In this document: positions 1 through 64,000 of the stretch, in pieces | Numbering within the stretch: the first letter of the stretch is position 1 | Layout of the letters: each line of letters begins with the position of its first letter | From: Clostridiales bacterium | Lineage (GTDB): Bacteria; Actinomycetota; Coriobacteriia; Anaerosomatales; SLCP01 | DNA: 64,000 nt | Assembly (NCBI GenBank): GCA_018333995.1 | Contig: JAGXSG010000028.1 | Coordinates: forward strand, 1-64,000 | Reading direction: 5' to 3' | Program-made: the position numbers and the translations under genes | The notes under the pieces: model-generated | The model's input: the letters and a program-made list of their open reading frames with translations, nothing else | Told to the model about the DNA's origin: nothing | Databases searched by the model: none

Positions 1-10
1 GTCTCGGGAT

Positions 11-685
11 GTGATGGACACGCCTACCGTCGTCAGGAGAAGCAGCGTTTCGGCCAACAGGCGTTGGCAAGCGTGTCTCGCCCTGGTCCTCGCTGCGTGT
101 TTCGTGTGCTTGGCCGGTTGTGACAGGGCAACTCAAGGCCCGACCGAAGTCGCGGAAGACGTGTCCGCCCCCACGAGGCTGGAAGCAGCTGTGGAGTCGT
201 TTAGTGAGGCTCTCGGCCTCCAGGACGATGCGATTCTGTCGTCGCATTCGGCTGAGCCTGACGGCGAGATGCGTTTAGGCTTGTATCTGGTGGACTCAGA
301 CTTCGACCGTCGCAGGCTATTTCGCGCACTGCTCGCGGTCGAGGAGTACGCATCGGACGACCAGGTGATCGAGTTGTCCGTTACGTATCCCCAACGCGAT
401 GGGACCGGCCGCTCTCTCCAGCTCATGTGGAACCGAACAGCTGAGGCTATGACGGTACTTGACGACAAGGTGGATCCCGAGCAGGTTCTCGTCCTCCATG
501 GATTTAAGGAACGACCGTCTCCTGATGGGATTCTGTGGTTCGACTCCGTGGTGTTGCTGGAACACATGTCGCGCGATGCCATCCAGGCGATTGCAGACTC
601 CGACTCGCCCCTTCCCGACCTCGGTGAGAGTGAAGACCTGCTGAGTTGGCCTCCAGCTCAGGCCACCCCGCCGCAGGAGCGCTAA
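11..685 (+). CDS. Putative lipoprotein of unknown function (lipoprotein 1)
   Basis: I do not recognise a family. The N-terminus has two Arg pairs, a hydrophobic stretch at about residues 20-35 and a lipobox LAGC with the lipidated Cys at residue 37, so this should be an outer-face membrane lipoprotein of about 187 mature residues. The rest is acidic and without repeats or catalytic motifs. GTG at 11 is followed at once by ATG at 14; no in-frame stop precedes it before the window edge, so the start could lie further upstream, though the signal peptide fits 11 or 14. The next gene encodes another lipoprotein with a similar layout, and the C-terminal regions look alike (I-x-A-I-A...P here, I-A-A-V-A...P there), suggesting tandem distant paralogues. 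Function cannot be assigned. Confidence 0.75.
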   Translation: MMDTPTVVRRSSVSANRRWQACLALVLAACFVCLAGCDRATQGPTEVAEDVSAPTRLEAAVESFSEALGLQDDAILSSHSAEPDGEMRLGLYLVDSDFDRRRLFRALLAVEEYASDDQVIELSVTYPQRDGTGRSLQLMWNRTAEAMTVLDDKVDPEQVLVLHGFKERPSPDGILWFDSVVLLEHMSRDAIQAIADSDSPLPDLGESEDLLSWPPAQATPPQER

Positions 686-776
686 CCAACCGCCTCGACA
701 GGCGATGAGGAATTTGGTGCAGAAGGAGCCGCGTTCATTGACGCGCACAGTGGCGAGGTATTGATGGGAGGCATGG

Positions 777-1292
777 GTGGCTACTAGAAGTGATTCACCG
801 TCCGCCGCCCTGGCTCTGCTTCTCAGTATCGCGATCGCTGCGACTCTCTCCATTCCCGTCGGCTGCACACAAGACAGTGAGCAGCGCGTTCGCTCTGCTG
901 CTGCAGGGGCGTTCGGCGACGAGCTTCTTTCGGTTGAGGCCAACGAGTCAAAGGACGCACTCAGCGTCAGCATCGCCCTCAAGTCTTCACGACTTGACGA
1001 TCAGAACGCTTTCATCATGCTCGACGCGATGGCTGGGACTGCATCCCAGAACGGCGATATCTGGCTGAGTGTTTTGCTTCGTCAAGACGATGGTACCTCC
1101 ATCGTAGAAGGGTTCCAGTGGGAGAGAGATCTGTTTACCATGTCCCGTTTCCGGAGTCGGCTGGCAACATGGGAGTGGCCCGACGCTTGGGATTTCGCAT
1201 ACTATGCGACTGCCGAGGGCATCACAGAGCAGGAGATTGCTGCAGTAGCGCGCGGCGATACATCGATTCCGGAGTTTGAACCGATACGCTGA
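777..1292 (+). CDS. Putative lipoprotein of unknown function (lipoprotein 2)
   Basis: A 171-residue protein starting at GTG 777, five bases after a GGGAGG ribosome-binding site (766-771). Residues 8-29 are hydrophobic and end in VGC, with the probable lipidated Cys at residue 30. The mature part is small, acidic and mixed alpha/beta in character, with no motif I can name. Size, lipobox and C-terminal pattern resemble the preceding lipoprotein gene, 91 bases upstream, so the two may be duplicated. It is followed by a 264-base non-coding stretch before rpsA, so it is probably not part of the rpsA transcript. Confidence 0.72.
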   Translation: MATRSDSPSAALALLLSIAIAATLSIPVGCTQDSEQRVRSAAAGAFGDELLSVEANESKDALSVSIALKSSRLDDQNAFIMLDAMAGTASQNGDIWLSVLLRQDDGTSIVEGFQWERDLFTMSRFRSRLATWEWPDAWDFAYYATAEGITEQEIAAVARGDTSIPEFEPIR

Positions 1293-1450
1293 AGCGTGGG
1301 AAGCGCTATGACGCTTCGTAAACGTTGGTCTCCACAAGAGGATTCGACACATCTGGAATGTCGCGCGTTCGTGCGGTAATATACAAGGTCGGCTGTCCGG
1401 GCGCGGTGCTCGGCATGCCGAGGTAATGTTGGCCCCCGACATGTAATGGC

Positions 1451-1516
1451 ACCTGTAGGCGACGGATTGATTGTTCTGTTCTGTAATCGACGATCAGCGG
1501 ACCTGTAGGCGACGGA
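1451..1516 (+). repeat. 16-bp direct repeat upstream of rpsA
   Basis: The sequence ACCTGTAGGCGACGGA occurs at 1451-1466 and again at 1501-1516, exactly 50 bases apart, in the 264-base gap between the second lipoprotein gene and rpsA. The second copy ends about 40 bases before the chosen rpsA start. The rest of the gap (1293-1450) holds no gene I can support; TAATAT at 1377-1382 resembles a -10 element but lacks a convincing -35. The repeat could be a regulatory site or a small duplication; nothing shows which. Confidence 0.7.
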
Positions 1517-1556
1517 CATGACCGGTGGGCCCCGATGCAGGAAGGGGCCACCCCAC

Positions 1557-2921
1557 GTGAACGAGTACGGCAACGGCACGGTCATTGAGCACACGGAGTA
1601 CACCGAGGAGGAGATGCACGCCCTCATCGATGGAACGCTCACTGAGTTCGATGAAGGTGACCTCGTCAGCGGGACGGTCGTGAAGGTTGAGCGCGACGAA
1701 GTTCTTCTCGATATCGGCTTCAAGTCCGAAGGTGTAATCCCCGCGCGCGAACTGTCGATCCGCAAGGACGCCAATCCAGCCGACATCGTGTCGGTAGGTG
1801 ATTCTGTCGAGGCCCTCGTTCTCCAGAAGGAGGACAAGGACGGTCGCCTCATCCTCTCCAAGAAGCGCGCGGAGTACGAACGCGCGTGGAGCCAGATCGA
1901 AGAGAAGTTCAACTCCGGCGAGAATGTCGAGGGCGAGGTCATCGAGGTTGTCAAGGGTGGACTCATCATCGATATCGGTCTGCGTGGCTTCCTGCCGGCA
2001 TCACTCGTCGATCTGCGCCGAGTGAAGGACCTGCAGTCGTTCCTCGGCGAGCGTCTTGACGCGCGCGTCATCGAGATGGATCGCAACCGAAACAACGTCG
2101 TCCTGTCGCGCCGCGTGGTGCTTGAGGAGGGCCGCAAGCATGAGCGCGCCGAGATTCTTGGCAAGCTCGCCAAGGGACAGATACTTCCGGGCCACGTGTC
2201 GAGCATCGTTGACTTCGGTGCGTTTGTGGACCTCGGCGGTATCGACGGACTCGTGCACATCTCCGAGCTCTCCTGGAGCCACGTCAATCATCCCTCCGAG
2301 GTAGTCAAGGTTGGCGACCCGGTCGAGGTCAAGGTGCTCGATGTCGATCTGAGTCGTGAGCGCATCTCCCTCGGCCTCAAGCAGACCCAGCCCGACCCGT
2401 GGCAGGAGCTCGTTCAGAAGTATCCTGTCGGCTCGATCATCGAGGGCACCGTCACCAAGCTGGTGCCGTTTGGCGTGTTTGCCGAGCTCGGTGACGGCAT
2501 CGAGGGCCTCGTGCACATCTCCGAGATGGCGAAGATCCACGTCGAGACGCCGGAGCAGGTGACTGCGGTCGCCGCTAAGATCATGGTGAAGGTCAAGGAG
2601 GTCGATCTTGATCGCCGCCGTATATCGCTGTCGATGAAGGACGCCGCTGAGGCGCTCGGCCAGGTGATCGAGGTGACCCCGCTCGAGACTCCCGAGGGTG
2701 CCGATGAGGGCGAAGCTGGCGAGGACGTTGTCGAGGCCGAGGAAGCCCCAGAGGCCACGGAAGAGCTGACGGACGCTGTCGAGGCCGAGGAGGCCACGGA
2801 AGAGCTGACGGACGACGCTGTCGAGGCCGAGGAGGCCCCGGAAGCCCCGGAAGAGCTGGCGGACGACGCTGTCGAGGCCGAGGAGACCGAGGCGGTCACC
2901 GAGGAGAAGCCAGCGGAGTAG
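1557..2921 (+). CDS. rpsA: 30S ribosomal protein S1
   Basis: Binds mRNA on the 30S subunit and helps translation initiation. Four S1 (OB-fold) domains can be read: roughly residues 25-95, 110-180, 195-265 and 280-350, the last two with the typical FGAFVDLG / FGVFAELG strand and GLVHISE motif. The tail from about residue 370 is strongly acidic (Glu/Ala/Asp-rich) and repetitive. I chose GTG 1557 because AGGAAGGGG lies about ten bases upstream and MNEYGNG-type starts followed by the acidic lead-in fit S1 proteins; an in-frame ATG at 1518 would add 13 residues without similarity. At 454 residues it matches four-domain S1 of Actinomycetota and Firmicutes, shorter than the six-domain E. coli form. 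A strong hairpin follows the gene. Confidence 0.95.
   Translation: MNEYGNGTVIEHTEYTEEEMHALIDGTLTEFDEGDLVSGTVVKVERDEVLLDIGFKSEGVIPARELSIRKDANPADIVSVGDSVEALVLQKEDKDGRLILSKKRAEYERAWSQIEEKFNSGENVEGEVIEVVKGGLIIDIGLRGFLPASLVDLRRVKDLQSFLGERLDARVIEMDRNRNNVVLSRRVVLEEGRKHERAEILGKLAKGQILPGHVSSIVDFGAFVDLGGIDGLVHISELSWSHVNHPSEVVKVGDPVEVKVLDVDLSRERISLGLKQTQPDPWQELVQKYPVGSIIEGTVTKLVPFGVFAELGDGIEGLVHISEMAKIHVETPEQVTAVAAKIMVKVKEVDLDRRRISLSMKDAAEALGQVIEVTPLETPEGADEGEAGEDVVEAEEAPEATEELTDAVEAEEATEELTDDAVEAEEAPEAPEELADDAVEAEETEAVTEEKPAE
2724..2890 (+). repeat. In-frame tandem repeats encoding the acidic S1 tail
   Basis: Units beginning GACG(C/T)TGTCGAGGCCGAGGA start at 2724, 2772, 2814 and 2865, spaced 48, 42 and 51 bases, all multiples of three. 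They encode D-(A/V)-V-E-A-E-E followed by a variable A-P/T-E-E-L segment. The near-identity of codons, not only residues, points to recent unequal duplication, so this tail is likely to vary in length between strains. Confidence 0.85.
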
Positions 2922-2950
2922 TTGCCGCTTCGCACCACCGAGCAGATCAT

Positions 2951-2986
2951 GGGGCCGGGTTTGGCGGAGACGCCGCACCCGGCCCC
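2951..2986 (+). terminator. Strong hairpin after rpsA
   Basis: GGGGCCGGGT (2951-2960) pairs perfectly with ACCCGGCCCC (2977-2986), and GGCG/CGCC pairs again around a GAGA loop (2967-2970). There is no T-run after it, so it is either a U-less terminator or an mRNA-stabilising structure that separates rpsA from coaE. Confidence 0.65.
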
Positions 2987-3006
2987 ACGTGTAGAAGGGC
3001 GACTAG

Positions 3007-3615
3007 ATGTACGTGCTGGCTGTGACAGGCGGTCTTGGGGCCGGCAAGACGACCGCGGCGGAGTACTTCCGCGGGCGCGGAGCAGTCGTGCTCTCGCTTG
3101 ATGACATCGCCCGTCGCCAACTCGCGATCGGCACTATGGTCTATCAGCGAGTCGTCGAGGAGTTTGGTGAGAGCATACTTGGCCCTGACGGCTCGATCGA
3201 CGTCCGCCACCTGGCACGAGAGGCGTTCAGTTCACCTGAGCGGGCCCACGCGCTGAACGCCATCGTACATCCGGCGGTTCTGCGAGAGTTGGCGCCCGGA
3301 TTGACGGAGATGGGCCTGCTGCTCAACCCCCCGCGCGTCGTCGTTCTCGATGTCCCTCTTCTCGTAGAGGCGCCGGCGTTCGCTGAGCTTGCTACCGATA
3401 CGCTTGCCATTGCCGCTTCGGTCGAAACACGCGTCGCGCGCGCGATTGCACGCGGGATGTCCGAAGTCGACGTGCGCGCCCGGATCGTGTGTCAGGCCAC
3501 TGACGCTGAGCGGCAGGCGATCGCCGACTTCGTGATAGACAACGATGGAACCCCTGAAGAGTTCCTCATCAAGCTCGCTCGCTTCTGGGATGAGAAGGTT
3601 GATGGTGGGGCGTAG
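3007..3615 (+). CDS. coaE: Dephospho-CoA kinase
   Basis: Phosphorylates the 3'-hydroxyl of dephospho-CoA with ATP, the last step of coenzyme A synthesis, in the cytosol. The P-loop G-G-L-G-A-G-K-T-T is at residues 8-16, followed by the D-D-I-A region of the CoA domain, and VVLDVPLL at about residue 116 matches the family. 202 residues is normal length. ATG 3007 follows AGAAGGG. The end overlaps the start of the downstream lytic transglycosylase gene, so the two are probably co-transcribed. Confidence 0.93.
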   Translation: MYVLAVTGGLGAGKTTAAEYFRGRGAVVLSLDDIARRQLAIGTMVYQRVVEEFGESILGPDGSIDVRHLAREAFSSPERAHALNAIVHPAVLRELAPGLTEMGLLLNPPRVVVLDVPLLVEAPAFAELATDTLAIAASVETRVARAIARGMSEVDVRARIVCQATDAERQAIADFVIDNDGTPEEFLIKLARFWDEKVDGGA

Positions 3616-4183
3616 TCATCTGCTTTCGTGGCACCGAGTCGCGCTTGTGGCGTTGCTAGTGGCGCTCGCGGCGCTTGCCTTCACTGCCCTGCGAGGTCCG
3701 CAGTGGTTCCAGCGCGTGTTCTATCCGCTCGACCATGTGGATGCGATAGCGAGTTCCGCAGCACGTCATCGTGTCAACCCGTACCTCGTGGCGGCGGTCA
3801 TCAATGAAGAGTCAGGGTTTGATCCACAAGCCCGTTCGCGCGCCGGTGCTGTTGGACTGATGCAGCTCATGCCCGCGACCGCTGACGAGCTTCGGCTGCG
3901 CAGCATCGTGGATTCCGGTGTCGTAGCGACGAGCGATCTTACCGATCCGGCGGTTAACATTGAGTACGGGACCGCGTATCTGCGCTTCCTCATCGAGCGG
4001 TACCACGAGGTAGAGATCGCGCTAGCAGCGTACAATGCTGGGCTGCGCAACGCCGATGCGTGGGCGGCGCAAGGCGGAGACATCCGGGATGCCATCACCT
4101 TTCCGGAGACGCGCCACTTCGTCGTCCGTGTCGTTCGCGCCAAAGAGCGGTATGAACAGCTCTATCCCGGCGTGTTCGAGTAA
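3602..4183 (+). CDS. Membrane-anchored lytic transglycosylase (Slt/MltE type)
   Basis: Cleaves the MurNAc-GlcNAc bond of peptidoglycan with formation of 1,6-anhydroMurNAc. An N-terminal signal anchor (about residues 10-30) is followed by the SLT domain: N-E-E-S-G-F with the catalytic Glu, A-x-G-L-M-Q-L-M-P, and the late A-A-Y-N-A-G motif. About 193 residues, a minimal single-domain enzyme. I chose ATG 3602, which follows AGAAGG (3593-3598) and overlaps the coaE stop; ATG 3590 and GTG 3605 are alternatives that leave the catalytic domain unchanged. The end overlaps the extended start of uvrB. Confidence 0.88.
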
Positions 4184-6278
4184 GGGGATCGCACTGAAGC
4201 GCGAGCGCACCGAGAATCGTTTCGTGGTCACCGCCGACTTCGAGCCCGCGGGCGATCAGCCCGCCGCGATTGACGCGTTGGCGGCTGGGGTCAAAGATGG
4301 CGTGCGGTACCAGACCCTGCTCGGCGTGACCGGGTCGGGCAAGACGTTCACGATGGCAAAGACGATCGAAGCGGTCCAACGCCCGACCCTCATCATGGCC
4401 CCCAACAAGACCCTTGCCGCCCAGCTCGCCGCCGAGATACGCGAGTTCATGCCGGATAATGCGGTCGTGTACTTTGTCTCGTACTACGACTATTACCAGC
4501 CTGAGGCGTACGTGCCAACCACCGACACCTTCATCGAGAAGGACTCCTCGATCAACGAGGAGGTCGAGAAGCTCCGGCACGCCGCAACCGCGGCACTGCT
4601 TTCGCGACGGGATGTCGTGGTGGTCGCGAGCGTGAGCTGCATCTACGGCATCGGCTCGCCGGAGGACTATGCTGGTATGGCCGCGTTCCTTCAGCTCGGT
4701 GAGGGCTACGATCGCGACCGGCTCATCGGCGACCTCATAGAGATTCAGTACGACCGTAATGATTACGAGCTGCAACGCGGGACGTTCCGGGTCCGCGGCG
4801 ACGTGCTCGACGTCTTTCCGCCCTATGCGGACCATCCCGTGCGGGTGCAGTTCTTCGGGGATGAGATCGAGCACATTGCTGAGGTTGATCTGGTGACCGG
4901 TGAGGTGCTCATGGCTTACAAGTGGCTACCGGTCTGGCCGGCGACCCACTACGTGACCTCGCCTGATCGTCTCAAGACGGCGCTCGGCACGATCGCTTCG
5001 GAGCTTGCGGTTCGTCTCGGTGAACTGAAGGCCGAGGGCAAGTTGCTCGAGGCCCAGCGCCTTGAGATGCGCGTCAACTACGATCTGGAAATGCTTGAGA
5101 CGATGGGATTTTGCTCTGGTGTCGAAAACTACTCGCGGCACCTTGACGGCCGGGCTGCGGGCGAGCCGCCCAACACGCTCATCGATTACTTCCCGGAGGA
5201 CTTTCTTTGCGTCATCGACGAGAGCCATGTCACGATACCGCAGATCCGCGGCATGTACGAGGGAGACCGCAGCCGCAAGATGACCCTCGTCGAGCACGGT
5301 TTCCGTCTTCCGAGCGCGCTCGACAACCGGCCGTTGCGCTTCGACGAGTTCGAGCGAAAGGTGCCGCAGTTCGTCTACGTCTCGGCTACGCCCGGAAACT
5401 ACGAGGGGACTGTTACGACCCACGTCGTCGAGCAGATCATCCGGCCTACCGGCCTCGTAGATCCAGAAGTGGTGGTGCGACCCGTAAAGGGACAGGTAGA
5501 TGATCTTATCCACGAGATTCGCACGAGGGTTGAGCGCGACGAACGCGTACTTGTCACGACGCTTACCAAGAAGATGTCCGAGGATCTCTCGGACTACCTG
5601 TTCGAACAGGGACTTAAGGTTCGGTACCTTCACTCGGACATAGGCACGTTGGAGCGGGTCGAGATCTTACGTGACCTGCGGATGGGTGTGTTCGACTGCC
5701 TGATCGGCATCAATCTGCTGCGTGAGGGACTCGACTTGCCGGAGGTTTCGCTTGTTGCGATTCTCGATGCGGACAAGGAAGGGTTCCTGCGCAACCACCG
5801 CTCGCTTATCCAGACCATTGGGCGTGCGGCGCGCAATGTCTCAGGACAGGTCATCCTGTACGCGGACAAGGTCACCGAGTCGATGCGTCTCGCGATGGAC
5901 GAGACCAATCGCCGCCGAGCGATCCAGGTCGCCCACAACGAGGAGCACGGCATCGAGCCGCGCACGATCCGCAAGGCAATCGCTGACATCGTCCAGTACG
6001 TCCGTGAAGGCGACGCCCAGCTCACCACGGCTGCCGAAACCGCTCGGGAACTCGCGAAGCTGCCGCGAGACGAGGTCATGCGGCTTATTTCGACTCTTGA
6101 AGAGGACATGGCCGCCGCGGCCGAGTCTCTCGATTTCGAGTCTGCGGCGCGTCTTCGCGATCAGGTCGTCAAACTTCGTTCTGAGATTGAGGCGACGTCA
6201 GCGGACGAGGTGCTTGGCAGACTCAAAGAAGGCGCGCGAAAGGGGAGCGCGTACGGAAAGAGGAAGCGCCGCCGGTAG
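4152..6278 (+). CDS. uvrB: Excinuclease ABC subunit B
   Basis: DNA-damage verification helicase of nucleotide excision repair, working with UvrA and UvrC. Visible features are Walker A G-V-T-G-S-G-K-T, the aromatic beta-hairpin beginning Y-Y-D-Y-Y-Q-P, the D-E-S-H box, helicase motifs V-VI (T-I-G-R-A-A-R-N) and a C-terminal UVR domain ([13 protein letters not shown]) that binds UvrC. The conserved protein begins at T-E-N-R-F. ATG 4152 is the nearest standard start and overlaps the preceding gene by 32 bases; a non-standard CTG at 4194, six bases after AAGGGG, would give a better-fitting 694-residue protein. I keep 4152 with that caveat. uvrA and uvrC lie about 20 kb away. Confidence 0.96.
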
Positions 6279-6364
6279 CAGGCACAGCGCGGAGCGCATA
6301 GCTGAGCCACCACGCGGGCTCCTTTCGAGGGTACATTCCGAGGAGGTCGAGAGAGGAGAGCGGT

Positions 6365-7276
6365 GTGACACACGTGATCGAATGTGACGCGCTGACCAAG
6401 TCCTACGGCGCCAATCGCGGAATCGAGGAGGTGACTCTTCGGATCGAGCCGGGGACGACCTTCGGGTTTCTTGGCCCCAACGGCGCCGGCAAGACCACTA
6501 CGATCCGCTGTCTGCTCGGCATGTTGAGACCGACCGGCGGAGAGGCGCGCGTTTTTGGCGAACGGGTGACGCTGGACGGTGCGGCGATCAGGAAGCGTAT
6601 AGGCTACGTGGCCGGGGACGTGCGCCTCTACGAGCGTGAGACAGGGCGTTGGCACATCGAGCATATCTCCCGGCTCAGGGCTGGCTCGCCGCGATCGGCA
6701 GATGAGCTAATCGATCGTCTCGAGTTCGACCCGTCCCGTAAGGTGCGGGAACTCTCGAAGGGCAACAAGCAGAAGCTCGCTCTCGTGCTCGGCTTCATGC
6801 ACGATCCGGAGTTGCTGGTGCTCGATGAGCCCACCAGCGGACTCGACCCGCTCAACCAAGAGACGGTGTTCGACATCGTGGGCGAGCGGGTCTCGGCAGG
6901 AGCGACACTGTTCCTGTCGAGCCACATCCTCTCCGAGGTCGAGCAGGTGTGCGAGAGGGTGGGAATCATCCGCGAGGGACGTCTCGTGGCCGAGGAGGAC
7001 GTGGGCGGCCTCATCTCGAAGCGCGTGCGTGACCTCGCCGTGACCTTCGACGGCGATGTGCCCACCGGGCTCTTCGACGGAATCGACGGGGTCACTAGCG
7101 TAGCTGTCTCGGGTACGTCAACACTCACCGCTCGTGTGAGAGGGGATGTGGTCGACGCGGTAGTCAAACAGCTCGCGCATCATCGGCTCGCTGATCTTTC
7201 CATTGCGCATGCGAAACTCGAGGAAGTCTTCCGCGAGTACTACGCGCCGGGCGCTGGAGAGGGTGAGCCGAGATGA
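6365..7276 (+). CDS. ABC transporter ATP-binding protein (ABC-2 exporter)
   Basis: Powers an exporter together with the next gene. Walker A is G-P-N-G-A-G-K-T-T at about residues 37-45, the signature is degenerate (E-L-S-K-G-N-K-Q-K), Walker B is L-L-V-L-D-E-P, and the switch His is in S-S-H-I-L-S. The roughly 80-residue C-terminal extension is typical of CcmA/DrrA-like ATPases that pair with ABC-2 permeases. GTG 6365 follows a purine-rich GAGAGGAGAG. The stop overlaps the permease ATG by four bases. The substrate is unknown; lipids, antibiotics and sodium are all exported by this family. Confidence 0.9.
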   Translation: MTHVIECDALTKSYGANRGIEEVTLRIEPGTTFGFLGPNGAGKTTTIRCLLGMLRPTGGEARVFGERVTLDGAAIRKRIGYVAGDVRLYERETGRWHIEHISRLRAGSPRSADELIDRLEFDPSRKVRELSKGNKQKLALVLGFMHDPELLVLDEPTSGLDPLNQETVFDIVGERVSAGATLFLSSHILSEVEQVCERVGIIREGRLVAEEDVGGLISKRVRDLAVTFDGDVPTGLFDGIDGVTSVAVSGTSTLTARVRGDVVDAVVKQLAHHRLADLSIAHAKLEEVFREYYAPGAGEGEPR

Positions 7277-8070
7277 GCTGGGCGATACTGCGCGCGACGT
7301 TGCGCCAGCGCCGCTGGAGCATGCTGTGGTACTCGCTGGGACTTATGTTCTACTCGTGGGTCATGGTGTGGTTCTGGCCGCAGTTTGGTGAGACGGGCTA
7401 TGTTGAGCTGCTCGAGAACATGCCACCCGAGCTGATAGCGCTCCTCGGCAGTTCTGCGGAGGATTTCGGGAGTCTTGGCGGTTACTTCGAGACGGAGTAC
7501 CTCGGTCTCATGTGGATACTCATCGTCTCGAGCGCCGTCATCCTCTACTCGGTCAAGGCGGTCGCCTCCGAGGTGGTGGCGGGAACGCTCGAGTTGACGC
7601 TCGCGCAGCCAGTCTCACGCGCGAGCTTCATCTTGGCGCGCATTGCCGGTCTGATCGTGGTGAGCACGCTGCTGACCGTGGCGACTTTCGGCACGATCCA
7701 GGTATTTGGGCCGATGTATGGGATAGACCTCGGTGCCCGGACGTTCGCGCTGCTGTACGGGGCTGGATTCCTGTTCATTCTTGCGGTGGGCGGGTTCGCG
7801 CTCGCGCTTTCCGCTGGCGCGCGGGATGTTGGCAGGCCTGTCGCGGTGGCGGGCGGCGTACTCGGGGCGATGTGGCTCGCGCACATGCTCGCCGAAGTCT
7901 CTGAGGTCGCGAAGTGGTTTGAGCCGTTCAATCTTCTCAAGTATTGGCGGCCTGCCGAGATCATCAACGACCGGACCGTGGGCGCGGAGGTATGGTGGGT
8001 GCTCACTGGCGTGGTGGTTACGTCGCTTGCCGTGACGTTCGTGCGCTTCATGCGCCGCGACGTCGCGTAA
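7273..8070 (+). CDS. ABC-2 type transporter permease
   Basis: Six hydrophobic segments are visible, near residues 20-38, 75-98, 120-145, 155-178, 185-205 and 235-258, with the long extracytoplasmic loop after the first segment that marks ABC-2 permeases. The motif E-V-V-A-G-T-L-E-L-T-L-A-Q-P-V-S-R corresponds to the coupling region that contacts the ATPase. It starts at ATG 7273, overlapping the ATPase stop (ATGA), so the two are translated together. The gene ends 27 bases before a convergent gene. Confidence 0.9.
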   Translation: MSWAILRATLRQRRWSMLWYSLGLMFYSWVMVWFWPQFGETGYVELLENMPPELIALLGSSAEDFGSLGGYFETEYLGLMWILIVSSAVILYSVKAVASEVVAGTLELTLAQPVSRASFILARIAGLIVVSTLLTVATFGTIQVFGPMYGIDLGARTFALLYGAGFLFILAVGGFALALSAGARDVGRPVAVAGGVLGAMWLAHMLAEVSEVAKWFEPFNLLKYWRPAEIINDRTVGAEVWWVLTGVVVTSLAVTFVRFMRRDVA

Positions 8071-8079
8071 GAAAGTGCC

Positions 8080-8092
8080 CCGCATTGTGCGG
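8080..8092. terminator. Small hairpin between convergent genes
   Basis: CCGCA (8080-8084) and TGCGG (8088-8092) pair around a TTG loop in the 27-base gap between the ABC permease gene and the convergent PEP synthase-family gene. It is short and has only a weak T-rich flank, so its role as a bidirectional terminator is tentative. Confidence 0.3.
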
Positions 8093-8097
8093 ATTCC

Positions 8098-10254
8098 TTA
8101 TGCCTGATCGGAGGTCGTGCCCTCGAGTGCGGCGAGACGGCGCTTGGTGTCCGCGAAGAATGGGAGCGACACACCCACAGCGTCGTAGCGAGTGGACACA
8201 AGCTCGCCGAGGAGTACTTCGTGCCGTGCGCTTTCGCCGCATGCGCAGGTAAATACCCCTGCCTCGCGTGCGGTCTGTGCCACGCGGTGAAGCAGTTCGA
8301 CGACGGCCGGGTGAGCCGGGTCGAAGAGGGGCGCCACTCGTTCACTTTCGCGGTCGAGCGCGAGCACGCACATCACGAGGTCGCTCACGCCCACGCTCAC
8401 AAAGTCGGCACCGAGCGCAAGCACCTCATGTAGCCGCATCGCCATCGCCGGGGTCTCGACTGAGACTCCCACGCCGACATCTACGTGCGGCTCGAGGCCG
8501 GACGCACGGATCGCGTCGAGCGCTGCGGCGTACTCGTGAGTAAATCGAACGAACGGCAGCTTGATGGCGACGGAGGTGGCGCCCGCGTCGAGAGCGGCTC
8601 GTATCGCCCGCAACTCGAGGGAGAATAGCTCAGGTTCAGCGAGTTCACGTCCGATCCCGCGCCAGCCGAGAAGGGGATTGCGTTCGTCAGGTTCTTCGTC
8701 CCCGCCGTCGAGCCGCCGGAACTCATCAGTCGGTGCGTCGAGGGTCTTGTACCATACGGGCCTTCCATCAAACATGCGGCACGTTTCAACGATGCCGTCG
8801 GTGATGGCCTCCTCAAGCGCTCGCGTCTTGCCTGTTCGCACCATCTTTCCAGGGTGTACGCCGGTTTGCAGCAGGAAGTAATCGTTTCGAAGCGAACTTA
8901 CGCCATCGGCATAAGGGGCGAGCGGGGCCGCTTGCGCCGGAACAAGAACCGAGACAAAGACGTTCATTCGGGTAGGTGGCAAGCCGCCCGTCTCGGCAGG
9001 GCTGATCGAGAGGTCGCCTTCGTAGACCACACCGCGGTATCCGTCGACCGTGACGACGTCTCCCTCCGCAAGCACACTCGTCGCCGAGCCGGTTCCGAGG
9101 ACGCACGCGACACCAAACTCGCGCAGGATGTTTGCCCCGTGGCTCGTCGCACCGCCTTCGTCGACTACCACGGCACCCGCGCGACGCAGGTGCACCGCGA
9201 GGTCGTTGGTGAGTCGGCGCGCCACGACCACCGCGCCGCGCGGCACGATCTCGACCTCGTTGCTCCTGATGTGCACGACCTCACCGGAGCCAACAGCGGG
9301 GCTCGCGCCGATACCCCGGAGGAGTACGGTGTGTTCGGCGATCTGAGGAAAGATCATCGCTTCATCCGGCGAGAAGACGAGTGGGCGTGATTGTAGGAGG
9401 TAGAAGCGTCCCGCCGCAAACGCCCACTCGATGTCTTGGGGAGCGCCGAAAAGCCGTTCGACTTCGCGTGTCCAACCGGCGAGCAGGGCGACCTCGCCGT
9501 CGGCGAGCTTGCGTGGACGGGAGGGCCCGCCGCCACGGATCAGCGTCACTCGCCCATCGGCAGGGGAGTACTCGTAGCGCTCGGGAGTAACCTCTCCGGA
9601 CACGAGATCCTCAGCCATCCCCTGTATCGCCTCGACGATGACGACGTCGGCCTCTCGACGTGCGGGGTCACGTCCGAAAGCGAGGCCGGAGCGCTCTGAG
9701 CTAATCTGGCGCTGAAGAACGACGGCGACCTCGGTCTTGCGCGGATCGTGACCAAGGTCTCGGGCGTAGTGAACCGCACGCCGGTTGAACGCCGATGCCC
9801 AGCACCGTTTCACCGCCGCGTAAAGCCCCTCGGGACTGTCCACGCCGGTGATCGACGAGAGCATGCCGGCGTAGCTCGCTGACGCGCTGTCTTCCACGGT
9901 TGCCGAGCTCCTCACGACGATCCCGCCGCCATAAGTGCTGAGCTCAGCGAAAACTTCGGCGAGTCGCGTAGCCAGGGCGAGGGGAACCGGGGTCGCGACA
10001 ATCGCCGCCCGGACCGCGTCAGCGGCGAGTGAGCGCGCGTGCGTGTCGAGTGCCTGGTCGCCGAGGGCGGTGATCGCCGAGGCGATTTCGGGCTCGGTCG
10101 TGAAGCGCGCGAACTCCGAAACTGGAACCACCCAGGCGGCAGGAACGGGGAGGTCGCTCATTGCGAGGCGAGCCAGATTGGCCGCCTTGCCGCCGACGGC
10201 CGACGCATCGAGCTTCGCAGCTTCGTGGAGGGTGATGATCGTGTCGTCAGGCAC
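8098..10254 (-). CDS. PEP synthase / pyruvate phosphate dikinase-family enzyme
   Basis: Family members interconvert pyruvate and phosphoenolpyruvate through a phosphohistidine. Three domains are present. The N-terminal ATP-grasp part starts with G-G-K-A-A-N-L and carries V-V-R-S-S-A-T-V-E-D and L-Q-S-R-P. The phosphohistidine domain has G-G-A-T-S-H-G-A-N-I-L with the transfer His. The C-terminal PEP/pyruvate barrel has L-R-N-D-Y-F, N-P-L-L-G-W-R-G, V-E-T-P and a Cys-containing C-A-C-G-E end. At 718 residues it is shorter than E. coli PpsA (about 790). In the barrel the usual S-N-D-M/L-T-Q is replaced by V-S-D-L-V-M, so substrate preference or activity may differ. It stands alone on the minus strand and is divergent from the arsR-type gene. 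PEP synthase is my first choice. Confidence 0.78.
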   Translation of the reverse strand: MPDDTIITLHEAAKLDASAVGGKAANLARLAMSDLPVPAAWVVPVSEFARFTTEPEIASAITALGDQALDTHARSLAADAVRAAIVATPVPLALATRLAEVFAELSTYGGGIVVRSSATVEDSASASYAGMLSSITGVDSPEGLYAAVKRCWASAFNRRAVHYARDLGHDPRKTEVAVVLQRQISSERSGLAFGRDPARREADVVIVEAIQGMAEDLVSGEVTPERYEYSPADGRVTLIRGGGPSRPRKLADGEVALLAGWTREVERLFGAPQDIEWAFAAGRFYLLQSRPLVFSPDEAMIFPQIAEHTVLLRGIGASPAVGSGEVVHIRSNEVEIVPRGAVVVARRLTNDLAVHLRRAGAVVVDEGGATSHGANILREFGVACVLGTGSATSVLAEGDVVTVDGYRGVVYEGDLSISPAETGGLPPTRMNVFVSVLVPAQAAPLAPYADGVSSLRNDYFLLQTGVHPGKMVRTGKTRALEEAITDGIVETCRMFDGRPVWYKTLDAPTDEFRRLDGGDEEPDERNPLLGWRGIGRELAEPELFSLELRAIRAALDAGATSVAIKLPFVRFTHEYAAALDAIRASGLEPHVDVGVGVSVETPAMAMRLHEVLALGADFVSVGVSDLVMCVLALDRESERVAPLFDPAHPAVVELLHRVAQTAREAGVFTCACGESARHEVLLGELVSTRYDAVGVSLPFFADTKRRLAALEGTTSDQA

Positions 10255-10300
10255 GCGAGCCTCCCATGCCTCCCACGTGGTGAGTATTCCCGGTTGCCCG

Positions 10301-10329
10301 TTGACGGAACGTCAGCCGTGCGGTATTGA
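10301..10329 (+). promoter_or_regulatory. Candidate promoter for the metal-repressor operon
   Basis: TTGACG (10301-10306) and TATTGA (10324-10329) are separated by 17 bases. Transcription would begin near 10336, immediately before the ATG at 10337, which predicts a leaderless message; consistent with this, no Shine-Dalgarno sequence precedes the ATG. The -35 is strong and the -10 is weak. Confidence 0.45.
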
Positions 10330-10333
10330 TGAA

Positions 10334-10355
10334 CATATGAACACACGCTCAGATA
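10334..10355 (+). promoter_or_regulatory. SmtB/ZiaR-like operator overlapping the repressor start codon
   Basis: Imperfect inverted repeat: CATATGA (10334-10340) and TCAGATA (10349-10355) match at five of seven positions around an eight-base centre. The ATGAACA-N5-TCAGATA pattern is the type bound by zinc-sensing SmtB/ZiaR repressors, recalled from the family. It lies just downstream of the candidate -10 and covers the first six codons of the repressor, so bound repressor would block initiation at its own promoter. Confidence 0.55.
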
Positions 10356-10726
10356 ACAGACAAGTTGTAGAGTGCGCCGACGGGTGCGACGTGACCCTGG
10401 TTGACGCCGATGCTGTACGAGACGCCAAAGCCGCACTCCCGGCCACGGCTTGCCTCAAGGTGATGGCGGACATCTTCTCCGCGCTTGCGGATCCCACGCG
10501 ACTGAAAATCCTCTCGGCGCTCGCCGAACGCGATCTGTGCGTGTGTGACCTTGCTGAGGTCAGTGGCGTAAGCCAGTCCGCAGTCAGTCATCAGCTCCGT
10601 TTGTTGCGGGACCGGGACCTCGTGGTGTTTTCCCGTGACGGGAGGCGCGCGGTCTACACCCTCTCAGACGCCCACGTCGCCACACTCCTCGAACAGGGAC
10701 GCGAACATGCGGGTGAGAGGGCGTGA
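10337..10726 (+). CDS. ArsR/SmtB-family metal-responsive repressor (zinc-sensor type)
   Basis: A winged-helix repressor that releases DNA when it binds metal. The recognition helix is V-S-Q-S-A-V-S-H-Q-L at residues 78-87. Two metal sites are visible. The alpha3N type has Cys13 and Cys17 in the N-terminal arm and Cys68-Val-Cys70 in helix 3. The alpha5 type has Asp111, His113, His124 and Glu127, an exact D-x-H-x10-H-x2-E pattern. Having both is the ZiaR arrangement and points to zinc, possibly with cadmium or lead. ATG 10337 is the start of the conserved region; longer in-frame extensions run into the divergent neighbour. The stop codon overlaps the GTG of the downstream metal ATPase (GTGA), so repressor and pump are translationally coupled. 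Confidence 0.92.
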   Translation: MNTRSDNRQVVECADGCDVTLVDADAVRDAKAALPATACLKVMADIFSALADPTRLKILSALAERDLCVCDLAEVSGVSQSAVSHQLRLLRDRDLVVFSRDGRRAVYTLSDAHVATLLEQGREHAGERA

Positions 10727-12960
10727 GCACCGCCGAGTCGACATCTGTCGCGACAGCAATCTACCGGCTGATCGGACTTGATTGACCGGATTGCGCGCGC
10801 ACCGTGGGTGCGGCGGTAGAGCGGGTCGCGGGAGTGGTGAGTGCCGAGGTCAACTTTGCCAGCGGCACCATGGTGCTTGAGTACGACCCCGCTACCGACC
10901 CCCGCGAGCGGGCACTCGAGATCGTGCGGGCGACTGGACACCGTGTCGAACCGCTCGCCGGTGTGCGGACCGTTGAGAGTCCGACACCCACGTCATGGTG
11001 GACCCAGTACGGACACCTCGCATCGACTATCGCGTCGGGTGGACTGCTCGCGCTTGCGTGGGGAGTTGGGCTTGCGCATTTCCCGGGCGCTTCCTTTGTC
11101 GAGGTTGCCCTGTACGTGCTTGCGATCGCGACGGGGGGGTGGCTCGTCGTGCGTCGCGCGATCGTCTCATTGCGTGCACGTTCACTCGACATGAATGTAC
11201 TGATGACGGTCGCGGTCATCGGTGCCGCTCTGATCGGCGAGTGGGCAGAAGGAGCGCTGGTAGTATTCTTGTTCGCCTTCGGGGGGATGCTCGAGTCCCG
11301 CTCGCTCGAGCGCACGCGACGTTCGATCCGCGACCTCATGGACCTTTCCCCCCCGGTTGTACGCGTTATTGAAGAGGGGCGTGAGATCGAGCGCCTTGCG
11401 GCCGATGTTGTTCCCGGCACCTTGGTGCGCGTCCGTCCCGGTGAACGGCTGGCCCTCGACGGCGAGGTCGTCCGGGGATCGTCCGCGCTCGACGAGAGTC
11501 CGATCACAGGTGAGTCACTGCCGGTCGAAAAGGGTCCGGATGACCCGGTCTGGGCTGGCTCCCTTAACACGTCAGGGGTTCTTCAGATCCGCGTCACCGC
11601 TCGCGCGCAGGACTCCACGTTGGCGCACATCATCTACCTTGTAGAAGAAGCGCAGGCCTCCAAGGCACCGGTACAGCGGCTTGTTGACCGCTTCAGTTCC
11701 GTATACACCCCAACCGTGATCGCGCTTGCGGCGTGTGTGGCCCTCGTTCCCCCAATTGCGGGAATGCTTGCCGGACAGCAGTGGGGTGGTTTCGACGAGT
11801 GGTTTTACCGAGCGCTTGTCATGCTTGTGGTCGCGTGCCCATGTGCGCTCGTGATCTCAACACCGGTCTCGATCGTATCGGCGATCACGCGTGCAACACG
11901 TGATGGCGTGCTCGTCAAGGGAGGCGCGCACCTCGAGACTGCCGCCCGGGTCAAGGCAGTCGCATTTGACAAGACGGGAACACTCACGCGCGGCTTACCA
12001 GAGGTTGTTGATGTAATCGCGCTGCGGGGTGCGGCTGTGTCTCGGATCCTGGAAACGGCCGCGGCACTCGAAGGTTTATCGACACATCCGCTCGCATCAG
12101 CGGTTGTCCGAGCCGCTCGCGGGGATGAGGGCAGCGTCACTCAAGCGTCTTCTGTTCCGGCGGGCGAGGAGGTGAGCGGTTTTGAGGATATTCCTGGCCA
12201 AGGAGTAAGCGGTGTTATCGCGGGTACCCGGTATGCCGTGGTAAGCCCCGGATGGGCGGCCGCGCATGGCGTTCTCGACCAGACCGCTCAAGCAGAGGTG
12301 GAGGGTTTGGAGAGTAACGCGCGCACTGTGCTCGTCGTAGTCGCCGACGGAAGCGCCATCGGACTCATCGGCGTGGCTGACGAGGTACGTGCGGAGTCAC
12401 CCGCAACGGTTGAGGCGCTTGGCGATCTCGGCATACAGCACGTCGTTATGATTACTGGCGATAATGACCGGACAGCCGCGGCGGTGGCGCGCTATGCGGG
12501 CGTACGGGAGTACCTAGCACGTCTCCTCCCCGCCGAGAAGGTCGACGCGGTTCGCGCGCTCAAAGACCGCTACGGCACTGTGGTGATGGTCGGCGACGGG
12601 ATCAACGACGCTCCCGCGCTCGCCGCCGCCGATCTTGGCATTGCCATGGGTGCGGCCGGAAGCGACACCGCGCTCCAGACCGCAGACGTCGCGCTGATGT
12701 CCGATGACCTCACCCAGGTGCCGCGCTTCCTCGACTTGGGGCGGCGCACGGTCAGAATCATTAAGCAGAACATCGCCACTTCCATCGTGATCAAGTTTGC
12801 GGTGCTTGGCCTGGCAGCGAGTGGACATGCGACACTATGGATGGCCGTGTTTGCGGACACCGGAGTGTCGCTGCTCGTGATTCTCAACGGAATGCGTTTG
12901 TTGCGGGACCGCCGTCATAAGTGGAGGACTTCCGGACCTCAAGTGGAAGGTACTTCGTGA
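10723..12960 (+). CDS. zntA: Zn/Cd/Pb P1B-type ATPase with an in-frame TGA at a metal-site Cys (putative selenoprotein)
   Basis: ATP-driven metal efflux pump in the cytoplasmic membrane. After about residue 80 it is a normal P1B-2 ATPase: actuator T-G-E, TM6 C-P-C-A-L, D-K-T-G-T-L-T, the H-P motif in S-T-H-P-L-A-S-A, G-D-G-I-N-D-A-P, and a TM8 D-T-G that marks zinc/cadmium/lead specificity. The frame is open upstream to GTG 10723, which overlaps the repressor stop by four bases, except for TGA at 10783-10785. The residues around it read Y-R-L-I-G-L-D-(TGA)-P-D-C-A, exactly the HMA metal motif with the first Cys codon (TGC) as TGA. Read as selenocysteine, residue 21 is U and the protein has 745 residues. 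Without recoding, translation would have to restart at GTG 10804, which has no ribosome-binding site and lies in a hairpin loop, and would make 718 residues. A nonsense mutation or sequencing error remains possible. Confidence 0.85.
10783..10812 (+). promoter_or_regulatory. Candidate bacterial SECIS hairpin at the in-frame TGA
   Basis: The TGA at 10783-10785 is followed by CGCACC (10798-10803), loop GTG (10804-10806) and GGTGCG (10807-10812), a perfect 6-bp stem. The loop starts 18 bases after the TGA and its first base is G. Bacterial SECIS elements are known to need a stem of at least four pairs, a small loop with G in the first two positions, and a loop 16-37 bases from the UGA; all three hold. 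The surrounding sequence is GC-rich, so a hairpin could also arise by chance. Confidence 0.5.
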
Positions 12961-13050
12961 GCTAGAGTTCGTGTAGTGCGGAGACTCCCGGAGACGGGGA
13001 GAGAAAGCCGCGAGGAAAGCGACGTGTACAGCGACAGGGAGCGATGCTGA

Positions 13051-13401
13051 GTGGACAGCGAGCGGTTCATGAGGTTTATGGCGGCGTGGGCGCTCGTACA
13101 TGAGACCGCCGACGACGGCTGGAAGGCCGCGGTCGCAAGGGGAAGCGGGCAGGAACCCACAGAGATGAAGGAGGGTCCGGAGGCATTCGTCGACGGGCTC
13201 TCGGCCATGATTGCAGAGGAAAAGGAGCGCCTGAAGACTGAGCTCGCTGAGGGCCGCGACGGATCGGGCGGAACCACCGGCGCACTGGCCGAGAAACTCG
13301 ATGGTCTCACGTTTGAAATGGGCGAGTTGCGTGGTCGCATCGAGACGCTGCAGGCTTCGATCGACGCGCTCGCGGCTGCAGCGGACGTCGATCGCCGCTG
13401 A
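13051..13401 (+). CDS. Small coiled-coil protein of unknown function
   Basis: 116 residues from GTG 13051, preceded by AGGGAG. The N-terminal 30 residues are aromatic and helical (R-F-M-R-F-M-A-A-W), and the C-terminal half is a predicted coiled coil with regular Leu/Ile spacing and E-x-L-x-G-x-L-R heptads (about residues 75-110). It lacks a signal peptide. The stop overlaps the next gene's ATG by one base (TGATG), so it is coupled to the ABC1/UbiB kinase. Its layout recalls phasin-like proteins seen near ABC1 kinases, but that is only a guess. Confidence 0.7.
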   Translation: MDSERFMRFMAAWALVHETADDGWKAAVARGSGQEPTEMKEGPEAFVDGLSAMIAEEKERLKTELAEGRDGSGGTTGALAEKLDGLTFEMGELRGRIETLQASIDALAAAADVDRR

Positions 13402-14762
13402 TGTCACGCCGCTCGCGCAGAGTCGTCACGTCACTAGCTCGCCATCTCGTCCGCGCAAGCGTTGAGGCGCGCCTCGGCACGAGTTCGCGATCGCGTCGCA
13501 GGGCCGCGTTCGCGCGCGCGACGCGGCTTGCGCTCGAAGAGCTTGGGCCAGTGTTTATCAAACTCGGGCAGGTCGCTTCGGTGCGGCCGGATGTGCTCCC
13601 GCCGGAGTTCATCTTCGAGCTGGAGCGTTTGCAGGATGCGTGCCCTCCGGTCGCGTTTGCCGACATCGAACGCGCGGCGAGCCGCTCGCTCGGTCGGCCC
13701 CTTGCTGACGCGTACGCTGAGTTCGACCCGGTGCCGGTTGCGGCAGCCTCGATCGCTCAGGTTCATCGTGCCACGCTGGCACGCGATGTGCGGCCGGTGT
13801 TCGGCGCGGTGCTGCCAAAAGGTACCACGGTTGCGGTCAAGGTAGTCCGGCCGGAAGCCGCCGCGAGTATCGCGGCCGATCTGGTCGAGGCGCGTCGGCT
13901 GATCGCGCGAGCGCACCGCTTCGGCCTCAAGCGATACCTTGACGCACCGAGTCTGCTCGAGGAGTTTGCCGCGTCGCTCGACAGTGAGCTTGATCTGCGA
14001 AACGAGGGGCGGGTAGCTGACAGGTTCGCGTTTGACTTCCGAGACGACCCGCTCGTTTTCGCGCCTCGCGTCGCGTGGCCCCTGACCACCCGATCCGTAC
14101 TGACGATGGAGTTTGTCGATGGGTGGCGCCTCACCGAACTTGATGACGCCGTTCGGAAGGGGATCGACGCGTACAAGCTTGCCCTGCACGGTGCGGAGGT
14201 CTTCATGCGGCAGGTGCTTGTCATCGGCCGGTACCACGCCGATCTCCATCCAGCAAACCTCTTTGTCACGCCTGATTCGCGGATATGCTATCTCGACTTC
14301 GGGATCGTGGGGGTGACGCGCCCAGAGGACCGTCTCGCCATCGCGCAGGTGCTCGCGGCGACGGTGTACCGCGACGCCGATCGCGCCCTGCGTTACTCGG
14401 CCGAGCTCGGGCTTGTGGTCCCACCGGAGCGTGAAGCAGAGGTGCGCTCGCGGGTCAACGCGCTGATGGAGCGCACATTGGGAGATGGCGGACACCCGGC
14501 GGATGTGCGAGGGTTTGCGATTGGCTTCCTCGGCGTGATGGCTGACTCCCGCGTTCCTATCCCACCAGGATATGGTCTACTCGTAAAAGCGCTCGTTACA
14601 GTCGAGGGCGTCGCGCGGGCGATCTATCCCGAGATTGACATCGCGCAAGCGGCGCGACCTTTCGCGACGAAGCTCATAGCGGCCGAGATGACGCGTCCCG
14701 CGCGCATCGCCGAGCGTGTTCCGGGCGCGCTGCGGGCGGCCTTGAGGGAGTACGTGCGATAG
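13401..14762 (+). CDS. ABC1/UbiB-family atypical kinase
   Basis: Atypical protein-kinase-like ATPase linked in other organisms to isoprenoid quinone lipid metabolism. The family KxGQ motif is F-I-K-L-G-Q at about residues 50-55; the Ala-rich nucleotide loop is A-A-A-S-I-A-Q-V-H, followed by V-A-V-K-V, the catalytic-loop H-A-D-L-H-P-A-N and the metal-binding L-D-F-G. 453 residues is within the family range, but the C-terminus lacks the two transmembrane helices of proteobacterial UbiB. It is translationally coupled to the coiled-coil protein upstream. A role with menaquinone or membrane lipids is inference. Confidence 0.88.
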   Translation: MSRRSRRVVTSLARHLVRASVEARLGTSSRSRRRAAFARATRLALEELGPVFIKLGQVASVRPDVLPPEFIFELERLQDACPPVAFADIERAASRSLGRPLADAYAEFDPVPVAAASIAQVHRATLARDVRPVFGAVLPKGTTVAVKVVRPEAAASIAADLVEARRLIARAHRFGLKRYLDAPSLLEEFAASLDSELDLRNEGRVADRFAFDFRDDPLVFAPRVAWPLTTRSVLTMEFVDGWRLTELDDAVRKGIDAYKLALHGAEVFMRQVLVIGRYHADLHPANLFVTPDSRICYLDFGIVGVTRPEDRLAIAQVLAATVYRDADRALRYSAELGLVVPPEREAEVRSRVNALMERTLGDGGHPADVRGFAIGFLGVMADSRVPIPPGYGLLVKALVTVEGVARAIYPEIDIAQAARPFATKLIAAEMTRPARIAERVPGALRAALREYVR

Positions 14763-14778
14763 GCTAGACAGGTCGCCG

Positions 14779-15618
14779 CTACCCGGAAAGCGGTGTGGCC
14801 CGGGCGTTTAAGTCTGACTCGGCCAGAGTCTCATTCAGGCTCCCGCTGCGGTACCCCTCGAGATCCTGCGCCACGAACGCGAAGCCGACGTCGCGCAGCG
14901 CCAAGGCCATCTCACCACGCCGGGACCACGCGTGCTCCATCTCGTCAGGGTCGACCTCTACGCGCGCGACATCACCGTGCGCGCGTACGCGGAACTGCAC
15001 AAGCCCGAGAGCGCGGAGTGCTGCCTCCGCATCAGCCACTCGGCGAAGACCCGCCTCGGTTATCGCCTCACCGTACGGAAATCGCGACGCGAGACACGCC
15101 ATCGACGGTTTGTCCCAGTTGGGCAAAGTGAGCATTTGGGCTATCTCGCGCACATCCGCTTTCGTCATCCCGACGGCTTGTAGCGGACTGATGACCCCGT
15201 ACTCCTTGGCGGCCCTACTGCCTGGCCTGTAGTCATCCAAATCATCGAGGTTCGAGCCGTCAGCCACGTGGGCAAGACCACGGCTGTCCGCGAGGGTGCG
15301 CAGCAGGCCGAAGAGCTCAACCTTACAGTGGTAGCAGCGGTCCGGGGTGTTTGCGCGGAACTGCGGGTCGACGAGCTCGTGGGTCTCGACGGCGTGCACC
15401 GCGAATCCGAGCTCTCGGGCAAGCCGTTTGGCCTCCGTCGCCTCAGACTCGGGATACGTGTCTGAGCTGGCAAGTACGGCGAGGCACCGTCTCCCAAGGA
15501 CAGCGTTCGCCGTGAACGCGAGCAGTGTGGAGTCGATTCCGCCCGAGTACGCTACAAGCAAAGTGCCGAGACCGGCGATGTGCTCGCGCAGGTGGTCGTA
15601 TTTCGCGGAAGCGTCCAA
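14779..15618 (-). CDS. larE: ATP-dependent sacrificial sulfur transferase LarE
   Basis: LarE activates and donates sulfur to the pyridine precursor of the nickel-pincer cofactor used by lactate racemase and related enzymes. The PP-loop S-G-G-I-D-S-T is at about residues 25-31, N-T-P-D-R-C-Y-H-C-K near residue 90, and K-P-S-M-A-C-L-A-S-R near residue 170 carries the conserved Cys. 279 residues is family length. It starts at TTG (complement of 15616-15618), with a GGGGGA-rich upstream region; no better start is visible. It is the last gene of a run amtB-glnB-pduO-larE. larA, larB and larC are not in the window, so LarE either serves a distant locus or another sulfur-insertion reaction. Confidence 0.88.
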   Translation of the reverse strand: MDASAKYDHLREHIAGLGTLLVAYSGGIDSTLLAFTANAVLGRRCLAVLASSDTYPESEATEAKRLARELGFAVHAVETHELVDPQFRANTPDRCYHCKVELFGLLRTLADSRGLAHVADGSNLDDLDDYRPGSRAAKEYGVISPLQAVGMTKADVREIAQMLTLPNWDKPSMACLASRFPYGEAITEAGLRRVADAEAALRALGLVQFRVRAHGDVARVEVDPDEMEHAWSRRGEMALALRDVGFAFVAQDLEGYRSGSLNETLAESDLNARATPLSG

Positions 15619-15706
15619 ACGGTGTCCCCCAGAGGTGAGCAGGTTTCAAGTATAGCGCGAGTAGGAGGGTGCGTGGGGGAATCACGAATGCCGCGGCCCG
15701 GGGTGT

Positions 15707-16276
15707 CTAGCCTGGACGAGGTGTCCGGAGACAGTCTCCGTTCTCGCACATGTGGTTAGCGAAGCGCGCTGCGGTGAAGAGATAGTCTGAGAGTCGATTG
15801 ACAAAGGCGAGAACACCGGGTTCCACTGGTTCGCATGCCGCAAGATCGAGCACCCGGCGTTCGGCGCGCCGGATGACGGCCCTGGCCATATGAAGGCGTG
15901 CGGCTGGTTCGCACCCGGCGGGCAGCACAAAGCGGGAGATTTCGCCCACGGATGCCGTCATCGTGTCGATGGCGGTCTCGAGACGTGCCGTATCCGCCGC
16001 GGTGATGCTGGGGACACGCCCGCTCACTGACTCGTGGGGCGTGGCTAGGACGCTTGAGCAATCGAACAGGCGATTTTGTGCGAAAGCGAGCTCCGCGTCG
16101 AGCGCAGTGAGGGACGGCTCGTTCTGAATCGAAGCGCGAGCGAAACCGATCGCGCAGTTGGCCTCGTCTATCGTCCCGTACGCTTCAACCCGGACATCGT
16201 TCTTGCGTACGCGGGTTCCGTCTGCGAGTGAGGTCTCTCCGGTGTCTCCGTGTCGCGTGTAAATGGGGCCTGTCAT
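15707..16276 (-). CDS. pduO: PduO-type ATP:cob(I)alamin adenosyltransferase
   Basis: Transfers the adenosyl group of ATP to cob(I)alamin to make coenzyme B12. The N-terminal ATP motif is Y-T-R-H-G-D-T-G-E-T-S-L at residues 6-17, and the C-terminal N-R-L-S-D-Y-L-F-T-A-A-R signature is complete. I chose ATG 16276 because AAGGAGG lies just upstream on the minus strand; a start ten codons earlier has no support. 189 residues is normal. It sits 47 bases after glnB and 88 bases before larE in the same direction. It gives B12 for radical SAM or mutase enzymes; a B12-binding radical SAM enzyme lies at 50.5 kb. Confidence 0.93.
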   Translation of the reverse strand: MTGPIYTRHGDTGETSLADGTRVRKNDVRVEAYGTIDEANCAIGFARASIQNEPSLTALDAELAFAQNRLFDCSSVLATPHESVSGRVPSITAADTARLETAIDTMTASVGEISRFVLPAGCEPAARLHMARAVIRRAERRVLDLAACEPVEPGVLAFVNRLSDYLFTAARFANHMCENGDCLRTPRPG

Positions 16277-16323
16277 GGATAGTCCTCCTTGGACGGCGGC
16301 GCGCACGTCTTGCCGAGTTGGGG

Positions 16324-16740
<417 letters not shown>

Positions 16741-17970
16741 CTACCACACGTACCCTCGCTCGGCGTGCTCAGAGCGATCGCACCCGTTCTCCTCGGCATC
16801 TTCATCGACGCGCAGCCCGATAGTGGCATCGATAAGCTTGAGTATCACGGCGCTGGCGACGAACGAGAACACGATGGTCGCGCCGACACCGACCGCTTGT
16901 TCGAGTATGAGTGCGGCGCGGCCCTCCGCCAGTGTCGGAGCGAGACCTGGGGCGATGAGTGCTGTCGCGAAGACGCCGGTTAGGAGCGCGCCGACTGTCC
17001 CGCCAACACCGTGAATCCCCACGACATCGAGCGCGTCATCGAACCCGAGACGTTCTTTGAGGGAGATTCCCAGGAAACAGAGCGCGCCTGCGGCAAGGCC
17101 TATCGCCATGCCAGCCATCGGTGTGACGAACCCGGCTGCGGGCGTGATGCCGACGAGTCCCGCAACCGCACCGGACGCGGCTCCGAGTGTCGTGGGCTTG
17201 CCTCGCTTGAGCGATTCCATGGCGAGCCATCCAAGCATGCCGCAGGCGGCGGCAAGGTGCGTAGCGAGGAGAGCCGTCCCCGCGAGTTCGTTGGCGGCGA
17301 GCGCGGATCCGGCGTTGAACCCGAACCAGCCGAACCACAGCATGCCTGTGCCGAGAACGGTCATTGGGAGGTTGTGTGGTGTGAAGTCTGCACTACCGTT
17401 GCCATTGCCATTGCGCTTGCCGAGAGCGAGGGCGCCTGCGAGCGCTGCCGCCGCCGAGGCGATGTGCACGACAGTACCGCCCGCGAAGTCGAGAGCCCCC
17501 CGTTCGTAGAGCCAGCCGCCGCCCCAGACCCAATGAGCGAGCGGTGCGTAGACCACAATGCTCCACACGCCGATGAAGACGGCGTACGCACTGAACTTCA
17601 TGCGTTCGGCGAGGGCTCCTGAGATGAGCGCGGCTGTGATTACCGCGAACATTCCTTGGAAGGCGACAAAGACCGGCGTTGGAATTGTGCCGGTGACGCC
17701 ACCAATCGTGTCTGCAAGAGCGAGGTGGCCGAAGCCGCCTATAAGCGCGCCTAGCTCCCACTCGGCCGAACCGAAGGCGATTGTGTAGCCGATGAGCGCC
17801 CAGGTCACAGAGACGATGCCCATAGCGAATAGGGAGTGCATCATCGTCGAAAGCACGTTCTTGGATCGAACGAGTCCTCCATAGAACAGCGCGACCCCCG
17901 GCACCATAAAGAGTACCAACGCTGTGGACATGAGGACGAATGCGGTATCCCCGTGATCGATCGCTGTCAT
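16741..17970 (-). CDS. amtB: Ammonium transporter
   Basis: Trimeric ammonium channel of the Amt/Rh family. 409 residues with eleven hydrophobic segments from ATG 17970, which follows GGAAGGGG. Conserved features include F-Y-G-G-L-V-R near residue 30, W-G-G-G-W-L, the pore His in T-P-H-N-L region/V-V-H-I-A-S and the second pore His in V-G-I-H-G-V-G-G-T. The short C-terminal tail contacts P-II in the family. It heads the minus-strand run amtB-glnB-pduO-larE. Confidence 0.95.
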   Translation of the reverse strand: MTAIDHGDTAFVLMSTALVLFMVPGVALFYGGLVRSKNVLSTMMHSLFAMGIVSVTWALIGYTIAFGSAEWELGALIGGFGHLALADTIGGVTGTIPTPVFVAFQGMFAVITAALISGALAERMKFSAYAVFIGVWSIVVYAPLAHWVWGGGWLYERGALDFAGGTVVHIASAAAALAGALALGKRNGNGNGSADFTPHNLPMTVLGTGMLWFGWFGFNAGSALAANELAGTALLATHLAAACGMLGWLAMESLKRGKPTTLGAASGAVAGLVGITPAAGFVTPMAGMAIGLAAGALCFLGISLKERLGFDDALDVVGIHGVGGTVGALLTGVFATALIAPGLAPTLAEGRAALILEQAVGVGATIVFSFVASAVILKLIDATIGLRVDEDAEENGCDRSEHAERGYVW

Positions 17971-18238
17971 GTGGCCCCTTCCAATCCTTGTCGCGCGCAT
18001 CCGGCCGAAAGTGGCGGTCAACTGAATGCGACATCCCTAAGCGTTGAGGAGAGGCTATGGGAGTAAGGTTTCTCGGGTGTTTCCCGTCGATGTCCGAGGC
18101 GTGAAACTTGGGAGAGAGTCGGCTATGCTGTCGCAATGGTCACAAGCTCCGGAATGTAGCCCCTTCGGACAATCCCGTGCCCGATGCCCTCGCGGGTCAG
18201 GGCGCGAGTCTGGTGACCAACTCAGAAGGAGGCGATGG

Positions 18239-18823
18239 ATGAGGCACTCCCCATACAAGGTCGTGGCCGGTCCAGAAGGATTCCTGCCACCCGCCGCGGC
18301 TACGATGGGGGTCACGCTCCCTGATCCCGGTCACGCGATTTTGGAAGGGGCGTCCGTTGCTCCCGATGTCGCGATGGAAGCAATCGTGGACAAGCTACTT
18401 TCGGCTGCTAATCCGGTGTTCTTTCCCGGCCCGCTCATCCTTTGGGACTGGAAGCCAGGGGTAGCGGAGAAGGCGGTAGCGCTCAAGGCTCTTGCCGAGG
18501 CTGTCGGTGCGAAGATCATTCCAATGCCGGATTATCGCCCCAAGTACCCGATGATCGATCCGGCCGTCGAGGTCAATCCCAACCACCCAAACCTGACGAT
18601 CTGGCACAACAAGATCGACGTGTGCCTATTCATCGGCGTTCACTGCCACTACGCCAACGTGGCTCTTAAGATCATCCGGGGTGGCACAAGCTGCTACACG
18701 ATCGCTTTGTGTGCCGAGGCCGGTCATGAAGACGCGATGATCTCTCTGCGCGACGCCGGGATCGAACACCTCGGACGTCTGCGAGAGATGGTGCTCGAGT
18801 CAAAATGCGAGGTAGCTCGATGA
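18239..18823 (+). CDS. CdhB-like (CO dehydrogenase epsilon/beta-family) subunit of a 2-oxoacid oxidoreductase cluster
   Basis: 194 residues from ATG 18239, six bases after AAGGAGG. The helix-strand pattern A-I-V-D-K-L-L-S-A-A-N-P-V-F-F-P-G-P, the middle V-G-A-K-I-I-P-M-P, and I-D-V-C-L-F-I-G-V-H look like the nucleotide-binding (DHS-like) fold of the small CO dehydrogenase/acetyl-CoA synthase epsilon subunit, which in methanogens is thought to help electron transfer to FAD. It overlaps the gamma subunit gene by four bases, and the alpha and beta subunits follow, so it is a fourth component of this enzyme. There is no CODH gene nearby. The cluster has no ferredoxin-like delta subunit, so this protein may take its place; that is inference. 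The family assignment is by pattern only. Confidence 0.65.
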   Translation: MRHSPYKVVAGPEGFLPPAAATMGVTLPDPGHAILEGASVAPDVAMEAIVDKLLSAANPVFFPGPLILWDWKPGVAEKAVALKALAEAVGAKIIPMPDYRPKYPMIDPAVEVNPNHPNLTIWHNKIDVCLFIGVHCHYANVALKIIRGGTSCYTIALCAEAGHEDAMISLRDAGIEHLGRLREMVLESKCEVAR

Positions 18824-19521
18824 GCACGATCAGCCGGACCTCCATACGCATGTCTGGGCTCGGCGGGCAGGGGGTCGTCACCGCGGCGCACATCCTGGGC
18901 GGAGCGGCGAACAGAGATGGTTTGGAAAGTGTGGTCAACCCCTTCTTTGGAGCAGAGAAACGCCTGGCGCCGGCGGAAAGTTACGTCCGGATCTCCACCG
19001 AGAGGATCTTCGAAAAAGGTGAGGTGCTTCGTCCGGACATCATCATGATCTTCCATCCGCACGTGATAACGATGGGCAAGTGCTACACCATGCCTTTTTT
19101 CGACGGCTTGCAGGAGAACGGTGTCCTGCTGATCAATTCGGAAGAACCGCTTGCGCTGCCTAAGGAGGATCTCGAGCGCCTGAGCCGCTTGGGAGCGAAG
19201 CTGTACTACGTGCCAGCAACCACGCTTGCGATGCAGGTCACGGGGTCGGAGTTGTCAACCAATATCGCCATGCTCGGTGGTGTGTACGGAGTCCGGAACC
19301 TGACTTCGACAGAAGCGCTGAGAGAGTCCATGTCGGAGCGATTTGGCGGTGGCAGATTTGTCGCGTCAGGCACCACCGCCGCGCTTGATGAGGCGGTCAG
19401 GAGCAAGTTCGCTAAGGTCAGCCAGATGATCGAGAAGAATATGGAGCTGATTGAGGCTGCTGGATCAGCGGTCTGGGAGTGCCGTGTCGCGGATCAGGAG
19501 GATAGCCTTGCGCACTTGTGA
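18820..19521 (+). CDS. 2-oxoacid:ferredoxin oxidoreductase gamma subunit
   Basis: Catalytic-domain gamma subunit of the pyruvate/2-oxoacid:ferredoxin oxidoreductase superfamily. It begins with the hallmark G-L-G-G-Q-G-V-V-T-A-A and carries Y-V-R-I-S and N-S-E-E-P-L as in the family. ATG 18820 overlaps the CdhB-like gene (ATGA) and follows GAGGT by six bases. 233 residues is slightly longer than typical gamma subunits (about 190), with a helical C-terminal tail. Its end overlaps the alpha gene by 14 bases. Confidence 0.88.
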   Translation: MSTISRTSIRMSGLGGQGVVTAAHILGGAANRDGLESVVNPFFGAEKRLAPAESYVRISTERIFEKGEVLRPDIIMIFHPHVITMGKCYTMPFFDGLQENGVLLINSEEPLALPKEDLERLSRLGAKLYYVPATTLAMQVTGSELSTNIAMLGGVYGVRNLTSTEALRESMSERFGGGRFVASGTTAALDEAVRSKFAKVSQMIEKNMELIEAAGSAVWECRVADQEDSLAHL

Positions 19522-20680
19522 TCATGGACACAGCAACCCTGTTCAGTGCCTGTTGTGCGGCCCGCGAGAAGCAGGGTTCATCACCGGAAGCGAGGCCGTG
19601 GCAGAGGCGGTCAAGCGCGCGTCGGTTGACATGGCGATCGCGTATCCGATCACGCCACAGTCGGAGAGTATGCATCTTGTGGGAGAACTGTTTGCACAGG
19701 GCTACATCAAGGACTACTACCGGGCGGAAAATGAGTTTGCGGTCATGGCCGCGGTCCACGGCGCGGCTTTGGGCGGCGGGAGGGTGTTCACCGCCACGAG
19801 CGGACCAGGCACCCTGCGGGCCATGGAGATGTTCCCGGTATGGGCTGGCGCCAGGCAGCCGATCGTCTGCGCGTTCATGTGTCGCGGCGTCTCACTTCCC
19901 CCGTCGATCCAACCCGAGAACATCGAGATGGGGATGTTGCTCGACACGGGCATGCTCATGTTTCACGCGGAGAACGGACAAGACCTCTTCGACATGATCT
20001 TGCAGGCGTATCTAGTCGCCGAGCAGCCCGAGGTCCACCTGCCCGCGGGTGTCTTTGTCGACGGCTTTTTCGTCACCCACACCAAAGAAGAAGTCCTCCT
20101 CCCCGCGGAGGAGTGTACGCTCGCGCCGTACGATCCTGGGTGCTCACCTGTGCCGGTGTTCGACATGGAGACCCCGCCGATGCGCATCACTCGCGACCCG
20201 TTGCTAAACAAGAGTAACTTCATCAGTGGCTCGGCTAATGCCAGCTGGCATCAGGAGGTGTTAGCGGCCGCCGAGCGGGCCCGTAAGCATATCGACAGGT
20301 ACATGGGAGGATTGATCGACGTCGAGAATCCGGATGCCAGTGTGCTCATCGTCGCCTCCGGCACCGCCGTGTCCCAGTCTCGCGAAGCGCTACGCCTGCT
20401 GCGGGATGATGGGATTGACGCGGGGCTCATCAAGGTCAAGTCGATACGGCCCTTCCCCGCGGAGGAGTTGACGGAGGCTACCGAGCGGGCTGAGATCATC
20501 GTCGTGCCCGAGTTCAACGCCGGTGGCTGGCTAGCAAGGGAGGTCAAGTCGACTCTCGATCGCAACCGCCGTGTCGTTGCGGGGCCGCGCGTCTTCGGAG
20601 GCATGAGCATGCCGCCGTGGCTGATTGTCGATGAAGTGAAAGCGGCCATGGCGGGCACAACGCCCGAGAGAAGAGCTTAG
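19508..20680 (+). CDS. 2-oxoacid:ferredoxin oxidoreductase alpha subunit with Cys/His-rich N-terminus
   Basis: Alpha subunit with the pyrimidine-binding and transketolase C-terminal domains. Y-P-I-T-P-Q-S-E-S and the E-N-E-F-A-V-M-A-A-V-H-G-A motif bind TPP and CoA-side elements; T-S-G-P-G-T follows, and S-I-R-P-F-P lies in the C-terminal domain. I chose TTG 19508 because AGGAGG (19496-19501) is exactly six bases upstream; no ATG or GTG with a binding site exists. With this start the protein opens with Cys4, His6, His8, Cys14 and Cys17, a zinc-ribbon-like cluster I do not know from other alpha subunits. 390 residues. Substrate unknown; pyruvate, 2-ketoisovalerate, aryl-2-oxoacids and oxalate are all used by relatives. 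Confidence 0.85.
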   Translation: MRTCDHGHSNPVQCLLCGPREAGFITGSEAVAEAVKRASVDMAIAYPITPQSESMHLVGELFAQGYIKDYYRAENEFAVMAAVHGAALGGGRVFTATSGPGTLRAMEMFPVWAGARQPIVCAFMCRGVSLPPSIQPENIEMGMLLDTGMLMFHAENGQDLFDMILQAYLVAEQPEVHLPAGVFVDGFFVTHTKEEVLLPAEECTLAPYDPGCSPVPVFDMETPPMRITRDPLLNKSNFISGSANASWHQEVLAAAERARKHIDRYMGGLIDVENPDASVLIVASGTAVSQSREALRLLRDDGIDAGLIKVKSIRPFPAEELTEATERAEIIVVPEFNAGGWLAREVKSTLDRNRRVVAGPRVFGGMSMPPWLIVDEVKAAMAGTTPERRA

Positions 20681-20682
20681 GC

Positions 20683-21528
20683 ATGTCGAAGAAGATCATC
20701 ACCCCCGTTCCGGTCCTCGCCGATATCCTTCCCGCTGAGTACCGTGACCTGGTCGAGGACGGTCCGCACGGAAGGTCTCTCGGAGTCAAAGATCTCGGCA
20801 CGTTCAAAGAGCTGACCGAGGAACACCCCCACTGCGCCGGTTGCGGCGTTTCACTCGGCGTGCGTCTGGCGGTCGCCTCGCTGCCCTCGCCGGAGGATAC
20901 GCTCGTGGTTGGAACGCCCGGTTGCTCGTTCTTTTCGCTGGCGCAAACCGCGCTGAACTACTCGAACACCGCATTTGGCAATCAGAACGCCGTTGCGTCC
21001 GGACTCAAGCGGATGCTCCAGATTCGCTATCCGTCACACGCGAAAGATGTGGTGGTGATGGTAGGTGACGGCGGCATCGCCGACATAGGGCTGGATATGA
21101 CGCTGCACTCTTGGTTTCGGGGTGAGAAGATAACCACCGTCATGCTCGACAACGAGGTGTACGGTAACACTGGCGGACAAGAGAGCGGCATGTCTCCGCA
21201 GGGTCAGGTGTTTCACATGGCGCCCAAGGGCAAGCGCTTCGCCAAGATTCCCGTGTTCGAGATCGCGAAGACCTCGGGTTGCGCCTACGTGGCCAAGGTG
21301 ACGGTAGCCAGTCCTCGACGGCTCGGCGATGTTGTTCGCAGAGCCGTGCTCGTCGCGCGGGAGATCGGGCCCACCTACGTGCAGATTTACACGCCTTGCC
21401 CCACTAACCTGAAGTTTTCGCCCGCCGACACTATCACGGTGGCGAAGAAAGCCCAGGAGGGCGCGTACGCATTCGAAGAGTTCATGACCGAGGAAGCTGC
21501 GGAGCTGCTGAACATCGAACATCGCTGA
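20683..21528 (+). CDS. 2-oxoacid:ferredoxin oxidoreductase beta subunit (TPP-binding)
   Basis: Holds TPP and a [4Fe-4S] cluster. C-A-G-C near residue 50, G-C-S near residue 85 and S-G-C near residue 205 are the likely cluster ligands. The TPP-Mg motif is G-D-G-G-I-A-D-I-G followed by N-E-V-Y-G-N-T-G-G-Q. 281 residues. The order CdhB-like, gamma, alpha, beta with start/stop overlaps shows one operon. The usual ferredoxin-like delta subunit with two [4Fe-4S] clusters is absent both as a gene and as a fused domain, so electron exit must use the beta cluster directly or another protein. Confidence 0.92.
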   Translation: MSKKIITPVPVLADILPAEYRDLVEDGPHGRSLGVKDLGTFKELTEEHPHCAGCGVSLGVRLAVASLPSPEDTLVVGTPGCSFFSLAQTALNYSNTAFGNQNAVASGLKRMLQIRYPSHAKDVVVMVGDGGIADIGLDMTLHSWFRGEKITTVMLDNEVYGNTGGQESGMSPQGQVFHMAPKGKRFAKIPVFEIAKTSGCAYVAKVTVASPRRLGDVVRRAVLVAREIGPTYVQIYTPCPTNLKFSPADTITVAKKAQEGAYAFEEFMTEEAAELLNIEHR

Positions 21529-21546
21529 CACTGGAGCCGTATCCTC

Positions 21547-22443
21547 GTGAATCGTTTGATCGACACTGGGTTCCCGGTGCCGCTGCCGGGTTCATCCGAG
21601 CCTTCGGCGTACCGCGGCACCCGCGTCGCGCTCCTTACTCAGCACGGCAAGGAGCGAGTGATTGCGCCGGTGCTCGCGTCAGCGCTTCACTGTCACATTG
21701 AGCTGGTCGAAGGGTTTGACACTGACCGGCTCGGCACATTTACGAGGGATGTTCCTCGTGACGGCACGCAAATCGAAGCCGCTCGCAAGAAGGCGCGTAT
21801 CGGCATGGAGCTTTCCGGGATGAGCCACGGACTTGCCAGCGAAGGCAGTTTCGGTCCGGACCCATTCACGGGGCTGCTTCCCTGGAACACGGAGGTCATC
21901 GTCTTTCTCGATGACGTTCTCGGGATCGAGGTCATAGGCAGCGCTCGAGGTCATGCTGTCAGCGCCCACCGGGTAGTCGTGGGCTGGGAGGAGATCGAGG
22001 CGTTTGCCCGCAGCGTGGATTTCCCCGCCCATCAGCTCGTGGTGAGGCCGGAGGACTCGGAGGATCCGCGTATCCTGAAAGGAGTAACGGACTGGGCGGC
22101 GCTCAAAGCGGGACATTCTTGGGCGGCCCGGCTGTCCGCTGACGGACGAGTGTTCGTCGAGGTAGACCTTCGGGCGCACGCTAACCCGACACGCATGGCT
22201 GTTATTCGCAGTGCCGCCGAAGACTTGGCTGCGCGGCTCGTCTCTGTCTGCCCTGAGTGCGGCGCACCGGGTTTTGGGACGGTTGAGCGCGTAGCTGGGC
22301 TTCCGTGCAGTGAATGCGGTGCGCCAACGCGCGAGACCAAGGCCGAGGTGTGGGCGTGCGTGAGGTGCGCGCATCGGATAGTCCGCGATCGGCCCGGCCA
22401 CTCGTACGCCGATGCGGGTGTTTGCGATCACTGCAACCCGTAA
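21547..22443 (+). CDS. DUF6671-like zinc-ribbon protein
   Basis: 298 residues from GTG 21547. The start of the conserved region, V-A-L-L-T-Q-H-G-K-E-R-V-I, resembles proteins I recall as DUF6671; the remainder includes a G-S-F-G-P-D-P segment and a C-terminal double zinc ribbon with C-P-E-C, C-S-E-C, C-V-R-C and C-D-H-C. No catalytic role is known to me. It lies 18 bases after the oxidoreductase beta gene and may be in the same transcript, though related proteins are also found elsewhere in genomes as stand-alone genes. Confidence 0.7.
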   Translation: MNRLIDTGFPVPLPGSSEPSAYRGTRVALLTQHGKERVIAPVLASALHCHIELVEGFDTDRLGTFTRDVPRDGTQIEAARKKARIGMELSGMSHGLASEGSFGPDPFTGLLPWNTEVIVFLDDVLGIEVIGSARGHAVSAHRVVVGWEEIEAFARSVDFPAHQLVVRPEDSEDPRILKGVTDWAALKAGHSWAARLSADGRVFVEVDLRAHANPTRMAVIRSAAEDLAARLVSVCPECGAPGFGTVERVAGLPCSECGAPTRETKAEVWACVRCAHRIVRDRPGHSYADAGVCDHCNP

Positions 22444-22511
22444 GCCGCGGTCTGGCTTCGGAAGTCTTCAATCCTTCATTGGAAATGCCGATGTTTTAGG
22501 GTAAGGCGTTG

Positions 22512-23561
22512 ATGAGGGCGATGCCTGTCGCCGTGCCAAGGGGCCTCCAAATGATGCGACACATGGTGGATACGCCAATGGGAAGGAAGCGGGCTCAACG
22601 CGCAACGCGTTGGTGCACGTTGGCGTTCACCGCGATCACTCTTCTGGGGGTCGCGCTGCTGTTCTCGGATTCGGCGCACGCGCACGAACCCTCCGTCAAA
22701 CCCGCTACGGCGTCCTCGTCGCTTACCTTACGGCCGTCGATTGATGGCGGTCGCATGGTCTACGTGTCGAGCGAGGGCTCATTTAGCAGTATCTGGGTGA
22801 GAGATCTTGCTTCAGGTGCTTCGCGCAGGTTGTCAGGTTCGTGGAGTTCACACGCACCTGACATTCATGCAGACCGCGTTGTGTGGGAGGAGCTGCGTGA
22901 AAAAGGCAGCGTGATTGTGTTGCACGATATGGAGACAGGGGCAAGCGAGCCGATCTCTGCCGGTCCGCACGACCACGCGCCCGTCGTTTGGGGCGATCGC
23001 GTGGTCTGGACTCGGGAGTACGGCACGTACGGTGAGTTGATCGAGTACAGTATTCGAAGCGGCGCGATTGCGCCTCGCGTGACCGTCGAAATGGGTACCA
23101 CCTCGGACTTGCGCGAAGACACACTCATCTACGCGTCAAGCGGCACGATGGAACGGCTCGATCTGGCGAGCGGAAGACGCTCCCGTCTGCCGGGGGCGTT
23201 GCAGGGCGCCGAGTGGCCCTCAATCTACGGGAACATGGTAGCGTACGCCACATGGGAGCACGGATTGAGTCAAGTGCACGTCTTGGACACGGTGACTGGC
23301 GTTTCGCATCCAATCGTATACGGCCTGTCGTGCGCGTACGCTCCGGCGCTCTCTCATGAGCTGATCGCCTGGGAGTCGTACGGCCCTGGAGCACGGGTCG
23401 AGGTTAGAGTCTCCCACCTGCCGACCTCGTTCAAGCAGGTGAGTGAGGACGCGTTCGCTCCCTCGGCACGCGGCGCCGCCGCGATGATTGAAAGCATTGC
23501 ATGCGTCGCGCGGATGCTTGGCTCGATGCCCGCCGGGATGATAGCCCGCATCTTCGGGTGA
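22512..23561 (+). CDS. Exported TolB-like beta-propeller protein
   Basis: A signal peptide with positively charged R-K-R and a hydrophobic core ends in A-H-A before H-E-P (about residue 58 from this start), so the protein is secreted. The mature part has several repeats of about 45 residues with the pattern V-V-W-x-x-x, L-x-D-x-x-(T/S)-G-x-x-x-x-(I/L), typical of TolB/WD40-like propellers. There is no catalytic motif. TTG 22509, ATG 22512 and later ATGs up to 22578 are all possible starts; the later ones would give a more usual signal-peptide length. The function is probably binding or scaffolding at the cell surface, which is inference. Confidence 0.7.
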
Positions 23562-23640
23562 GCGCGCGTTCGTTGGTGTGGCGGGGTAGAATAGAGACTT
23601 GCCCGGATTCCCCTCTTCCGCGTAAGGCAGGTCGCACTCC

Positions 23641-26511
23641 GTGTCACTCGAATCGATCTCAATCCGAGGCGCCCGCGAGCACAACCTCAAAGGCTTCGAC
23701 CTCGACATCCCGCGCGACAAACTGATCGTCATCACCGGACTCTCGGGTTCCGGCAAGTCCTCGCTCGCCTTTGACACGATATACGCCGAGGGACAGCGTC
23801 GATACGTAGAGTCCCTCTCGGCGTATGCGAGACAGTTCCTCGGGCAGATGAACAAGCCAGACGTGGAGAACATCGAGGGGTTGTCGCCAGCCGTTTCGAT
23901 CGACCAGAAGACAACCAGCAAAAACCCGCGCTCGACCGTGGGAACGGTTACAGAGATCTACGACTACCTGCGCTTGCTCTACGCGCGGGTGGGTATCCCG
24001 CACTGCCCGATCTGTGGTCGCCCGATCGAACGGCAGACCTCGGACCAGATCGTGGACCGCATCCAGGAACTTGAAGATGGCACGAAGTTTCAGGTGCTTG
24101 CACCGGTCATCAAGGGACGCAAAGGCGAGCACGGCAAGCTCTTTGAGGAGTTGAGGCGCGAGGGATTCACGAGGGTCCGGGTCGATAGGGAGAGGCGGAC
24201 ACTCGACGAGGTGATCTCTCTCGACAAGAAGTACAAGCATGACATTGAAGTGGTGGTTGATCGTCTCGTGATGAAGGACGGCGTGCGAGGGAGGCTCGCG
24301 GACAGCGTCGAGACCGCGTTGCGCCTTGCCGGTGGTAGCGTCCTCGTTGTGGTGGAAGGGGGCGAGGAACTCTCGTTCTCGCAGGCCCTCGCGTGCCCAG
24401 TGCACGGAGTGTCAATGGCTGAGCTCGCGCCGAGGGACTTCTCATTCAACAGCCCTTACGGCGCGTGCCCTGAGTGCGCCGGTCTGGGGTCTCGGCTCGA
24501 AGTCGATGCGGATCTCGTGGTGCCCGACGGTTCGCGCTCACTAGCTCAAGGCGCGATCAAGCCGTTTTCGAGCGGTACCAACTACTACCCGCAACTCGTC
24601 GCAGCGGCGGCGAAGCACATCGGCGTGCCCACTGATGTTCCCTGGAACGATCTGCCTGAAAACGCGCGCGCTGCGCTGCTCGAGGGATTGGGCGATGAGC
24701 GTATTCGTATCGATTACTTCACGCGCGATGGGCGTGAGACGCATTGGTACTCGCGGTACGAGGGCGCGCTCGCCAGCGTCATGCGCCGCTTCGAAGAAAG
24801 CGAGAGCGAGGCGGTCAAAGAGAAGCTTGAGGAGTACATGGCGCTTACGCCGTGCAAGACGTGTCGCGGAGCGCGGCTCAGACCGGAGATACTTGCGGTG
24901 ACGTTTGGTGGACTAGATATCCACTCGGTAACGACGATGAGCGCGAAGACTTCTCTCAAATTTTTCGAGGGAGTGGAGCTTACCGAGCGCGATGAGCGCA
25001 TTGCGCGGCGCGTCATTAAAGAGATCGTCGAGCGCTTGCGTTTTCTCGTCGACGTAGGCCTCGACTACCTCACTCTCGAGCGTGCGACCGCGACACTCTC
25101 GGGGGGCGAGGCACAGCGGATACGGCTCGCGACACAGATCGGCTCGGGTCTCATGGGAGTGCTCTACATCCTTGATGAGCCTTCGATCGGGTTGCACCAG
25201 CGTGACAACGCCCGTCTCATCGCAACGATGGAGCGGTTGCGCGACCTCGGCAACACGGTCATCGTCGTCGAGCACGATGAGGAGACGATCCGAGCCGCGG
25301 ACTTTGTCATCGACATGGGTCCGGGCGCGGGTGAGCATGGCGGAGAAATCGTCTGTGTAGGCACGCCGAGCGAGGTGCTTGAGTGTCATGAGTCACTTAC
25401 GGCGGCGTACCTTTCTGGTCGCAGATCCGTCCCTGTACCGGGAAGGCGGCGCAAGCCGGGCAGGGGAGCGATCGTGTTGCGCGGAGCGGCTGCGAACAAC
25501 CTCAAAGGAGTCGACCTCGAGATACCGCTCGGCTCACTCACGCTCGTGACGGGAGTCTCCGGGTCGGGCAAATCGTCGCTTGTCACCGATACGCTGGCGC
25601 CGGCACTCGTCAACCGTGTGCACCGTGCGCGCCGCAGGACAGGCACGTTCGAGAGTATCGAAGGGCTTGAGGCGGTTGACAAGGTCGTCGACATCGATCA
25701 GTCGCCCATAGGACGCACTCCTCGCTCGAACCCAGCGACGTACACGGGCGTGTGGGACGATGTCCGGGCGCTCTTTGCGTCTACCCCAGAGTCACGTGCG
25801 CGCGGTTACGCGCCGGGACGTTTCAGTTTCAACGTCAAAGGCGGGCGGTGCGAAGCGTGTAAGGGCGACGGGCAGATCAAGATAGAGATGCACTTCCTGC
25901 CAGACGTGTATGTGCCGTGCGAGGTCTGCAAAGGCGCACGCTACAACCGCGAAACGCTACAGGTGACCTATCGCGGCAAGACGGTGACCGAAGTGCTCGA
26001 CATGACGGTCGAAGAGGCGCTCCACTTCTTCGAGAACATCCCGCCGATCAAGCGAAAATTGCAGACGCTCTACGATGTGGGTCTTGGCTATCTGCGGCTC
26101 GGCCAGCCCGCGACCACGCTATCTGGCGGAGAGGCGCAGCGGGTCAAACTCGCGAGTGAGCTCCAGCGCCGTTCGACAGGGCGGACGTTTTACATTCTCG
26201 ATGAGCCCACGACGGGCTTGCACTTCGATGATGTCAGGCAGCTGCTCAACGTGTTGCAACGCCTCGTGGAGGGTGGCAACACCGTCCTCGTCATCGAGCA
26301 TAACCTCGACGTTATCAAGAGCGCCGACTATGTGATCGACCTCGGCCCCGAGGGCGGAGACGCGGGAGGCGAGATCGTTGTGGCGGGCACGCCCGAGGAA
26401 ATCGCCGCGTGCGCTGGGTCGCACACGGGCCGTTTCCTTGCGCCGGTGCTTGCGGGCGGCCCAGCGACAGTGATGCCGGAGAGAGGCGATGGTGGCGCGA
26501 AGGGTGCGTGA
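23641..26511 (+). CDS. uvrA: Excinuclease ABC subunit A
   Basis: Damage-recognition ATPase of nucleotide excision repair. Two ABC ATPase modules are present: Walker [10 protein letters not shown] near residue 32 and G-V-S-G-S-G-K-S-S near residue 640; signature L-S-G-G-E-A-Q-R-I and L-S-G-G-E-A-Q-R-V; and Walker B I-L-D-E-P in both. Zinc modules show C-P-I-C, C-P-E-C, C-E-A-C and C-E-V-C. GTG 23641 begins right at the conserved [11 protein letters not shown]. 956 residues, full length. TAGAAT at 23587-23592 may be its -10; I see no clear LexA box. The next gene overlaps its end. Confidence 0.97.
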
Positions 26512-27883
26512 CGGAGCCACGCCGAGCGGAGGCTGTGTGGCGAGCACCGGATGTGATGGGCGGGCGGTTAGGACGCGCCGCCGGAGTGCGGTCGCGGCCG
26601 TGGCGCTCGTGTTCGTGCTCGTCGCCGCAGCGGCGGTTCAGACCCGTTGGTTCGGCTCGCCCGATCCGCTCGCGCCCTCTTCTCCCGCTGAGGCGGTCGC
26701 CCGATCGGCGCGTCTCGCCGGTCTCGGGAACGCGGAAACATCCCGGCATGCGGACGTCGCACGGGTGGAGGTCGAGATTGCGCAACTGTCGGTGCGAGCG
26801 GACATCGAGATCGCGTATCAGGCGATGTTCGCTACCCTCGTCTCGGCATGGCCGGCCGCAGAAGAGTACGCCGTGACTCTGGTGTGGCGTGGCCAGGTCA
26901 TCGTCGAGCTTCACGGAAATGGGGAGATGGTGAGGGCTGCCACTCTCAACGACGATGCACGTGCTCTGATCCGTGCGGTCGAGGTCGCGCGGATTGGAAA
27001 TGCCTACGCGGAATTTATTCCAGTCGATCAGGCGGCCGATCTTGCAGCGGCCGCAACTGAGCGAGACGGTACTCGCGGTGCCTACCTCGATGCGAAGAAC
27101 CGCGCGGCGGGGTTGCTCGGCGATGGGGGAGTTCTCGGAGCGGCGGCCGGGCGGCTTGCGGATCTCACGGATCAGATGCGCCAGGACTCACCCGGCATCG
27201 CTGCTCCGCGGCCCGGCGACAGTGCGTTTGAACTCCACGCCGCGCGCGCGACATCGGCGCTCTCCGCGCTCGAGGGAGCTAACGGCCTGGTCGAAGGTGC
27301 GGCCGAGCTTCGGGGCTGGCTCGTCGAGACGGCTCCTGACGCGTCTCGCGAGGAGGTCGCGTTGGCACGCGGCTGGGCGGCGGTTGCTGAGGCGCTCGCA
27401 GCGCCGGAGCCTCTCGGTTCGGTGCTTGCGGATGCGCATGCGCTCGCGCAGGAGGTCGCGAGCGCGTCACTCGTGCCCGGGGCGGTGTCAGACGCGGTGC
27501 TTGTCGCGGCGCAGGATCCTGGCGCGCCCGAGGCCGGGCGCATGATCGATCTCTTTGAGCGCGTTCCCGCTGTGGATTGGGCGCTGTGGTCCTCCGCGCT
27601 CCCGCTACCGGCTCGCGTCTTCGAACGGGCTGGGATGGGCGGTACGGTACCGCCAACGCTTACGTGGTCCGACCCCGCTGATGGCGCAACCCGCAGCGTA
27701 CAGCCGGAGGTCTGGACGGGCTACCGCCGTGCCGACGGGCGCATATACTGGAGGGCGGGCATCGACGGAGATGTCGCCCTCACCGACACGTCGCTTCTCG
27801 GCTGGGGCTTTTCGACCCGCCGGGCCGCGCTCGTCGACGCGGCTGATGTCGGGAGGGTACTTGCGACCTTCCCGTTGGAGTGA
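26489..27883 (+). CDS. Membrane-anchored protein of unknown function
   Basis: 464 residues from ATG 26489, after GGAGAGAGG, overlapping the uvrA end by 23 bases. A basic stretch R-T-R-R-R precedes a single hydrophobic segment at about residues 34-52, giving a type II membrane anchor. The large outside domain is Ala-rich and helical, with A-x-x-A-L-A-A repeats between residues 200 and 370 and a more structured C-terminal end containing L-T-W-S-D-P-A-D-G and W-R-A-G-I-D-G. I do not recognise a family. Its position between uvrA and uvrC suggests co-transcription but says nothing about function. Confidence 0.7.
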
Positions 27884-27887
27884 CGCG

Positions 27888-29765
27888 ATGAGTGAAACGA
27901 TGCCCACGCTCATCGAAGAGGTCTCCAGGGTCCCTGACGGACCTGGCGTCTACCTGTGGAAGGACGACGCGGGCGCGGTACTCTACGTGGGCAAGGCGAA
28001 GTCGCTTCGCAAGCGGATGAAGCAGTACGTTCTCGGCCAGGACGACCGCGAGAAGGTGCCGCTCCTCATGGCGCAGGCGACCACTTTCGACTACGTTGTC
28101 ACCCGCACAGAAGTCGAGTCGCTCATCCTCGAGAAGAATCTCATCCGGCAGTTTGCGCCGCCGTACAACGTCGGATATCGCGACGACAAGTCCTACCCCT
28201 ACATCGCCGTGACCGTGGGCGACCCGTTTCCCGCGATCAAGTTCACGCGCGAGAAGCACCGGCCGGACACGAAGTACTTCGGTCCGTACACCGACGCTCG
28301 GGCCGCCCGGGAGACGATCGACACCGTGCGCCGGATCTACCCGATCTGCTCGGCGCAGTGTGTGGAGTGGAAGCGGGTGAACGCTCGCGGCGGCGAGCCG
28401 GCCGGCAAGGCCTGCTTTGACTACAACGTCGGCAAGGGTCCGGGGCCGTGCGTCGGCGCGTGCACGCCAGAGCGCTACGCGAAAAACGTCGCTCACGTCA
28501 TCGCTTTCTTGCAGGGCCGGCACTCGGGTGTGGCCGAGGAGCTCGAGGAGCGGATGCGCGCCGCCGCCGCAGACCTTGACTTCGAGCGTGCCGCGCGCTT
28601 TCGTAACCGGCTCAAGGCGGTGCGGCGCATCCTGGAAAAGCAGACGGTCGTTTCCGCGCGCAAGCTTGACATCGACGTCGTTGGGCTGTTTCGCGAGGAA
28701 ACGATCACCGGCGTGCACGTGTTCGTCGTGCGCGAGGGGCGAGTGCTCATCGGTAATGAGTTTGTGTTAGACAAGGGACTCGACGTGCCGGGACCCGAGC
28801 TCGTCGAGGGGTTTTTGCTTACCTACTACAACCAGGCCGAGCAGGTCCCCCGCGAGATTGTGGTGCCCGAGCTGCCCTGCGCGGCGGAGGCGGTCGAAGA
28901 GTGGCTCTCCGGGCTGCGCGGCACACGCGTGCGGATGATGGCGCCCCTGCGCGGCGAGAAACGCCGGCTCCTCGAGAACGCCGAGACGAACGCGCGTCAT
29001 GCGCTCTTGCGCCACAAGGTGCGCACGCGCTACGACGAGGAGCGCATCAACCGCGCGCTCATCGAGCTCGAGAGCGCGCTTGCGCTGCCCTCAGCGCCGC
29101 TGCGTATCGAGTGCTACGACATTTCGACGCTTCATGGACGACACTCGGTCGGCTCGTTGGTGGTGTTCACGAACGGCCGCGCCGACTCGAAGGCGTACCG
29201 CCGCTTCCGCGTGCGCCTTGAGTCCGGCGAAGCCAACGACGTCGGGATGATGGCCGAGGTGCTCCGGCGCCGTTTCTCCGGCGTACACGCCGAAGACGGG
29301 CGCTTTGCGGCTGCACGCCCCGGACTCGTCATCGTCGACGGCGGAAAGCCGCAGCTCGCGGCGGCCCGTGCCGCGCTCGCCGAGGCGGGTGTCACCGACG
29401 TCCCGCTCGCCGCGCTCGCGAAGCGCGAGGAAGAGCTGTTTGTGCCCGGCTTCGACGAGCCGGTCGTCCTGCCCACGGGCTCGGCCTCTCTTTACCTCGT
29501 CAAGCGTATCCGCGACGAGGCGCATCGATTCGCGATCACCTACCACCGCGAGTTGCGCGGAAAGGCGATGACGGCGAGCGTACTCGACGACATCCCCGGG
29601 GTGGGCGCCAAGCGCAAGAAGGCGCTCATGCGCGCGTTCGGCTCGGTGAAGCGATTGCGAGAAGCTGGCATCGACGCGATCGCCGCAGTGCCAGGTATTC
29701 CGCGCGATGTCGCCGAGGAGATCGTTGCTGTTGTGAATCAATCTGCGCGATCTGAGAGGGAATGA
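27888..29765 (+). CDS. uvrC: Excinuclease ABC subunit C
   Basis: Makes both incisions around the lesion after UvrB loading. In order: a GIY-YIG nuclease (G-P-G-V-Y-L-W and L-Y-V-G-K-A with K-S-L-R-K-R near residue 40), a four-Cys region (C-S-A-Q-C, C-F-D-Y, C-V-G-A-C), a UVR domain (A-A-A-D-L-D-F-E-R-A-A-R-F-R), the RNase H-like endonuclease with I-V-D-G-G-K-P-Q and a C-terminal helix-hairpin-helix pair (I-P-G-V-G-A-K-R and V-P-G-I-P). ATG 27888 lies seven bases after GGAG at the end of the preceding gene. 625 residues, complete. Confidence 0.96.
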   Translation: MSETMPTLIEEVSRVPDGPGVYLWKDDAGAVLYVGKAKSLRKRMKQYVLGQDDREKVPLLMAQATTFDYVVTRTEVESLILEKNLIRQFAPPYNVGYRDDKSYPYIAVTVGDPFPAIKFTREKHRPDTKYFGPYTDARAARETIDTVRRIYPICSAQCVEWKRVNARGGEPAGKACFDYNVGKGPGPCVGACTPERYAKNVAHVIAFLQGRHSGVAEELEERMRAAAADLDFERAARFRNRLKAVRRILEKQTVVSARKLDIDVVGLFREETITGVHVFVVREGRVLIGNEFVLDKGLDVPGPELVEGFLLTYYNQAEQVPREIVVPELPCAAEAVEEWLSGLRGTRVRMMAPLRGEKRRLLENAETNARHALLRHKVRTRYDEERINRALIELESALALPSAPLRIECYDISTLHGRHSVGSLVVFTNGRADSKAYRRFRVRLESGEANDVGMMAEVLRRRFSGVHAEDGRFAAARPGLVIVDGGKPQLAAARAALAEAGVTDVPLAALAKREEELFVPGFDEPVVLPTGSASLYLVKRIRDEAHRFAITYHRELRGKAMTASVLDDIPGVGAKRKKALMRAFGSVKRLREAGIDAIAAVPGIPRDVAEEIVAVVNQSARSERE

Positions 29766-29775
29766 GCAAACGAGG

Positions 29776-29804
29776 TTGATGCAACACCGCAGTTCATGCA
29801 GAAT
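29776..29804 (+). promoter_or_regulatory. Candidate promoter for the bicarbonate transporter gene
   Basis: TTGATG (29776-29781) and CAGAAT (29799-29804) are 17 bases apart in the 101-base gap after uvrC. The expected start of transcription, near 29811, leaves a leader of about 55 bases before the GTG. Confidence 0.4.
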
Positions 29805-29866
29805 CTCACGAACAACACGCGTTCGAGTCCAAAATCTAGCGTCACGCATCTTTGAGAGGAGCATCC

Positions 29867-30874
29867 GTGGAGTTCCTGGCAGATTTTGTCGTCCGGTTCG
29901 CAGAACAGCTGCAAACGCCGACGCTCGCGTTCCTGATAGCCGGCATGGTGATCGCGGCCCTGAACAGCCAACTCCAGATTCCAAACGCCATCTATCATTT
30001 CATCGTGTTCATGTTACTCATGCGAATAGGGCTTGCTGGCGGCATGACGCTTCGGGAGGCAAATCCACTTGAGATGCTGCTGCCGCTCGCGTCGGCTACG
30101 CTCATCGGCATCAGCATCCCTATCCTGGGGTCCATCACGCTGGCGCGGCTGCCGGGTGTGCGCAAGGAGGATGCCCTCGCGACATCCGGCCTCTTCGGCG
30201 CGGTGAGTGCGAGCACGGTCGTTGCGGCAATGCTTGCCTTGGACGAGGAGGGCATCTTCTATGAGGCCTGGATCCCCGCGCTCTACCCGTTCATGGATAT
30301 TCCGGCGCTTGTCACCGCGATCGTCTTGGCAAACCTCTTCATCCACAAGAGTAAGCACGGCGCTGACGGGAAGGTAGCCATCTGGCCGATCATCAAGGAG
30401 TGTCTCCAGGGAGCGGCGCTCACCGCGCTGATTCTCGGGTTCGTCCTTGGGATATTCTCACGGCCTGAGGGAGTGTTTGCGGAGTTCTACGATCCGTTGT
30501 TTCGCGGATTCCTCTCGGTGCTTATGCTCATTCTCGGCATGGACGCCTACCGGCGGTTAAGGGAGTTGCTGAGCGTTGCTCACTGGTACATAGCCTACTC
30601 GATCATCGCGCCGCTCGTGCACGGCCTGATGGGCTTCGGGCTCGGCTACGTGGCCCACGTGGTGGCGGGACTCAGCCCTGGCGGCGCGATCATGCTCGCG
30701 ATAATCGCCGCGTCGAACTCAGACGTCTCCGGGCCTCCCACCCTCCGAGGAGGGATACCCAGCGCCAACCCAGCCGCCTACGTTGGGTCTTCGACCGGGG
30801 TGGGTACTCCGGTCGCCCTCGCGATTGGCATTCCGCTGTTCACGACGCTTGGGAAGGCGGTGTTTGGCCTGTAG
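29867..30874 (+). CDS. sbtA: SbtA-type sodium-dependent bicarbonate transporter
   Basis: About ten hydrophobic segments arranged as two inverted halves, with the pattern of SbtA: an early A-L-N-S-Q-L-Q-I-P region, a T-L-R/L-A-R-L-P-G-V-R cytoplasmic loop, A-T-S-G-L-F-G-A-V-S-A-S-T-V in the first half and A-S-N-S-D-V-S-G-P-P-T-L-R in the second, the latter two being the bicarbonate/sodium-binding Ser/Asn-rich segments. GTG 29867 lies five bases after GAGAGGAG. 335 residues, near the family size. The regulatory SbtB P-II-like partner usually next door is missing. It would supply bicarbonate for carboxylations. Confidence 0.85.
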   Translation: MEFLADFVVRFAEQLQTPTLAFLIAGMVIAALNSQLQIPNAIYHFIVFMLLMRIGLAGGMTLREANPLEMLLPLASATLIGISIPILGSITLARLPGVRKEDALATSGLFGAVSASTVVAAMLALDEEGIFYEAWIPALYPFMDIPALVTAIVLANLFIHKSKHGADGKVAIWPIIKECLQGAALTALILGFVLGIFSRPEGVFAEFYDPLFRGFLSVLMLILGMDAYRRLRELLSVAHWYIAYSIIAPLVHGLMGFGLGYVAHVVAGLSPGGAIMLAIIAASNSDVSGPPTLRGGIPSANPAAYVGSSTGVGTPVALAIGIPLFTTLGKAVFGL

Positions 30875-30883
30875 CGCTTCCCA

Positions 30884-30913
30884 ACGACCTGCGCTGTCAC
30901 CGGCGGGTATAAT
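30884..30913 (+). promoter_or_regulatory. Candidate promoter for the small membrane protein and rapZ cluster
   Basis: A perfect TATAAT is at 30908-30913. Upstream, ACGACC (30884-30889) is a weak -35 at 18 bases. The -10 lies 39 bases before the GTG of the small membrane protein, and the genes that follow are closely packed, so this may drive the start of a long operon. Confidence 0.5.
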
Positions 30914-30951
30914 CCTTGAGACGTTCTCCGCACAACAGTGAGGGGTCTCCC

Positions 30952-31296
30952 GTGAAATTCGTGATCCGGCTGCTCATATCGGCTGTCGTCATATTTGGAG
31001 TAGCGTATCTGTCGGGCGGTTGGCTACTTAAGGTTGACGGTTTCATGGCCGCGCTTTGGGCCGCTATTGTCCTCGCGCTCGTCAACGCGGTCGTCCGTCC
31101 GGTGGTTGGATTCCTGTCCCTCCCGATCACGATTCTTACGTTTGGACTTTTCGCTCTCGTATTGAACGCGCTCATGATCATGCTGGTGGCGTTGGTTGTG
31201 CCGGGCGTCGAGACAAACGGGTTTTTCCCAACGCTGATAGCGGCACTCATCATCTCCATCTCCACCGCCGTGCTTTCCGCGGCGTTTGAGGACTGA
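30952..31296 (+). CDS. Phage holin superfamily IV / YvlD-like small membrane protein
   Basis: 114 residues with four hydrophobic segments (about residues 4-24, 32-52, 57-80, 88-110). The pattern A-L-V-N-A-V-V-R-P-V and L-S-L-P-I-T-I-L-T-F-G-L-F matches the four-helix family named after holins but found as stand-alone chromosomal proteins of unknown role (YvlD type). GTG 30952 follows AGGGG by seven bases. No phage genes are near, so lysis is unlikely. Confidence 0.85.
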   Translation: MKFVIRLLISAVVIFGVAYLSGGWLLKVDGFMAALWAAIVLALVNAVVRPVVGFLSLPITILTFGLFALVLNALMIMLVALVVPGVETNGFFPTLIAALIISISTAVLSAAFED

Positions 31297-31301
31297 TCGG
31301 C

Positions 31302-32228
31302 GTGACAGAGGAGTGCGGTTCGCATACGGAACCATCCGCCGGAACCGCAGAACGAGTTCTCGAGCTTGTAGTCATCACCGGCCTCTCTGGTGCTGGCCGC
31401 AGCGAGGCGATTCACACGTTCGAGGATCTCGGATACTTCTGCATTGACAACCTGCCGCCGGCGTTCATCGGCCAGCTTGTCGACCTGACACGGCTTCCGG
31501 GTAGTCGCATACGCCGGATCGCGGTGGTGTGCGATGTGCGCGCCAAGGAGTTCTTCGAGCAGCTCGCGGGCGAACTCGAACGCCTTGCCGCCGCCAACGT
31601 TCCCCACAAGCTCGTCTTTCTCGACGCCGACGAGGACGCGCTCGTTCGGCGCTTCAAGGAGACGCGGCGCCGTCATCCGATGTGCGAGGAGGGTGGCTCG
31701 GTTTCGGAGGGTATCTCGGCGGAGCGTGAACTCTTAGAGGACATCCGCGGCGCTGCCGACGTTCTCATCGATACGAGCGCTCTCACACCGCGTCAGCTGC
31801 GCTCGATTATCCATGAAGCGTTCTCACCCGGTCCCGCGACTTCGCTGTCGGTCACTGTCTCCTCGTTCGGCTTCAAGTACGGGCAGCCCGTCGATGCCGA
31901 CATCGTCATGGACGTTCGCTTCCTGCCCAACCCTCACTACGACCCGGTGCTCCGCCCGCTCACCGGGCTCGACGCTCCGGTGCGCGAGTTCGTCCTGGGA
32001 CACCCCGAGACGACGCGCTTTCGCGAGAGGTGGTTCGCGCTGCTCGAGGTGCTTGCCCCCGGCTATCTCGCGGAGGGGAAGTCGCACCTTTCGGTTGCGC
32101 TTGGGTGCACCGGCGGCATGCACCGCAGCGTCGCACTCGCCGAGGAGACCGCGGCGTTCCTGCGCTCATTCGGCTATCGCGCGGTCGTTTCCCATCGCGA
32201 TATCGGTAAGGACCGGGAACGCCGGTGA
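31302..32228 (+). CDS. rapZ: RNase adapter protein RapZ (YvcJ family)
   Basis: Nucleotide-binding protein; in E. coli RapZ delivers a small RNA to RNase E, and in Gram-positives YvcJ hydrolyses GTP. The P-loop is G-L-S-G-A-G-R-S near residue 28, with Arg in place of the usual Lys, as seen in many actinobacterial members. I-D-N-L-P-P and the C-terminal G-C-T-G-G-M-H-R-S-V phosphosugar-like pocket are present. 308 residues. It overlaps yvcK (GTGA) and the three-gene order rapZ-yvcK-whiA is conserved in Firmicutes and Actinomycetota. Confidence 0.93.
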   Translation: MTEECGSHTEPSAGTAERVLELVVITGLSGAGRSEAIHTFEDLGYFCIDNLPPAFIGQLVDLTRLPGSRIRRIAVVCDVRAKEFFEQLAGELERLAAANVPHKLVFLDADEDALVRRFKETRRRHPMCEEGGSVSEGISAERELLEDIRGAADVLIDTSALTPRQLRSIIHEAFSPGPATSLSVTVSSFGFKYGQPVDADIVMDVRFLPNPHYDPVLRPLTGLDAPVREFVLGHPETTRFRERWFALLEVLAPGYLAEGKSHLSVALGCTGGMHRSVALAEETAAFLRSFGYRAVVSHRDIGKDRERR

Positions 32229-33202
32229 GCACGTTTCGCGCACGGCGTGCAGTGGCGATCGGGGGCGGCACAGGGTTGCCGGCAGTCTTGAGTTGCCTTG
32301 TCGAGAGCGGCTTTGACACCACGGCGGTCGTGACGGTGGCCGACGATGGCGGCTCGAGCGGGGTGCTGCGCGAGGAACTCGGTATTCTCCCTCCGGGCGA
32401 CTTTCGCAATTGTCTTGTCGCGCTTGCCGAGCCCGGGAACGTGCTCGCGTCCGCGTTTCAGTACCGTTTCGCTGAGGGGAGCGGTCTTGCGGGGCACGCG
32501 CTCGGGAATCTCGTACTTGCAGCGTTGGCTGACATGAGTGGCTCGTTTCCGGAAGCCGTGGAGCAGGCTGGAGCGCTGTTGGGCGTGCGGGGGCGGGTGT
32601 TGCCCTCGACCCTCGTCGACATCCGGCTCAAGGCGACCGACACGGCCGGAAAGCCGATTGCCGGACAGGCGGCCATTGCGGTGAGCGAGCGACCGATCGA
32701 GCGGGTGTGCGTTGAGCCCGCGTACCCATCCGCGTACCCGCCCGCCCTTGAGGCGATCCGGGAGGCGGACGTCGTGGTGGTTGGTCCGGGATCACTTTTC
32801 ACGAGCATTCTGCCTAACTTCCTCGTTGACGGAGTCGCTCACGCACTGCGCGAGTCAGCGGCGACTCGCATCTACGTGTGCAACGTCGCTAACCAGCGTG
32901 GAGAGACGGGCGGGATGGACGCGGCGGATCATGTCAACGCGCTGCTCAGCCACGGACTCAGTGGTGCGATCGATATGGCGATCGTTCACGTTGCGGAATC
33001 GGTTCCCGGCGCGGAAGACTGGTGTCTACGCTACGATGACTTTGAGACGTTGTGCGAACCGGTCGTGGGCACTCCTGATGTCCAGACACGGATCGAGGAG
33101 CTTGGAGTGCGGGTGTATGCGGGCGACGTGGTCGACCCGGTTGACCGCCGTCGGCATTCGAGCGCCAAGTTGTGCAGAGCCATCGGGAAGGTTATCGCCT
33201 GA
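32225..33202 (+). CDS. yvcK: YvcK/CofD-family gluconeogenesis factor
   Basis: CofD-like fold protein that binds UDP-sugars and in Bacillus is needed for cell shape and growth on gluconeogenic carbon sources. G-G-G-T-G-L-P near residue 13, V-A-D-D-G-G-S-S-G near residue 40 and G-P-G-S-L-F-T-S-I-L-P-N near residue 190 are family signatures. GTG 32225 overlaps the rapZ stop. 325 residues. The adjacent glycolytic operon fits a carbon-flux role. Confidence 0.93.
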   Translation: MSTFRARRAVAIGGGTGLPAVLSCLVESGFDTTAVVTVADDGGSSGVLREELGILPPGDFRNCLVALAEPGNVLASAFQYRFAEGSGLAGHALGNLVLAALADMSGSFPEAVEQAGALLGVRGRVLPSTLVDIRLKATDTAGKPIAGQAAIAVSERPIERVCVEPAYPSAYPPALEAIREADVVVVGPGSLFTSILPNFLVDGVAHALRESAATRIYVCNVANQRGETGGMDAADHVNALLSHGLSGAIDMAIVHVAESVPGAEDWCLRYDDFETLCEPVVGTPDVQTRIEELGVRVYAGDVVDPVDRRRHSSAKLCRAIGKVIA

Positions 33203-33203
33203 C

Positions 33204-34145
33204 GTGTCGTTTACCGCCGAAGTCAAAGACGAGCTCTCACGTGTCGAGCCCAAGCGGCAGTGCTGTCCGCGGGCTGAACTGGCTGCGCTCGTCCGTGTCG
33301 AGGGTACGCTCCATATCACGGGACGCGAACGGTATCGCCTTGAGATCGCGACAGAGACAGCTCCGGTCGCCCGCAAGACGATCAAGCTCCTCCACGGGAT
33401 ATACGACCTGAAGACCGAACTCACAGTCCGCCGCAGCGTGCTTCACAAGACTAACAACTACCTCATCACCGTTGTCAGCCAACCGCGCCTTCCGCAGGCG
33501 CTAAACGAGCTGGGGATTCTCGATGACTCGACAAATCTCACGTATGGCATCACCCCTCGGCTGGTACGCCGCGATTGCTGTGCGATCGCGTACCTGCGCG
33601 GCGCGTTTCTCGGCGGCGGGTTTGTAGCGAATCCGCACGGTGACTTTCACTTCGAACTCACCGCAGAGACCGAGCGGCTCGCGGTCGACCTGGCCGCTCT
33701 TATGGGTCGCTTCGGGATACACGCTAAGATCACACAACGCAGAGGGCTTCAAGCGGTATACCTGAAGGGTGCCGAGCCGATTGTCACGTTTCTCGCACTC
33801 GTGGGAGCGCATCGCGCGCTCCTTCGCACGGAAGATGTCCGGATCATGAAGTCGATGCGAAACGAGGTGAATCGCCTCGTCAACGCGGAAACCGCAAACA
33901 TCCAGAAATCTGCTGAGGCCGCGATGACGCAGCTTGAAACGATACGGGTGCTCAAGGCGACACGCGGCCTCGGCACGCTGCCGCCCGCACTTCGCGAGCT
34001 GGCCGAGCTTCGGTTGGAGCATCCCGACGTCAGTTTGCGTGAGCTTGGCGAACTTGCGGACCCGCCCCTCTCGAAATCGGCGGTATATCATAGGATTCGG
34101 CGTCTCGAGGAGCTTGCGTCGAAACACGGGGCAGTGCGGGAATAG
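33204..34145 (+). CDS. whiA: DNA-binding protein WhiA
   Basis: Combines a degenerate LAGLIDADG homing-endonuclease fold (Y-L-R-G-A-F-L-G-G-G-F-V near residue 127) with a C-terminal helix-turn-helix (S-L-R-E-L-G-E-L-A and L-S-K-S-A-V-Y-H-R-I). It acts in sporulation of Streptomyces and in division and chromosome organisation in Bacillus. GTG 33204 begins the conserved S-F-T-A-E-V-K-D-E-L, one base after the yvcK stop; the longer open frame upstream is an artefact within yvcK. 313 residues. Confidence 0.95.
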   Translation: MSFTAEVKDELSRVEPKRQCCPRAELAALVRVEGTLHITGRERYRLEIATETAPVARKTIKLLHGIYDLKTELTVRRSVLHKTNNYLITVVSQPRLPQALNELGILDDSTNLTYGITPRLVRRDCCAIAYLRGAFLGGGFVANPHGDFHFELTAETERLAVDLAALMGRFGIHAKITQRRGLQAVYLKGAEPIVTFLALVGAHRALLRTEDVRIMKSMRNEVNRLVNAETANIQKSAEAAMTQLETIRVLKATRGLGTLPPALRELAELRLEHPDVSLRELGELADPPLSKSAVYHRIRRLEELASKHGAVRE

Positions 34146-34254
34146 GGTATGAGATTCAAGAACTCGGCAGGCAGGTGTTCGCGCGCGGATCGCGGCGGAC
34201 GCTCGAGTGGCGGACGCTGAGAGCGAGGGCCACTCCGACAAGGAGGGAGTCACT

Positions 34255-35262
34255 GTGGCGATCAAAGTGGGCATCAACGGGTTCGGGCGGATAGGCCGCC
34301 TCGTCTACCGGGCGTGTGCGGCCGATCCTGCCATCGAGGTCGTGGCGGTAAACGACCTCACCGACGCGAAGACGCTCGCGCACCTTCTCAAGTACGACTC
34401 GGTCCATGGGCGTTTTGGCAACGCCGTCGAGGTCACCGATGAAGGTTTTAGTGTCGACGGGAGCTTTGTGAAAGTGCTCTCAGAGCGCGATCCGGCCGTT
34501 CTCCCCTGGGGAGCGCTCGGTGCTGAAGTAATCGTTGAGTCCACGGGGTTTTTCACCGACGGGATAAAGGCGCGAGCACACCTCGACGCGGGCGCGTCGA
34601 AGGTGGTTATCTCGGCACCGGCGACTAATGAGGACATCACGGTGGTCATCGGGGTCAATGAGGACGAGTACGATGCATCGAAGCATCACATCGTCTCGAA
34701 CGCGTCGTGCACCACCAACTGCCTCGCGCCGTTTGCCAAGGTGCTCCGTGACGAGTTTGGCCTCGTGCGTGGTTTCATGAACACCATCCACAGCTACACC
34801 AACGACCAGGTCACGCTCGACGCGCCGCACAAGGATCTACGGCGCGCACGCACCGCGGCGGCGTCTATCATCCCCACATCGACCGGGGCGGCCAAGGCCA
34901 TCGGTCTCGTGATGCCGGACATGAAGGGCAAGCTCGACGGGATGTCGATGCGTGTGCCTACCCCGGATGGATCCGTTGTCGACCTTGTCGCCGAACTTGC
35001 GCGCGATGTCACCGTCGAGGAGATCAACGCGGCGATGAAGAAGGCGGCGGACGGTCCGATGCGAGGGATTCTCGAGTACTGCACCGACCCGATCGTCTCG
35101 GTCGATGTTGTTGGCAACCCCGCTTCCTCGGTCTTCGATTCCCTCCAGACCATGGTCATGGGCGGTGGTTCTGGCAACTTCGTGAAGTGCGTGTCGTGGT
35201 ACGACAACGAGTGGGGTTACTCCAATCGGGTTAAGGATCTCGTGAAGCTGCTCGTCGCGTAG
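34255..35262 (+). CDS. gap: Glyceraldehyde-3-phosphate dehydrogenase
   Basis: Oxidises glyceraldehyde 3-phosphate with NAD and phosphate. I-N-G-F-G-R-I-G-R is the NAD-binding start; the catalytic Cys is in N-A-S-C-T-T-N-C near residue 153, the His partner in I-H-S-Y-T, and W-Y-D-N-E-W-G-Y closes the protein. GTG 34255 is eight bases after AAGGAGG (34240-34246); the longer frame to 34207 has no support. 335 residues. It heads gap-pgk-tpiA-gpmI-secG. The 109-base gap after whiA holds no feature beyond a repeated GGCGGACGCT. Confidence 0.97.
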
Positions 35263-35275
35263 TGCCGGAGGTGTG

Positions 35276-36463
35276 ATGTTTGACAAGTTGACCGTAAAGG
35301 ACGTCGATGTCCGCGGTAAGCGGGTGCTTGTTCGCGTAGATTTCAACGTGCCCCTTCACGACGGGTCTGTCGCCGATGACACGCGGATACGGGCATCTCT
35401 TCCCACACTGCGCTATCTAGTGGACCACGGCGCGCGCGTCATCGTGATGAGTCACCTTGGACGTCCTGACGGAGCGCCCGACGCCCGATACTCGCTTCGG
35501 CCGGTCCGGAGGGTGTTGCAGCACCTCATCGGCCGGAACGTGGCGTTTTCCGACGAGGTAGTGGGTGGCGAGGCGGTCGAAGCGGTCCAGCGCATGGTCG
35601 ACGGCGAGATACTTATGCTTGAGAATGTCCGTTTTCACCCAGGCGAGAAGGCAAACGACCCCGCCTTCGCTCGTGAGCTTGCGTCCATCGGCGACCTTTA
35701 CGTCAACGACGCATTTGGCGCGGCCCATCGAGCGCACGCGTCTACCGCGGGACTGGCGTCGTATCTTCCCGCGTATGCGGGTATGTTGCTCGCGCGCGAG
35801 GTGGAAACGCTCTCAAGCATGCTCCTGACGCCCGAGCGTCCGTTCGTCGCCATTTTGGGCGGCAGCAAGGTCTCGGACAAGTTTGGAGTGATTGACCGCC
35901 TGCTCGAGTGCGCGGACACCCTCATCATCGGAGGCGGCATGTGCTTCACGCTGCTCGTGGCAAAGGGTGTCGATGTTGGCAAGAGCCTTGTGGAAGAAGA
36001 GTGGATCGAGCCGGCCAAAGCGATGCTCGCCAAAGCGGCCGGGAACGGTGTCGAACTCATGCTCCCAGTTGACTTCGTGGTGGCAGATGAGATTTCCGAC
36101 GATGCTGACACCGTGGTTGTCGGCCGTGAGGAGATACCAGCGGACTCGATGGGACTCGACATCGGACCTACCACAGTAGAGCTGTTCAAAGGAGCGATAT
36201 CCGACGCAAAGACGGTCTTTTGGAATGGACCGATGGGTGTTTTCGAGATGAAGCCGTTTGAATCCGGCACGAAGGCGATAGCGATTGCGGTAGCGCGCAA
36301 CACCCGCGCGGTTTCCGTGGTGGGCGGCGGGGATTCCGTTGCCGCCCTAAAGAAATTCGACTTGGAGGAGCGCGTCACGTTCGTCTCAACGGGAGGCGGC
36401 GCATCGATGAAACTGGTGGAGGGCTCGGTGCTACCGGGTATCGAGGCTCTTCTCGACGCATAG
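35276..36463 (+). CDS. pgk: Phosphoglycerate kinase
   Basis: Transfers phosphate from 1,3-bisphosphoglycerate to ADP. V-R-V-D-F-N-V-P-L near residue 20, the substrate-binding S-H-L-G-R-P-D-G, E-N-V-R-F-H, G-G-S-K-V-S-D-K and the nucleotide G-G-G-D-S-V-A-A are all present. ATG 35276 lies six bases after GGAGG; the GTG three bases earlier is too close. 395 residues, normal. Ends ten bases before tpiA. Confidence 0.97.
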   Translation: MFDKLTVKDVDVRGKRVLVRVDFNVPLHDGSVADDTRIRASLPTLRYLVDHGARVIVMSHLGRPDGAPDARYSLRPVRRVLQHLIGRNVAFSDEVVGGEAVEAVQRMVDGEILMLENVRFHPGEKANDPAFARELASIGDLYVNDAFGAAHRAHASTAGLASYLPAYAGMLLAREVETLSSMLLTPERPFVAILGGSKVSDKFGVIDRLLECADTLIIGGGMCFTLLVAKGVDVGKSLVEEEWIEPAKAMLAKAAGNGVELMLPVDFVVADEISDDADTVVVGREEIPADSMGLDIGPTTVELFKGAISDAKTVFWNGPMGVFEMKPFESGTKAIAIAVARNTRAVSVVGGGDSVAALKKFDLEERVTFVSTGGGASMKLVEGSVLPGIEALLDA

Positions 36464-36473
36464 GAGGAACGTG

Positions 36474-37241
36474 GTGGCGAGACGACCGATGGTTGCCGGC
36501 AATTGGAAGATGCACAAGACCGCCGGGGAAGGAGCGATCCTCACCCAGAACATCGAGTCGCTTGTGAGCGGATTTTGGGACGATGTTGATGTCGTGGTGT
36601 GCCCGCCGTTCACGGCGCTCAAGAGTGTTTCGACCGTCATAGAGCTCGACAAGCTTACGATGGGCCTCGGCGCACAAGACGTCTACTGGGAGCCCGACGG
36701 TGCGTTCACCGGCGCGATCTCAACACGCATGCTCGTCGATCTTCGGTGCGACTACGTGATAGTCGGCCACTCTGAACGCCGAGAGTACTTTGGCGAGACT
36801 GACGAGAGCGTGAACAAGAAGGTGCGCGCCGTGTTTTTGGCGGGGATGGTGCCGATCGTGTGCGTGGGAGAGTCACTCGCCACTCGAGAGGCGGGCGATA
36901 CAGACGCGCACGTGCGAGCTCAGGTTCGCGCGGCTCTTGCGGGTGTGTCCGCCGAGGAGGCCGCGCGAGTGATCATCGCCTACGAACCGATATGGGCGAT
37001 TGGCACTGGCCGCACGCCCACGCCTGAAAGCGCCAACGACGTCTCCCGCTCCATTCGGGCCACCGTCGGAGCGCTCTTCGGTCAACCGGCGGCGCTCTCA
37101 GCGCGTGTACTCTACGGCGGTTCAGTTAAGCCCGAGAATGCATCGATGTTCTTTACTGAACCTGATATCGACGGCGCGCTCGTGGGTGGCGCCGCGCTTG
37201 ACGCTGGGTCCTTTGCGGCAATCGCCGAGGCTGCTCGGTGA
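36474..37241 (+). CDS. tpiA: Triosephosphate isomerase
   Basis: Interconverts dihydroxyacetone phosphate and glyceraldehyde 3-phosphate. N-W-K-M-H-K carries the catalytic Lys, V-G-H-S-E-R-R the His, and Y-E-P-I-W-A-I-G-T-G the Glu and loop 6. The phosphate loop is Y-G-G-S-V-K. Two GTG codons lie in tandem; 36474 is six bases from AGGAGG (36462-36467), so I prefer it to 36471. 255 residues. Overlaps gpmI by four bases. Confidence 0.97.
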   Translation: MARRPMVAGNWKMHKTAGEGAILTQNIESLVSGFWDDVDVVVCPPFTALKSVSTVIELDKLTMGLGAQDVYWEPDGAFTGAISTRMLVDLRCDYVIVGHSERREYFGETDESVNKKVRAVFLAGMVPIVCVGESLATREAGDTDAHVRAQVRAALAGVSAEEAARVIIAYEPIWAIGTGRTPTPESANDVSRSIRATVGALFGQPAALSARVLYGGSVKPENASMFFTEPDIDGALVGGAALDAGSFAAIAEAAR

Positions 37242-38776
37242 CGTACGGGCACAAGCCGCTCGTTCTCATCATCATGGACGGGTACGGTCTGGCCGATCCC
37301 GGGCCGGCAAATGCGATCGCGGCGGCGCACACCCCCGTGCTCGACGGGTTGTTCGCGAGTGAGCCGCATACGCGGTTGAGCGCCTCGGGCCGTGCGGTCG
37401 GATTGCCTGACGGTCAGATGGGCAACTCAGAGGTCGGGCACCTCAACATCGGTGCGGGGAGGGTCGTCTACCAGGAACTCACTCGGATCGACGCGGCCAT
37501 CGAGGACGGTTCAATCTTTGAGAACCTGATTCTCGCGGAGACCATCGACGCCACGGTTGCCGCCGGTAACGCCATCCACTTCATGGGGCTCCTTTCTGAC
37601 GGTGGGGTCCACTCCCACAGGGAGCACCTCTACGCGCTCGTGCGGATGGCTGCGCGTCGAGGTGCCGAACGCATCGCCGTTCACTGCTTCCTCGACGGGC
37701 GTGACGTTTCGCCGACATCAGGTGCACGTTTCATCTCCGATCTCAACGAGTTTTTCGCGACCACGGGTGCGGGCGGGATCGCAACCGTCATGGGCCGCTA
37801 CTACGCGATGGATCGTGACGAACGTTGGGAGCGAATCGAGAAGGCCTGGCGCGCGATGGTCTTAGGCGAGGGTGTGGCGACGGAGGATCCGCTGTCCGCT
37901 GTTGAGCATTCGTATGCCACGGGAGTGACGGATGAGTTCGTGCTTCCCATAGTGGTGCACGATGGCGACGCTCCCGTTGCGGTTGTGCGCGAAGGTGACG
38001 CGGTCGTGTTCTTTAACTTCCGGCCCGATCGTGCCCGGGAGCTCACGCGTGCGTTCGTGGACGCGTCCTTCGACCACTTCGCACGTCCACGCAGGCCAAA
38101 GACACGTTTCGTCTGTCTCACTGAGTACGATCCCACGATCCCCGCGCAGGTTGCGTTTTCAAAAGACATTCCGTCGTGCGTGCTCGCCGACGTGCTCGCC
38201 GACTCAGGGCTCCGTCAGCTCCATATCGCAGAGACTGAGAAGTACGCGCACGTCACCTTCTTTCTCAATGGCGGCGCCGAGATCCCCAAGCACGCAGAGG
38301 AAAGGATCCTCATCCCTAGCCCCAAAGTCCCCACGTACGACCTCAAACCAGAGATGAGCGCTCCTGAGGTCACTGAGGCGCTTGTCAGGGCGATCGAAGA
38401 CGCGAAGGCTGATGTCTACATCGTCAACTACGCCAACTGCGACATGGTGGGTCACACAGGCGTGTTCGATGCGGCTGTCGCAGCTGTTCAGACGGTCGAC
38501 GCGTGTGTGGGCCGGGTCGTCGAGGCGGTGCGGTCCCAGGGAGGCGCCGTGCTTGTCACGGCCGACCATGGAAACGCGGAGTGCATGCTCGAATCCGACG
38601 GATCGGGTCCGTTTACCGCGCACACGCTGTCAGACGTTCCGCTGATCGCCGTCGGTACGCAGGCGCGCGCTTTGGCTGACGGGGGCCGACTGTGCGACGT
38701 CAGCCCGACGGTGTGCGCGTTGCTCGGCATAGAAGCGCCCCAGGAGTGGACGGGCCGCAATCTGCTGGTATACTAA
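37238..38776 (+). CDS. gpmI: 2,3-bisphosphoglycerate-independent phosphoglycerate mutase
   Basis: Manganese-dependent conversion of 3- to 2-phosphoglycerate. The alkaline-phosphatase-like metal site begins M-D-G-Y-G, the phosphoserine is Ser64 in G-N-S-E-V-G-H, and H-C-F-L-D-G-R-D, N-F-R-P-D-R-A-R-E and T-A-D-H-G-N-A-E are complete. GTG 37238 overlaps the tpiA stop. 512 residues, family length. A promoter for secG appears to lie inside its last codons. Confidence 0.97.
   Translation: MTYGHKPLVLIIMDGYGLADPGPANAIAAAHTPVLDGLFASEPHTRLSASGRAVGLPDGQMGNSEVGHLNIGAGRVVYQELTRIDAAIEDGSIFENLILAETIDATVAAGNAIHFMGLLSDGGVHSHREHLYALVRMAARRGAERIAVHCFLDGRDVSPTSGARFISDLNEFFATTGAGGIATVMGRYYAMDRDERWERIEKAWRAMVLGEGVATEDPLSAVEHSYATGVTDEFVLPIVVHDGDAPVAVVREGDAVVFFNFRPDRARELTRAFVDASFDHFARPRRPKTRFVCLTEYDPTIPAQVAFSKDIPSCVLADVLADSGLRQLHIAETEKYAHVTFFLNGGAEIPKHAEERILIPSPKVPTYDLKPEMSAPEVTEALVRAIEDAKADVYIVNYANCDMVGHTGVFDAAVAAVQTVDACVGRVVEAVRSQGGAVLVTADHGNAECMLESDGSGPFTAHTLSDVPLIAVGTQARALADGGRLCDVSPTVCALLGIEAPQEWTGRNLLVY
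38747..38774 (+). promoter_or_regulatory. Candidate internal promoter for secG
   Basis: TGGACG (38747-38752) and TATACT (38769-38774) with a 16-base spacer; TGG just before the -10 gives an extended -10 (TGn). It lies inside the end of gpmI, 55 bases before the secG GTG, and could let secG be expressed apart from glycolysis. Confidence 0.5.
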
Positions 38777-38828
38777 GCGTTTGCCACGGCGTTGCGGCGC
38801 AATCGAACGCGAACAAGGAGAGAGATTC

Positions 38829-39074
38829 GTGAATGTCCTAGTCGGCCTGCTGCTCATCATCCACATCGTAGCGTCACTGGCGCTCGTGTTGCTCATCCTC
38901 CTTCACTCGGGTAAGGGAACCGGGGTCTCGTCGATGTTCTCGGGAGTCATGCCTGCCACCGCGACAGGAACCGGCATCATCGAGAAGAACCTCGACAGAC
39001 TAACCATCGCCGCTGCGGTCACGTTTACGGTAACTACGCTGCTACTCATGGTGACGTACACGCCAGGTGGTTAG
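38829..39074 (+). CDS. secG: Preprotein translocase subunit SecG
   Basis: Two hydrophobic segments (about residues 3-23 and 55-76) joined by a loop with H-S-G-K-G-T-G-V-S-S-M-F, the SecG signature. 81 residues. GTG 38829 follows AAGGAG by eight bases. It assists SecYEG during protein export. Last gene before a strong terminator. Confidence 0.93.
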   Translation: MNVLVGLLLIIHIVASLALVLLILLHSGKGTGVSSMFSGVMPATATGTGIIEKNLDRLTIAAAVTFTVTTLLLMVTYTPGG

Positions 39075-39107
39075 CGCTTGCATCGATTTACGTTACATCG
39101 CATCAAT

Positions 39108-39138
39108 AACCGGACCCTACTCAGGGTCCGGTTGCTTT
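39108..39138 (+). terminator. Rho-independent terminator after secG
   Basis: AACCGGACCCT (39108-39118) and AGGGTCCGGTT (39123-39133) form a perfect 11-bp stem with an ACTC loop, followed by a short T-rich stretch (GCTTT). It closes the gap-to-secG transcript. The following stretch to 39326 has no gene I can support. Confidence 0.92.
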
Positions 39139-39326
39139 AGATCGTCTACCTCCACTTTCCCTCCGAGCGTCGCGCTTGCCTTCGGACGATACAGGGTAGA
39201 CACTTAGCGACGGTGCCGCGTGTGGACTCGGTGGTACCCGGTGATCGTCCCCAGCAGAAGGGGAGTTCACCACGCGAAGGGGCAGCGGCTGCAGTGGCCG
39301 CTCGTCAAAGGAAGGGAGGCGCTACG

Positions 39327-40982
39327 TTGTCTGGCAGATATCGCACGTCGCTTGCGCTATTGCTCGTATTTGGACTGGTGTTTTCGGTGTTTGGCGTGGC
39401 CGGGTGTGCACCCACCGCGCCGCAGGAGCCGGCGAACGGCGAAGAGCCGTCCGAGGAACCGGTCGCTGGCGGGACGTTCGTGTACTACATCTCACAGCCC
39501 GCGTATATCGATCCTGTGAATCTGCAGGAGTCCGAGGGAACCCAGGTAGGCCAGGTGCTCTTCGATAGCCTGGTCACGTTCGACTCACTCACATCTGAGG
39601 TGTTGCCCGCTGCAGCGGAGTCGTGGGAGTCCAACGAGGACGCGACCGTGTGGACGTTCAACCTTGTCCAGGGCGCGAAGTTCCACAACGGCCGTGAGGT
39701 GACCGCACAGGATTTCAAGTACGCATGGGAACGCATCTGTAACCCTGTGAACGAATCGGAGATCTCGTACCACCTTGCTCCGGTGAAGGGATACGATGAG
39801 ATGCAGGATGGTACGGCCACCGAGCTTTCGGGTGTGCGTGTCGTCGATGACTATACTCTCGAGGTAACGCTTAACTATGCGTTCGCCGATTTCGAGTACG
39901 TCGTTGGCCATCCCGCGCTCGCCCCGGTTCCCGCTGAGGCGGTCGATGCGGGAGAGTTCGGCCGCATGCCGATAGGTAACGGCCCGTTCATGATGAGCGA
40001 GCCGTGGGCTGACGATCAGTATGTCAAGGTCGAGAGATTCGCCGATTACTACGGCGATGCGCCCTACATCGATGGAATCGAGTTCAAAATCCTCGCTGAT
40101 TCAGATACCGCGTGGCTCGAGTTCCAGCAGGGCAACATAGACTTCACGCAGATCCCCACCGGTCAAATCCAGGCGACCGTCGATCAGTATGGTGAGAGCC
40201 TGGACGGCTACACCCTCAATCCTGGCAACCAGGTGACGCTCGGGACCGAGCTCGCGACGTACTTCCTGCTCGTGAACAACGAGGTGGAGGCGTTGAGCAA
40301 CGTCGACGTGCGCCGTGCGATCTCCCTTGCGATAGATCGTCAGGCGATCTGCACGACGATCTTTGAGGACACCCGTGAGCCTGCCACCGGCATCGTGCCC
40401 GAGGGCATCTTCGGATTCCAGGAGAATGGCTTCGCGTATGCACGGTACGATGTCGAAGAGGCCAAGTCTTTGCTTGAGGCGGCTGGCTTCCCTGGTGGTG
40501 AGGGTATCCCCACTCTCGCACTCGCTTACAACACGGGCGCCGGACACGAAGACATACTGCAGCTCGTCCAAAACGACCTGAAGGCGATCGGGATCGAGAC
40601 CGAGCTCGAGGGCATGGAGTGGGCGCAGTACCTCGACAAACTCGATGCGAAGGACTACGAGATGGGTCGTCTCGGCTGGATCGCCGACTACCCGATCATG
40701 GACAACTTCCTCTATCCGCTCTTCAAGTCAGACAGCGGAGACAACTACACCGGCTACAGCAACCCCGATATTGACGCCAAACTTGAAGAGGCTCGTCGTA
40801 CCACCGACGACGCAGCGCGCATCGAACTCTATCGCGAGATCGAGCGCACGCTCGGCGAGGATACCCCGCTCATCCCGCTGATGTTCTACCGTCACTTCCA
40901 TATCGCGTCAGACCGTGTAATGGATGGCGTCTATAGTCCCAAGGGACTGTTCGACTTCGATAAGGTATGGCTTAAGCAGTAG
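39327..40982 (+). CDS. oppA: Oligopeptide ABC transporter substrate-binding lipoprotein
   Basis: Extracellular peptide-binding lipoprotein of SBP family 5. The signal peptide ends in V-A-G-C (Cys at about residue 27 from this start). The mature protein shows E-S-W-E-S-N, V-W-T-F-N-L-V-Q-G-A-K-F-H-N-G, D-F-K-Y-A-W-E-R, V-R-R-A-I-S-L-A-I-D-R, and a C-terminal P-L-I-P-L-M-F-Y-R typical of the family. TTG 39327 is seven bases after GGGAGG (39314-39319); the open frame continues to 39213 but lacks a signal. 551 residues. Followed by a hairpin before oppB, as often seen when OppA is made in excess. Confidence 0.93.
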   Translation: MSGRYRTSLALLLVFGLVFSVFGVAGCAPTAPQEPANGEEPSEEPVAGGTFVYYISQPAYIDPVNLQESEGTQVGQVLFDSLVTFDSLTSEVLPAAAESWESNEDATVWTFNLVQGAKFHNGREVTAQDFKYAWERICNPVNESEISYHLAPVKGYDEMQDGTATELSGVRVVDDYTLEVTLNYAFADFEYVVGHPALAPVPAEAVDAGEFGRMPIGNGPFMMSEPWADDQYVKVERFADYYGDAPYIDGIEFKILADSDTAWLEFQQGNIDFTQIPTGQIQATVDQYGESLDGYTLNPGNQVTLGTELATYFLLVNNEVEALSNVDVRRAISLAIDRQAICTTIFEDTREPATGIVPEGIFGFQENGFAYARYDVEEAKSLLEAAGFPGGEGIPTLALAYNTGAGHEDILQLVQNDLKAIGIETELEGMEWAQYLDKLDAKDYEMGRLGWIADYPIMDNFLYPLFKSDSGDNYTGYSNPDIDAKLEEARRTTDDAARIELYREIERTLGEDTPLIPLMFYRHFHIASDRVMDGVYSPKGLFDFDKVWLKQ

Positions 40983-41028
40983 CGAGGATGGAACCCAATC
41001 CCGTCATCGCTTGCGCGTGAGTGACGAT

Positions 41029-41056
41029 GCCGGGCCGCCCGTCTGGGCGGCCCGGC
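41029..41056 (+). terminator. Perfect 12-bp hairpin between oppA and oppB
   Basis: GCCGGGCCGCCC (41029-41040) and GGGCGGCCCGGC (41045-41056) pair fully around GTCT. There is no T-run. In binding-protein operons such a structure usually causes partial termination or protects the upstream mRNA from 3' decay, giving more binding protein than permease. Confidence 0.75.
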
Positions 41057-41109
41057 GCGTCGTTCGCTAGTAAGATTTGCGCGGTACATCTCGAAACGAG
41101 TCGCGATAC

Positions 41110-42090
41110 ATGCTTACGTACGCTGTTCGGCGCATACTTCAGATGATCCCGGTGCTCATCGGGGTCACGCTCATACTCTTCATACTCAGGGCGCCTGGCG
41201 TACTGCCCGGTGATCCGGTCCGGATGATCACCGGTGAGCGCGCGATCTCGGAAGCGTTGCGCGAGCAGATCGTCGCCAAGCACGCCCTCGATGAGCCGTT
41301 GTACGTCCAGTACGCCATCTACGTGCAGAATCTCCTGCAGGGTGATCTGGGCGAGTCGTTCCAACGGGGCCGACCCGTGCTCGATATCCTCGCGGAGAAG
41401 TTTCCAAATACGTTGCGGCTTGCGCTCGCCGCCATATTTGTCGAGATCATTCTCGGCATTGCGGCGGGGATCATATCTGCGATCCGGCGGTACTCATTCC
41501 TTGACGTCCTCCTGACGCTGTCCACGTCGGTACTCGTGTCAGTTCCCGTGTTCTGGCTCGGGATGCTCTTTCAGATACTCTTCGGCATCAAACTCAAAGA
41601 GTGGACAGGCGGCGCGTTTTTCTTGCCTATGTCACAGATGTCATCGAATCAGTTCCCTGACTGGGTCCACATTATCCTTCCGGCCATTACCCTGGCGTCG
41701 GTCTCGACAGCGTACGTGGCGCGCATTATGCGCAGCCAGATGCTCGAGGCGATGGGCCAGGACTACATACGCACCGCAGAGGCAAAGGGCCTCACCAGGC
41801 GCGCGGTGGTTTTTCGTCACGCGCTCAAAAACGCGCTCATACCTGTCGTCACGTTCATCGGAATCGATTTTGGCGTCATGATGAGCGGGGCCATTCTCAC
41901 TGAAACAGTCTTTAGCTGGCCTGGGGTAGGACGCGAGATATTCCTCGCTGTAGGCCAGCGTGATTGGCCGATAGTGATGGGCGGGGTGATTGTCATCGTG
42001 TTCATCGTGATGATCATCAACCTCATCGTTGATTTGAGTTACGCCCTGCTCGATCCACGCATCAGGTACGGAGGAGGTGCCGGGCGATGA
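41110..42090 (+). CDS. oppB: Oligopeptide ABC transporter permease OppB
   Basis: Six hydrophobic segments; L-P-G-D-P near residue 35 is the conserved periplasmic loop motif, and the EAA coupling loop Y-I-R-T-A-E-A-K-G-L near residue 220 contacts the ATPases. ATG 41110 gives the natural M-L-T-Y-A-V-R-R-I-L start; no strong ribosome-binding site is visible. 326 residues. Overlaps oppC by four bases. Confidence 0.93.
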   Translation: MLTYAVRRILQMIPVLIGVTLILFILRAPGVLPGDPVRMITGERAISEALREQIVAKHALDEPLYVQYAIYVQNLLQGDLGESFQRGRPVLDILAEKFPNTLRLALAAIFVEIILGIAAGIISAIRRYSFLDVLLTLSTSVLVSVPVFWLGMLFQILFGIKLKEWTGGAFFLPMSQMSSNQFPDWVHIILPAITLASVSTAYVARIMRSQMLEAMGQDYIRTAEAKGLTRRAVVFRHALKNALIPVVTFIGIDFGVMMSGAILTETVFSWPGVGREIFLAVGQRDWPIVMGGVIVIVFIVMIINLIVDLSYALLDPRIRYGGGAGR

Positions 42091-42965
42091 CGGTCGCGTC
42101 GGCACCGAGCCGCACGCTCTGGGGGGATGCGTGGCGGCGCCTTAGAACGAACCCCTTCGCGATAGCGGGGCTTGTGTGGATCGCTTTCGTAGTCTTGATG
42201 GCGTTAAGCGCCGACCTGTGGGTGCCGCAGACCTTTGGTGACCCGCTGGCGGTCAACACGACCCCAGGAGCGAGCCTCGCACCGCCATCGCTTGAGCATC
42301 CGTTCGGTACCGACAAGCTCGGCCGCGACGTGTTCTCGCGGGTGGTGTACGGCGCACGTATTTCGCTCACGGTGGGCGTTCTCGCTGTCTCGATCTCCCT
42401 CGTAATCGGCCTGCTACTCGGCTCGCTTTCTGGCTACTACGGTCGCCTCGTCGACACCCTCGTAATGCGTTCAGCCGACGTGTTCTTTGCGTTTCCCTAC
42501 ATCCTGTTCGCGATCGCTCTCATCGCGGTGCTCGGCCCGAGCTACCGAAACGTCTTTATCGCGATCGGCATACTCGGCTGGCCGAGTATCGCGCGCGTTT
42601 TCCGCAGTTCGATACTCTCAGTCAAAGAAAACGAGTACGTCGACGCTGCTCGTGCGATGGGGGCCTCCGACGTCCGCATCATGTTTCGCCACATCATGCC
42701 CAACGCGATCGCTCCGATCATCGTCTACGGGACGATGAGTGTAGGTGGAGCCATAATCACCGAGGCCGCTCTGTCGTTTCTTGGGATGGGTGTCCAGCCT
42801 CCGACGCCGTCGTGGGGCCTGATGCTCTCCGATGCCAAATCGCTTATGTTTGCCGCTCCATGGCTCACTATCTGGCCCGGGTTCGCGATTCTGACCACCG
42901 TGCTCGCGTTCGTGTTCATGGGCGACGGGCTGCGCGACGCGCTCGATGTGAAGATGAAGGACTGA
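42087..42965 (+). CDS. oppC: Oligopeptide ABC transporter permease OppC
   Basis: N-terminal R-R-L-R-T-N-P-F-A and H-P-F-G-T-D-K-L-G-R-D-V-F-S-R are OppC/DppC signatures; about six transmembrane segments; the coupling loop Y-V-D-A-A-R-A-M-G-A is near residue 190. ATG 42087 overlaps the oppB stop (ATGA). 292 residues. Confidence 0.94.
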   Translation: MTVASAPSRTLWGDAWRRLRTNPFAIAGLVWIAFVVLMALSADLWVPQTFGDPLAVNTTPGASLAPPSLEHPFGTDKLGRDVFSRVVYGARISLTVGVLAVSISLVIGLLLGSLSGYYGRLVDTLVMRSADVFFAFPYILFAIALIAVLGPSYRNVFIAIGILGWPSIARVFRSSILSVKENEYVDAARAMGASDVRIMFRHIMPNAIAPIIVYGTMSVGGAIITEAALSFLGMGVQPPTPSWGLMLSDAKSLMFAAPWLTIWPGFAILTTVLAFVFMGDGLRDALDVKMKD

Positions 42966-42969
42966 GCAA

Positions 42970-43994
<1,025 letters not shown>

Positions 43995-43998
<4 letters not shown>

Positions 43999-45020
43999 CT
44001 GAGCTGCTGCGAGTAGATAACCTGTGCAAGTTCTTCCCAGTCGAACAGGGGATGCTCGGCAGCAGGATCGGCAGGAAGGTACACGCGGTCGATGACGTCT
44101 CGTTTGCGGTGAACGCGGGAGAGACGCTTGGCCTTGTGGGGGAGTCGGGATGTGGCAAGTCGACAACCGGCAGATGCGTGATGCGCCTGCTTGAGCCTAC
44201 CTCGGGCACGGTGACGTTTGGCGGCCAGGACGTGGGCTCGATGAGGCGTGCGGCGCTCAAGGCGTTCCGCCGCGACGTGCAGATCATCTTCCAGGATCCG
44301 TATGCCTCGCTCAATCCGCGAATGACGATCGGGGAGATCGTTTGGGAGCCACTCGTGGTGCATGGCATTGGCACGCGGGATGATCGGCGCAACCGCGTCA
44401 AGGAGCTTCTCGAGGTTGTCGGTCTTAATCCGGAGCACATCAACCGGTACCCGCACGAGTTCTCCGGCGGTCAGCGTCAGCGCATCGGCATCGCACGCGC
44501 TCTTGCGCTACAGCCGCGGCTCATCGTATGCGACGAGCCGGTCTCAGCCCTCGACGTCTCGATACAAGCGCAGGTCGTGAACTTGCTCGACGATCTTCAG
44601 GACCGCTTCGGACTCACCTACCTCTTCATCGCGCACGATCTCTCTGTCGTACGTCACATCTCGGATCGCGTTGCGGTCATGTATCTCGGCAGGATTGTGG
44701 AGATCGGCGAGTGGCGGGGTCTCTATGACTCCCCGCACCACCCATACACGCAATCTCTTCTCTCAGCTGTGCCGGTGCCCGATCCCGTGAAGCAAAAGAC
44801 GCGCGAACGCATTATCCTCTCAGGCGACGTGCCCAGTCCCATCGACCCGCCGTCCGGGTGCCGATTCCACACACGCTGTCCGATAGCGCAGTTGCCGAGG
44901 TGTCGCGACGAGGTTCCCGAGCTTCGCGAGGTTGCCTCTGGACATCGAGCCGCGTGCCACTTCGCATCCCCGAATCCCATCCCGCTAGGCGGGCAGGTAC
45001 ACGGCGGCCAGACGCGTTAG
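43995..45020 (+). CDS. oppF: Oligopeptide ABC transporter ATPase OppF
   Basis: Walker A G-E-S-G-C-G-K-S, signature F-S-G-G-Q-R-Q-R, Walker [13 protein letters not shown], and the C-terminal C-R-F-H-T-R-C-P motif shared with OppD. GTG 43995 overlaps the oppD stop; the longer open frame lacks support. 341 residues. Completes oppABCDF. Confidence 0.94.
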
Positions 45021-45059
45021 ACTTACGTGCGGATACGCCACGATGCGAAGGAGACGCCA

Positions 45060-45539
45060 GTGCGCCCGGATCCAGCCGAGAGAATCGACTCACGTGCAGT
45101 AACCGTGTGGCGCGTCTCAGGGGCCGCTGAGACGCTCGTAACCGCCATTGCTGCCGGAGTCGCGTACGGATTGGCGGCAGCGGGTCTCATTCAGATATGG
45201 GTCGCGTTGGCCGTCTCCGCCGTCGCAGTCTTCGTGGCGGTGATCTCGGTGGCGATCGTGCCGAGGGTGAGGTGGCTCCGATGGCGCTACGAGGTCACCG
45301 AAAGCGAGATATACCTCCTGTACGGGCTCATCGTGCGCACCCGTACTTTGATCCCGATGACCCGCGTTCAACACGTCGACACGAAGGCCGGCCCGCTTCT
45401 GCGAGCCTTCGGTCTCTCCAGCGTGACGGTAGCGACGGCCGGTGGCGAACATGAGATACCGGCTCTCGCAGATGAAGTGGCTGACGATCTGCGTGACCGC
45501 ATCGCCACGCTCGCCCGGGTGAGTGAAGATGTGGTCTGA
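45060..45539 (+). CDS. bPH2 (YdbS-like) membrane protein
   Basis: 159 residues with two hydrophobic segments (about residues 23-45 and 48-65) followed by one bacterial PH-like domain of the bPH2/DUF304 type: Y-E-V-T-E-S-E-I-Y-L-L-Y-G-L-I-V-R-T-R-T-L-I-P and V-Q-H-V-D-T. GTG 45060 is six bases after AAGGAG. It pairs with the larger bPH2 protein that follows and overlaps it, the YdbS-YdbT arrangement known from Bacillus, where the pair affects sensitivity to certain antimicrobial peptides. Function here is unknown. Confidence 0.85.
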   Translation: MRPDPAERIDSRAVTVWRVSGAAETLVTAIAAGVAYGLAAAGLIQIWVALAVSAVAVFVAVISVAIVPRVRWLRWRYEVTESEIYLLYGLIVRTRTLIPMTRVQHVDTKAGPLLRAFGLSSVTVATAGGEHEIPALADEVADDLRDRIATLARVSEDVV

Positions 45540-47004
45540 GCCCCGACGCGCACATCCCGCTGGCGTTCTCGTCTATTCGGCCAAGTTCCTCGGCTTTTTA
45601 GCCGCGCCGGCGGTAGTGTTGATGGCGTCTGTGGGTGGAGGAAGAGGTGACGGCGCCGCGCCTCTTCTCGCAGTAGCGGCGATCGCAGCCGCGATCGTGC
45701 TCGGGTTGCTTGGCACGGTGGCGCTCGCGTGGGCGGAGTGGTACCGCTTCACCTTTCATATCGAGGACGGGACGCTTAGAGTCGAGCACGGACTCATCAT
45801 TCGCAAGAGCACACGGCTCACGCCCGAGCGCATACAGTCGATCGACATGAGGGCCAACCTGCTCTTTCGCGTTCTTGGTCTCGTTACCGTCAACGTTCAC
45901 ACCGCGGGCCGAGGCAGCGCGCCAGAGGTCTCTATCCCGGCGCTGACCGAGGAGGACGCACGCGGGTTCACAGCCGCGCTGCGCGTCCGCGAGAGCATGC
46001 GGTCTTTGGCGACCGGCGGCGACGGCAGCATCGAGGCAACCCCGCGCACGTCCGGACCTGTGTGGCGGTTGTCGACGAGAGAGACGTTGCTCGTTGGCGC
46101 GACGTCCTCGGCGGGCATGCTTGCATTCGCAGCGTTGATGCCGATAGTTGGAGGTTTTGCGCCGGTGCTGTTTGCGGACACGCCTCTTGCGGCTGTTACG
46201 CCGTTTGGATCACCGATGTTCTTTCTGTTCGCGGGCGGGATGCTCGCGGTGATGTTGCTCATCGGTTGGGTCGTGGGAAGCGTATCGACCGCACTTGCGT
46301 ACTGGGAGTTTGCGACAGAGCGGGCGGGTGACGAAGTACGTGTCGAACGTGGCCTCTTGCAGCGTGAGAGCAGGAGCGTGCCTCTCGATAGGATTCAGGC
46401 GGTCCGGCTGATCGAAAGCCCGTTGCGTCAAGCACTCGGCCGGGTAACCGTGGGCGTCGACGCAGCGGGGATCGCCGCGGCTTCCGAAGGGCAAAGCTCG
46501 GGACCGACGATATTGCACCCGCTCATCGTCCGGGCCGACGCCGTGCGATTTGCCGACCTCATGGCGCCAGGCCATAGTGCCGCCCCTCTTCGAGGACTGC
46601 CGAGCGCCGCGCGCAGACGTTACGTGCTTGCCTCCGCCGTTGGCCCCACTGTCCTCGCCGCGGTGCTCACTGCGCTCAGCCCGTGGGGAGCTCTCTCGCT
46701 CGTTCTTCCCGTCGCCGCGGCCGCGTGGGGTGCGCTCGCGTACGCTGATGCTGGATGGAGCGTGCACGGGGGAGTGCTCGCGCTCCGTTACCGCAACGTG
46801 GCGCGCACCTCCGTGCTGATCCGGCGGCAGCGGATACAGTCGGTCTCGGTGAGCCAGAACCCATTGCAGAGGATAGCGGGACTCGGGACGCTCGCCGTTC
46901 GCATCCCGTCAAGTCCTGCGCCTGCGACGTTCACGATTAGGCACATCGGTTTTGCCGACGCGCGCCACGTCCTCGAGTGGGTGTCAGACGGGGTCGAGCC
47001 ATAG
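45529..47004 (+). CDS. Multi-bPH2 (YdbT-like) membrane protein
   Basis: About 491 residues with three bPH2 domains alternating with hydrophobic hairpins: first domain near residues 75-140 (L-R-V-E-H-G-L-I-I-R-K-S-T-R-L-T-P-E-R-I-Q), second near 260-330 (V-E-R-G-L-L-Q-R-E-S), third near 405-480 (L-R-Y-R-N-V-A-R-T-S-V-L-I). ATG 45529 or GTG 45523 are equally possible starts; the gene overlaps the YdbS-like gene by 11 bases. Predicted to sit in the cytoplasmic membrane with the PH domains inside. Confidence 0.85.
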   Translation: MWSEPRRAHPAGVLVYSAKFLGFLAAPAVVLMASVGGGRGDGAAPLLAVAAIAAAIVLGLLGTVALAWAEWYRFTFHIEDGTLRVEHGLIIRKSTRLTPERIQSIDMRANLLFRVLGLVTVNVHTAGRGSAPEVSIPALTEEDARGFTAALRVRESMRSLATGGDGSIEATPRTSGPVWRLSTRETLLVGATSSAGMLAFAALMPIVGGFAPVLFADTPLAAVTPFGSPMFFLFAGGMLAVMLLIGWVVGSVSTALAYWEFATERAGDEVRVERGLLQRESRSVPLDRIQAVRLIESPLRQALGRVTVGVDAAGIAAASEGQSSGPTILHPLIVRADAVRFADLMAPGHSAAPLRGLPSAARRRYVLASAVGPTVLAAVLTALSPWGALSLVLPVAAAAWGALAYADAGWSVHGGVLALRYRNVARTSVLIRRQRIQSVSVSQNPLQRIAGLGTLAVRIPSSPAPATFTIRHIGFADARHVLEWVSDGVEP

Positions 47005-47038
47005 CGTGTCCCGCCAGAGATCCCGGCCTGAAATCCCG

Positions 47039-47068
47039 CTGGCACGCCCCCGATGAGTACGTTATACT
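47039..47068 (+). promoter_or_regulatory. Candidate promoter for tRNA-Leu
   Basis: CTGGCA (47039-47044) and TATACT (47063-47068), 18 bases apart; the predicted start lies about 25 bases upstream of the tRNA 5' end. Confidence 0.5.
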
Positions 47069-47100
47069 GTCGTCCGTCGCGCTCACGGGCGTGGCAAGTC

Positions 47101-47186
47101 GTCCGAGTGGCGGAATGGCAGACGCGCTAGGTTGAGGGCCTAGTGTCCCTAGGGACGTGCGAGTTCAACTCTCGCCTCGGACACCA
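47101..47186 (+). tRNA. tRNA-Leu (anticodon GAG)
   Basis: Acceptor arm GTCCGAG (47101-47107) pairs with CTCGGAC (47176-47182), then A and an encoded CCA (47184-47186). The anticodon stem CTAGG/CCTAG encloses TTGAGGG with anticodon GAG. The long variable arm (GTGTCCCTAGGGACGT region) is typical of type II leucine tRNAs, and the T-loop reads GTTCAACTC. It decodes CUC/CUU leucine codons. Confidence 0.97.
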
Positions 47187-47195
47187 TGAATGATC

Positions 47196-47231
47196 AGCGG
47201 CTTCTCTCAAGGAGAGGAGCCGCTTTCGTTT
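47196..47231 (+). terminator. Rho-independent terminator after tRNA-Leu
   Basis: Arms 47196-47208 and 47212-47224 pair over 13 positions with one G-T, around AAG, and are followed by TTCGTTT. It separates the tRNA from the convergent phosphatase gene. Confidence 0.85.
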
Positions 47232-47264
47232 ACGGCCGAGGTGCTCCCGGACCCCTGCTGTCCC

Positions 47265-49655
47265 TTACTTCCTGCCCAGGTAGCGCATTGCGACGATCGC
47301 CACGTCGTCTCGGGTCTGGCCGCCGGAGTGCGTCTCAACCTCGCGTACGAGCGTGTCGACGACCCCCTGGACGCCTTGGGCCGCTACATCCTCGATGACG
47401 CGGGCGACCCGTTCCTCACCGAAGAATGACGCGCCGTTGCGTGCTTCGATCAGCCCGTCGCTGTAGAGCACCACGATCGTGTTCTCGCTCAAGGTGATCT
47501 CATGCTCGGTGTACGTCGTTGCCGCTAACACGCCGAGTGGCGGGAAACGTTCGATATGGTGCTCAACGCAGAATCGATCGACGCACACGAGCGGGGGTGG
47601 ATGGCCAGCGCACGCAACGCGCAGAGTGCCGGTCGTCATGTCGATCGTGCCGTAGACCGCTGTGATGAAGCGGCTATCATCGATTTGGGATGAGATCGCG
47701 GAGTTGGCGGCTTCAAGGACATGGGCGGGGCGGTGGTCTTGGTATGCGAACGCGCGGATCGTGCTCTTGGCCATCGCGGTCAACGTCGAGGCTTCTAGTC
47801 CCTTGCCGGACACATCACCGAGCACGAACGCGACCACGTCGCGCGCCACGTCGAACACGTCGTAAAAGTCGCCCCCGATGCGCGTGAGTTCAGTCGCCGA
47901 GCGGTAGACGTGTGCGATTTCGAGCCCAGGTACGTTGTCCGGCATGTAGAGAAGGGCCGACTGGAGCGCATCTGCGATCGCGCGTTGAGACTCAAACGTC
48001 CTTGAGGTGTCGATCGCGAGCGCGATCGAGACTCCGAGCTTGCGCGCGAACTCAAGCTCGGAGTCGGAGAACCGGTGCGGCGCGGAGTGGTACACGAAGT
48101 AGATGACGCCGAGCACTTCTCCCCGGAGCGCGAGCGGCACGGCGAGCACCGCGCGCACGTTCCAACGGCGCGTGAGCGCGCGATCGAACCGGTCGTCGGA
48201 AAACGTGTCTGGACTGGCGACGATGTCCGCGCCGTCGATCGCCGACCACGGACCTTCGACGCCATCGGGATGACCAGGAAAACGGTAGAGGTGCGCGATT
48301 GACCAGGTGTGCCGGTGGACCGTCATGAACACCGCGCTCTCGGCACCGAGGGCGTTAGCGCCTTCCTCGGCGGAGATTTGCGCTATCTCTCCTACATCGG
48401 TGGTCGCGCTGATAAGCGTGTCGATCCGGTTGACCGCCTCTGTCAGATCACGCGACCTGCGCAGCTCGGTCTCCCTCTCCTTACGCGCGTCGATGCGTTC
48501 GAGCGTCGCGATGAAGTATCGCGGTGCGCCATCGTCGCCTCTGAGCAAAGTACGGCTCGCCTCGACCCACACCGTGGAACCATCCCTGGTGATGAGCCGC
48601 TTTTCTACCTGGTACTCGTCGATGTCCCCGGCGGTGAGGCCCTCGATGAGGAGCCGTTCTTCCGCTCGATCCTGGGGGTGCGTGATGTCGTCGGGCCGAT
48701 GGTGAGCGAGCTCATCGGGTTCGTATCCGGCGATCGCCGCGAGTCGTTGGTTGTACCGTATCCACTCACCCTGCATGTCGATGTGTGCGATGCCGACGGT
48801 GGCGCGTTCGAACGTCGTGCGGAAGCGAGCTTCGCTTTCGCTCAGGTCGTGAGTGAGTGTCTTCAGGTCGCCAAAGAGCACGTCGAACGGGCGCACCAAC
48901 GCCGTCTCGACGACCGCACGGTACAGGAGGAAGAATGTCGCTACTTTGAGCAGGTGACCGATGAGGTTCCATGTGCCGTACGGATCGGCGTGGAGGGTGA
49001 ACGCCATCTCTGAGGCGATAGCGGCGATTATGGCGGCTGAGAGCAGAACGTAGACTTCACGCTGGAACGCGAAGCGATGGCGGTGCACCGCGACAAGCCC
49101 GAGGCCCATCGTCGCGATGATCGCGTACTCACTCCAGATCTTGAACGGCGTTAATCCCGTGCCGGGAATGAACGCGGCTGGAAACACATCGAACACGAAC
49201 ACCGTGGCCAGGAGTGCGGCGCCTGCGAACCCGAATCCACCGAGCACACGGGCTGCATCGGCCTTGCGGATGGCGAACGCGGGTGCGACGACGAGCGCGG
49301 CCGCTTCAAGGTACCGTGCTATCAGCCACAGCTGAGTGGGGAGATTCGCGGTCGCGTCCGGCAAGATACCGATCCCTGGGTACGAAAAGGTGTGGAGGGT
49401 GTCTACGCACGCCGCAACGAAAAAGCCGACGCTCAGCACGAGCAGATATCCCGCGTCGAAGAAGCGTCTTAAGTTCCACGTGATCATGAACATGCCGGCC
49501 GCGACAGCTATCGAGAATATCTCGACTACCGAGTGGAACATCAGGTAGCCAAAGACTGATCGCACCACGGCAAGGCCCGTGATCGCGGCGAAGAGAATCG
49601 CCACGTACATCGCGGGCGATGTTCGCTGTCCTTGCAGGCGTTCGGGCAGTGTCAT
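47265..49655 (-). CDS. Membrane MASE3-PAS-GAF-SpoIIE serine phosphatase (RsbU-like)
   Basis: 796 residues. Seven or more hydrophobic segments in residues 15-255 form a MASE3-like sensor (S-V-V-E-I-F-S-I near 42; F-D-A-G-Y, D-T-L-H-T-F-S-Y-P-G). A PAS domain follows at about 280-390 (F-R-T-T-F-E-R-A-T-V-G-I-A), a GAF domain at about 405-555, and a PP2C-type SpoIIE domain to the end with G-G-D-F-Y-D-V-F, G-D-V-S-G-K-G, S-D-G-L-I-E-A-R and R-D-D-V-A-I. Such enzymes dephosphorylate anti-anti-sigma factors (STAS proteins) to control alternative sigma factors; no such partner is in the window. ATG 49655 lies six bases after AGGGGA. Divergent from the radical SAM-like gene. Confidence 0.88.
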   Translation of the reverse strand: MTLPERLQGQRTSPAMYVAILFAAITGLAVVRSVFGYLMFHSVVEIFSIAVAAGMFMITWNLRRFFDAGYLLVLSVGFFVAACVDTLHTFSYPGIGILPDATANLPTQLWLIARYLEAAALVVAPAFAIRKADAARVLGGFGFAGAALLATVFVFDVFPAAFIPGTGLTPFKIWSEYAIIATMGLGLVAVHRHRFAFQREVYVLLSAAIIAAIASEMAFTLHADPYGTWNLIGHLLKVATFFLLYRAVVETALVRPFDVLFGDLKTLTHDLSESEARFRTTFERATVGIAHIDMQGEWIRYNQRLAAIAGYEPDELAHHRPDDITHPQDRAEERLLIEGLTAGDIDEYQVEKRLITRDGSTVWVEASRTLLRGDDGAPRYFIATLERIDARKERETELRRSRDLTEAVNRIDTLISATTDVGEIAQISAEEGANALGAESAVFMTVHRHTWSIAHLYRFPGHPDGVEGPWSAIDGADIVASPDTFSDDRFDRALTRRWNVRAVLAVPLALRGEVLGVIYFVYHSAPHRFSDSELEFARKLGVSIALAIDTSRTFESQRAIADALQSALLYMPDNVPGLEIAHVYRSATELTRIGGDFYDVFDVARDVVAFVLGDVSGKGLEASTLTAMAKSTIRAFAYQDHRPAHVLEAANSAISSQIDDSRFITAVYGTIDMTTGTLRVACAGHPPPLVCVDRFCVEHHIERFPPLGVLAATTYTEHEITLSENTIVVLYSDGLIEARNGASFFGEERVARVIEDVAAQGVQGVVDTLVREVETHSGGQTRDDVAIVAMRYLGRK

Positions 49656-49777
49656 GTGGTCCCCTGATCATCATTCAGATAGCGACATCGTGGCACGCGC
49701 TCAGCGCTCATTCAACAGGTGGAGCGCATGGGCTATTCTTGGGTCGTCGTCGGCGACGATACGGAAGGAACGTGGCG

Positions 49778-50503
49778 GTGCTGTCATTTGGCAGGGTAGC
49801 AGTGGGGTGGGGTGAGGCGGTCTCCTGCGGACAATGCGCGCCTGCGTCTCTTTCAGGCACGGCGGCGGCTGGCTACCGCCCCGCAGAGGAAATTATCGCC
49901 GAGCTCATCGCAGCGCGCTCTGTCGATCTGTCGGCGGGGGTGTTGTTCACGGGGCTGGAACCGCTTGCACACCCCGCACTTCCGCGGATCATCTCCGCTG
50001 CGACCGACGCGGGCGTCGAGAGGATCGGCATCTCGACTTCAGCCGCTTTATTCATCGCGGGCGGTAATGCGACCGGCGCGATCGGGGCGGGTGTCCGCGT
50101 GATCGAGATTCCCCTGCTCGGCCCTGATGCCGCCACACACGACGCTTACGCAGGTCAGAAAGGTGCGTTCGAGGCATCGCGCGCGGGCGTAGGACGCTTC
50201 CGTGACGCGGCCGAGGAAACGGAAGTGCGGGTCGCGGTCAGAGGACGCGTCGATGTCTGCGCCCACACAACCCCCATTCTCCCCCAGGTGATCGTGACCT
50301 TCGCCTCGTGGGGAGCCGCGAGCGTCGAGCTTCGAGTTCGGGGCTCGTTGCCGCGCTCGGCAATTGAGCAGGTTCACGCGGCGTGCGAGACAGGTATGGT
50401 AAATGGGGTGTGGGTCGCGGTTGCGGCTCTCGATACTGAGTTTCTCGGAAAAGGCGCTCTTCACGGGACCGACGTTATGTCGTTCACAGAGGTGGTCCGG
50501 TGA
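49778..50503 (+). CDS. Degenerate radical SAM-like protein lacking the full cluster motif
   Basis: About 241 residues from GTG 49778, eight bases after GGAAGGA. The barrel pattern of radical SAM proteins is recognisable: F-T-G-L-E-P-L (the G-G-E-P motif position), I-G-I-S-T-S-A, V-I-E-I-P-L-L-G-P-D-A-A-T-H-D-A and a repeated strand-helix layout. Where CxxxCxxC should be, the sequence is E-A-V-S-C-G-Q-C, so the first Cys is Glu and only two of three cluster ligands remain. A classic [4Fe-4S]-SAM site is therefore not expected. It overlaps the intact radical SAM gene that follows by four bases, suggesting it is a partner subunit. A highly diverged active form with another ligand cannot be excluded. 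Confidence 0.6.
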   Translation: MLSFGRVAVGWGEAVSCGQCAPASLSGTAAAGYRPAEEIIAELIAARSVDLSAGVLFTGLEPLAHPALPRIISAATDAGVERIGISTSAALFIAGGNATGAIGAGVRVIEIPLLGPDAATHDAYAGQKGAFEASRAGVGRFRDAAEETEVRVAVRGRVDVCAHTTPILPQVIVTFASWGAASVELRVRGSLPRSAIEQVHAACETGMVNGVWVAVAALDTEFLGKGALHGTDVMSFTEVVR

Positions 50504-51801
50504 CGCCCGCGGCGCGCGTGCCAGCCGTAAAGGTTGCGCTCGTAGGCGTGAACGCCATCGGGCACCGATCGCTCGCGCTTGGGTATGTGCGCGCCTACGC
50601 TCAGGCAGATCCGCGCCTCGCAGGCGAAGTCGGCTTCGTGACGCTCGACCTCGATGTTGCCGTTGACCCGTGGTGGGTGGCGTATCGGGTTGCCGCGCTC
50701 GAGCCCGACGTGGTGGGGTTCTCGGTCGTGTGCTGGAACGCACGCATCGTCTACGATGCGTGCCGACTGCTCCGCAGCATTGCGCCTGAGGTGCGGATCA
50801 TTGTCGGGGGGCCAGAGCCCGGACCCATTGCCGAGGACGTCATCCGGGCCGTTCCCTCCGTAGACGCTGTCGTCAGAGGTGAAGGTGAGGAGACGTTTGC
50901 CGATTTGCTTTACGCGATTCGCAAGGGGAGGGCGCTTTGGCGGGTAGACGGCGTCACCGCACGAAAGGACGGTGCACCGATTAGCGCACCAGACCGCGGT
51001 CTCTTCGCCGACCTTGATCGCCTCCCATCGCCGTTTCTTACCGGCACGATGCAGCCTGCGGCGACCGGCGCCTACATCGAGACGTATCGCGGCTGCCCTC
51101 ACCGGTGCGGCTACTGTTACGAGGGCAAGGGCACGCAACGGGTGCGACACTTCTCGCGCGAGCGCGTTGAGGCTGAGATAGCTCACGTCACGAGCGTTCC
51201 CGGGATACACTCCTTCTCCTTCATCGACCCGGTGTTCAACCTTAACGGAGAGCGTCTCGAGTGGCTTTCGGGTGTTCTCGCGCCTTACGCCGCACGCGGG
51301 GTGCGCCTCAAGACCATCGAGGTAGACATTGAGCGCATCGGACCACCAGAGGCCGCACTGCTCGCGCGCGCAGGCGTCGCTTCGGTCGAGACCGGTCCGC
51401 AATCGGTGGGAGCCCGCGCGCTCGAGATATGCCGACGCCGTTTCGACCAAGATCGCTTTGCCGCCGGTGTCGCCGCCCTTAAGGGAGCCGGTATCAGCGT
51501 TGAGTGCGACCTCATAATCGGTCTCCCGGGTGACACCGTCTCAGATGTTCTTGCGGGCATGCGGTTCGTGCTCGCTCTCGATCCCGGTGCGATCCAAATG
51601 TCTACTCTCCACGTTCTTCCCGGTACGGACCTGTGGGAGAACGCCAAAGATCACGAACTAGTATTTGACTCCGAGCCGCCGCACGAGGTAATCAGGACCG
51701 CCGAGATTTCGTTTGCGGACATGCGACGCTTGGAGGTGCTCGGCAACGCACTGATGGATCACTACCGTGCGCGTGCGTCGCGCGTCAGAGGAGGAGCGTA
51801 G
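50500..51801 (+). CDS. B12-binding radical SAM protein
   Basis: 433 residues. The N-terminal Rossmann-like cobalamin-binding domain (V-A-L-V-G-V-N-A, P-D-V-V-G-F-S-V, I-I-V-G-G-P-E) lacks the DxHxxG loop, as in many members of this class. The radical SAM domain has C-P-H-R-C-G-Y-C near residue 201 and F-S-F-I-D-P-V-F-N, followed by V-E-T-G-P-Q-S, I-I-G-L-P-G-D-T. GTG 50500 overlaps the degenerate partner gene. Substrate unknown; relatives include methyltransferases and rSAM enzymes for lipids and natural products. Stop lies one base before the aminotransferase start. Confidence 0.88.
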   Translation: MTPAARVPAVKVALVGVNAIGHRSLALGYVRAYAQADPRLAGEVGFVTLDLDVAVDPWWVAYRVAALEPDVVGFSVVCWNARIVYDACRLLRSIAPEVRIIVGGPEPGPIAEDVIRAVPSVDAVVRGEGEETFADLLYAIRKGRALWRVDGVTARKDGAPISAPDRGLFADLDRLPSPFLTGTMQPAATGAYIETYRGCPHRCGYCYEGKGTQRVRHFSRERVEAEIAHVTSVPGIHSFSFIDPVFNLNGERLEWLSGVLAPYAARGVRLKTIEVDIERIGPPEAALLARAGVASVETGPQSVGARALEICRRRFDQDRFAAGVAALKGAGISVECDLIIGLPGDTVSDVLAGMRFVLALDPGAIQMSTLHVLPGTDLWENAKDHELVFDSEPPHEVIRTAEISFADMRRLEVLGNALMDHYRARASRVRGGA

Positions 51802-51802
51802 G

Positions 51803-52969
51803 ATGTCGATGGGAGTCTCGCGACGGGCTGAGGCGATCCGCCCGTTTGTCGTCATGGATGTTGTCGCGCGCGCTAAGGTGCTGGCCGCGTCGGGACACGA
51901 CGTTGTGCGCCTTGAGATCGGGGATCCTGACCTGCCCACGCCGGAGGTCGTCACCAAGGCCGCGGAGGCGGCGATGGAGTCGGGAGATACCGGCTACACG
52001 CAAGCGGCGGGCTTGCCCGATCTGCGTGTCGCGATTAGTCACCACTACTCCACGGCGTACGGAGTCGGCGTCGACCCGGATAACATTGTCGTCACTCAGG
52101 GAACGTCGCCGGCGATGCTCCTCGTGTTTGGCGCGCTCCTCGACCCGGGTGACGAGGTCATTGTCACTGATCCGTGCTACCCGGCGTATCCCAACTACGT
52201 AAACTTCCTCGGCGGTGTTCCGGTGACGGTGCGCGTCAGGGCAGAGGAGGGTTTCAGGATTCGTCCCGAAGAGGTTCGCGCGGCTATCACTCCGCGCACC
52301 CGGGCCATCATGGTCAACTCGCCGTGCAACCCCACCGGCACCGTCTTGCCGCCCGAAGACCTTCAAGCGCTCGCGGCCATCGCCGAGGAGACCGGGGTGT
52401 GGATCGTCAGCGACGAGATCTACCACGGGTTAGACTTCTCAGGTCCGAGCCGCTCGATACTTGAGTTCACCGATCGCGCCTTCGTGCTTAGCGGATTCTC
52501 GAAGGCCTACGCGATGACCGGATGGCGTCTTGGTTACCTCATCGCGCCAACAAAGTTCGTTCGTCCCGCCGAGAAGATCCAGCAGAACTTCTTTTTATGC
52601 GCCAACCACTTTGTACAGGTGGCGGGAACTGTAGCGCTTACCCAGGCCCAAGGTGAGGTCGCCCGGATGCGCGAGATCTACGACGAGCGGCGGCGCTACC
52701 TCATCCCCGCTCTCCGTGACGAGGTTGGACTGGCAATTGCATCCGAGCCCATGGGCGCCTTTTATGTCTTCGCTGATGCGCGTGCGTGGGGACAAGACTC
52801 ACTTGAGCTTTCAAGGCGTATCCTCGAAGAGGCGCTGGTTTCGTGTGCGCCGGGAATCGACTTCGGGCCTGGAGGAGAAGGATTCCTTCGATTCAGCTAC
52901 GCCACATCGCTTGACCGCCTTGCCGAAGGCGTTTCGCGTCTCGTGGAATGGGCGGCTGCCCGCAGATGA
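51803..52969 (+). CDS. Class I/II PLP-dependent aminotransferase
   Basis: 388 residues. G-D-P-D-L-P-T near residue 34, T-Q-G-T-S-P-A near 92, N-S-P-C-N-P-T-G near 170, S-D-E-I-Y-H near 203 and the PLP lysine in S-G-F-S-K-A-Y-A-M-T-G-W-R-L-G near 232 are all present, so it is catalytically complete (aspartate/aromatic/alanine aminotransferase group). ATG 51803 is six bases after GAGGAG. It follows the radical SAM genes almost without gap and is probably in their transcript; the amino acid used cannot be told from sequence. Confidence 0.92.
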   Translation: MSMGVSRRAEAIRPFVVMDVVARAKVLAASGHDVVRLEIGDPDLPTPEVVTKAAEAAMESGDTGYTQAAGLPDLRVAISHHYSTAYGVGVDPDNIVVTQGTSPAMLLVFGALLDPGDEVIVTDPCYPAYPNYVNFLGGVPVTVRVRAEEGFRIRPEEVRAAITPRTRAIMVNSPCNPTGTVLPPEDLQALAAIAEETGVWIVSDEIYHGLDFSGPSRSILEFTDRAFVLSGFSKAYAMTGWRLGYLIAPTKFVRPAEKIQQNFFLCANHFVQVAGTVALTQAQGEVARMREIYDERRRYLIPALRDEVGLAIASEPMGAFYVFADARAWGQDSLELSRRILEEALVSCAPGIDFGPGGEGFLRFSYATSLDRLAEGVSRLVEWAAARR

Positions 52970-53018
52970 GCGCGTGGGCTGGCACGTGTGGGTTCCGCTT
53001 GTCGGAAATGGCTTCGGC

Positions 53019-53047
53019 TTGGCCGACATGGTGCCGATGCGTATACT
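53019..53047 (+). promoter_or_regulatory. Candidate promoter for the PHP gene
   Basis: TTGGCC (53019-53024) and TATACT (53042-53047) with a 17-base spacer. The predicted start, near 53054, gives a leader of about 127 bases. Confidence 0.55.
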
Positions 53048-53053
53048 GGATCA

Positions 53054-53166
53054 GTCGGGAAGACCGGGCCTGCCGGGTACGCGGATGCTTGGTGATTTAG
53101 AACCGGCACGCCAGTTGCACTAATTTCCCTGGCACAGGCCGACACCTTCGGGCGGAAACGCCGTCC
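53054..53166 (+). other. Unassigned 5' leader of the PHP gene
   Basis: The leader contains several GC-rich inverted repeats (for example CCGGGCC/CCGGG around 53065-53085, and a GGCG/CGCC hairpin near 53150) but does not match any riboswitch class I can recognise. It is long compared with the other leaders in this window. Confidence 0.3.
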
Positions 53167-53180
53167 GGGAGGGAGTCTCT

Positions 53181-53903
53181 TTGAGCGAGTGTTGGAGTAA
53201 GGCGGACCTGCACATCCATTCGAATCACAGCGATGGGCTGGCGCGCATACCTGAGATCATGGATCACGTGCAGGAGATGACCGATCTTCGTGTCATCGCG
53301 ATCACAGACCACAACACGATCGAGGGTGCGCTTTTCGCGAAGTCTCTTGAGGACATGTACGACTTCGAGGTCATCGTCGGCGAAGAGATATCCTCTCGCT
53401 CCGGACACGTGATCGGCCTGTACCTCGAACAGCATGTTCCAGCTGGCCTGTCTCTTGTCGAGACCATCACTCGCATCCGTGAGCAAGACGGCATCGTGAT
53501 GATTCCGCACCCGTTTTCCAACCAAGGCGTCTTCGGTCCGTTTGGACGCACGATGTTTCGTGAGGCCGCCAATGAACTCGCATTTCAGGCGCTCGAGGTC
53601 TACAACTCGATTCCGTATCTCGGGTGGGCGAATCGCATAGCCTCCAAGGTGTTCGCGGGAGGCAACGGCATCGCTGCCACCGGTGGCTCCGATGCGCACG
53701 TGCTTCAGGGGATCGGCTCGGGCTATACGCTTTTCCGGGGCTCCTCGGCCGCGGACCTTCGGGTGAGCATAGACCGGTTTGAGACTCGCGCCGAGACGGG
53801 TCCTGGAGGTCTCGGTCTCACGCTCAAGTATGCGCGTAGCATCCGCAAGATTCACCGCCAACACGTCTGGAACTGGGACCGTTGCGAGGCGCGTCACCTC
53901 TGA
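53181..53903 (+). CDS. PHP-domain metal-dependent phosphoesterase
   Basis: 240 residues. The PHP metal site is complete: A-D-L-H-I-H-S-N-H-S-D-G at residues 8-19, T-D-H-N-T near 50, E-E near 71, P-H-P near 113 and S-D-A-H near 172. Relatives hydrolyse nucleotides, histidinol phosphate or 3',5'-bisphosphates. TTG 53181 is five bases after the purine-rich GGGAGGGAG; no ATG or GTG is better placed. Its last ten bases overlap the convergent ferrochelatase-like gene. Substrate unknown. Confidence 0.88.
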   Translation: MSECWSKADLHIHSNHSDGLARIPEIMDHVQEMTDLRVIAITDHNTIEGALFAKSLEDMYDFEVIVGEEISSRSGHVIGLYLEQHVPAGLSLVETITRIREQDGIVMIPHPFSNQGVFGPFGRTMFREAANELAFQALEVYNSIPYLGWANRIASKVFAGGNGIAATGGSDAHVLQGIGSGYTLFRGSSAADLRVSIDRFETRAETGPGGLGLTLKYARSIRKIHRQHVWNWDRCEARHL

Positions 53904-55117
53904 TGGGTTGCGTGTACTGCCGCGGCGATTTCCTCGGCAAACACATCGTCGTCGCGCCATGGCGCTACTTGGACGACGCTGACTTCGCCGGGTACCCGCG
54001 CCTGTCTGATGGCGACCGGGAAATCAAGCAAGGTTGCCAGGTTCTCGAAGGGGAAACACGCCGGACAGACCACGATGCGCGAGCATCCGAGTGCGGCCAA
54101 ATGGCGCACGGTTTCGCTCACGTCGGGGGTGCGCCAATCGTGCCAGCAGGTACGGATGTTCGCAGCCGGAACCTCCGCCTCGGTGAGCAGGAGCTTCACC
54201 CGGTTCACGAACGCGTTCTCCTGTACGTCGAACGCCGCGTACGTACGTTCACGCTCTCCGGGTTGTCCGCTCATCACCAGCGCAACACCAGCGTCAGATC
54301 GCGAGGAAATCACTGAGAGGATCCGCGCGACTGTGAGTTTGGCGAGCGGGACGGAAGCCCACAGGGGCTGGGTGTAGGTGATCCAGACGCCACCAGTACC
54401 CGAGATGGGGTCCACACCGCTTTTCTCGCGGTCGATCCGGAACGACTCCGCAACGTGGGCCGTGGCCACGACGACATTCCGGTATCCGCTGTCTACGGCG
54501 GCGCCCACTGCGTCGGTGAGCGCACGTCCGTCTCGACAGCGCACAAGGTGGCAAGAGTCGAAACGGTTGTGATCCAGAAGAGGTGTTATTTTTTCGCAGA
54601 GCGCGCGGGCTTGGTCATATTCAGGACTCAAGTCGCCTACGGCGCGATAGCGCGCCTTCTGCGCGGCGTAGACGAACGGCGTTGAACCGATACTGGGCTC
54701 GGAGACGCCGGCATCGACAAGATCGGAGATCTCCGCGGTCACGTCTCCCGGACCGTAGGTAGGGTTTTCGATGTCGGCAAGCAAGAACACCGCTGTCGAA
54801 TCAGCATCGGATGGTTGGAACGTCAAAGCAGGGTTGGCACGTTTGCGGGTGGTGCGGGCCGTCTCAAGAACGGCGGACACAAGCCCGAACCCTCCTGCGA
54901 AGCCCGCGGCTGCAATTCCTGTACCTGCTAAGAAGACGACAGGGCGTCCGTCCGCGGCGATGATGAGGTAGAACGCATAGGTAAGCGCGCCTATTGACGC
55001 CATGCCGCAGACTGCCATCATGGCCTCGAAGGTGCGCCGCACTACGAGCAGTCCCGCCACAGACGCGCCGGCACACACGGCCGCTAGGACAAGCCCGGCC
55101 CAGGGCAATGGGTGCAT
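53894..55117 (-). CDS. Membrane-anchored ferrochelatase-like protein without the catalytic His
   Basis: 407 residues. Two or three hydrophobic segments occupy residues 5-85, then a soluble domain begins V-F-L-L-A-D-I-E-N-P-T-Y-G-P-G-D, like the start of ferrochelatase-type chelatases, with A-x-Y-R-A-V-G, and a C-terminal S-R-I-V-V-C-P-A-C-F-P-F-E-N-L matching the late chelatase V-P-P-G-F-x-x-D-x-L element. Where protoporphyrin ferrochelatases have S-A-H-G/S-L-P, this protein has M-S-G-Q-P-G-E, so the metal-ligand His is Gln. It is therefore unlikely to be a normal ferrochelatase. ATG 55117 is six bases after AAGGAG; GTG 55120 is too close. Convergent with and overlapping the PHP gene by ten bases. 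Confidence 0.65.
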   Translation of the reverse strand: MHPLPWAGLVLAAVCAGASVAGLLVVRRTFEAMMAVCGMASIGALTYAFYLIIAADGRPVVFLAGTGIAAAGFAGGFGLVSAVLETARTTRKRANPALTFQPSDADSTAVFLLADIENPTYGPGDVTAEISDLVDAGVSEPSIGSTPFVYAAQKARYRAVGDLSPEYDQARALCEKITPLLDHNRFDSCHLVRCRDGRALTDAVGAAVDSGYRNVVVATAHVAESFRIDREKSGVDPISGTGGVWITYTQPLWASVPLAKLTVARILSVISSRSDAGVALVMSGQPGERERTYAAFDVQENAFVNRVKLLLTEAEVPAANIRTCWHDWRTPDVSETVRHLAALGCSRIVVCPACFPFENLATLLDFPVAIRQARVPGEVSVVQVAPWRDDDVFAEEIAAAVHATHQR

Positions 55118-55263
55118 CACTCACTCCTTGTCGGGACGGTGGGGACATGATACCCGAGGGTAGACGCAGGCAGCTATCGCAGAAGTCGAAGATGAGCGCT
55201 TCTGCGCACGTCAACGCAGGATGGACAGCGAAATACGCATGGACTGGCGGAGAGGCACGCCGC

Positions 55264-55293
55264 TTGCTTAACCGATACCCCTGTGGGTATAGA
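55264..55293 (+). promoter_or_regulatory. Thioredoxin promoter with an embedded palindromic operator
   Basis: TTGCTT (55264-55269) and TATAGA (55288-55293) are 18 bases apart. Between and into the -10 lies ATACCC-CTGT-GGGTAT (55275-55290), a palindrome of the type bound by CsoR-family repressors. It resembles the palindrome in the csoR-type promoter 1.4 kb downstream, so the same repressor probably controls both. Confidence 0.65.
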
Positions 55294-55335
55294 TTCGGTA
55301 CGTTGACTTGTGGCCAGATACGAAAGGACTGCCGG

Positions 55336-55662
55336 ATGACTGATCTGGTGAAGGACGTCAATAGCGAGGAGTTCGCCTTAGAGGTACTCGATGCGACAAT
55401 GCCCGTTGTCGTTGACTTCTGGGCTCCGTGGTGTGGTCCGTGCAGGGTCGTCGGACCCGAGATCGAGAAGCTGGCCGTGCGTGCTTCGGGTACGGTCAAG
55501 TTCGTGAAGGTCAACATCGATGAGAATCGTGAGATCGCCATGGAGTTTGGTGTGATGAGTATTCCGACGATCAGCAAGTTCGAGCGTGGCTCGGTGACAG
55601 CGACCGTGGTGGGTGCACGGCCTGCTGACGCGATCGCGACCGGACTCGGACTGGAGGTGTGA
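55336..55662 (+). CDS. trxA: Thioredoxin
   Basis: 108 residues with the redox motif W-A-P-W-C-G-P-C (Cys33 and Cys36) and the cis-proline loop S-I-P-T. Reduces protein disulfides and persulfides. ATG 55336 is seven bases after AAAGGA; the longer open frame upstream is inside the promoter region. Begins a short operon trxA-FmdB-DUF302. Confidence 0.95.
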   Translation: MTDLVKDVNSEEFALEVLDATMPVVVDFWAPWCGPCRVVGPEIEKLAVRASGTVKFVKVNIDENREIAMEFGVMSIPTISKFERGSVTATVVGARPADAIATGLGLEV

Positions 55663-55666
55663 TACG

Positions 55667-55870
55667 TTGCCGACGTATGATCTGACATGCGAGGATTGCG
55701 GAGAGCGCACAGAGCGCTTCTTCACACGCTTGTTGCGCGACGAGGACAAGGTTTGTTCGTGTTGCGGTTCGCGTGCCGTGCGCACGGGTGTCGGAGGCGG
55801 CGTTCTCGGCCTGAGGGCTTCGAGTCCGTCAAGCGACGGCGGGGGGTGCGGCGCCAGCGGGTTTGCTTGA
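55667..55870 (+). CDS. FmdB-family zinc ribbon protein
   Basis: 67 residues from TTG 55667, eight bases after GGAGGT. P-T-Y-D-L-T-C-E-D-C-G near residue 2 and C-S-C-C-G near residue 30 form the four-Cys zinc ribbon of the FmdB family; the tail is Gly/Ser-rich with one Cys. FmdB-like proteins are putative regulators. It starts four bases after trxA. Confidence 0.85.
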   Translation: MPTYDLTCEDCGERTERFFTRLLRDEDKVCSCCGSRAVRTGVGGGVLGLRASSPSSDGGGCGASGFA

Positions 55871-55922
55871 GGGTGACGAAACGCTGTCTGGTCGAGACAG
55901 CCTGGATGAGGGGACTGGACGC

Positions 55923-56294
55923 GTGGAGTACGCTTACAAGCGTCGATCCGCACGTTCGTTCAAAGATGCCATCGACGCGGTGGAGCGCTCGGTGCGCGTC
56001 CACGGCTTCATCGTTCACCGTAAGTACGATATCGGGGGAACCGTAGGCGCTAAAGGATTCAACATCAGACCGCTGGTCATTCTCGAGATCGGACCCGCCG
56101 AGGAGCCAAGTGAGGCGCCGCTCTCACTCGTGTTGCCCTGTCGCATCAATATCTACGAAGAGGACGGTCAGAGCGTGGTCGCGGCCTTGAGGCCCACGGT
56201 CTTTGGATCTGTCTATCCTGAACACCGCCTCGACGAGGTTGTCGAAGCGGTGGAGGCAACCGTCATTGGGATCGTCGACGGAGCCACTGGGTAG
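55923..56294 (+). CDS. DUF302-family protein
   Basis: 123 residues. F-K-D-A-I-D-A-V-E-R-S-V, G-F-I-V, N-I-R-P-L-V-I-L-E-I-G and L-P-C-R-I-N-I-Y-E-E-D-G match the DUF302 fold (a heme-binding relative exists in green sulfur bacteria), with the central Cys of L-P-C kept. GTG 55923 is nine bases after GAGGGGA; a TTG at 55863 is a longer alternative overlapping the FmdB gene. The stop codon lies in the loop of a large hairpin. Function unknown; association with thioredoxin and sulfur metabolism is common for this family. Confidence 0.8.
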   Translation: MEYAYKRRSARSFKDAIDAVERSVRVHGFIVHRKYDIGGTVGAKGFNIRPLVILEIGPAEEPSEAPLSLVLPCRINIYEEDGQSVVAALRPTVFGSVYPEHRLDEVVEAVEATVIGIVDGATG

Positions 56295-56313
56295 CGGTGA
56301 CTCCGTCGACGAT
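56271..56313. terminator. Large hairpin around the DUF302 stop codon
   Basis: ATCGTCGACGGAG (56271-56283) pairs perfectly with CTCCGTCGACGAT (56301-56313); three more pairs follow after one mismatch. The TAG stop (56292-56294) sits in the loop. It lies between convergent genes and probably works as a bidirectional terminator, though there is no T-run. Confidence 0.7.
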
Positions 56314-56358
56314 GGGACATATCCTGCCGCACTCGCAGCTCCGCGCGGCGGAGAAAGC

Positions 56359-56655
56359 CTATTTCACGCACGCCGAGTACTTGATGAAGACCGCGATCGC
56401 CTCGTCGATTAGTTCGTCACGGGTGCGGTTCTCTGTGTCGATGAGACATCGCTTCATCGAGTGCCCTATGATATGTAGACCGACCTGATTGAGGGCGGAT
56501 TTTGCGGCCATGATCTGAGTGAGAACGTCCTCGCAATCTTTCCCGGATTCCACCATCATCTGAAGGCCTCGAATTTGGCCTTCAAGCCGCTTGAGGCGGT
56601 TGATGATGCGCTTTCGTTCAGCGTCGGTGGTTGCGGGGTGCTCGATGTCAGTCAT
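56359..56655 (-). CDS. CsoR/DUF156-family repressor lacking the copper-ligand His (possible persulfide sensor)
   Basis: 98-residue all-helical repressor. N-R-L-K-R-L-E-G-Q-I-R-G-L and D-C-E-D-V-L-T-Q-I-M-A-A-K-S-A-L define the family. In copper-sensing CsoR the ligands are Cys, His and Cys at spacing 0/25/29. Here Cys41 and Cys70 keep the 29-residue spacing, but position 66 is Ser, with His only at 65. Two Cys without the His is the CstR (persulfide/sulfane sulfur) pattern. The gene is preceded by a perfect palindrome inside its own promoter, and a similar site lies in the trxA promoter. A metal sensor using His65 is the alternative. Confidence 0.85.
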   Translation of the reverse strand: MTDIEHPATTDAERKRIINRLKRLEGQIRGLQMMVESGKDCEDVLTQIMAAKSALNQVGLHIIGHSMKRCLIDTENRTRDELIDEAIAVFIKYSACVK

Positions 56656-56711
56656 GTCGAGGCCTCCATAAGGTTTCGAGAACAGCGTATCTGGGTCTGT
56701 CTTACCAGCGT

Positions 56712-56740
56712 ATCATACCCCCAGGGGGTATGAAGGGCAA
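56712..56740 (-). promoter_or_regulatory. Autoregulated promoter of the CsoR-family gene with embedded operator
   Basis: On the minus strand TTGCCC (56735-56740) and TATGAT (56712-56717) are exactly 17 bases apart, and the spacer is almost filled by the perfect palindrome CATACCCCCAGGGGGTATG (56714-56732). Repressor bound there would cover both elements. The site also lies 26 bases before the divergent CDF transporter gene and may control it. Confidence 0.75.
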
Positions 56741-56757
56741 GGGGCTAGATCGAAGAG

Positions 56758-57702
56758 ATGGGGTTTCGGAGAGAATCCACGAAGAGCGCGGGAGTCGCTC
56801 GGGTGCGTCAGGTGCGCCGGGTACTGTGGATCACACTCGGGCTCAACGTCACGGTCGCTGTCGCTAAGCTCGTGTGGGGATCGCTGACGGGTTCGATATC
56901 CGTGCAGGCGGACGGCTTCCACTCGCTATTCGACGGCGTCTCAAACGTGGTCGGTTTAGTTGGACTCGGTTTGGCGGCACGCCCGGTTGACCGCGATCAC
57001 CCATACGGCCACGGGAAATACGAGACATACGCGTCCGCGGGCATCGGCGCGATGCTTGCATTTGCCGCGTACAACGTCGGGTCGTCGGCCATCTCGCACA
57101 TCATTACGGGCGGCGAGCCCCCACGCGTGGAAGGCACACTCTTCGCGGTCATGCTTGTGACGCTCTCGATCAATGTTGCGACCACCCTGTACCAGCGAGC
57201 GGCCGGCCGGCGTCTGCAAAGCGACATCTTGCTCGCGGACGCGAGGCACACCGGCAGTGACGCGCTCGTGAGCCTTGGCGTCATTGGCGGGCTCGTGGCC
57301 GTTCGAGCGGGATACCCTGTGGCCGACCCGCTGGTAGCGCTTCTCGTCTCCGGTGCAATCGCGTACGCCGCGTGGGGGATTTTCCGTCAAGCCGGCGTGA
57401 CGCTTTCGGACGCCGCGCGCATCCCTGCTGCCGACATCGCGGCGGTCGCGTGCGCGGTACCCGGCGTGCTTGGCTGCCATGGTGTCAGGACACGCGGTTC
57501 GAGTGCGGAAGTCTATGTTGACCTGCACGTGCAAGTAGCTGCCGAGGAAACCATTGAGGTCGGCCACGCTATCGCAGAACGGGTCGAGCGTGCGGTGTGC
57601 GACGCGTTCAATCAGGTTGTCGACGTTATCGTGCACGTCGAGCCCTTCGACGCCTATCAGGCCGCCAAGACCAAAGCCGAGTGGGAGTCGGCCGGTGAGT
57701 AG
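56758..57702 (+). CDS. Cation diffusion facilitator metal exporter
   Basis: 314 residues with six hydrophobic segments and a C-terminal ferredoxin-like domain. The transport site is H-S-L-F-D in TM2 (A-D-G-F-H-S-L-F-D-G) and H-T-G-S-D in TM5 (D-A-R-H-T-G-S-D), the HxxxD/HxxxD set of zinc-type CDF proteins. D-H-P-Y-G-H-G-K and V-D-L-H-V-Q-V are conserved. ATG 56758 follows GAAGAG; the divergent repressor gene shares the operator region. The end overlaps the EamA gene by eight bases. Confidence 0.9.
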   Translation: MGFRRESTKSAGVARVRQVRRVLWITLGLNVTVAVAKLVWGSLTGSISVQADGFHSLFDGVSNVVGLVGLGLAARPVDRDHPYGHGKYETYASAGIGAMLAFAAYNVGSSAISHIITGGEPPRVEGTLFAVMLVTLSINVATTLYQRAAGRRLQSDILLADARHTGSDALVSLGVIGGLVAVRAGYPVADPLVALLVSGAIAYAAWGIFRQAGVTLSDAARIPAADIAAVACAVPGVLGCHGVRTRGSSAEVYVDLHVQVAAEETIEVGHAIAERVERAVCDAFNQVVDVIVHVEPFDAYQAAKTKAEWESAGE

Positions 57703-58690
57703 AGGCCGCTCTGGCTTGGACCGCCGCACGGACACGTGGAAGGGGTACACGCTCGCGTTAGTCGCTGCCATCGCGTGGGCGATGGGGGGCACTACCGCTA
57801 AGTGGATGTTCACGGCCGCCGGGCCTGACACGCTAGCCTGGCGGGTGCCTCCGCTCGGCATTACTGTAGATCCTGTGACGCTAGCGGGTGCCCGCGCCGT
57901 GATGGCCTTCATGGTCCTGATCGTCTACATCGTGCTCATGAAGCGCGATGCGCTGCGGATCACGTCGAGGGACGTGCCCTTTCTTGCTGTCTTCGGGGTG
58001 GTCGGTCTTGCCGGCGTGCACATCACCTACTTCCAGGCGATCTCGCACACGAATGTCGCTACCGCAATCCTGCTTCAATACCTGGCGCCCATCCTCGTGC
58101 TCGTCTTCACGGTCGTGTTCCTGAGGGAGCGGCTGACAGTGGCGTTACCCGTGGGCGTTGCGCTCTCGATCACAGGATGCGCACTTGTCGTCGGAGTTGC
58201 GGGCGAGGGAGGCCTGTCTGTTTCCCGGGCAGGCCTTGCATGGGGGCTAGCCGCCGCGGTGTTCTTCGCGGGCTACTCACTGATGGGCCGGTACGCCGCT
58301 CCACGCTACTCGCCGTGGACACTCCTTGCGTACGGACTTGGTTTCGCTAGCGTCTTTTGGCTGCTCTATCTGAGAGGTATCGACGGCGTGATGCCGGCGT
58401 TTGGCTCTGCTGAAGCTGCGGCCGCTGTGGTGTTTATCGCCGTGGTCAGCACCATACTGCCGTTTGGAGCGTTTCTGAAGGCGCTCCATTTCATCGATCC
58501 CACGAGGGCGACGATCGTCGCGACCCTTGAGCCAGTGATCGCTGGCCTCACCGCTTTTGCGCTGTTAGGCGAGGTGTTCGATGCGAGCCAGCTGCTCGGC
58601 GGCGCACTTGTGCTCGTCGCAATAATGATTGTGCAGGCGCCGGGGAGGGCCGAGCAGAGACGACCTATTGACGTTCCACCAGGGACATAG
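57695..58690 (+). CDS. EamA/DMT-family transporter
   Basis: 331 residues with ten hydrophobic segments in two homologous halves of five, and the EamA pattern (A-W-A-x-x-x-T/T-A-K near the start; A-I-L-L-Q-Y-L-A-P near residue 125; A-T-L-E-P-V-I-A-G near residue 275). Exporters of this family move amino acids and metabolites; no ligand can be named. GTG 57695 overlaps the CDF stop, so co-expression with the metal exporter is likely. Confidence 0.88.
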   Translation: MSRGRSGLDRRTDTWKGYTLALVAAIAWAMGGTTAKWMFTAAGPDTLAWRVPPLGITVDPVTLAGARAVMAFMVLIVYIVLMKRDALRITSRDVPFLAVFGVVGLAGVHITYFQAISHTNVATAILLQYLAPILVLVFTVVFLRERLTVALPVGVALSITGCALVVGVAGEGGLSVSRAGLAWGLAAAVFFAGYSLMGRYAAPRYSPWTLLAYGLGFASVFWLLYLRGIDGVMPAFGSAEAAAAVVFIAVVSTILPFGAFLKALHFIDPTRATIVATLEPVIAGLTAFALLGEVFDASQLLGGALVLVAIMIVQAPGRAEQRRPIDVPPGT

Positions 58691-58710
58691 GCGCGAAGAC
58701 TCATCGCGAG

Positions 58711-58719
58711 TGGTATATT
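58711..58719 (+). promoter_or_regulatory. Extended -10 promoter element for rpoN
   Basis: TGGTATATT: TG one base before TATATT (58714-58719), an extended -10 that needs little -35 contact; no -35 hexamer is visible. It lies 56 bases before the rpoN GTG. Confidence 0.45.
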
Positions 58720-58774
58720 CTTTGCTAAGGTGCGACGCGTTTTCGCAGGTCGAACGGTATGTGAGGAGACGGCA

Positions 58775-60169
58775 GTGGAGCTCGGGCATAGGACTGAGCT
58801 ACGCCAGAAGGTCACCCTGTCCCCGCAGGTGTACCAGGGACTCAGCATCCTTGCGATGCCTGTCGCTGAGCTTCAGCAGCTGGTCGAGGCCGAGCTCATG
58901 GAGAACCCGGTACTTGAGCTTGACGATATCGATCTTGATTCCAGTGAGACCCCTGAAGAGCCTGTCGAGCGCGCGGAAGAGGAACGTGCGTGGGATGAGT
59001 GGCTCGACATGTACGACGATCTTGATTCTGGTGAGCTCAGCGGTCCAAGAGATCCTGACGCTGAGAGTGCGAACACTGAGGAGTTCGTTGGAGGCATCGT
59101 CAGTTTCGACGATTATCTCAACGGCCAACTGGCGTTACTCGATCTCACGCCCGCTGTGTACGCCGCGGCGAGCGCGGTCGTCGGATCGCTTGACCAAGAT
59201 GGATTCTTTCGCGGGGATTGCCGCGAGATAGCCGCTGTCGCTGGTGTGACCAGGGAGGAGGCGGAAGCGGGGCTGCGGGTGGTGCAGCAGTTCGATCCGC
59301 CAGGCGTTGGCGCGCGTGATCTTGCCGAGGCGCTGCGCATCCAGATGGACTATCTCGAACTCGACGAACCGATGCTTGAAAGGATCATCGCCGAGCACTT
59401 AGACGATGTGGCGTCTAGTCATATGCGCAAGATCGCGCGCGCACTCAAGATCGACGAGTCCGAGGTTCGTCGCCTAGTCAGTATCCTTCGTACGCTCAAC
59501 CCGCGTCCCGCGGGCGCGTATTCGCCGGGTCCCTCACCGGGCTACATCGTTGCTGACGTGACGATTCGGCGTTTCGATGACGACTGGCTCATCATCCCCA
59601 ACAGCGACTCGATTCCCACCCTTAAGGTCAACTCACGCTACCGCTCCATGCTCAGGAGCGGATCTGGCGCCGACGATCAGACACGGCGCTACCTCAGAGA
59701 AAAGATCCGCAACGCCGAGAGCTTCATCAAGAACATCGATCGCCGCAAGGACACGGTAAGCCGCATCACTCGGATCATTCTCGAGGTGCAACACGAATTT
59801 TTCGAGAACGGCACCGGGGTATTGCGTCCTCTGCGTCTTGAAGATGTCGCTGTCGAGATCGGGGTCCACCTCTCGACTGTGAGCCGTGGGGTGACTGGAA
59901 AGTATATGGCCACTCCGTACGGGCTCTTCGAACTCAAGCACTTCTTCTCAGGCGGCTACCGGACCACAAGCGGTATGGACGTGGCGTCTACGAGCATCAA
60001 ACAGCGCCTGAGGGAGATCGTCGCCGAGGAGGATCCCGTGAAACCCTACTCGGACCAAAGACTCGCAGAACTTCTGTCCGCCGAGGGTGTCACCGTCGCG
60101 AGGCGCACCGTCGCCAAGTACCGCGAGGAGCTGCGGATCGAGCCGTCGTGGGCGCGGAAGCGCAGATGA
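58775..60169 (+). CDS. rpoN: RNA polymerase sigma-54 factor
   Basis: 464 residues. Region I has L-S-P-Q-V-Y-Q-G-L-S-I-L-A-M-P-V-A-E-L-Q-Q-L-V with the Gln/Leu-rich activator-response helix and E-N-P-V-L-E; an acidic region II follows; core- and DNA-binding parts include a helix-turn-helix, and the RpoN box A-R-R-T-V-A-K-Y-R-E is intact near the C-terminus. GTG 58775 lies five bases after GAGGAGA. The stop overlaps the histidine kinase start. Sigma-54 is uncommon among Actinomycetota, so its presence with its own kinase and activator is notable. Confidence 0.96.
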   Translation: MELGHRTELRQKVTLSPQVYQGLSILAMPVAELQQLVEAELMENPVLELDDIDLDSSETPEEPVERAEEERAWDEWLDMYDDLDSGELSGPRDPDAESANTEEFVGGIVSFDDYLNGQLALLDLTPAVYAAASAVVGSLDQDGFFRGDCREIAAVAGVTREEAEAGLRVVQQFDPPGVGARDLAEALRIQMDYLELDEPMLERIIAEHLDDVASSHMRKIARALKIDESEVRRLVSILRTLNPRPAGAYSPGPSPGYIVADVTIRRFDDDWLIIPNSDSIPTLKVNSRYRSMLRSGSGADDQTRRYLREKIRNAESFIKNIDRRKDTVSRITRIILEVQHEFFENGTGVLRPLRLEDVAVEIGVHLSTVSRGVTGKYMATPYGLFELKHFFSGGYRTTSGMDVASTSIKQRLREIVAEEDPVKPYSDQRLAELLSAEGVTVARRTVAKYREELRIEPSWARKRR

Positions 60170-61692
60170 TTCCTGTCGGCGATACTCCGGCGAGCGCTCC
60201 CGCCGCGCGGCGTACACGCACCGTCCGCGCGACCGCGATCATCACGGTGCTATTGGCGGTTGTCACGGCTCTCCACCTTCATGCCGACATGTACACCACA
60301 TCCGAGGCCCTCCATCAACTGTACCGCCGCTTCTACTACGTGCCGATCCTCTACGCGGCTTTCGTGTTTGGCAAGCGGGGGGGCGCGCTGGCGGCGCTGG
60401 CGGCGAGCGTGCCGTTTGTGATGTACGTCGGTGTCGATCTTGGAGTGACACCGCCATCGAGCCTGGTGGACAACGGGCTCGAGGTGCTCATGTACTTTGT
60501 CGTCGGCGTGCTGTTTGGAGCTCTGCGTGACCTTGAGGAAGGTAAAGCTGACGATTTACGACAGGTGAGCACTCGGCTTGAAGATGCCTATCGCAAGCTT
60601 GAGGAGCGCGCGATCCAGCTCATCAACATTCAGGACTACACGCAGTCGATCCTGCGATCCATCACCTCGGGAGTGCTCACTGTTGGCCCAGACGCATCGG
60701 TGACCACCGTAAATCCCGCGGCGGAACGTCTTTTGGGTATGTCCGAGTATGACATGGTGCCCAAGCCTATCGGGCAACTCTTCCGAAGTGACGGCGGCAT
60801 AGAAGGTGATGTGCGCAAGGTGCTCTCGGGGCGCGCACCTCTGACCCTGCGCGAAGTGACCGTCACTACAGTCAACGGTCGCGAGGTGCACGTCCAGGTG
60901 TCTACATCGCGTATGCGGGCTGTGGGCGGCCGCATTCTTGGCGCCGTTGTAACGATCGAGGACGTCTCTGAGATCAAGGCTCTCACCGACCAGCTCATCA
61001 GGGCGGACCGGCTCGCCGCGATGGGCGAGTTGACGGCCGGCGTCGCCCACGAGGTGCGCAATCCGCTCGGCATCATCCGTGCGAGTGTCCAGCTGCTGGA
61101 AGACGCTGGAGGTGACGCCGGAAGGATCGCGCAATCCGCCGACGTCATCAAGCACGAGATCGATCGTCTCGACAAAGTCATCAAGGCCCTCCTAGACTTT
61201 GGCAGGCCGAGCAAGCCTACGATGATGAGTACCGACCCAGTCGAGGTGTTGCGGGACGTAGTGCTATTCACAGGGCGGTTCGCTAGCCAGGCCGACGTGA
61301 GGATCGAAGAGGATCTGCCTGCGGGACTTCCACTCGTCATGGCCGACCCAGATCAACTCAAGCAAGTCTTTCTCAACCTCGTCACCAACGCTGTCCAAGC
61401 GATGGCTGATGCCGGGTCGGGTACCATCACCCTGACGGCTCGTCGAGAGGGTGACTACGTGGCGCTGTCGGTGGGTGACACAGGCCCCGGCATACCCGTC
61501 GAGGAATTGTCTAAGGTGTTCGACCCGTTCTATTCGACAAAGGATGACGGTACGGGCCTCGGCTTGACGATCGTTCATCGGATCATCGATGAGCATGGCG
61601 GACATATCGAGGTCGAAAGCGGAGCGGGTGGCTCCACGTTCACTGTGGCGCTGCCGATTTCCGTCAACGGGGATGTAAGGGAGCTTTTGTGA
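60166..61692 (+). CDS. NtrB/AtoS-like sensor histidine kinase
   Basis: 508 residues. Three or four hydrophobic segments in residues 22-115 form the sensor, followed by a coiled coil (E-E-G-K-A-D-D-L-R-Q), a PAS domain at about 145-260, HisKA with phospho-His in G-V-A-H-E-V-R-N-P-L near residue 297, and HATPase with N-L-V-T-N-A-V-Q-A, D-T-G-P-G-I-P and G-T-G-L-G-L. It starts at ATG 60166 overlapping the rpoN stop. Phosphorylates the activator encoded next. Confidence 0.93.
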   Translation: MIPVGDTPASAPAARRTRTVRATAIITVLLAVVTALHLHADMYTTSEALHQLYRRFYYVPILYAAFVFGKRGGALAALAASVPFVMYVGVDLGVTPPSSLVDNGLEVLMYFVVGVLFGALRDLEEGKADDLRQVSTRLEDAYRKLEERAIQLINIQDYTQSILRSITSGVLTVGPDASVTTVNPAAERLLGMSEYDMVPKPIGQLFRSDGGIEGDVRKVLSGRAPLTLREVTVTTVNGREVHVQVSTSRMRAVGGRILGAVVTIEDVSEIKALTDQLIRADRLAAMGELTAGVAHEVRNPLGIIRASVQLLEDAGGDAGRIAQSADVIKHEIDRLDKVIKALLDFGRPSKPTMMSTDPVEVLRDVVLFTGRFASQADVRIEEDLPAGLPLVMADPDQLKQVFLNLVTNAVQAMADAGSGTITLTARREGDYVALSVGDTGPGIPVEELSKVFDPFYSTKDDGTGLGLTIVHRIIDEHGGHIEVESGAGGSTFTVALPISVNGDVRELL

Positions 61693-63038
61693 CAGGACGT
61701 GTACTGGTCGTCGATGACGAGAAGAACATGCGATGGGTACTCGCGCAGGCGCTCGAGGGTGAAGGTTTCGAGGTCGTGCAAGCGGCTGACGGCAAGGAGG
61801 CGCTCGCGGCGGTAGCGGAGGGTGAACCCGACGTGATGGTGCTCGACCATCGCATGCCCCGGCCCGACGGGATGGAGGTTCTAAGGCGGCTACGGGCGCA
61901 GGGAAGCACCTTCCCGATCATCATGCTCACCGCGCACGGTAACGTGGCCCAGGCGGTTGAGGCGATGAAGGCGGGGGCGAGCGAGTACCTGACCAAGCCC
62001 TTCGATCTGGAGGAACTTAAGCTCGCGATCGAGAAGGCGCTTGCGGTCCGTGATCTCACGGCCGAGGTCGAGAGATTGCGCGAAGAGCTCGACAAGGAGT
62101 ACGACGTTGAAGGGATCGTCGCGGCCGACTCCTCAATGATGGCGGTCATTGAGAACGTGCGCAAAGTGGCTCCCACCAACGCGACCGTGATGATTTACGG
62201 TGAGTCGGGAACAGGCAAGGAGCTGGTCGCCCGGGCGATCCATAGCCTGTCGTCGCGAGACGGCAAGCCGTTCATCTCGGTGAGCGCCGGCGCGCTGCCC
62301 GAGACCCTTCTCGAAAGCGAGTTGTTCGGCTACGAGAAGGGCGCATTCACGGGAGCGGTGAGTGCCAAGCCCGGCCGTTTTGAGATGGCTAACGGCGGGA
62401 CAATCTTCTTAGACGAGATTGGTGACATCACGCCAGCGGTCCAGGTGAAGCTGTTACGTGTCCTTCAGGAGCGCCGATTCGAGCGCCTCGGCGGAACCAG
62501 GACGGTCGAAGTCGATGTGCGGGTGGTCGCCGCAACCAATCGTGACCTCCAACAGCTCATTGCCGATGGTGGCTTCCGGGAGGACTTGTTCTACCGTCTC
62601 AACGTAGTTCCGGTCACCCTGCCTCCGTTGCGCGTACGATCAGGTGATATCCCCTTACTCGTCGCACATTTTCTTGAGAAGCTCAACGCGGGAGCCAAGA
62701 CTATCTCGCAAAAAGCGATGGAAGCCCTACTCGCATACCGGTGGCCGGGCAACATCCGCGAACTTGAAAACACGATCGAGCGCATCGTGATCCTCTCCCA
62801 CGGCGAAGAGATCGGAGTTGAAGACCTTCCGCTCGAAATTCGCCTCAACAGCGGTGTTTGTTCGGACGCTTCGGGAGGTTTCACGTTGCCGGAGGAGGGT
62901 GTTGATCTCGAGGAGGTCGAGCTCGATCTGGTCCGCCAGGCGCTCGATCGCGCTGGTGGCAACGTACCCAAGGCGGCCAAGCTTCTCGGGCTGACAACCA
63001 AGACACTTGAGGCCAGGATGCAGCGGCTCGGAGTGTAG
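61689..63038 (+). CDS. Sigma-54-dependent response regulator (NtrC/AtoC type)
   Basis: 449 residues. Receiver domain with phospho-acceptor Asp53 in V-L-D-H-R-M-P; AAA+ domain with G-E-S-G-T-G-K-E, the sigma-54 loop G-A-F-T-G-A, and F-L-D-E-I-G-D; Fis-type helix-turn-helix at the end (G-N-V-P-K-A-A-K-L-L-G-L-T-T-K-T-L). GTG 61689 overlaps the kinase stop. It should activate sigma-54 promoters, such as the one immediately downstream. Confidence 0.95.
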   Translation: MTGRVLVVDDEKNMRWVLAQALEGEGFEVVQAADGKEALAAVAEGEPDVMVLDHRMPRPDGMEVLRRLRAQGSTFPIIMLTAHGNVAQAVEAMKAGASEYLTKPFDLEELKLAIEKALAVRDLTAEVERLREELDKEYDVEGIVAADSSMMAVIENVRKVAPTNATVMIYGESGTGKELVARAIHSLSSRDGKPFISVSAGALPETLLESELFGYEKGAFTGAVSAKPGRFEMANGGTIFLDEIGDITPAVQVKLLRVLQERRFERLGGTRTVEVDVRVVAATNRDLQQLIADGGFREDLFYRLNVVPVTLPPLRVRSGDIPLLVAHFLEKLNAGAKTISQKAMEALLAYRWPGNIRELENTIERIVILSHGEEIGVEDLPLEIRLNSGVCSDASGGFTLPEEGVDLEEVELDLVRQALDRAGGNVPKAAKLLGLTTKTLEARMQRLGV

Positions 63039-63043
63039 CGAAT

Positions 63044-63060
63044 TTGGCACACCCCTTGCA
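63044..63060 (+). promoter_or_regulatory. Sigma-54 (-24/-12) promoter
   Basis: TTGGCACACCCCTTGCA matches the sigma-54 consensus with GG at 63046-63047 and GC at 63058-63059, ten bases between, as required. It starts five bases after the response-regulator stop and about 30 bases of leader would precede the ribosome-binding site of the next gene. This links the regulator operon to the zinc-ribbon, HMA and ccdA genes. Confidence 0.88.
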
Positions 63061-63100
63061 CCTCCATGAAAGAAACACAGCCCCTCCGAGGAGTCCCCAC

Positions 63101-63448
63101 GTGTCTCGCTGGTTTCGCTCGCCTCAAGCGTTGCTTACCGCCGCCGCGATCGGCGCGGCGGTGTTTGGAGTTCTCGCCGTCGTGTTTGCTCTTGGACCGT
63201 GTTCCGGAGCGCAGATTGGCACATTTGGCGCGGCGCTCGCGAGCGGGATGCTCGTCGGCGTGACGACGCTCATGCTCCTTGCCTCCCGTCCTGTCGGGGG
63301 TGACTTCGAGGTTGATCTGGACGGCGGCCCCTGCGCTTCGTGCGGAGCGCCGCTTGTGGCGGGGTGGCGTCTGTGTCCATACTGCGGCGAGATGCTGGAT
63401 CGCGACGTCAGTCATCCGGTAGATGCCGGGCGAACACTCCGCTTCTAA
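63101..63448 (+). CDS. Small membrane protein with C-terminal zinc ribbon
   Basis: 115 residues from GTG 63101, seven bases after GAGGAG. Two hydrophobic segments (about residues 8-30 and 38-60) precede a zinc ribbon with C-A-S-C-G and C-P-Y-C-G (about residues 76-97). I do not recognise a named family. It is the first gene behind the sigma-54 promoter and is followed within 17 bases by an HMA protein and then ccdA, so a role in metal or thiol homeostasis at the membrane is inferred. Confidence 0.75.
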   Translation: MSRWFRSPQALLTAAAIGAAVFGVLAVVFALGPCSGAQIGTFGAALASGMLVGVTTLMLLASRPVGGDFEVDLDGGPCASCGAPLVAGWRLCPYCGEMLDRDVSHPVDAGRTLRF

Positions 63449-63465
63449 GAAACAGGTGACCTCGT

Positions 63466-63687
63466 ATGTCCGAGACCAAGACCGTGCGCCTCGCCACGAC
63501 AGGGATGCACTGCGGCTCGTGCGCGATGCTGATTGATATGACACTTGAGGACGCGACCGGCGTGAGAAGCGTCAAGACCGAGTACGCATCCGGAACGACC
63601 GAAGTCACCTTCGACCCGGAGGCGATCGACATCGACGGGATCGTAGCGGCGGTCAGGTCGATCGGTTATGATGCCACAGCTCTCTAA
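63466..63687 (+). CDS. HMA-domain metallochaperone (CopZ-like)
   Basis: 73 residues, a single HMA domain with the metal motif G-M-H-C-G-S-C near residue 14 and the closing G-Y-D-A. Binds Cu(I) or a similar soft metal and passes it to a partner. Unlike the ATPase at 10.7 kb, its CxxC is fully encoded. It precedes ccdA, a thiol-electron carrier, in the sigma-54 operon. Confidence 0.88.
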   Translation: MSETKTVRLATTGMHCGSCAMLIDMTLEDATGVRSVKTEYASGTTEVTFDPEAIDIDGIVAAVRSIGYDATAL

Positions 63688-63721
63688 CGGTTAATTCGCG
63701 ACAGAACAGGGAATTCGCCCC

Positions 63722-64000
63722 ATGGATGTTGCTTCGGTGAGTCTTGCCGCCGCGTTCGCGGCGGGCGTCGTGTCCTTTCTCTCTCCGTGCGTACTGCCGC
63801 TCATACCGGGCTACCTCTCATTCATGACGGGCATGGCTGTCGGTGACCTGTCTGGAGGCGAGGCACGCCGAAGGGTTCTTGTCCCGTCGCTGCTGTTCGT
63901 CGCCGGCTTTTCTGTCGTCTTCACAGCTCTTGGCGCCTCAGCGAGTGTGCTCGGAGGGTACCTCGTCGATCATCGCGAGACTATCGAGCGAGTTGCCGGT
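63722..64000 (+). CDS. ccdA: CcdA-family thiol-disulfide transporter, cut by the window end
   Basis: Only the first 93 residues are seen. From ATG 63722 the protein has a hydrophobic start with F-L-S-P-C-V-L-P-L-I-P-G, the CcdA/DsbD beta-domain signature with its redox Cys, then G-Y-L-S-F-M-T-G and a second hydrophobic segment. Such proteins carry reducing equivalents from thioredoxin across the membrane for cytochrome c maturation or metal handling. The second conserved Cys lies beyond the window. Together with the HMA gene it resembles copper-handling clusters. Confidence 0.88.
   Translation, partial: MDVASVSLAAAFAAGVVSFLSPCVLPLIPGYLSFMTGMAVGDLSGGEARRRVLVPSLLFVAGFSVVFTALGASASVLGGYLVDHRETIERVAG

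Follow-up and report, generated by a model that had tools for sequence, protein, structure and literature searches.

The gene for a predicted heavy-metal export pump, found in a 64,000-nucleotide stretch of an Anaerosomatales genome (here called the window), is interrupted by one in-frame TGA, located where the first cysteine of its metal-binding motif would be expected. Is this codon a stop, an error, or a site at which selenocysteine (Sec) is inserted? An earlier note on this DNA had favoured the last reading. From the evidence given below, we conclude that selection has kept both UGA codon 21 and the bacterial SECIS element (bSECIS) beside it in a genome with complete Sec machinery, and that the codon is almost certainly read as selenocysteine in the pump of a cadCA/zntA-type operon.

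Table 1. Features of the repressor-pump locus; positions refer to the window
Feature	Position	Strand	Basis
ArsR/SmtB-family metal-responsive repressor, 129 aa, operon gene 1, stop TGA 10724-10726	10337..10726	+	NCBIfam NF033788, 98.7 bits (cut-off 55)
Predicted Sec-containing P1B-type heavy-metal ATPase, 745 residues including Sec21, true stop TGA 12958-12960	10723..12960	+	HMA, E1-E2_ATPase and Hydrolase domains; 4umv; TIGR01525, TIGR01512
HMA (heavy-metal-associated) domain, residues 14-73, predicted metal site D20-U21-x-x-C24	10762..10941	+	PF00403, E 1.2e-9; aligned with GMDCAAC of 4umv
Putative Sec-UGA codon for residue 21, where the U-P-D-C of the HMA domain begins	10783..10785	+	In-frame TGA; homologue comparison
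Predicted bSECIS core hairpin, arms 10798-10803 and 10807-10812, loop GTG 10804-10806	10798..10812	+	Pairing; published bSECIS limits
GTG, sole candidate downstream restart, within the SECIS loop	10804..10806	+	No ribosome-binding site

The pump gene and its operon

Translation of the pump frame revealed a single internal stop, the TGA of codon 21, in agreement with the earlier note, which had described the frame as otherwise open from GTG 10723 to 12960. Its context is G-L-D-(TGA)-P-D-C-A, so that it occupies the first Cys position of the HMA CxxC motif. GTG 10723 overlaps the stop of the repressor gene (GTGA), has GAGAGG a short way upstream, and is the sole ATG, GTG or TTG between the nearest upstream in-frame stop (TGA 10714-10716) and TGA 10783. 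The repressor contains the stretches LCVCDLA and DAHVATLLEQGREH, which we take to resemble the metal sites of CadC/SmtB. By its gene content the operon is of the cadCA/zntA type, with an ArsR/SmtB repressor followed by a predicted P1B-type Zn/Cd/Pb ATPase export pump. Downstream of the pump, between 12961 and 14762, lie a gene encoding a small protein (MDSERFMRFMAAW...; 13051-13401) and, at 13401-14762, a kinase-like gene of the ABC1/UbiB type. A start (MRFM/MRFF) similar to that of the small protein also occurs 3' of the pump at two other loci (L122 and L123), and the downstream gene neighbourhood seems to be conserved.

Among solved structures, the zinc pump 4umv gives the best match (full-length alignment, E 3.6e-120). 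The pump of the window scores 598 bits against TIGR01525 (cut-off 346) and 508 bits, again above the cut-off, against TIGR01512. The protein possesses CPC in the membrane, TGES, DKTGT, HPL, GDGINDAP and, near the C-terminus, ADTG; this is the complete Zn/Cd/Pb motif set and argues for a P1B ATPase of that type. Assignment as a ZntA/CadA-type Zn/Cd/Pb pump, with the metal specificity predicted from motifs and homology, is therefore supported, and the 4umv and TIGR01512 matches bear out the zinc/cadmium label that the pump had been given from its letters. It shares with the ZntA/CadA exporters the full-length alignment, the HMA domain and the CPC and ADTG transport-site motifs, and differs from them in its predicted Sec in place of the first Cys of the HMA CxxC; it falls below the cut-offs of both enterobacterial ZntA equivalogs (NF008262 and NF033775). 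Sec also stands in the metal motif of other proteins with a small HMA fold, namely the UxxU metal-binding protein family NF041115 and MerP-type mercury carriers. Those proteins, however, are stand-alone domains, whereas the HMA of the window is fused to a P-type pump, and its similarity to NF041115 is weak (E 5.5e-6, far below the cut-off of that family).

Were the TGA an ordinary stop, the locus would be a pseudogene, or translation would begin at GTG 10804 and yield a pump lacking a complete HMA domain; a standard ORF list does give a 718-residue ORF from that codon. Against this, no ribosome-binding site was found in the 20 bases preceding GTG 10804 (GACCGGATTGCGCGCGCACC), as had been stated for this only possible restart, while GTG 10723 is coupled to the repressor stop and has GAGAGG upstream. 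The comparisons with relatives, in which 46 homologues carry TGA at the same codon amid protein conserved on both sides, together with the SECIS count (32/32) and the Sec machinery described below, make an ordinary stop very improbable.

Codon 21 among related pumps

Most of the 60 related genomes searched contain an orthologue of the pump, commonly with one internal TGA, and the picture from a 298-genome sample of the class matches. Among 68 ATPase homologues, codon 21 is TGA in 46 and Cys in 21, and one has lost the domain. The orthologues without TGA have TGC or TGT, so that in homologues keeping the motif the sole replacement of Sec is Cys, never Trp or Gly. The GLDUPDC context of the TGA is conserved throughout the order (codons read in the fetched loci), and GVDUPDC, GLTUADC or GITULDC is found in Natronincolaceae, Desulfotomaculaceae, Syntrophomonadaceae and a second pump clade of the same order. 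TGA stands at the matching codon in Coriobacteriia, Alkaliphilus, Natronincola, Desulfotomaculaceae and Syntrophomonadaceae. Selenoproteins are recognised, among other properties, by UGA-containing homologues in other organisms and by a UGA that aligns with Cys between flanks conserved on both sides, and both were found here; the conservation of the flanking residues noticed in the window holds across the homologues.

A tree of the same 68 proteins (46 Sec, 21 Cys and one without the domain) was built from the transport core, excluding the HMA region. The Sec/Cys label changes 10-11 times overall, at least 7-8 times on well-supported branches, and 6 times within the order, where TGA and TGC/TGT thus alternate at codon 21, the pattern for which an alignment of homologues had been suggested. 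Repeated exchange of Sec and Cys, with no other residue at the position, is the hallmark of a genuine selenocysteine site. Random stop codons and decayed N-termini, which would have spoken against selenocysteine, were not the pattern in relatives; the flanks are conserved and only Cys codons alternate with TGA.

The window comes from a draft assembly of 34 contigs, and a TGC misread as TGA would be one way to arrive at such a codon. Since many separate studies have produced independent assemblies, dozens in all, with TGA at this exact codon, a read error has next to no probability, which speaks against the corrected TGC that the earlier note had allowed for.

Several further observations concern these relatives. 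Loci L124-L131 represent the second, divergent Sec-containing pump clade in the same order (GITULDC/GVTUMDC); one of its pumps (L127, genome G019) adjoins another pump copy, apparently without an HMA domain. In a close relative (L023, G002:C32:7074-8894) almost all of the HMA domain is absent from the pump, and the Sec codon with it, YRLT being joined to ELLGSEP; this may be a real deletion or an assembly fault. An extra HMA domain is present in 8/12 Cys-type orthologues (L028, L029, L030, L031, L035, L037, L138 and L140) vs 1/32 Sec-type ones (L137); the raw counts suggest a strong link, but with only four independent contrasts on supported branches, too few for significance, a sign test of Cys state against the extra HMA was not significant. 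An internal TAG or second TGA in some relatives was considered as a recoded codon and rejected, since in those loci that were inspected it lies where the protein naturally ends. A scan of viral contigs with a GLDUPDC DNA-motif pattern gave 16 matches, none of them in an ATPase on translation, and these were set aside as chance or unrelated. A plasmid search with a short DNA query gave no match, and one with the pump protein gave only relatives of < 60% identity.

The SECIS hairpin and the selenocysteine machinery

The hairpin downstream of the TGA has a 6-bp stem and a 3-nt loop with G first, 18 nt separating the TGA from the loop, and the folding energy of the stem-loop segment is -13.5 kcal/mol. 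It lies within all the published bSECIS limits, namely a loop of 3-9 nt, a stem of 4-16 bp, G in the first two loop positions, a distance of 16-37 nt from the UGA and an energy of <= -7.5 kcal/mol (PMC13188914). The geometry and distance claimed in the earlier note therefore stand, with the correction that the folding energy by itself is unexceptional in such GC-rich sequence (single-sequence folding, z -0.7 to -1.4). It is the comparison across relatives, not the folding energy, that shows the predicted element to be other than a chance hairpin.

For this comparison positions were counted with the T of TGA as 0, and a perfect 5-bp stem was scored. Positions +15 to +19 pair perfectly with +25 to +29 (5-base loop) or with +29 to +33 (9-base loop). 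Such a stem is present in 32/32 distinct GLDUPDC genes, against 1.8 expected when synonymous codons are redrawn according to codon usage in the clade, and in 0/29 Cys relatives (0.26 expected on the same basis). In each of the 32 genes the hairpin begins 12 bases past the TGA and has a G-U loop. Three stem types occur (CGCAC/GTGCG, CGCGC/GCGCG and CGGAC/GTCCG), each with its exact complement, so both arms have changed together. Within the short-loop set one pair alternates between G-C and A-U (6 and 5 genes); the base pairs of the long-loop set are invariant, and pair counting there adds nothing. Both registers are found in the window's own family, short in G000 and G003 and long in G001, G004, G006 and G008, from which it follows that the 3' arm has shifted by four bases with pairing kept. 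The register tracks the protein, which has Gly/Ser-Ala in the short form; in the long form Lys-Ser prevails, and Met-Ser and Ala-Ser occur as variants. In the second clade (L124-L131) the downstream stem looks different, for example GGCCA...TGGCC or GGCGA...TCGCC around GTTC-GAGAA-GAAC.

The loop contains GTG (once TTG) in 31 of the 32 genes, the exception being L018, with GTC. Could the UGA then act as a selenium-gated switch, giving the full pump with selenium and a stop after 20 codons without it, so that the amount of pump, or the presence of its HMA domain, would follow the selenium supply and gating might outweigh Sec itself? Failed insertion only 20 codons past the start would be cheap, the loop GTG could in principle restart an HMA-less pump, and the locus L023 provides a natural relative of that form. 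The GTG of the window has no ribosome-binding site, though, the loop codon is explained by the G-U loop rule of the SECIS and is GTC in one Sec gene, and Cys as sole replacement points to the role of the residue as a metal ligand. We consider such a switch unlikely and keep it as a rival reading.

The window genome (1.95 Mb, 34 contigs, 98.9% complete) was searched for the Sec machinery, whose absence would have told against selenocysteine. All four components were located: selA (508 bits), selB, the tRNA-Sec gene selC (74 bits; ARAGORN anticodon TCA), and selD, which adjoins selA and matches TIGR00476 with 364 bits and one TGA inside the match. A complete set of SelA, SelB, tRNA-Sec and SelD is a further property by which selenoproteins are recognised. 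The selD TGA lies in frame at the known Sec site of SelD, SKAG-U-AAKWGPEDL (L002, G000:C2:1000-15000, about 7775-8815, minus strand), which makes selD a selenoprotein gene as well. Because selD itself has an in-frame TGA at this site, the genome very probably uses UGA as Sec in other genes too. A Sulf_transp (YedE-like) gene was also seen near selD, selA and selB.

A lone in-frame TGA would look identical if the host read UGA as an ordinary sense codon for Trp or Gly. TGA is, however, the normal stop of neighbouring genes, both pump and repressor terminating with it, and this refutes a sense-codon reading; in addition, the aligned residue is always Cys, never Trp or Gly, in homologues keeping the motif, and a tRNA-Sec with anticodon TCA is present. 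Its probability is vanishingly small. The maintenance of UGA and SECIS in a genome with complete machinery argues instead that the codon is read as selenocysteine.

Three other genomes are informative in this respect. G022 (99% complete) encodes a pump of the Cys type, and searches of it for selA, selB, tRNA-Sec and selD gave nothing above cut-off; a genome that had abandoned selenium would be expected to look like this. G053 and G055 have kept the TGA and hairpin, and neither assembly yielded selA, selB or a clear tRNA-Sec. Both possess selD with TGA, and the contig ends a few kb past it, where selA and selB sit in other genomes; missing contigs are therefore the likely cause, genuine loss of selA and selB being a less likely alternative. 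In these contigs (L158, 1785-5150; L159, 1-1842) selD is followed by two genes, one PIN-domain-like, the other large, of low complexity and similar to that of a polymorphic secreted protein; the contigs end inside this large gene.

Relation to known selenoproteins and proposed role

Sec-containing heavy-metal ATPases are already listed as predicted selenoproteins, with ABB15669.1 as representative (PMC9312934, PMC13188914, PMC5029168). By 2016 they comprised 32 genes in 25 organisms (PMC5029168), and one case was recorded in an ocean survey (PMC2398784). By their published description, the window pump shares with them the TIGR01525 family, the UxxC motif, the single Sec and the basis of prediction, Cys/Sec pairs plus SECIS. 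It differs in being common through an order of Coriobacteriia, and in the SECIS register switching and repeated Sec/Cys exchange documented here. Full-text searches of the open-licence literature found no report joining selenoproteins with Coriobacteriia and, among the matches listed for Anaerosomatales/OPB41, none on selenoproteins either. The pump would thus join an already predicted family, and its order, Anaerosomatales in the Coriobacteriia, appears to be a new occurrence by the literature found. Cultivated members of this order have been described (PMC9686372). No experimental test of predicted Sec metal pumps, nor a measured benefit of Sec, was found in the same literature, and a 2026 review holds that the roles of such selenoproteins in metal detoxification need more investigation (PMC13188914).

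In the mechanism that we propose, metal would release the ArsR-type repressor and permit transcription, and ribosomes would start at GTG 10723. SelB with Sec-tRNA would dock on the hairpin (loop CGUGG), Sec would be placed at UGA codon 21, and translation would continue to 12960. By homology to ZntA, metal would be bound in the cytoplasmic HMA domain by Sec21 and Cys24, with Asp20. This domain would be a tuning device and not the transport path; the L023 orthologue in G002, having no HMA, suggests that the domain is inessential to the pump family. A selenolate is softer than a thiolate and ionised at lower pH. For that reason the likely benefit of Sec would be that soft ions (Cd, Pb, possibly Hg) are captured more tightly and more quickly, with an altered response to oxidation. 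The change in metal affinity and redox behaviour that had been claimed from the window is plausible chemistry that goes beyond the evidence. Several close relatives have Cys instead of Sec in the pump.

Gene callers that take the TGA of codon 21 as a stop will get the first 27 residues wrong in pumps of this kind. Selenocysteine is mostly discussed as a catalytic redox residue; at the metal-binding site of a pump it would test the natural use of Sec as a metal ligand in transport, and the repeated natural Sec/Cys exchanges offer matched pairs for doing so. Tentatively, and with confidence well below even, we suggest that the Sec-HMA specialises the pump for soft metals, with Hg, Cd or Pb favoured over Zn, or places it under selenium gating, and that selenium supply may directly set heavy-metal resistance in this lineage of subsurface anaerobes. 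If so, the rarity of a second, Cys-type HMA in the Sec forms would mean that one Sec domain does the work of two.
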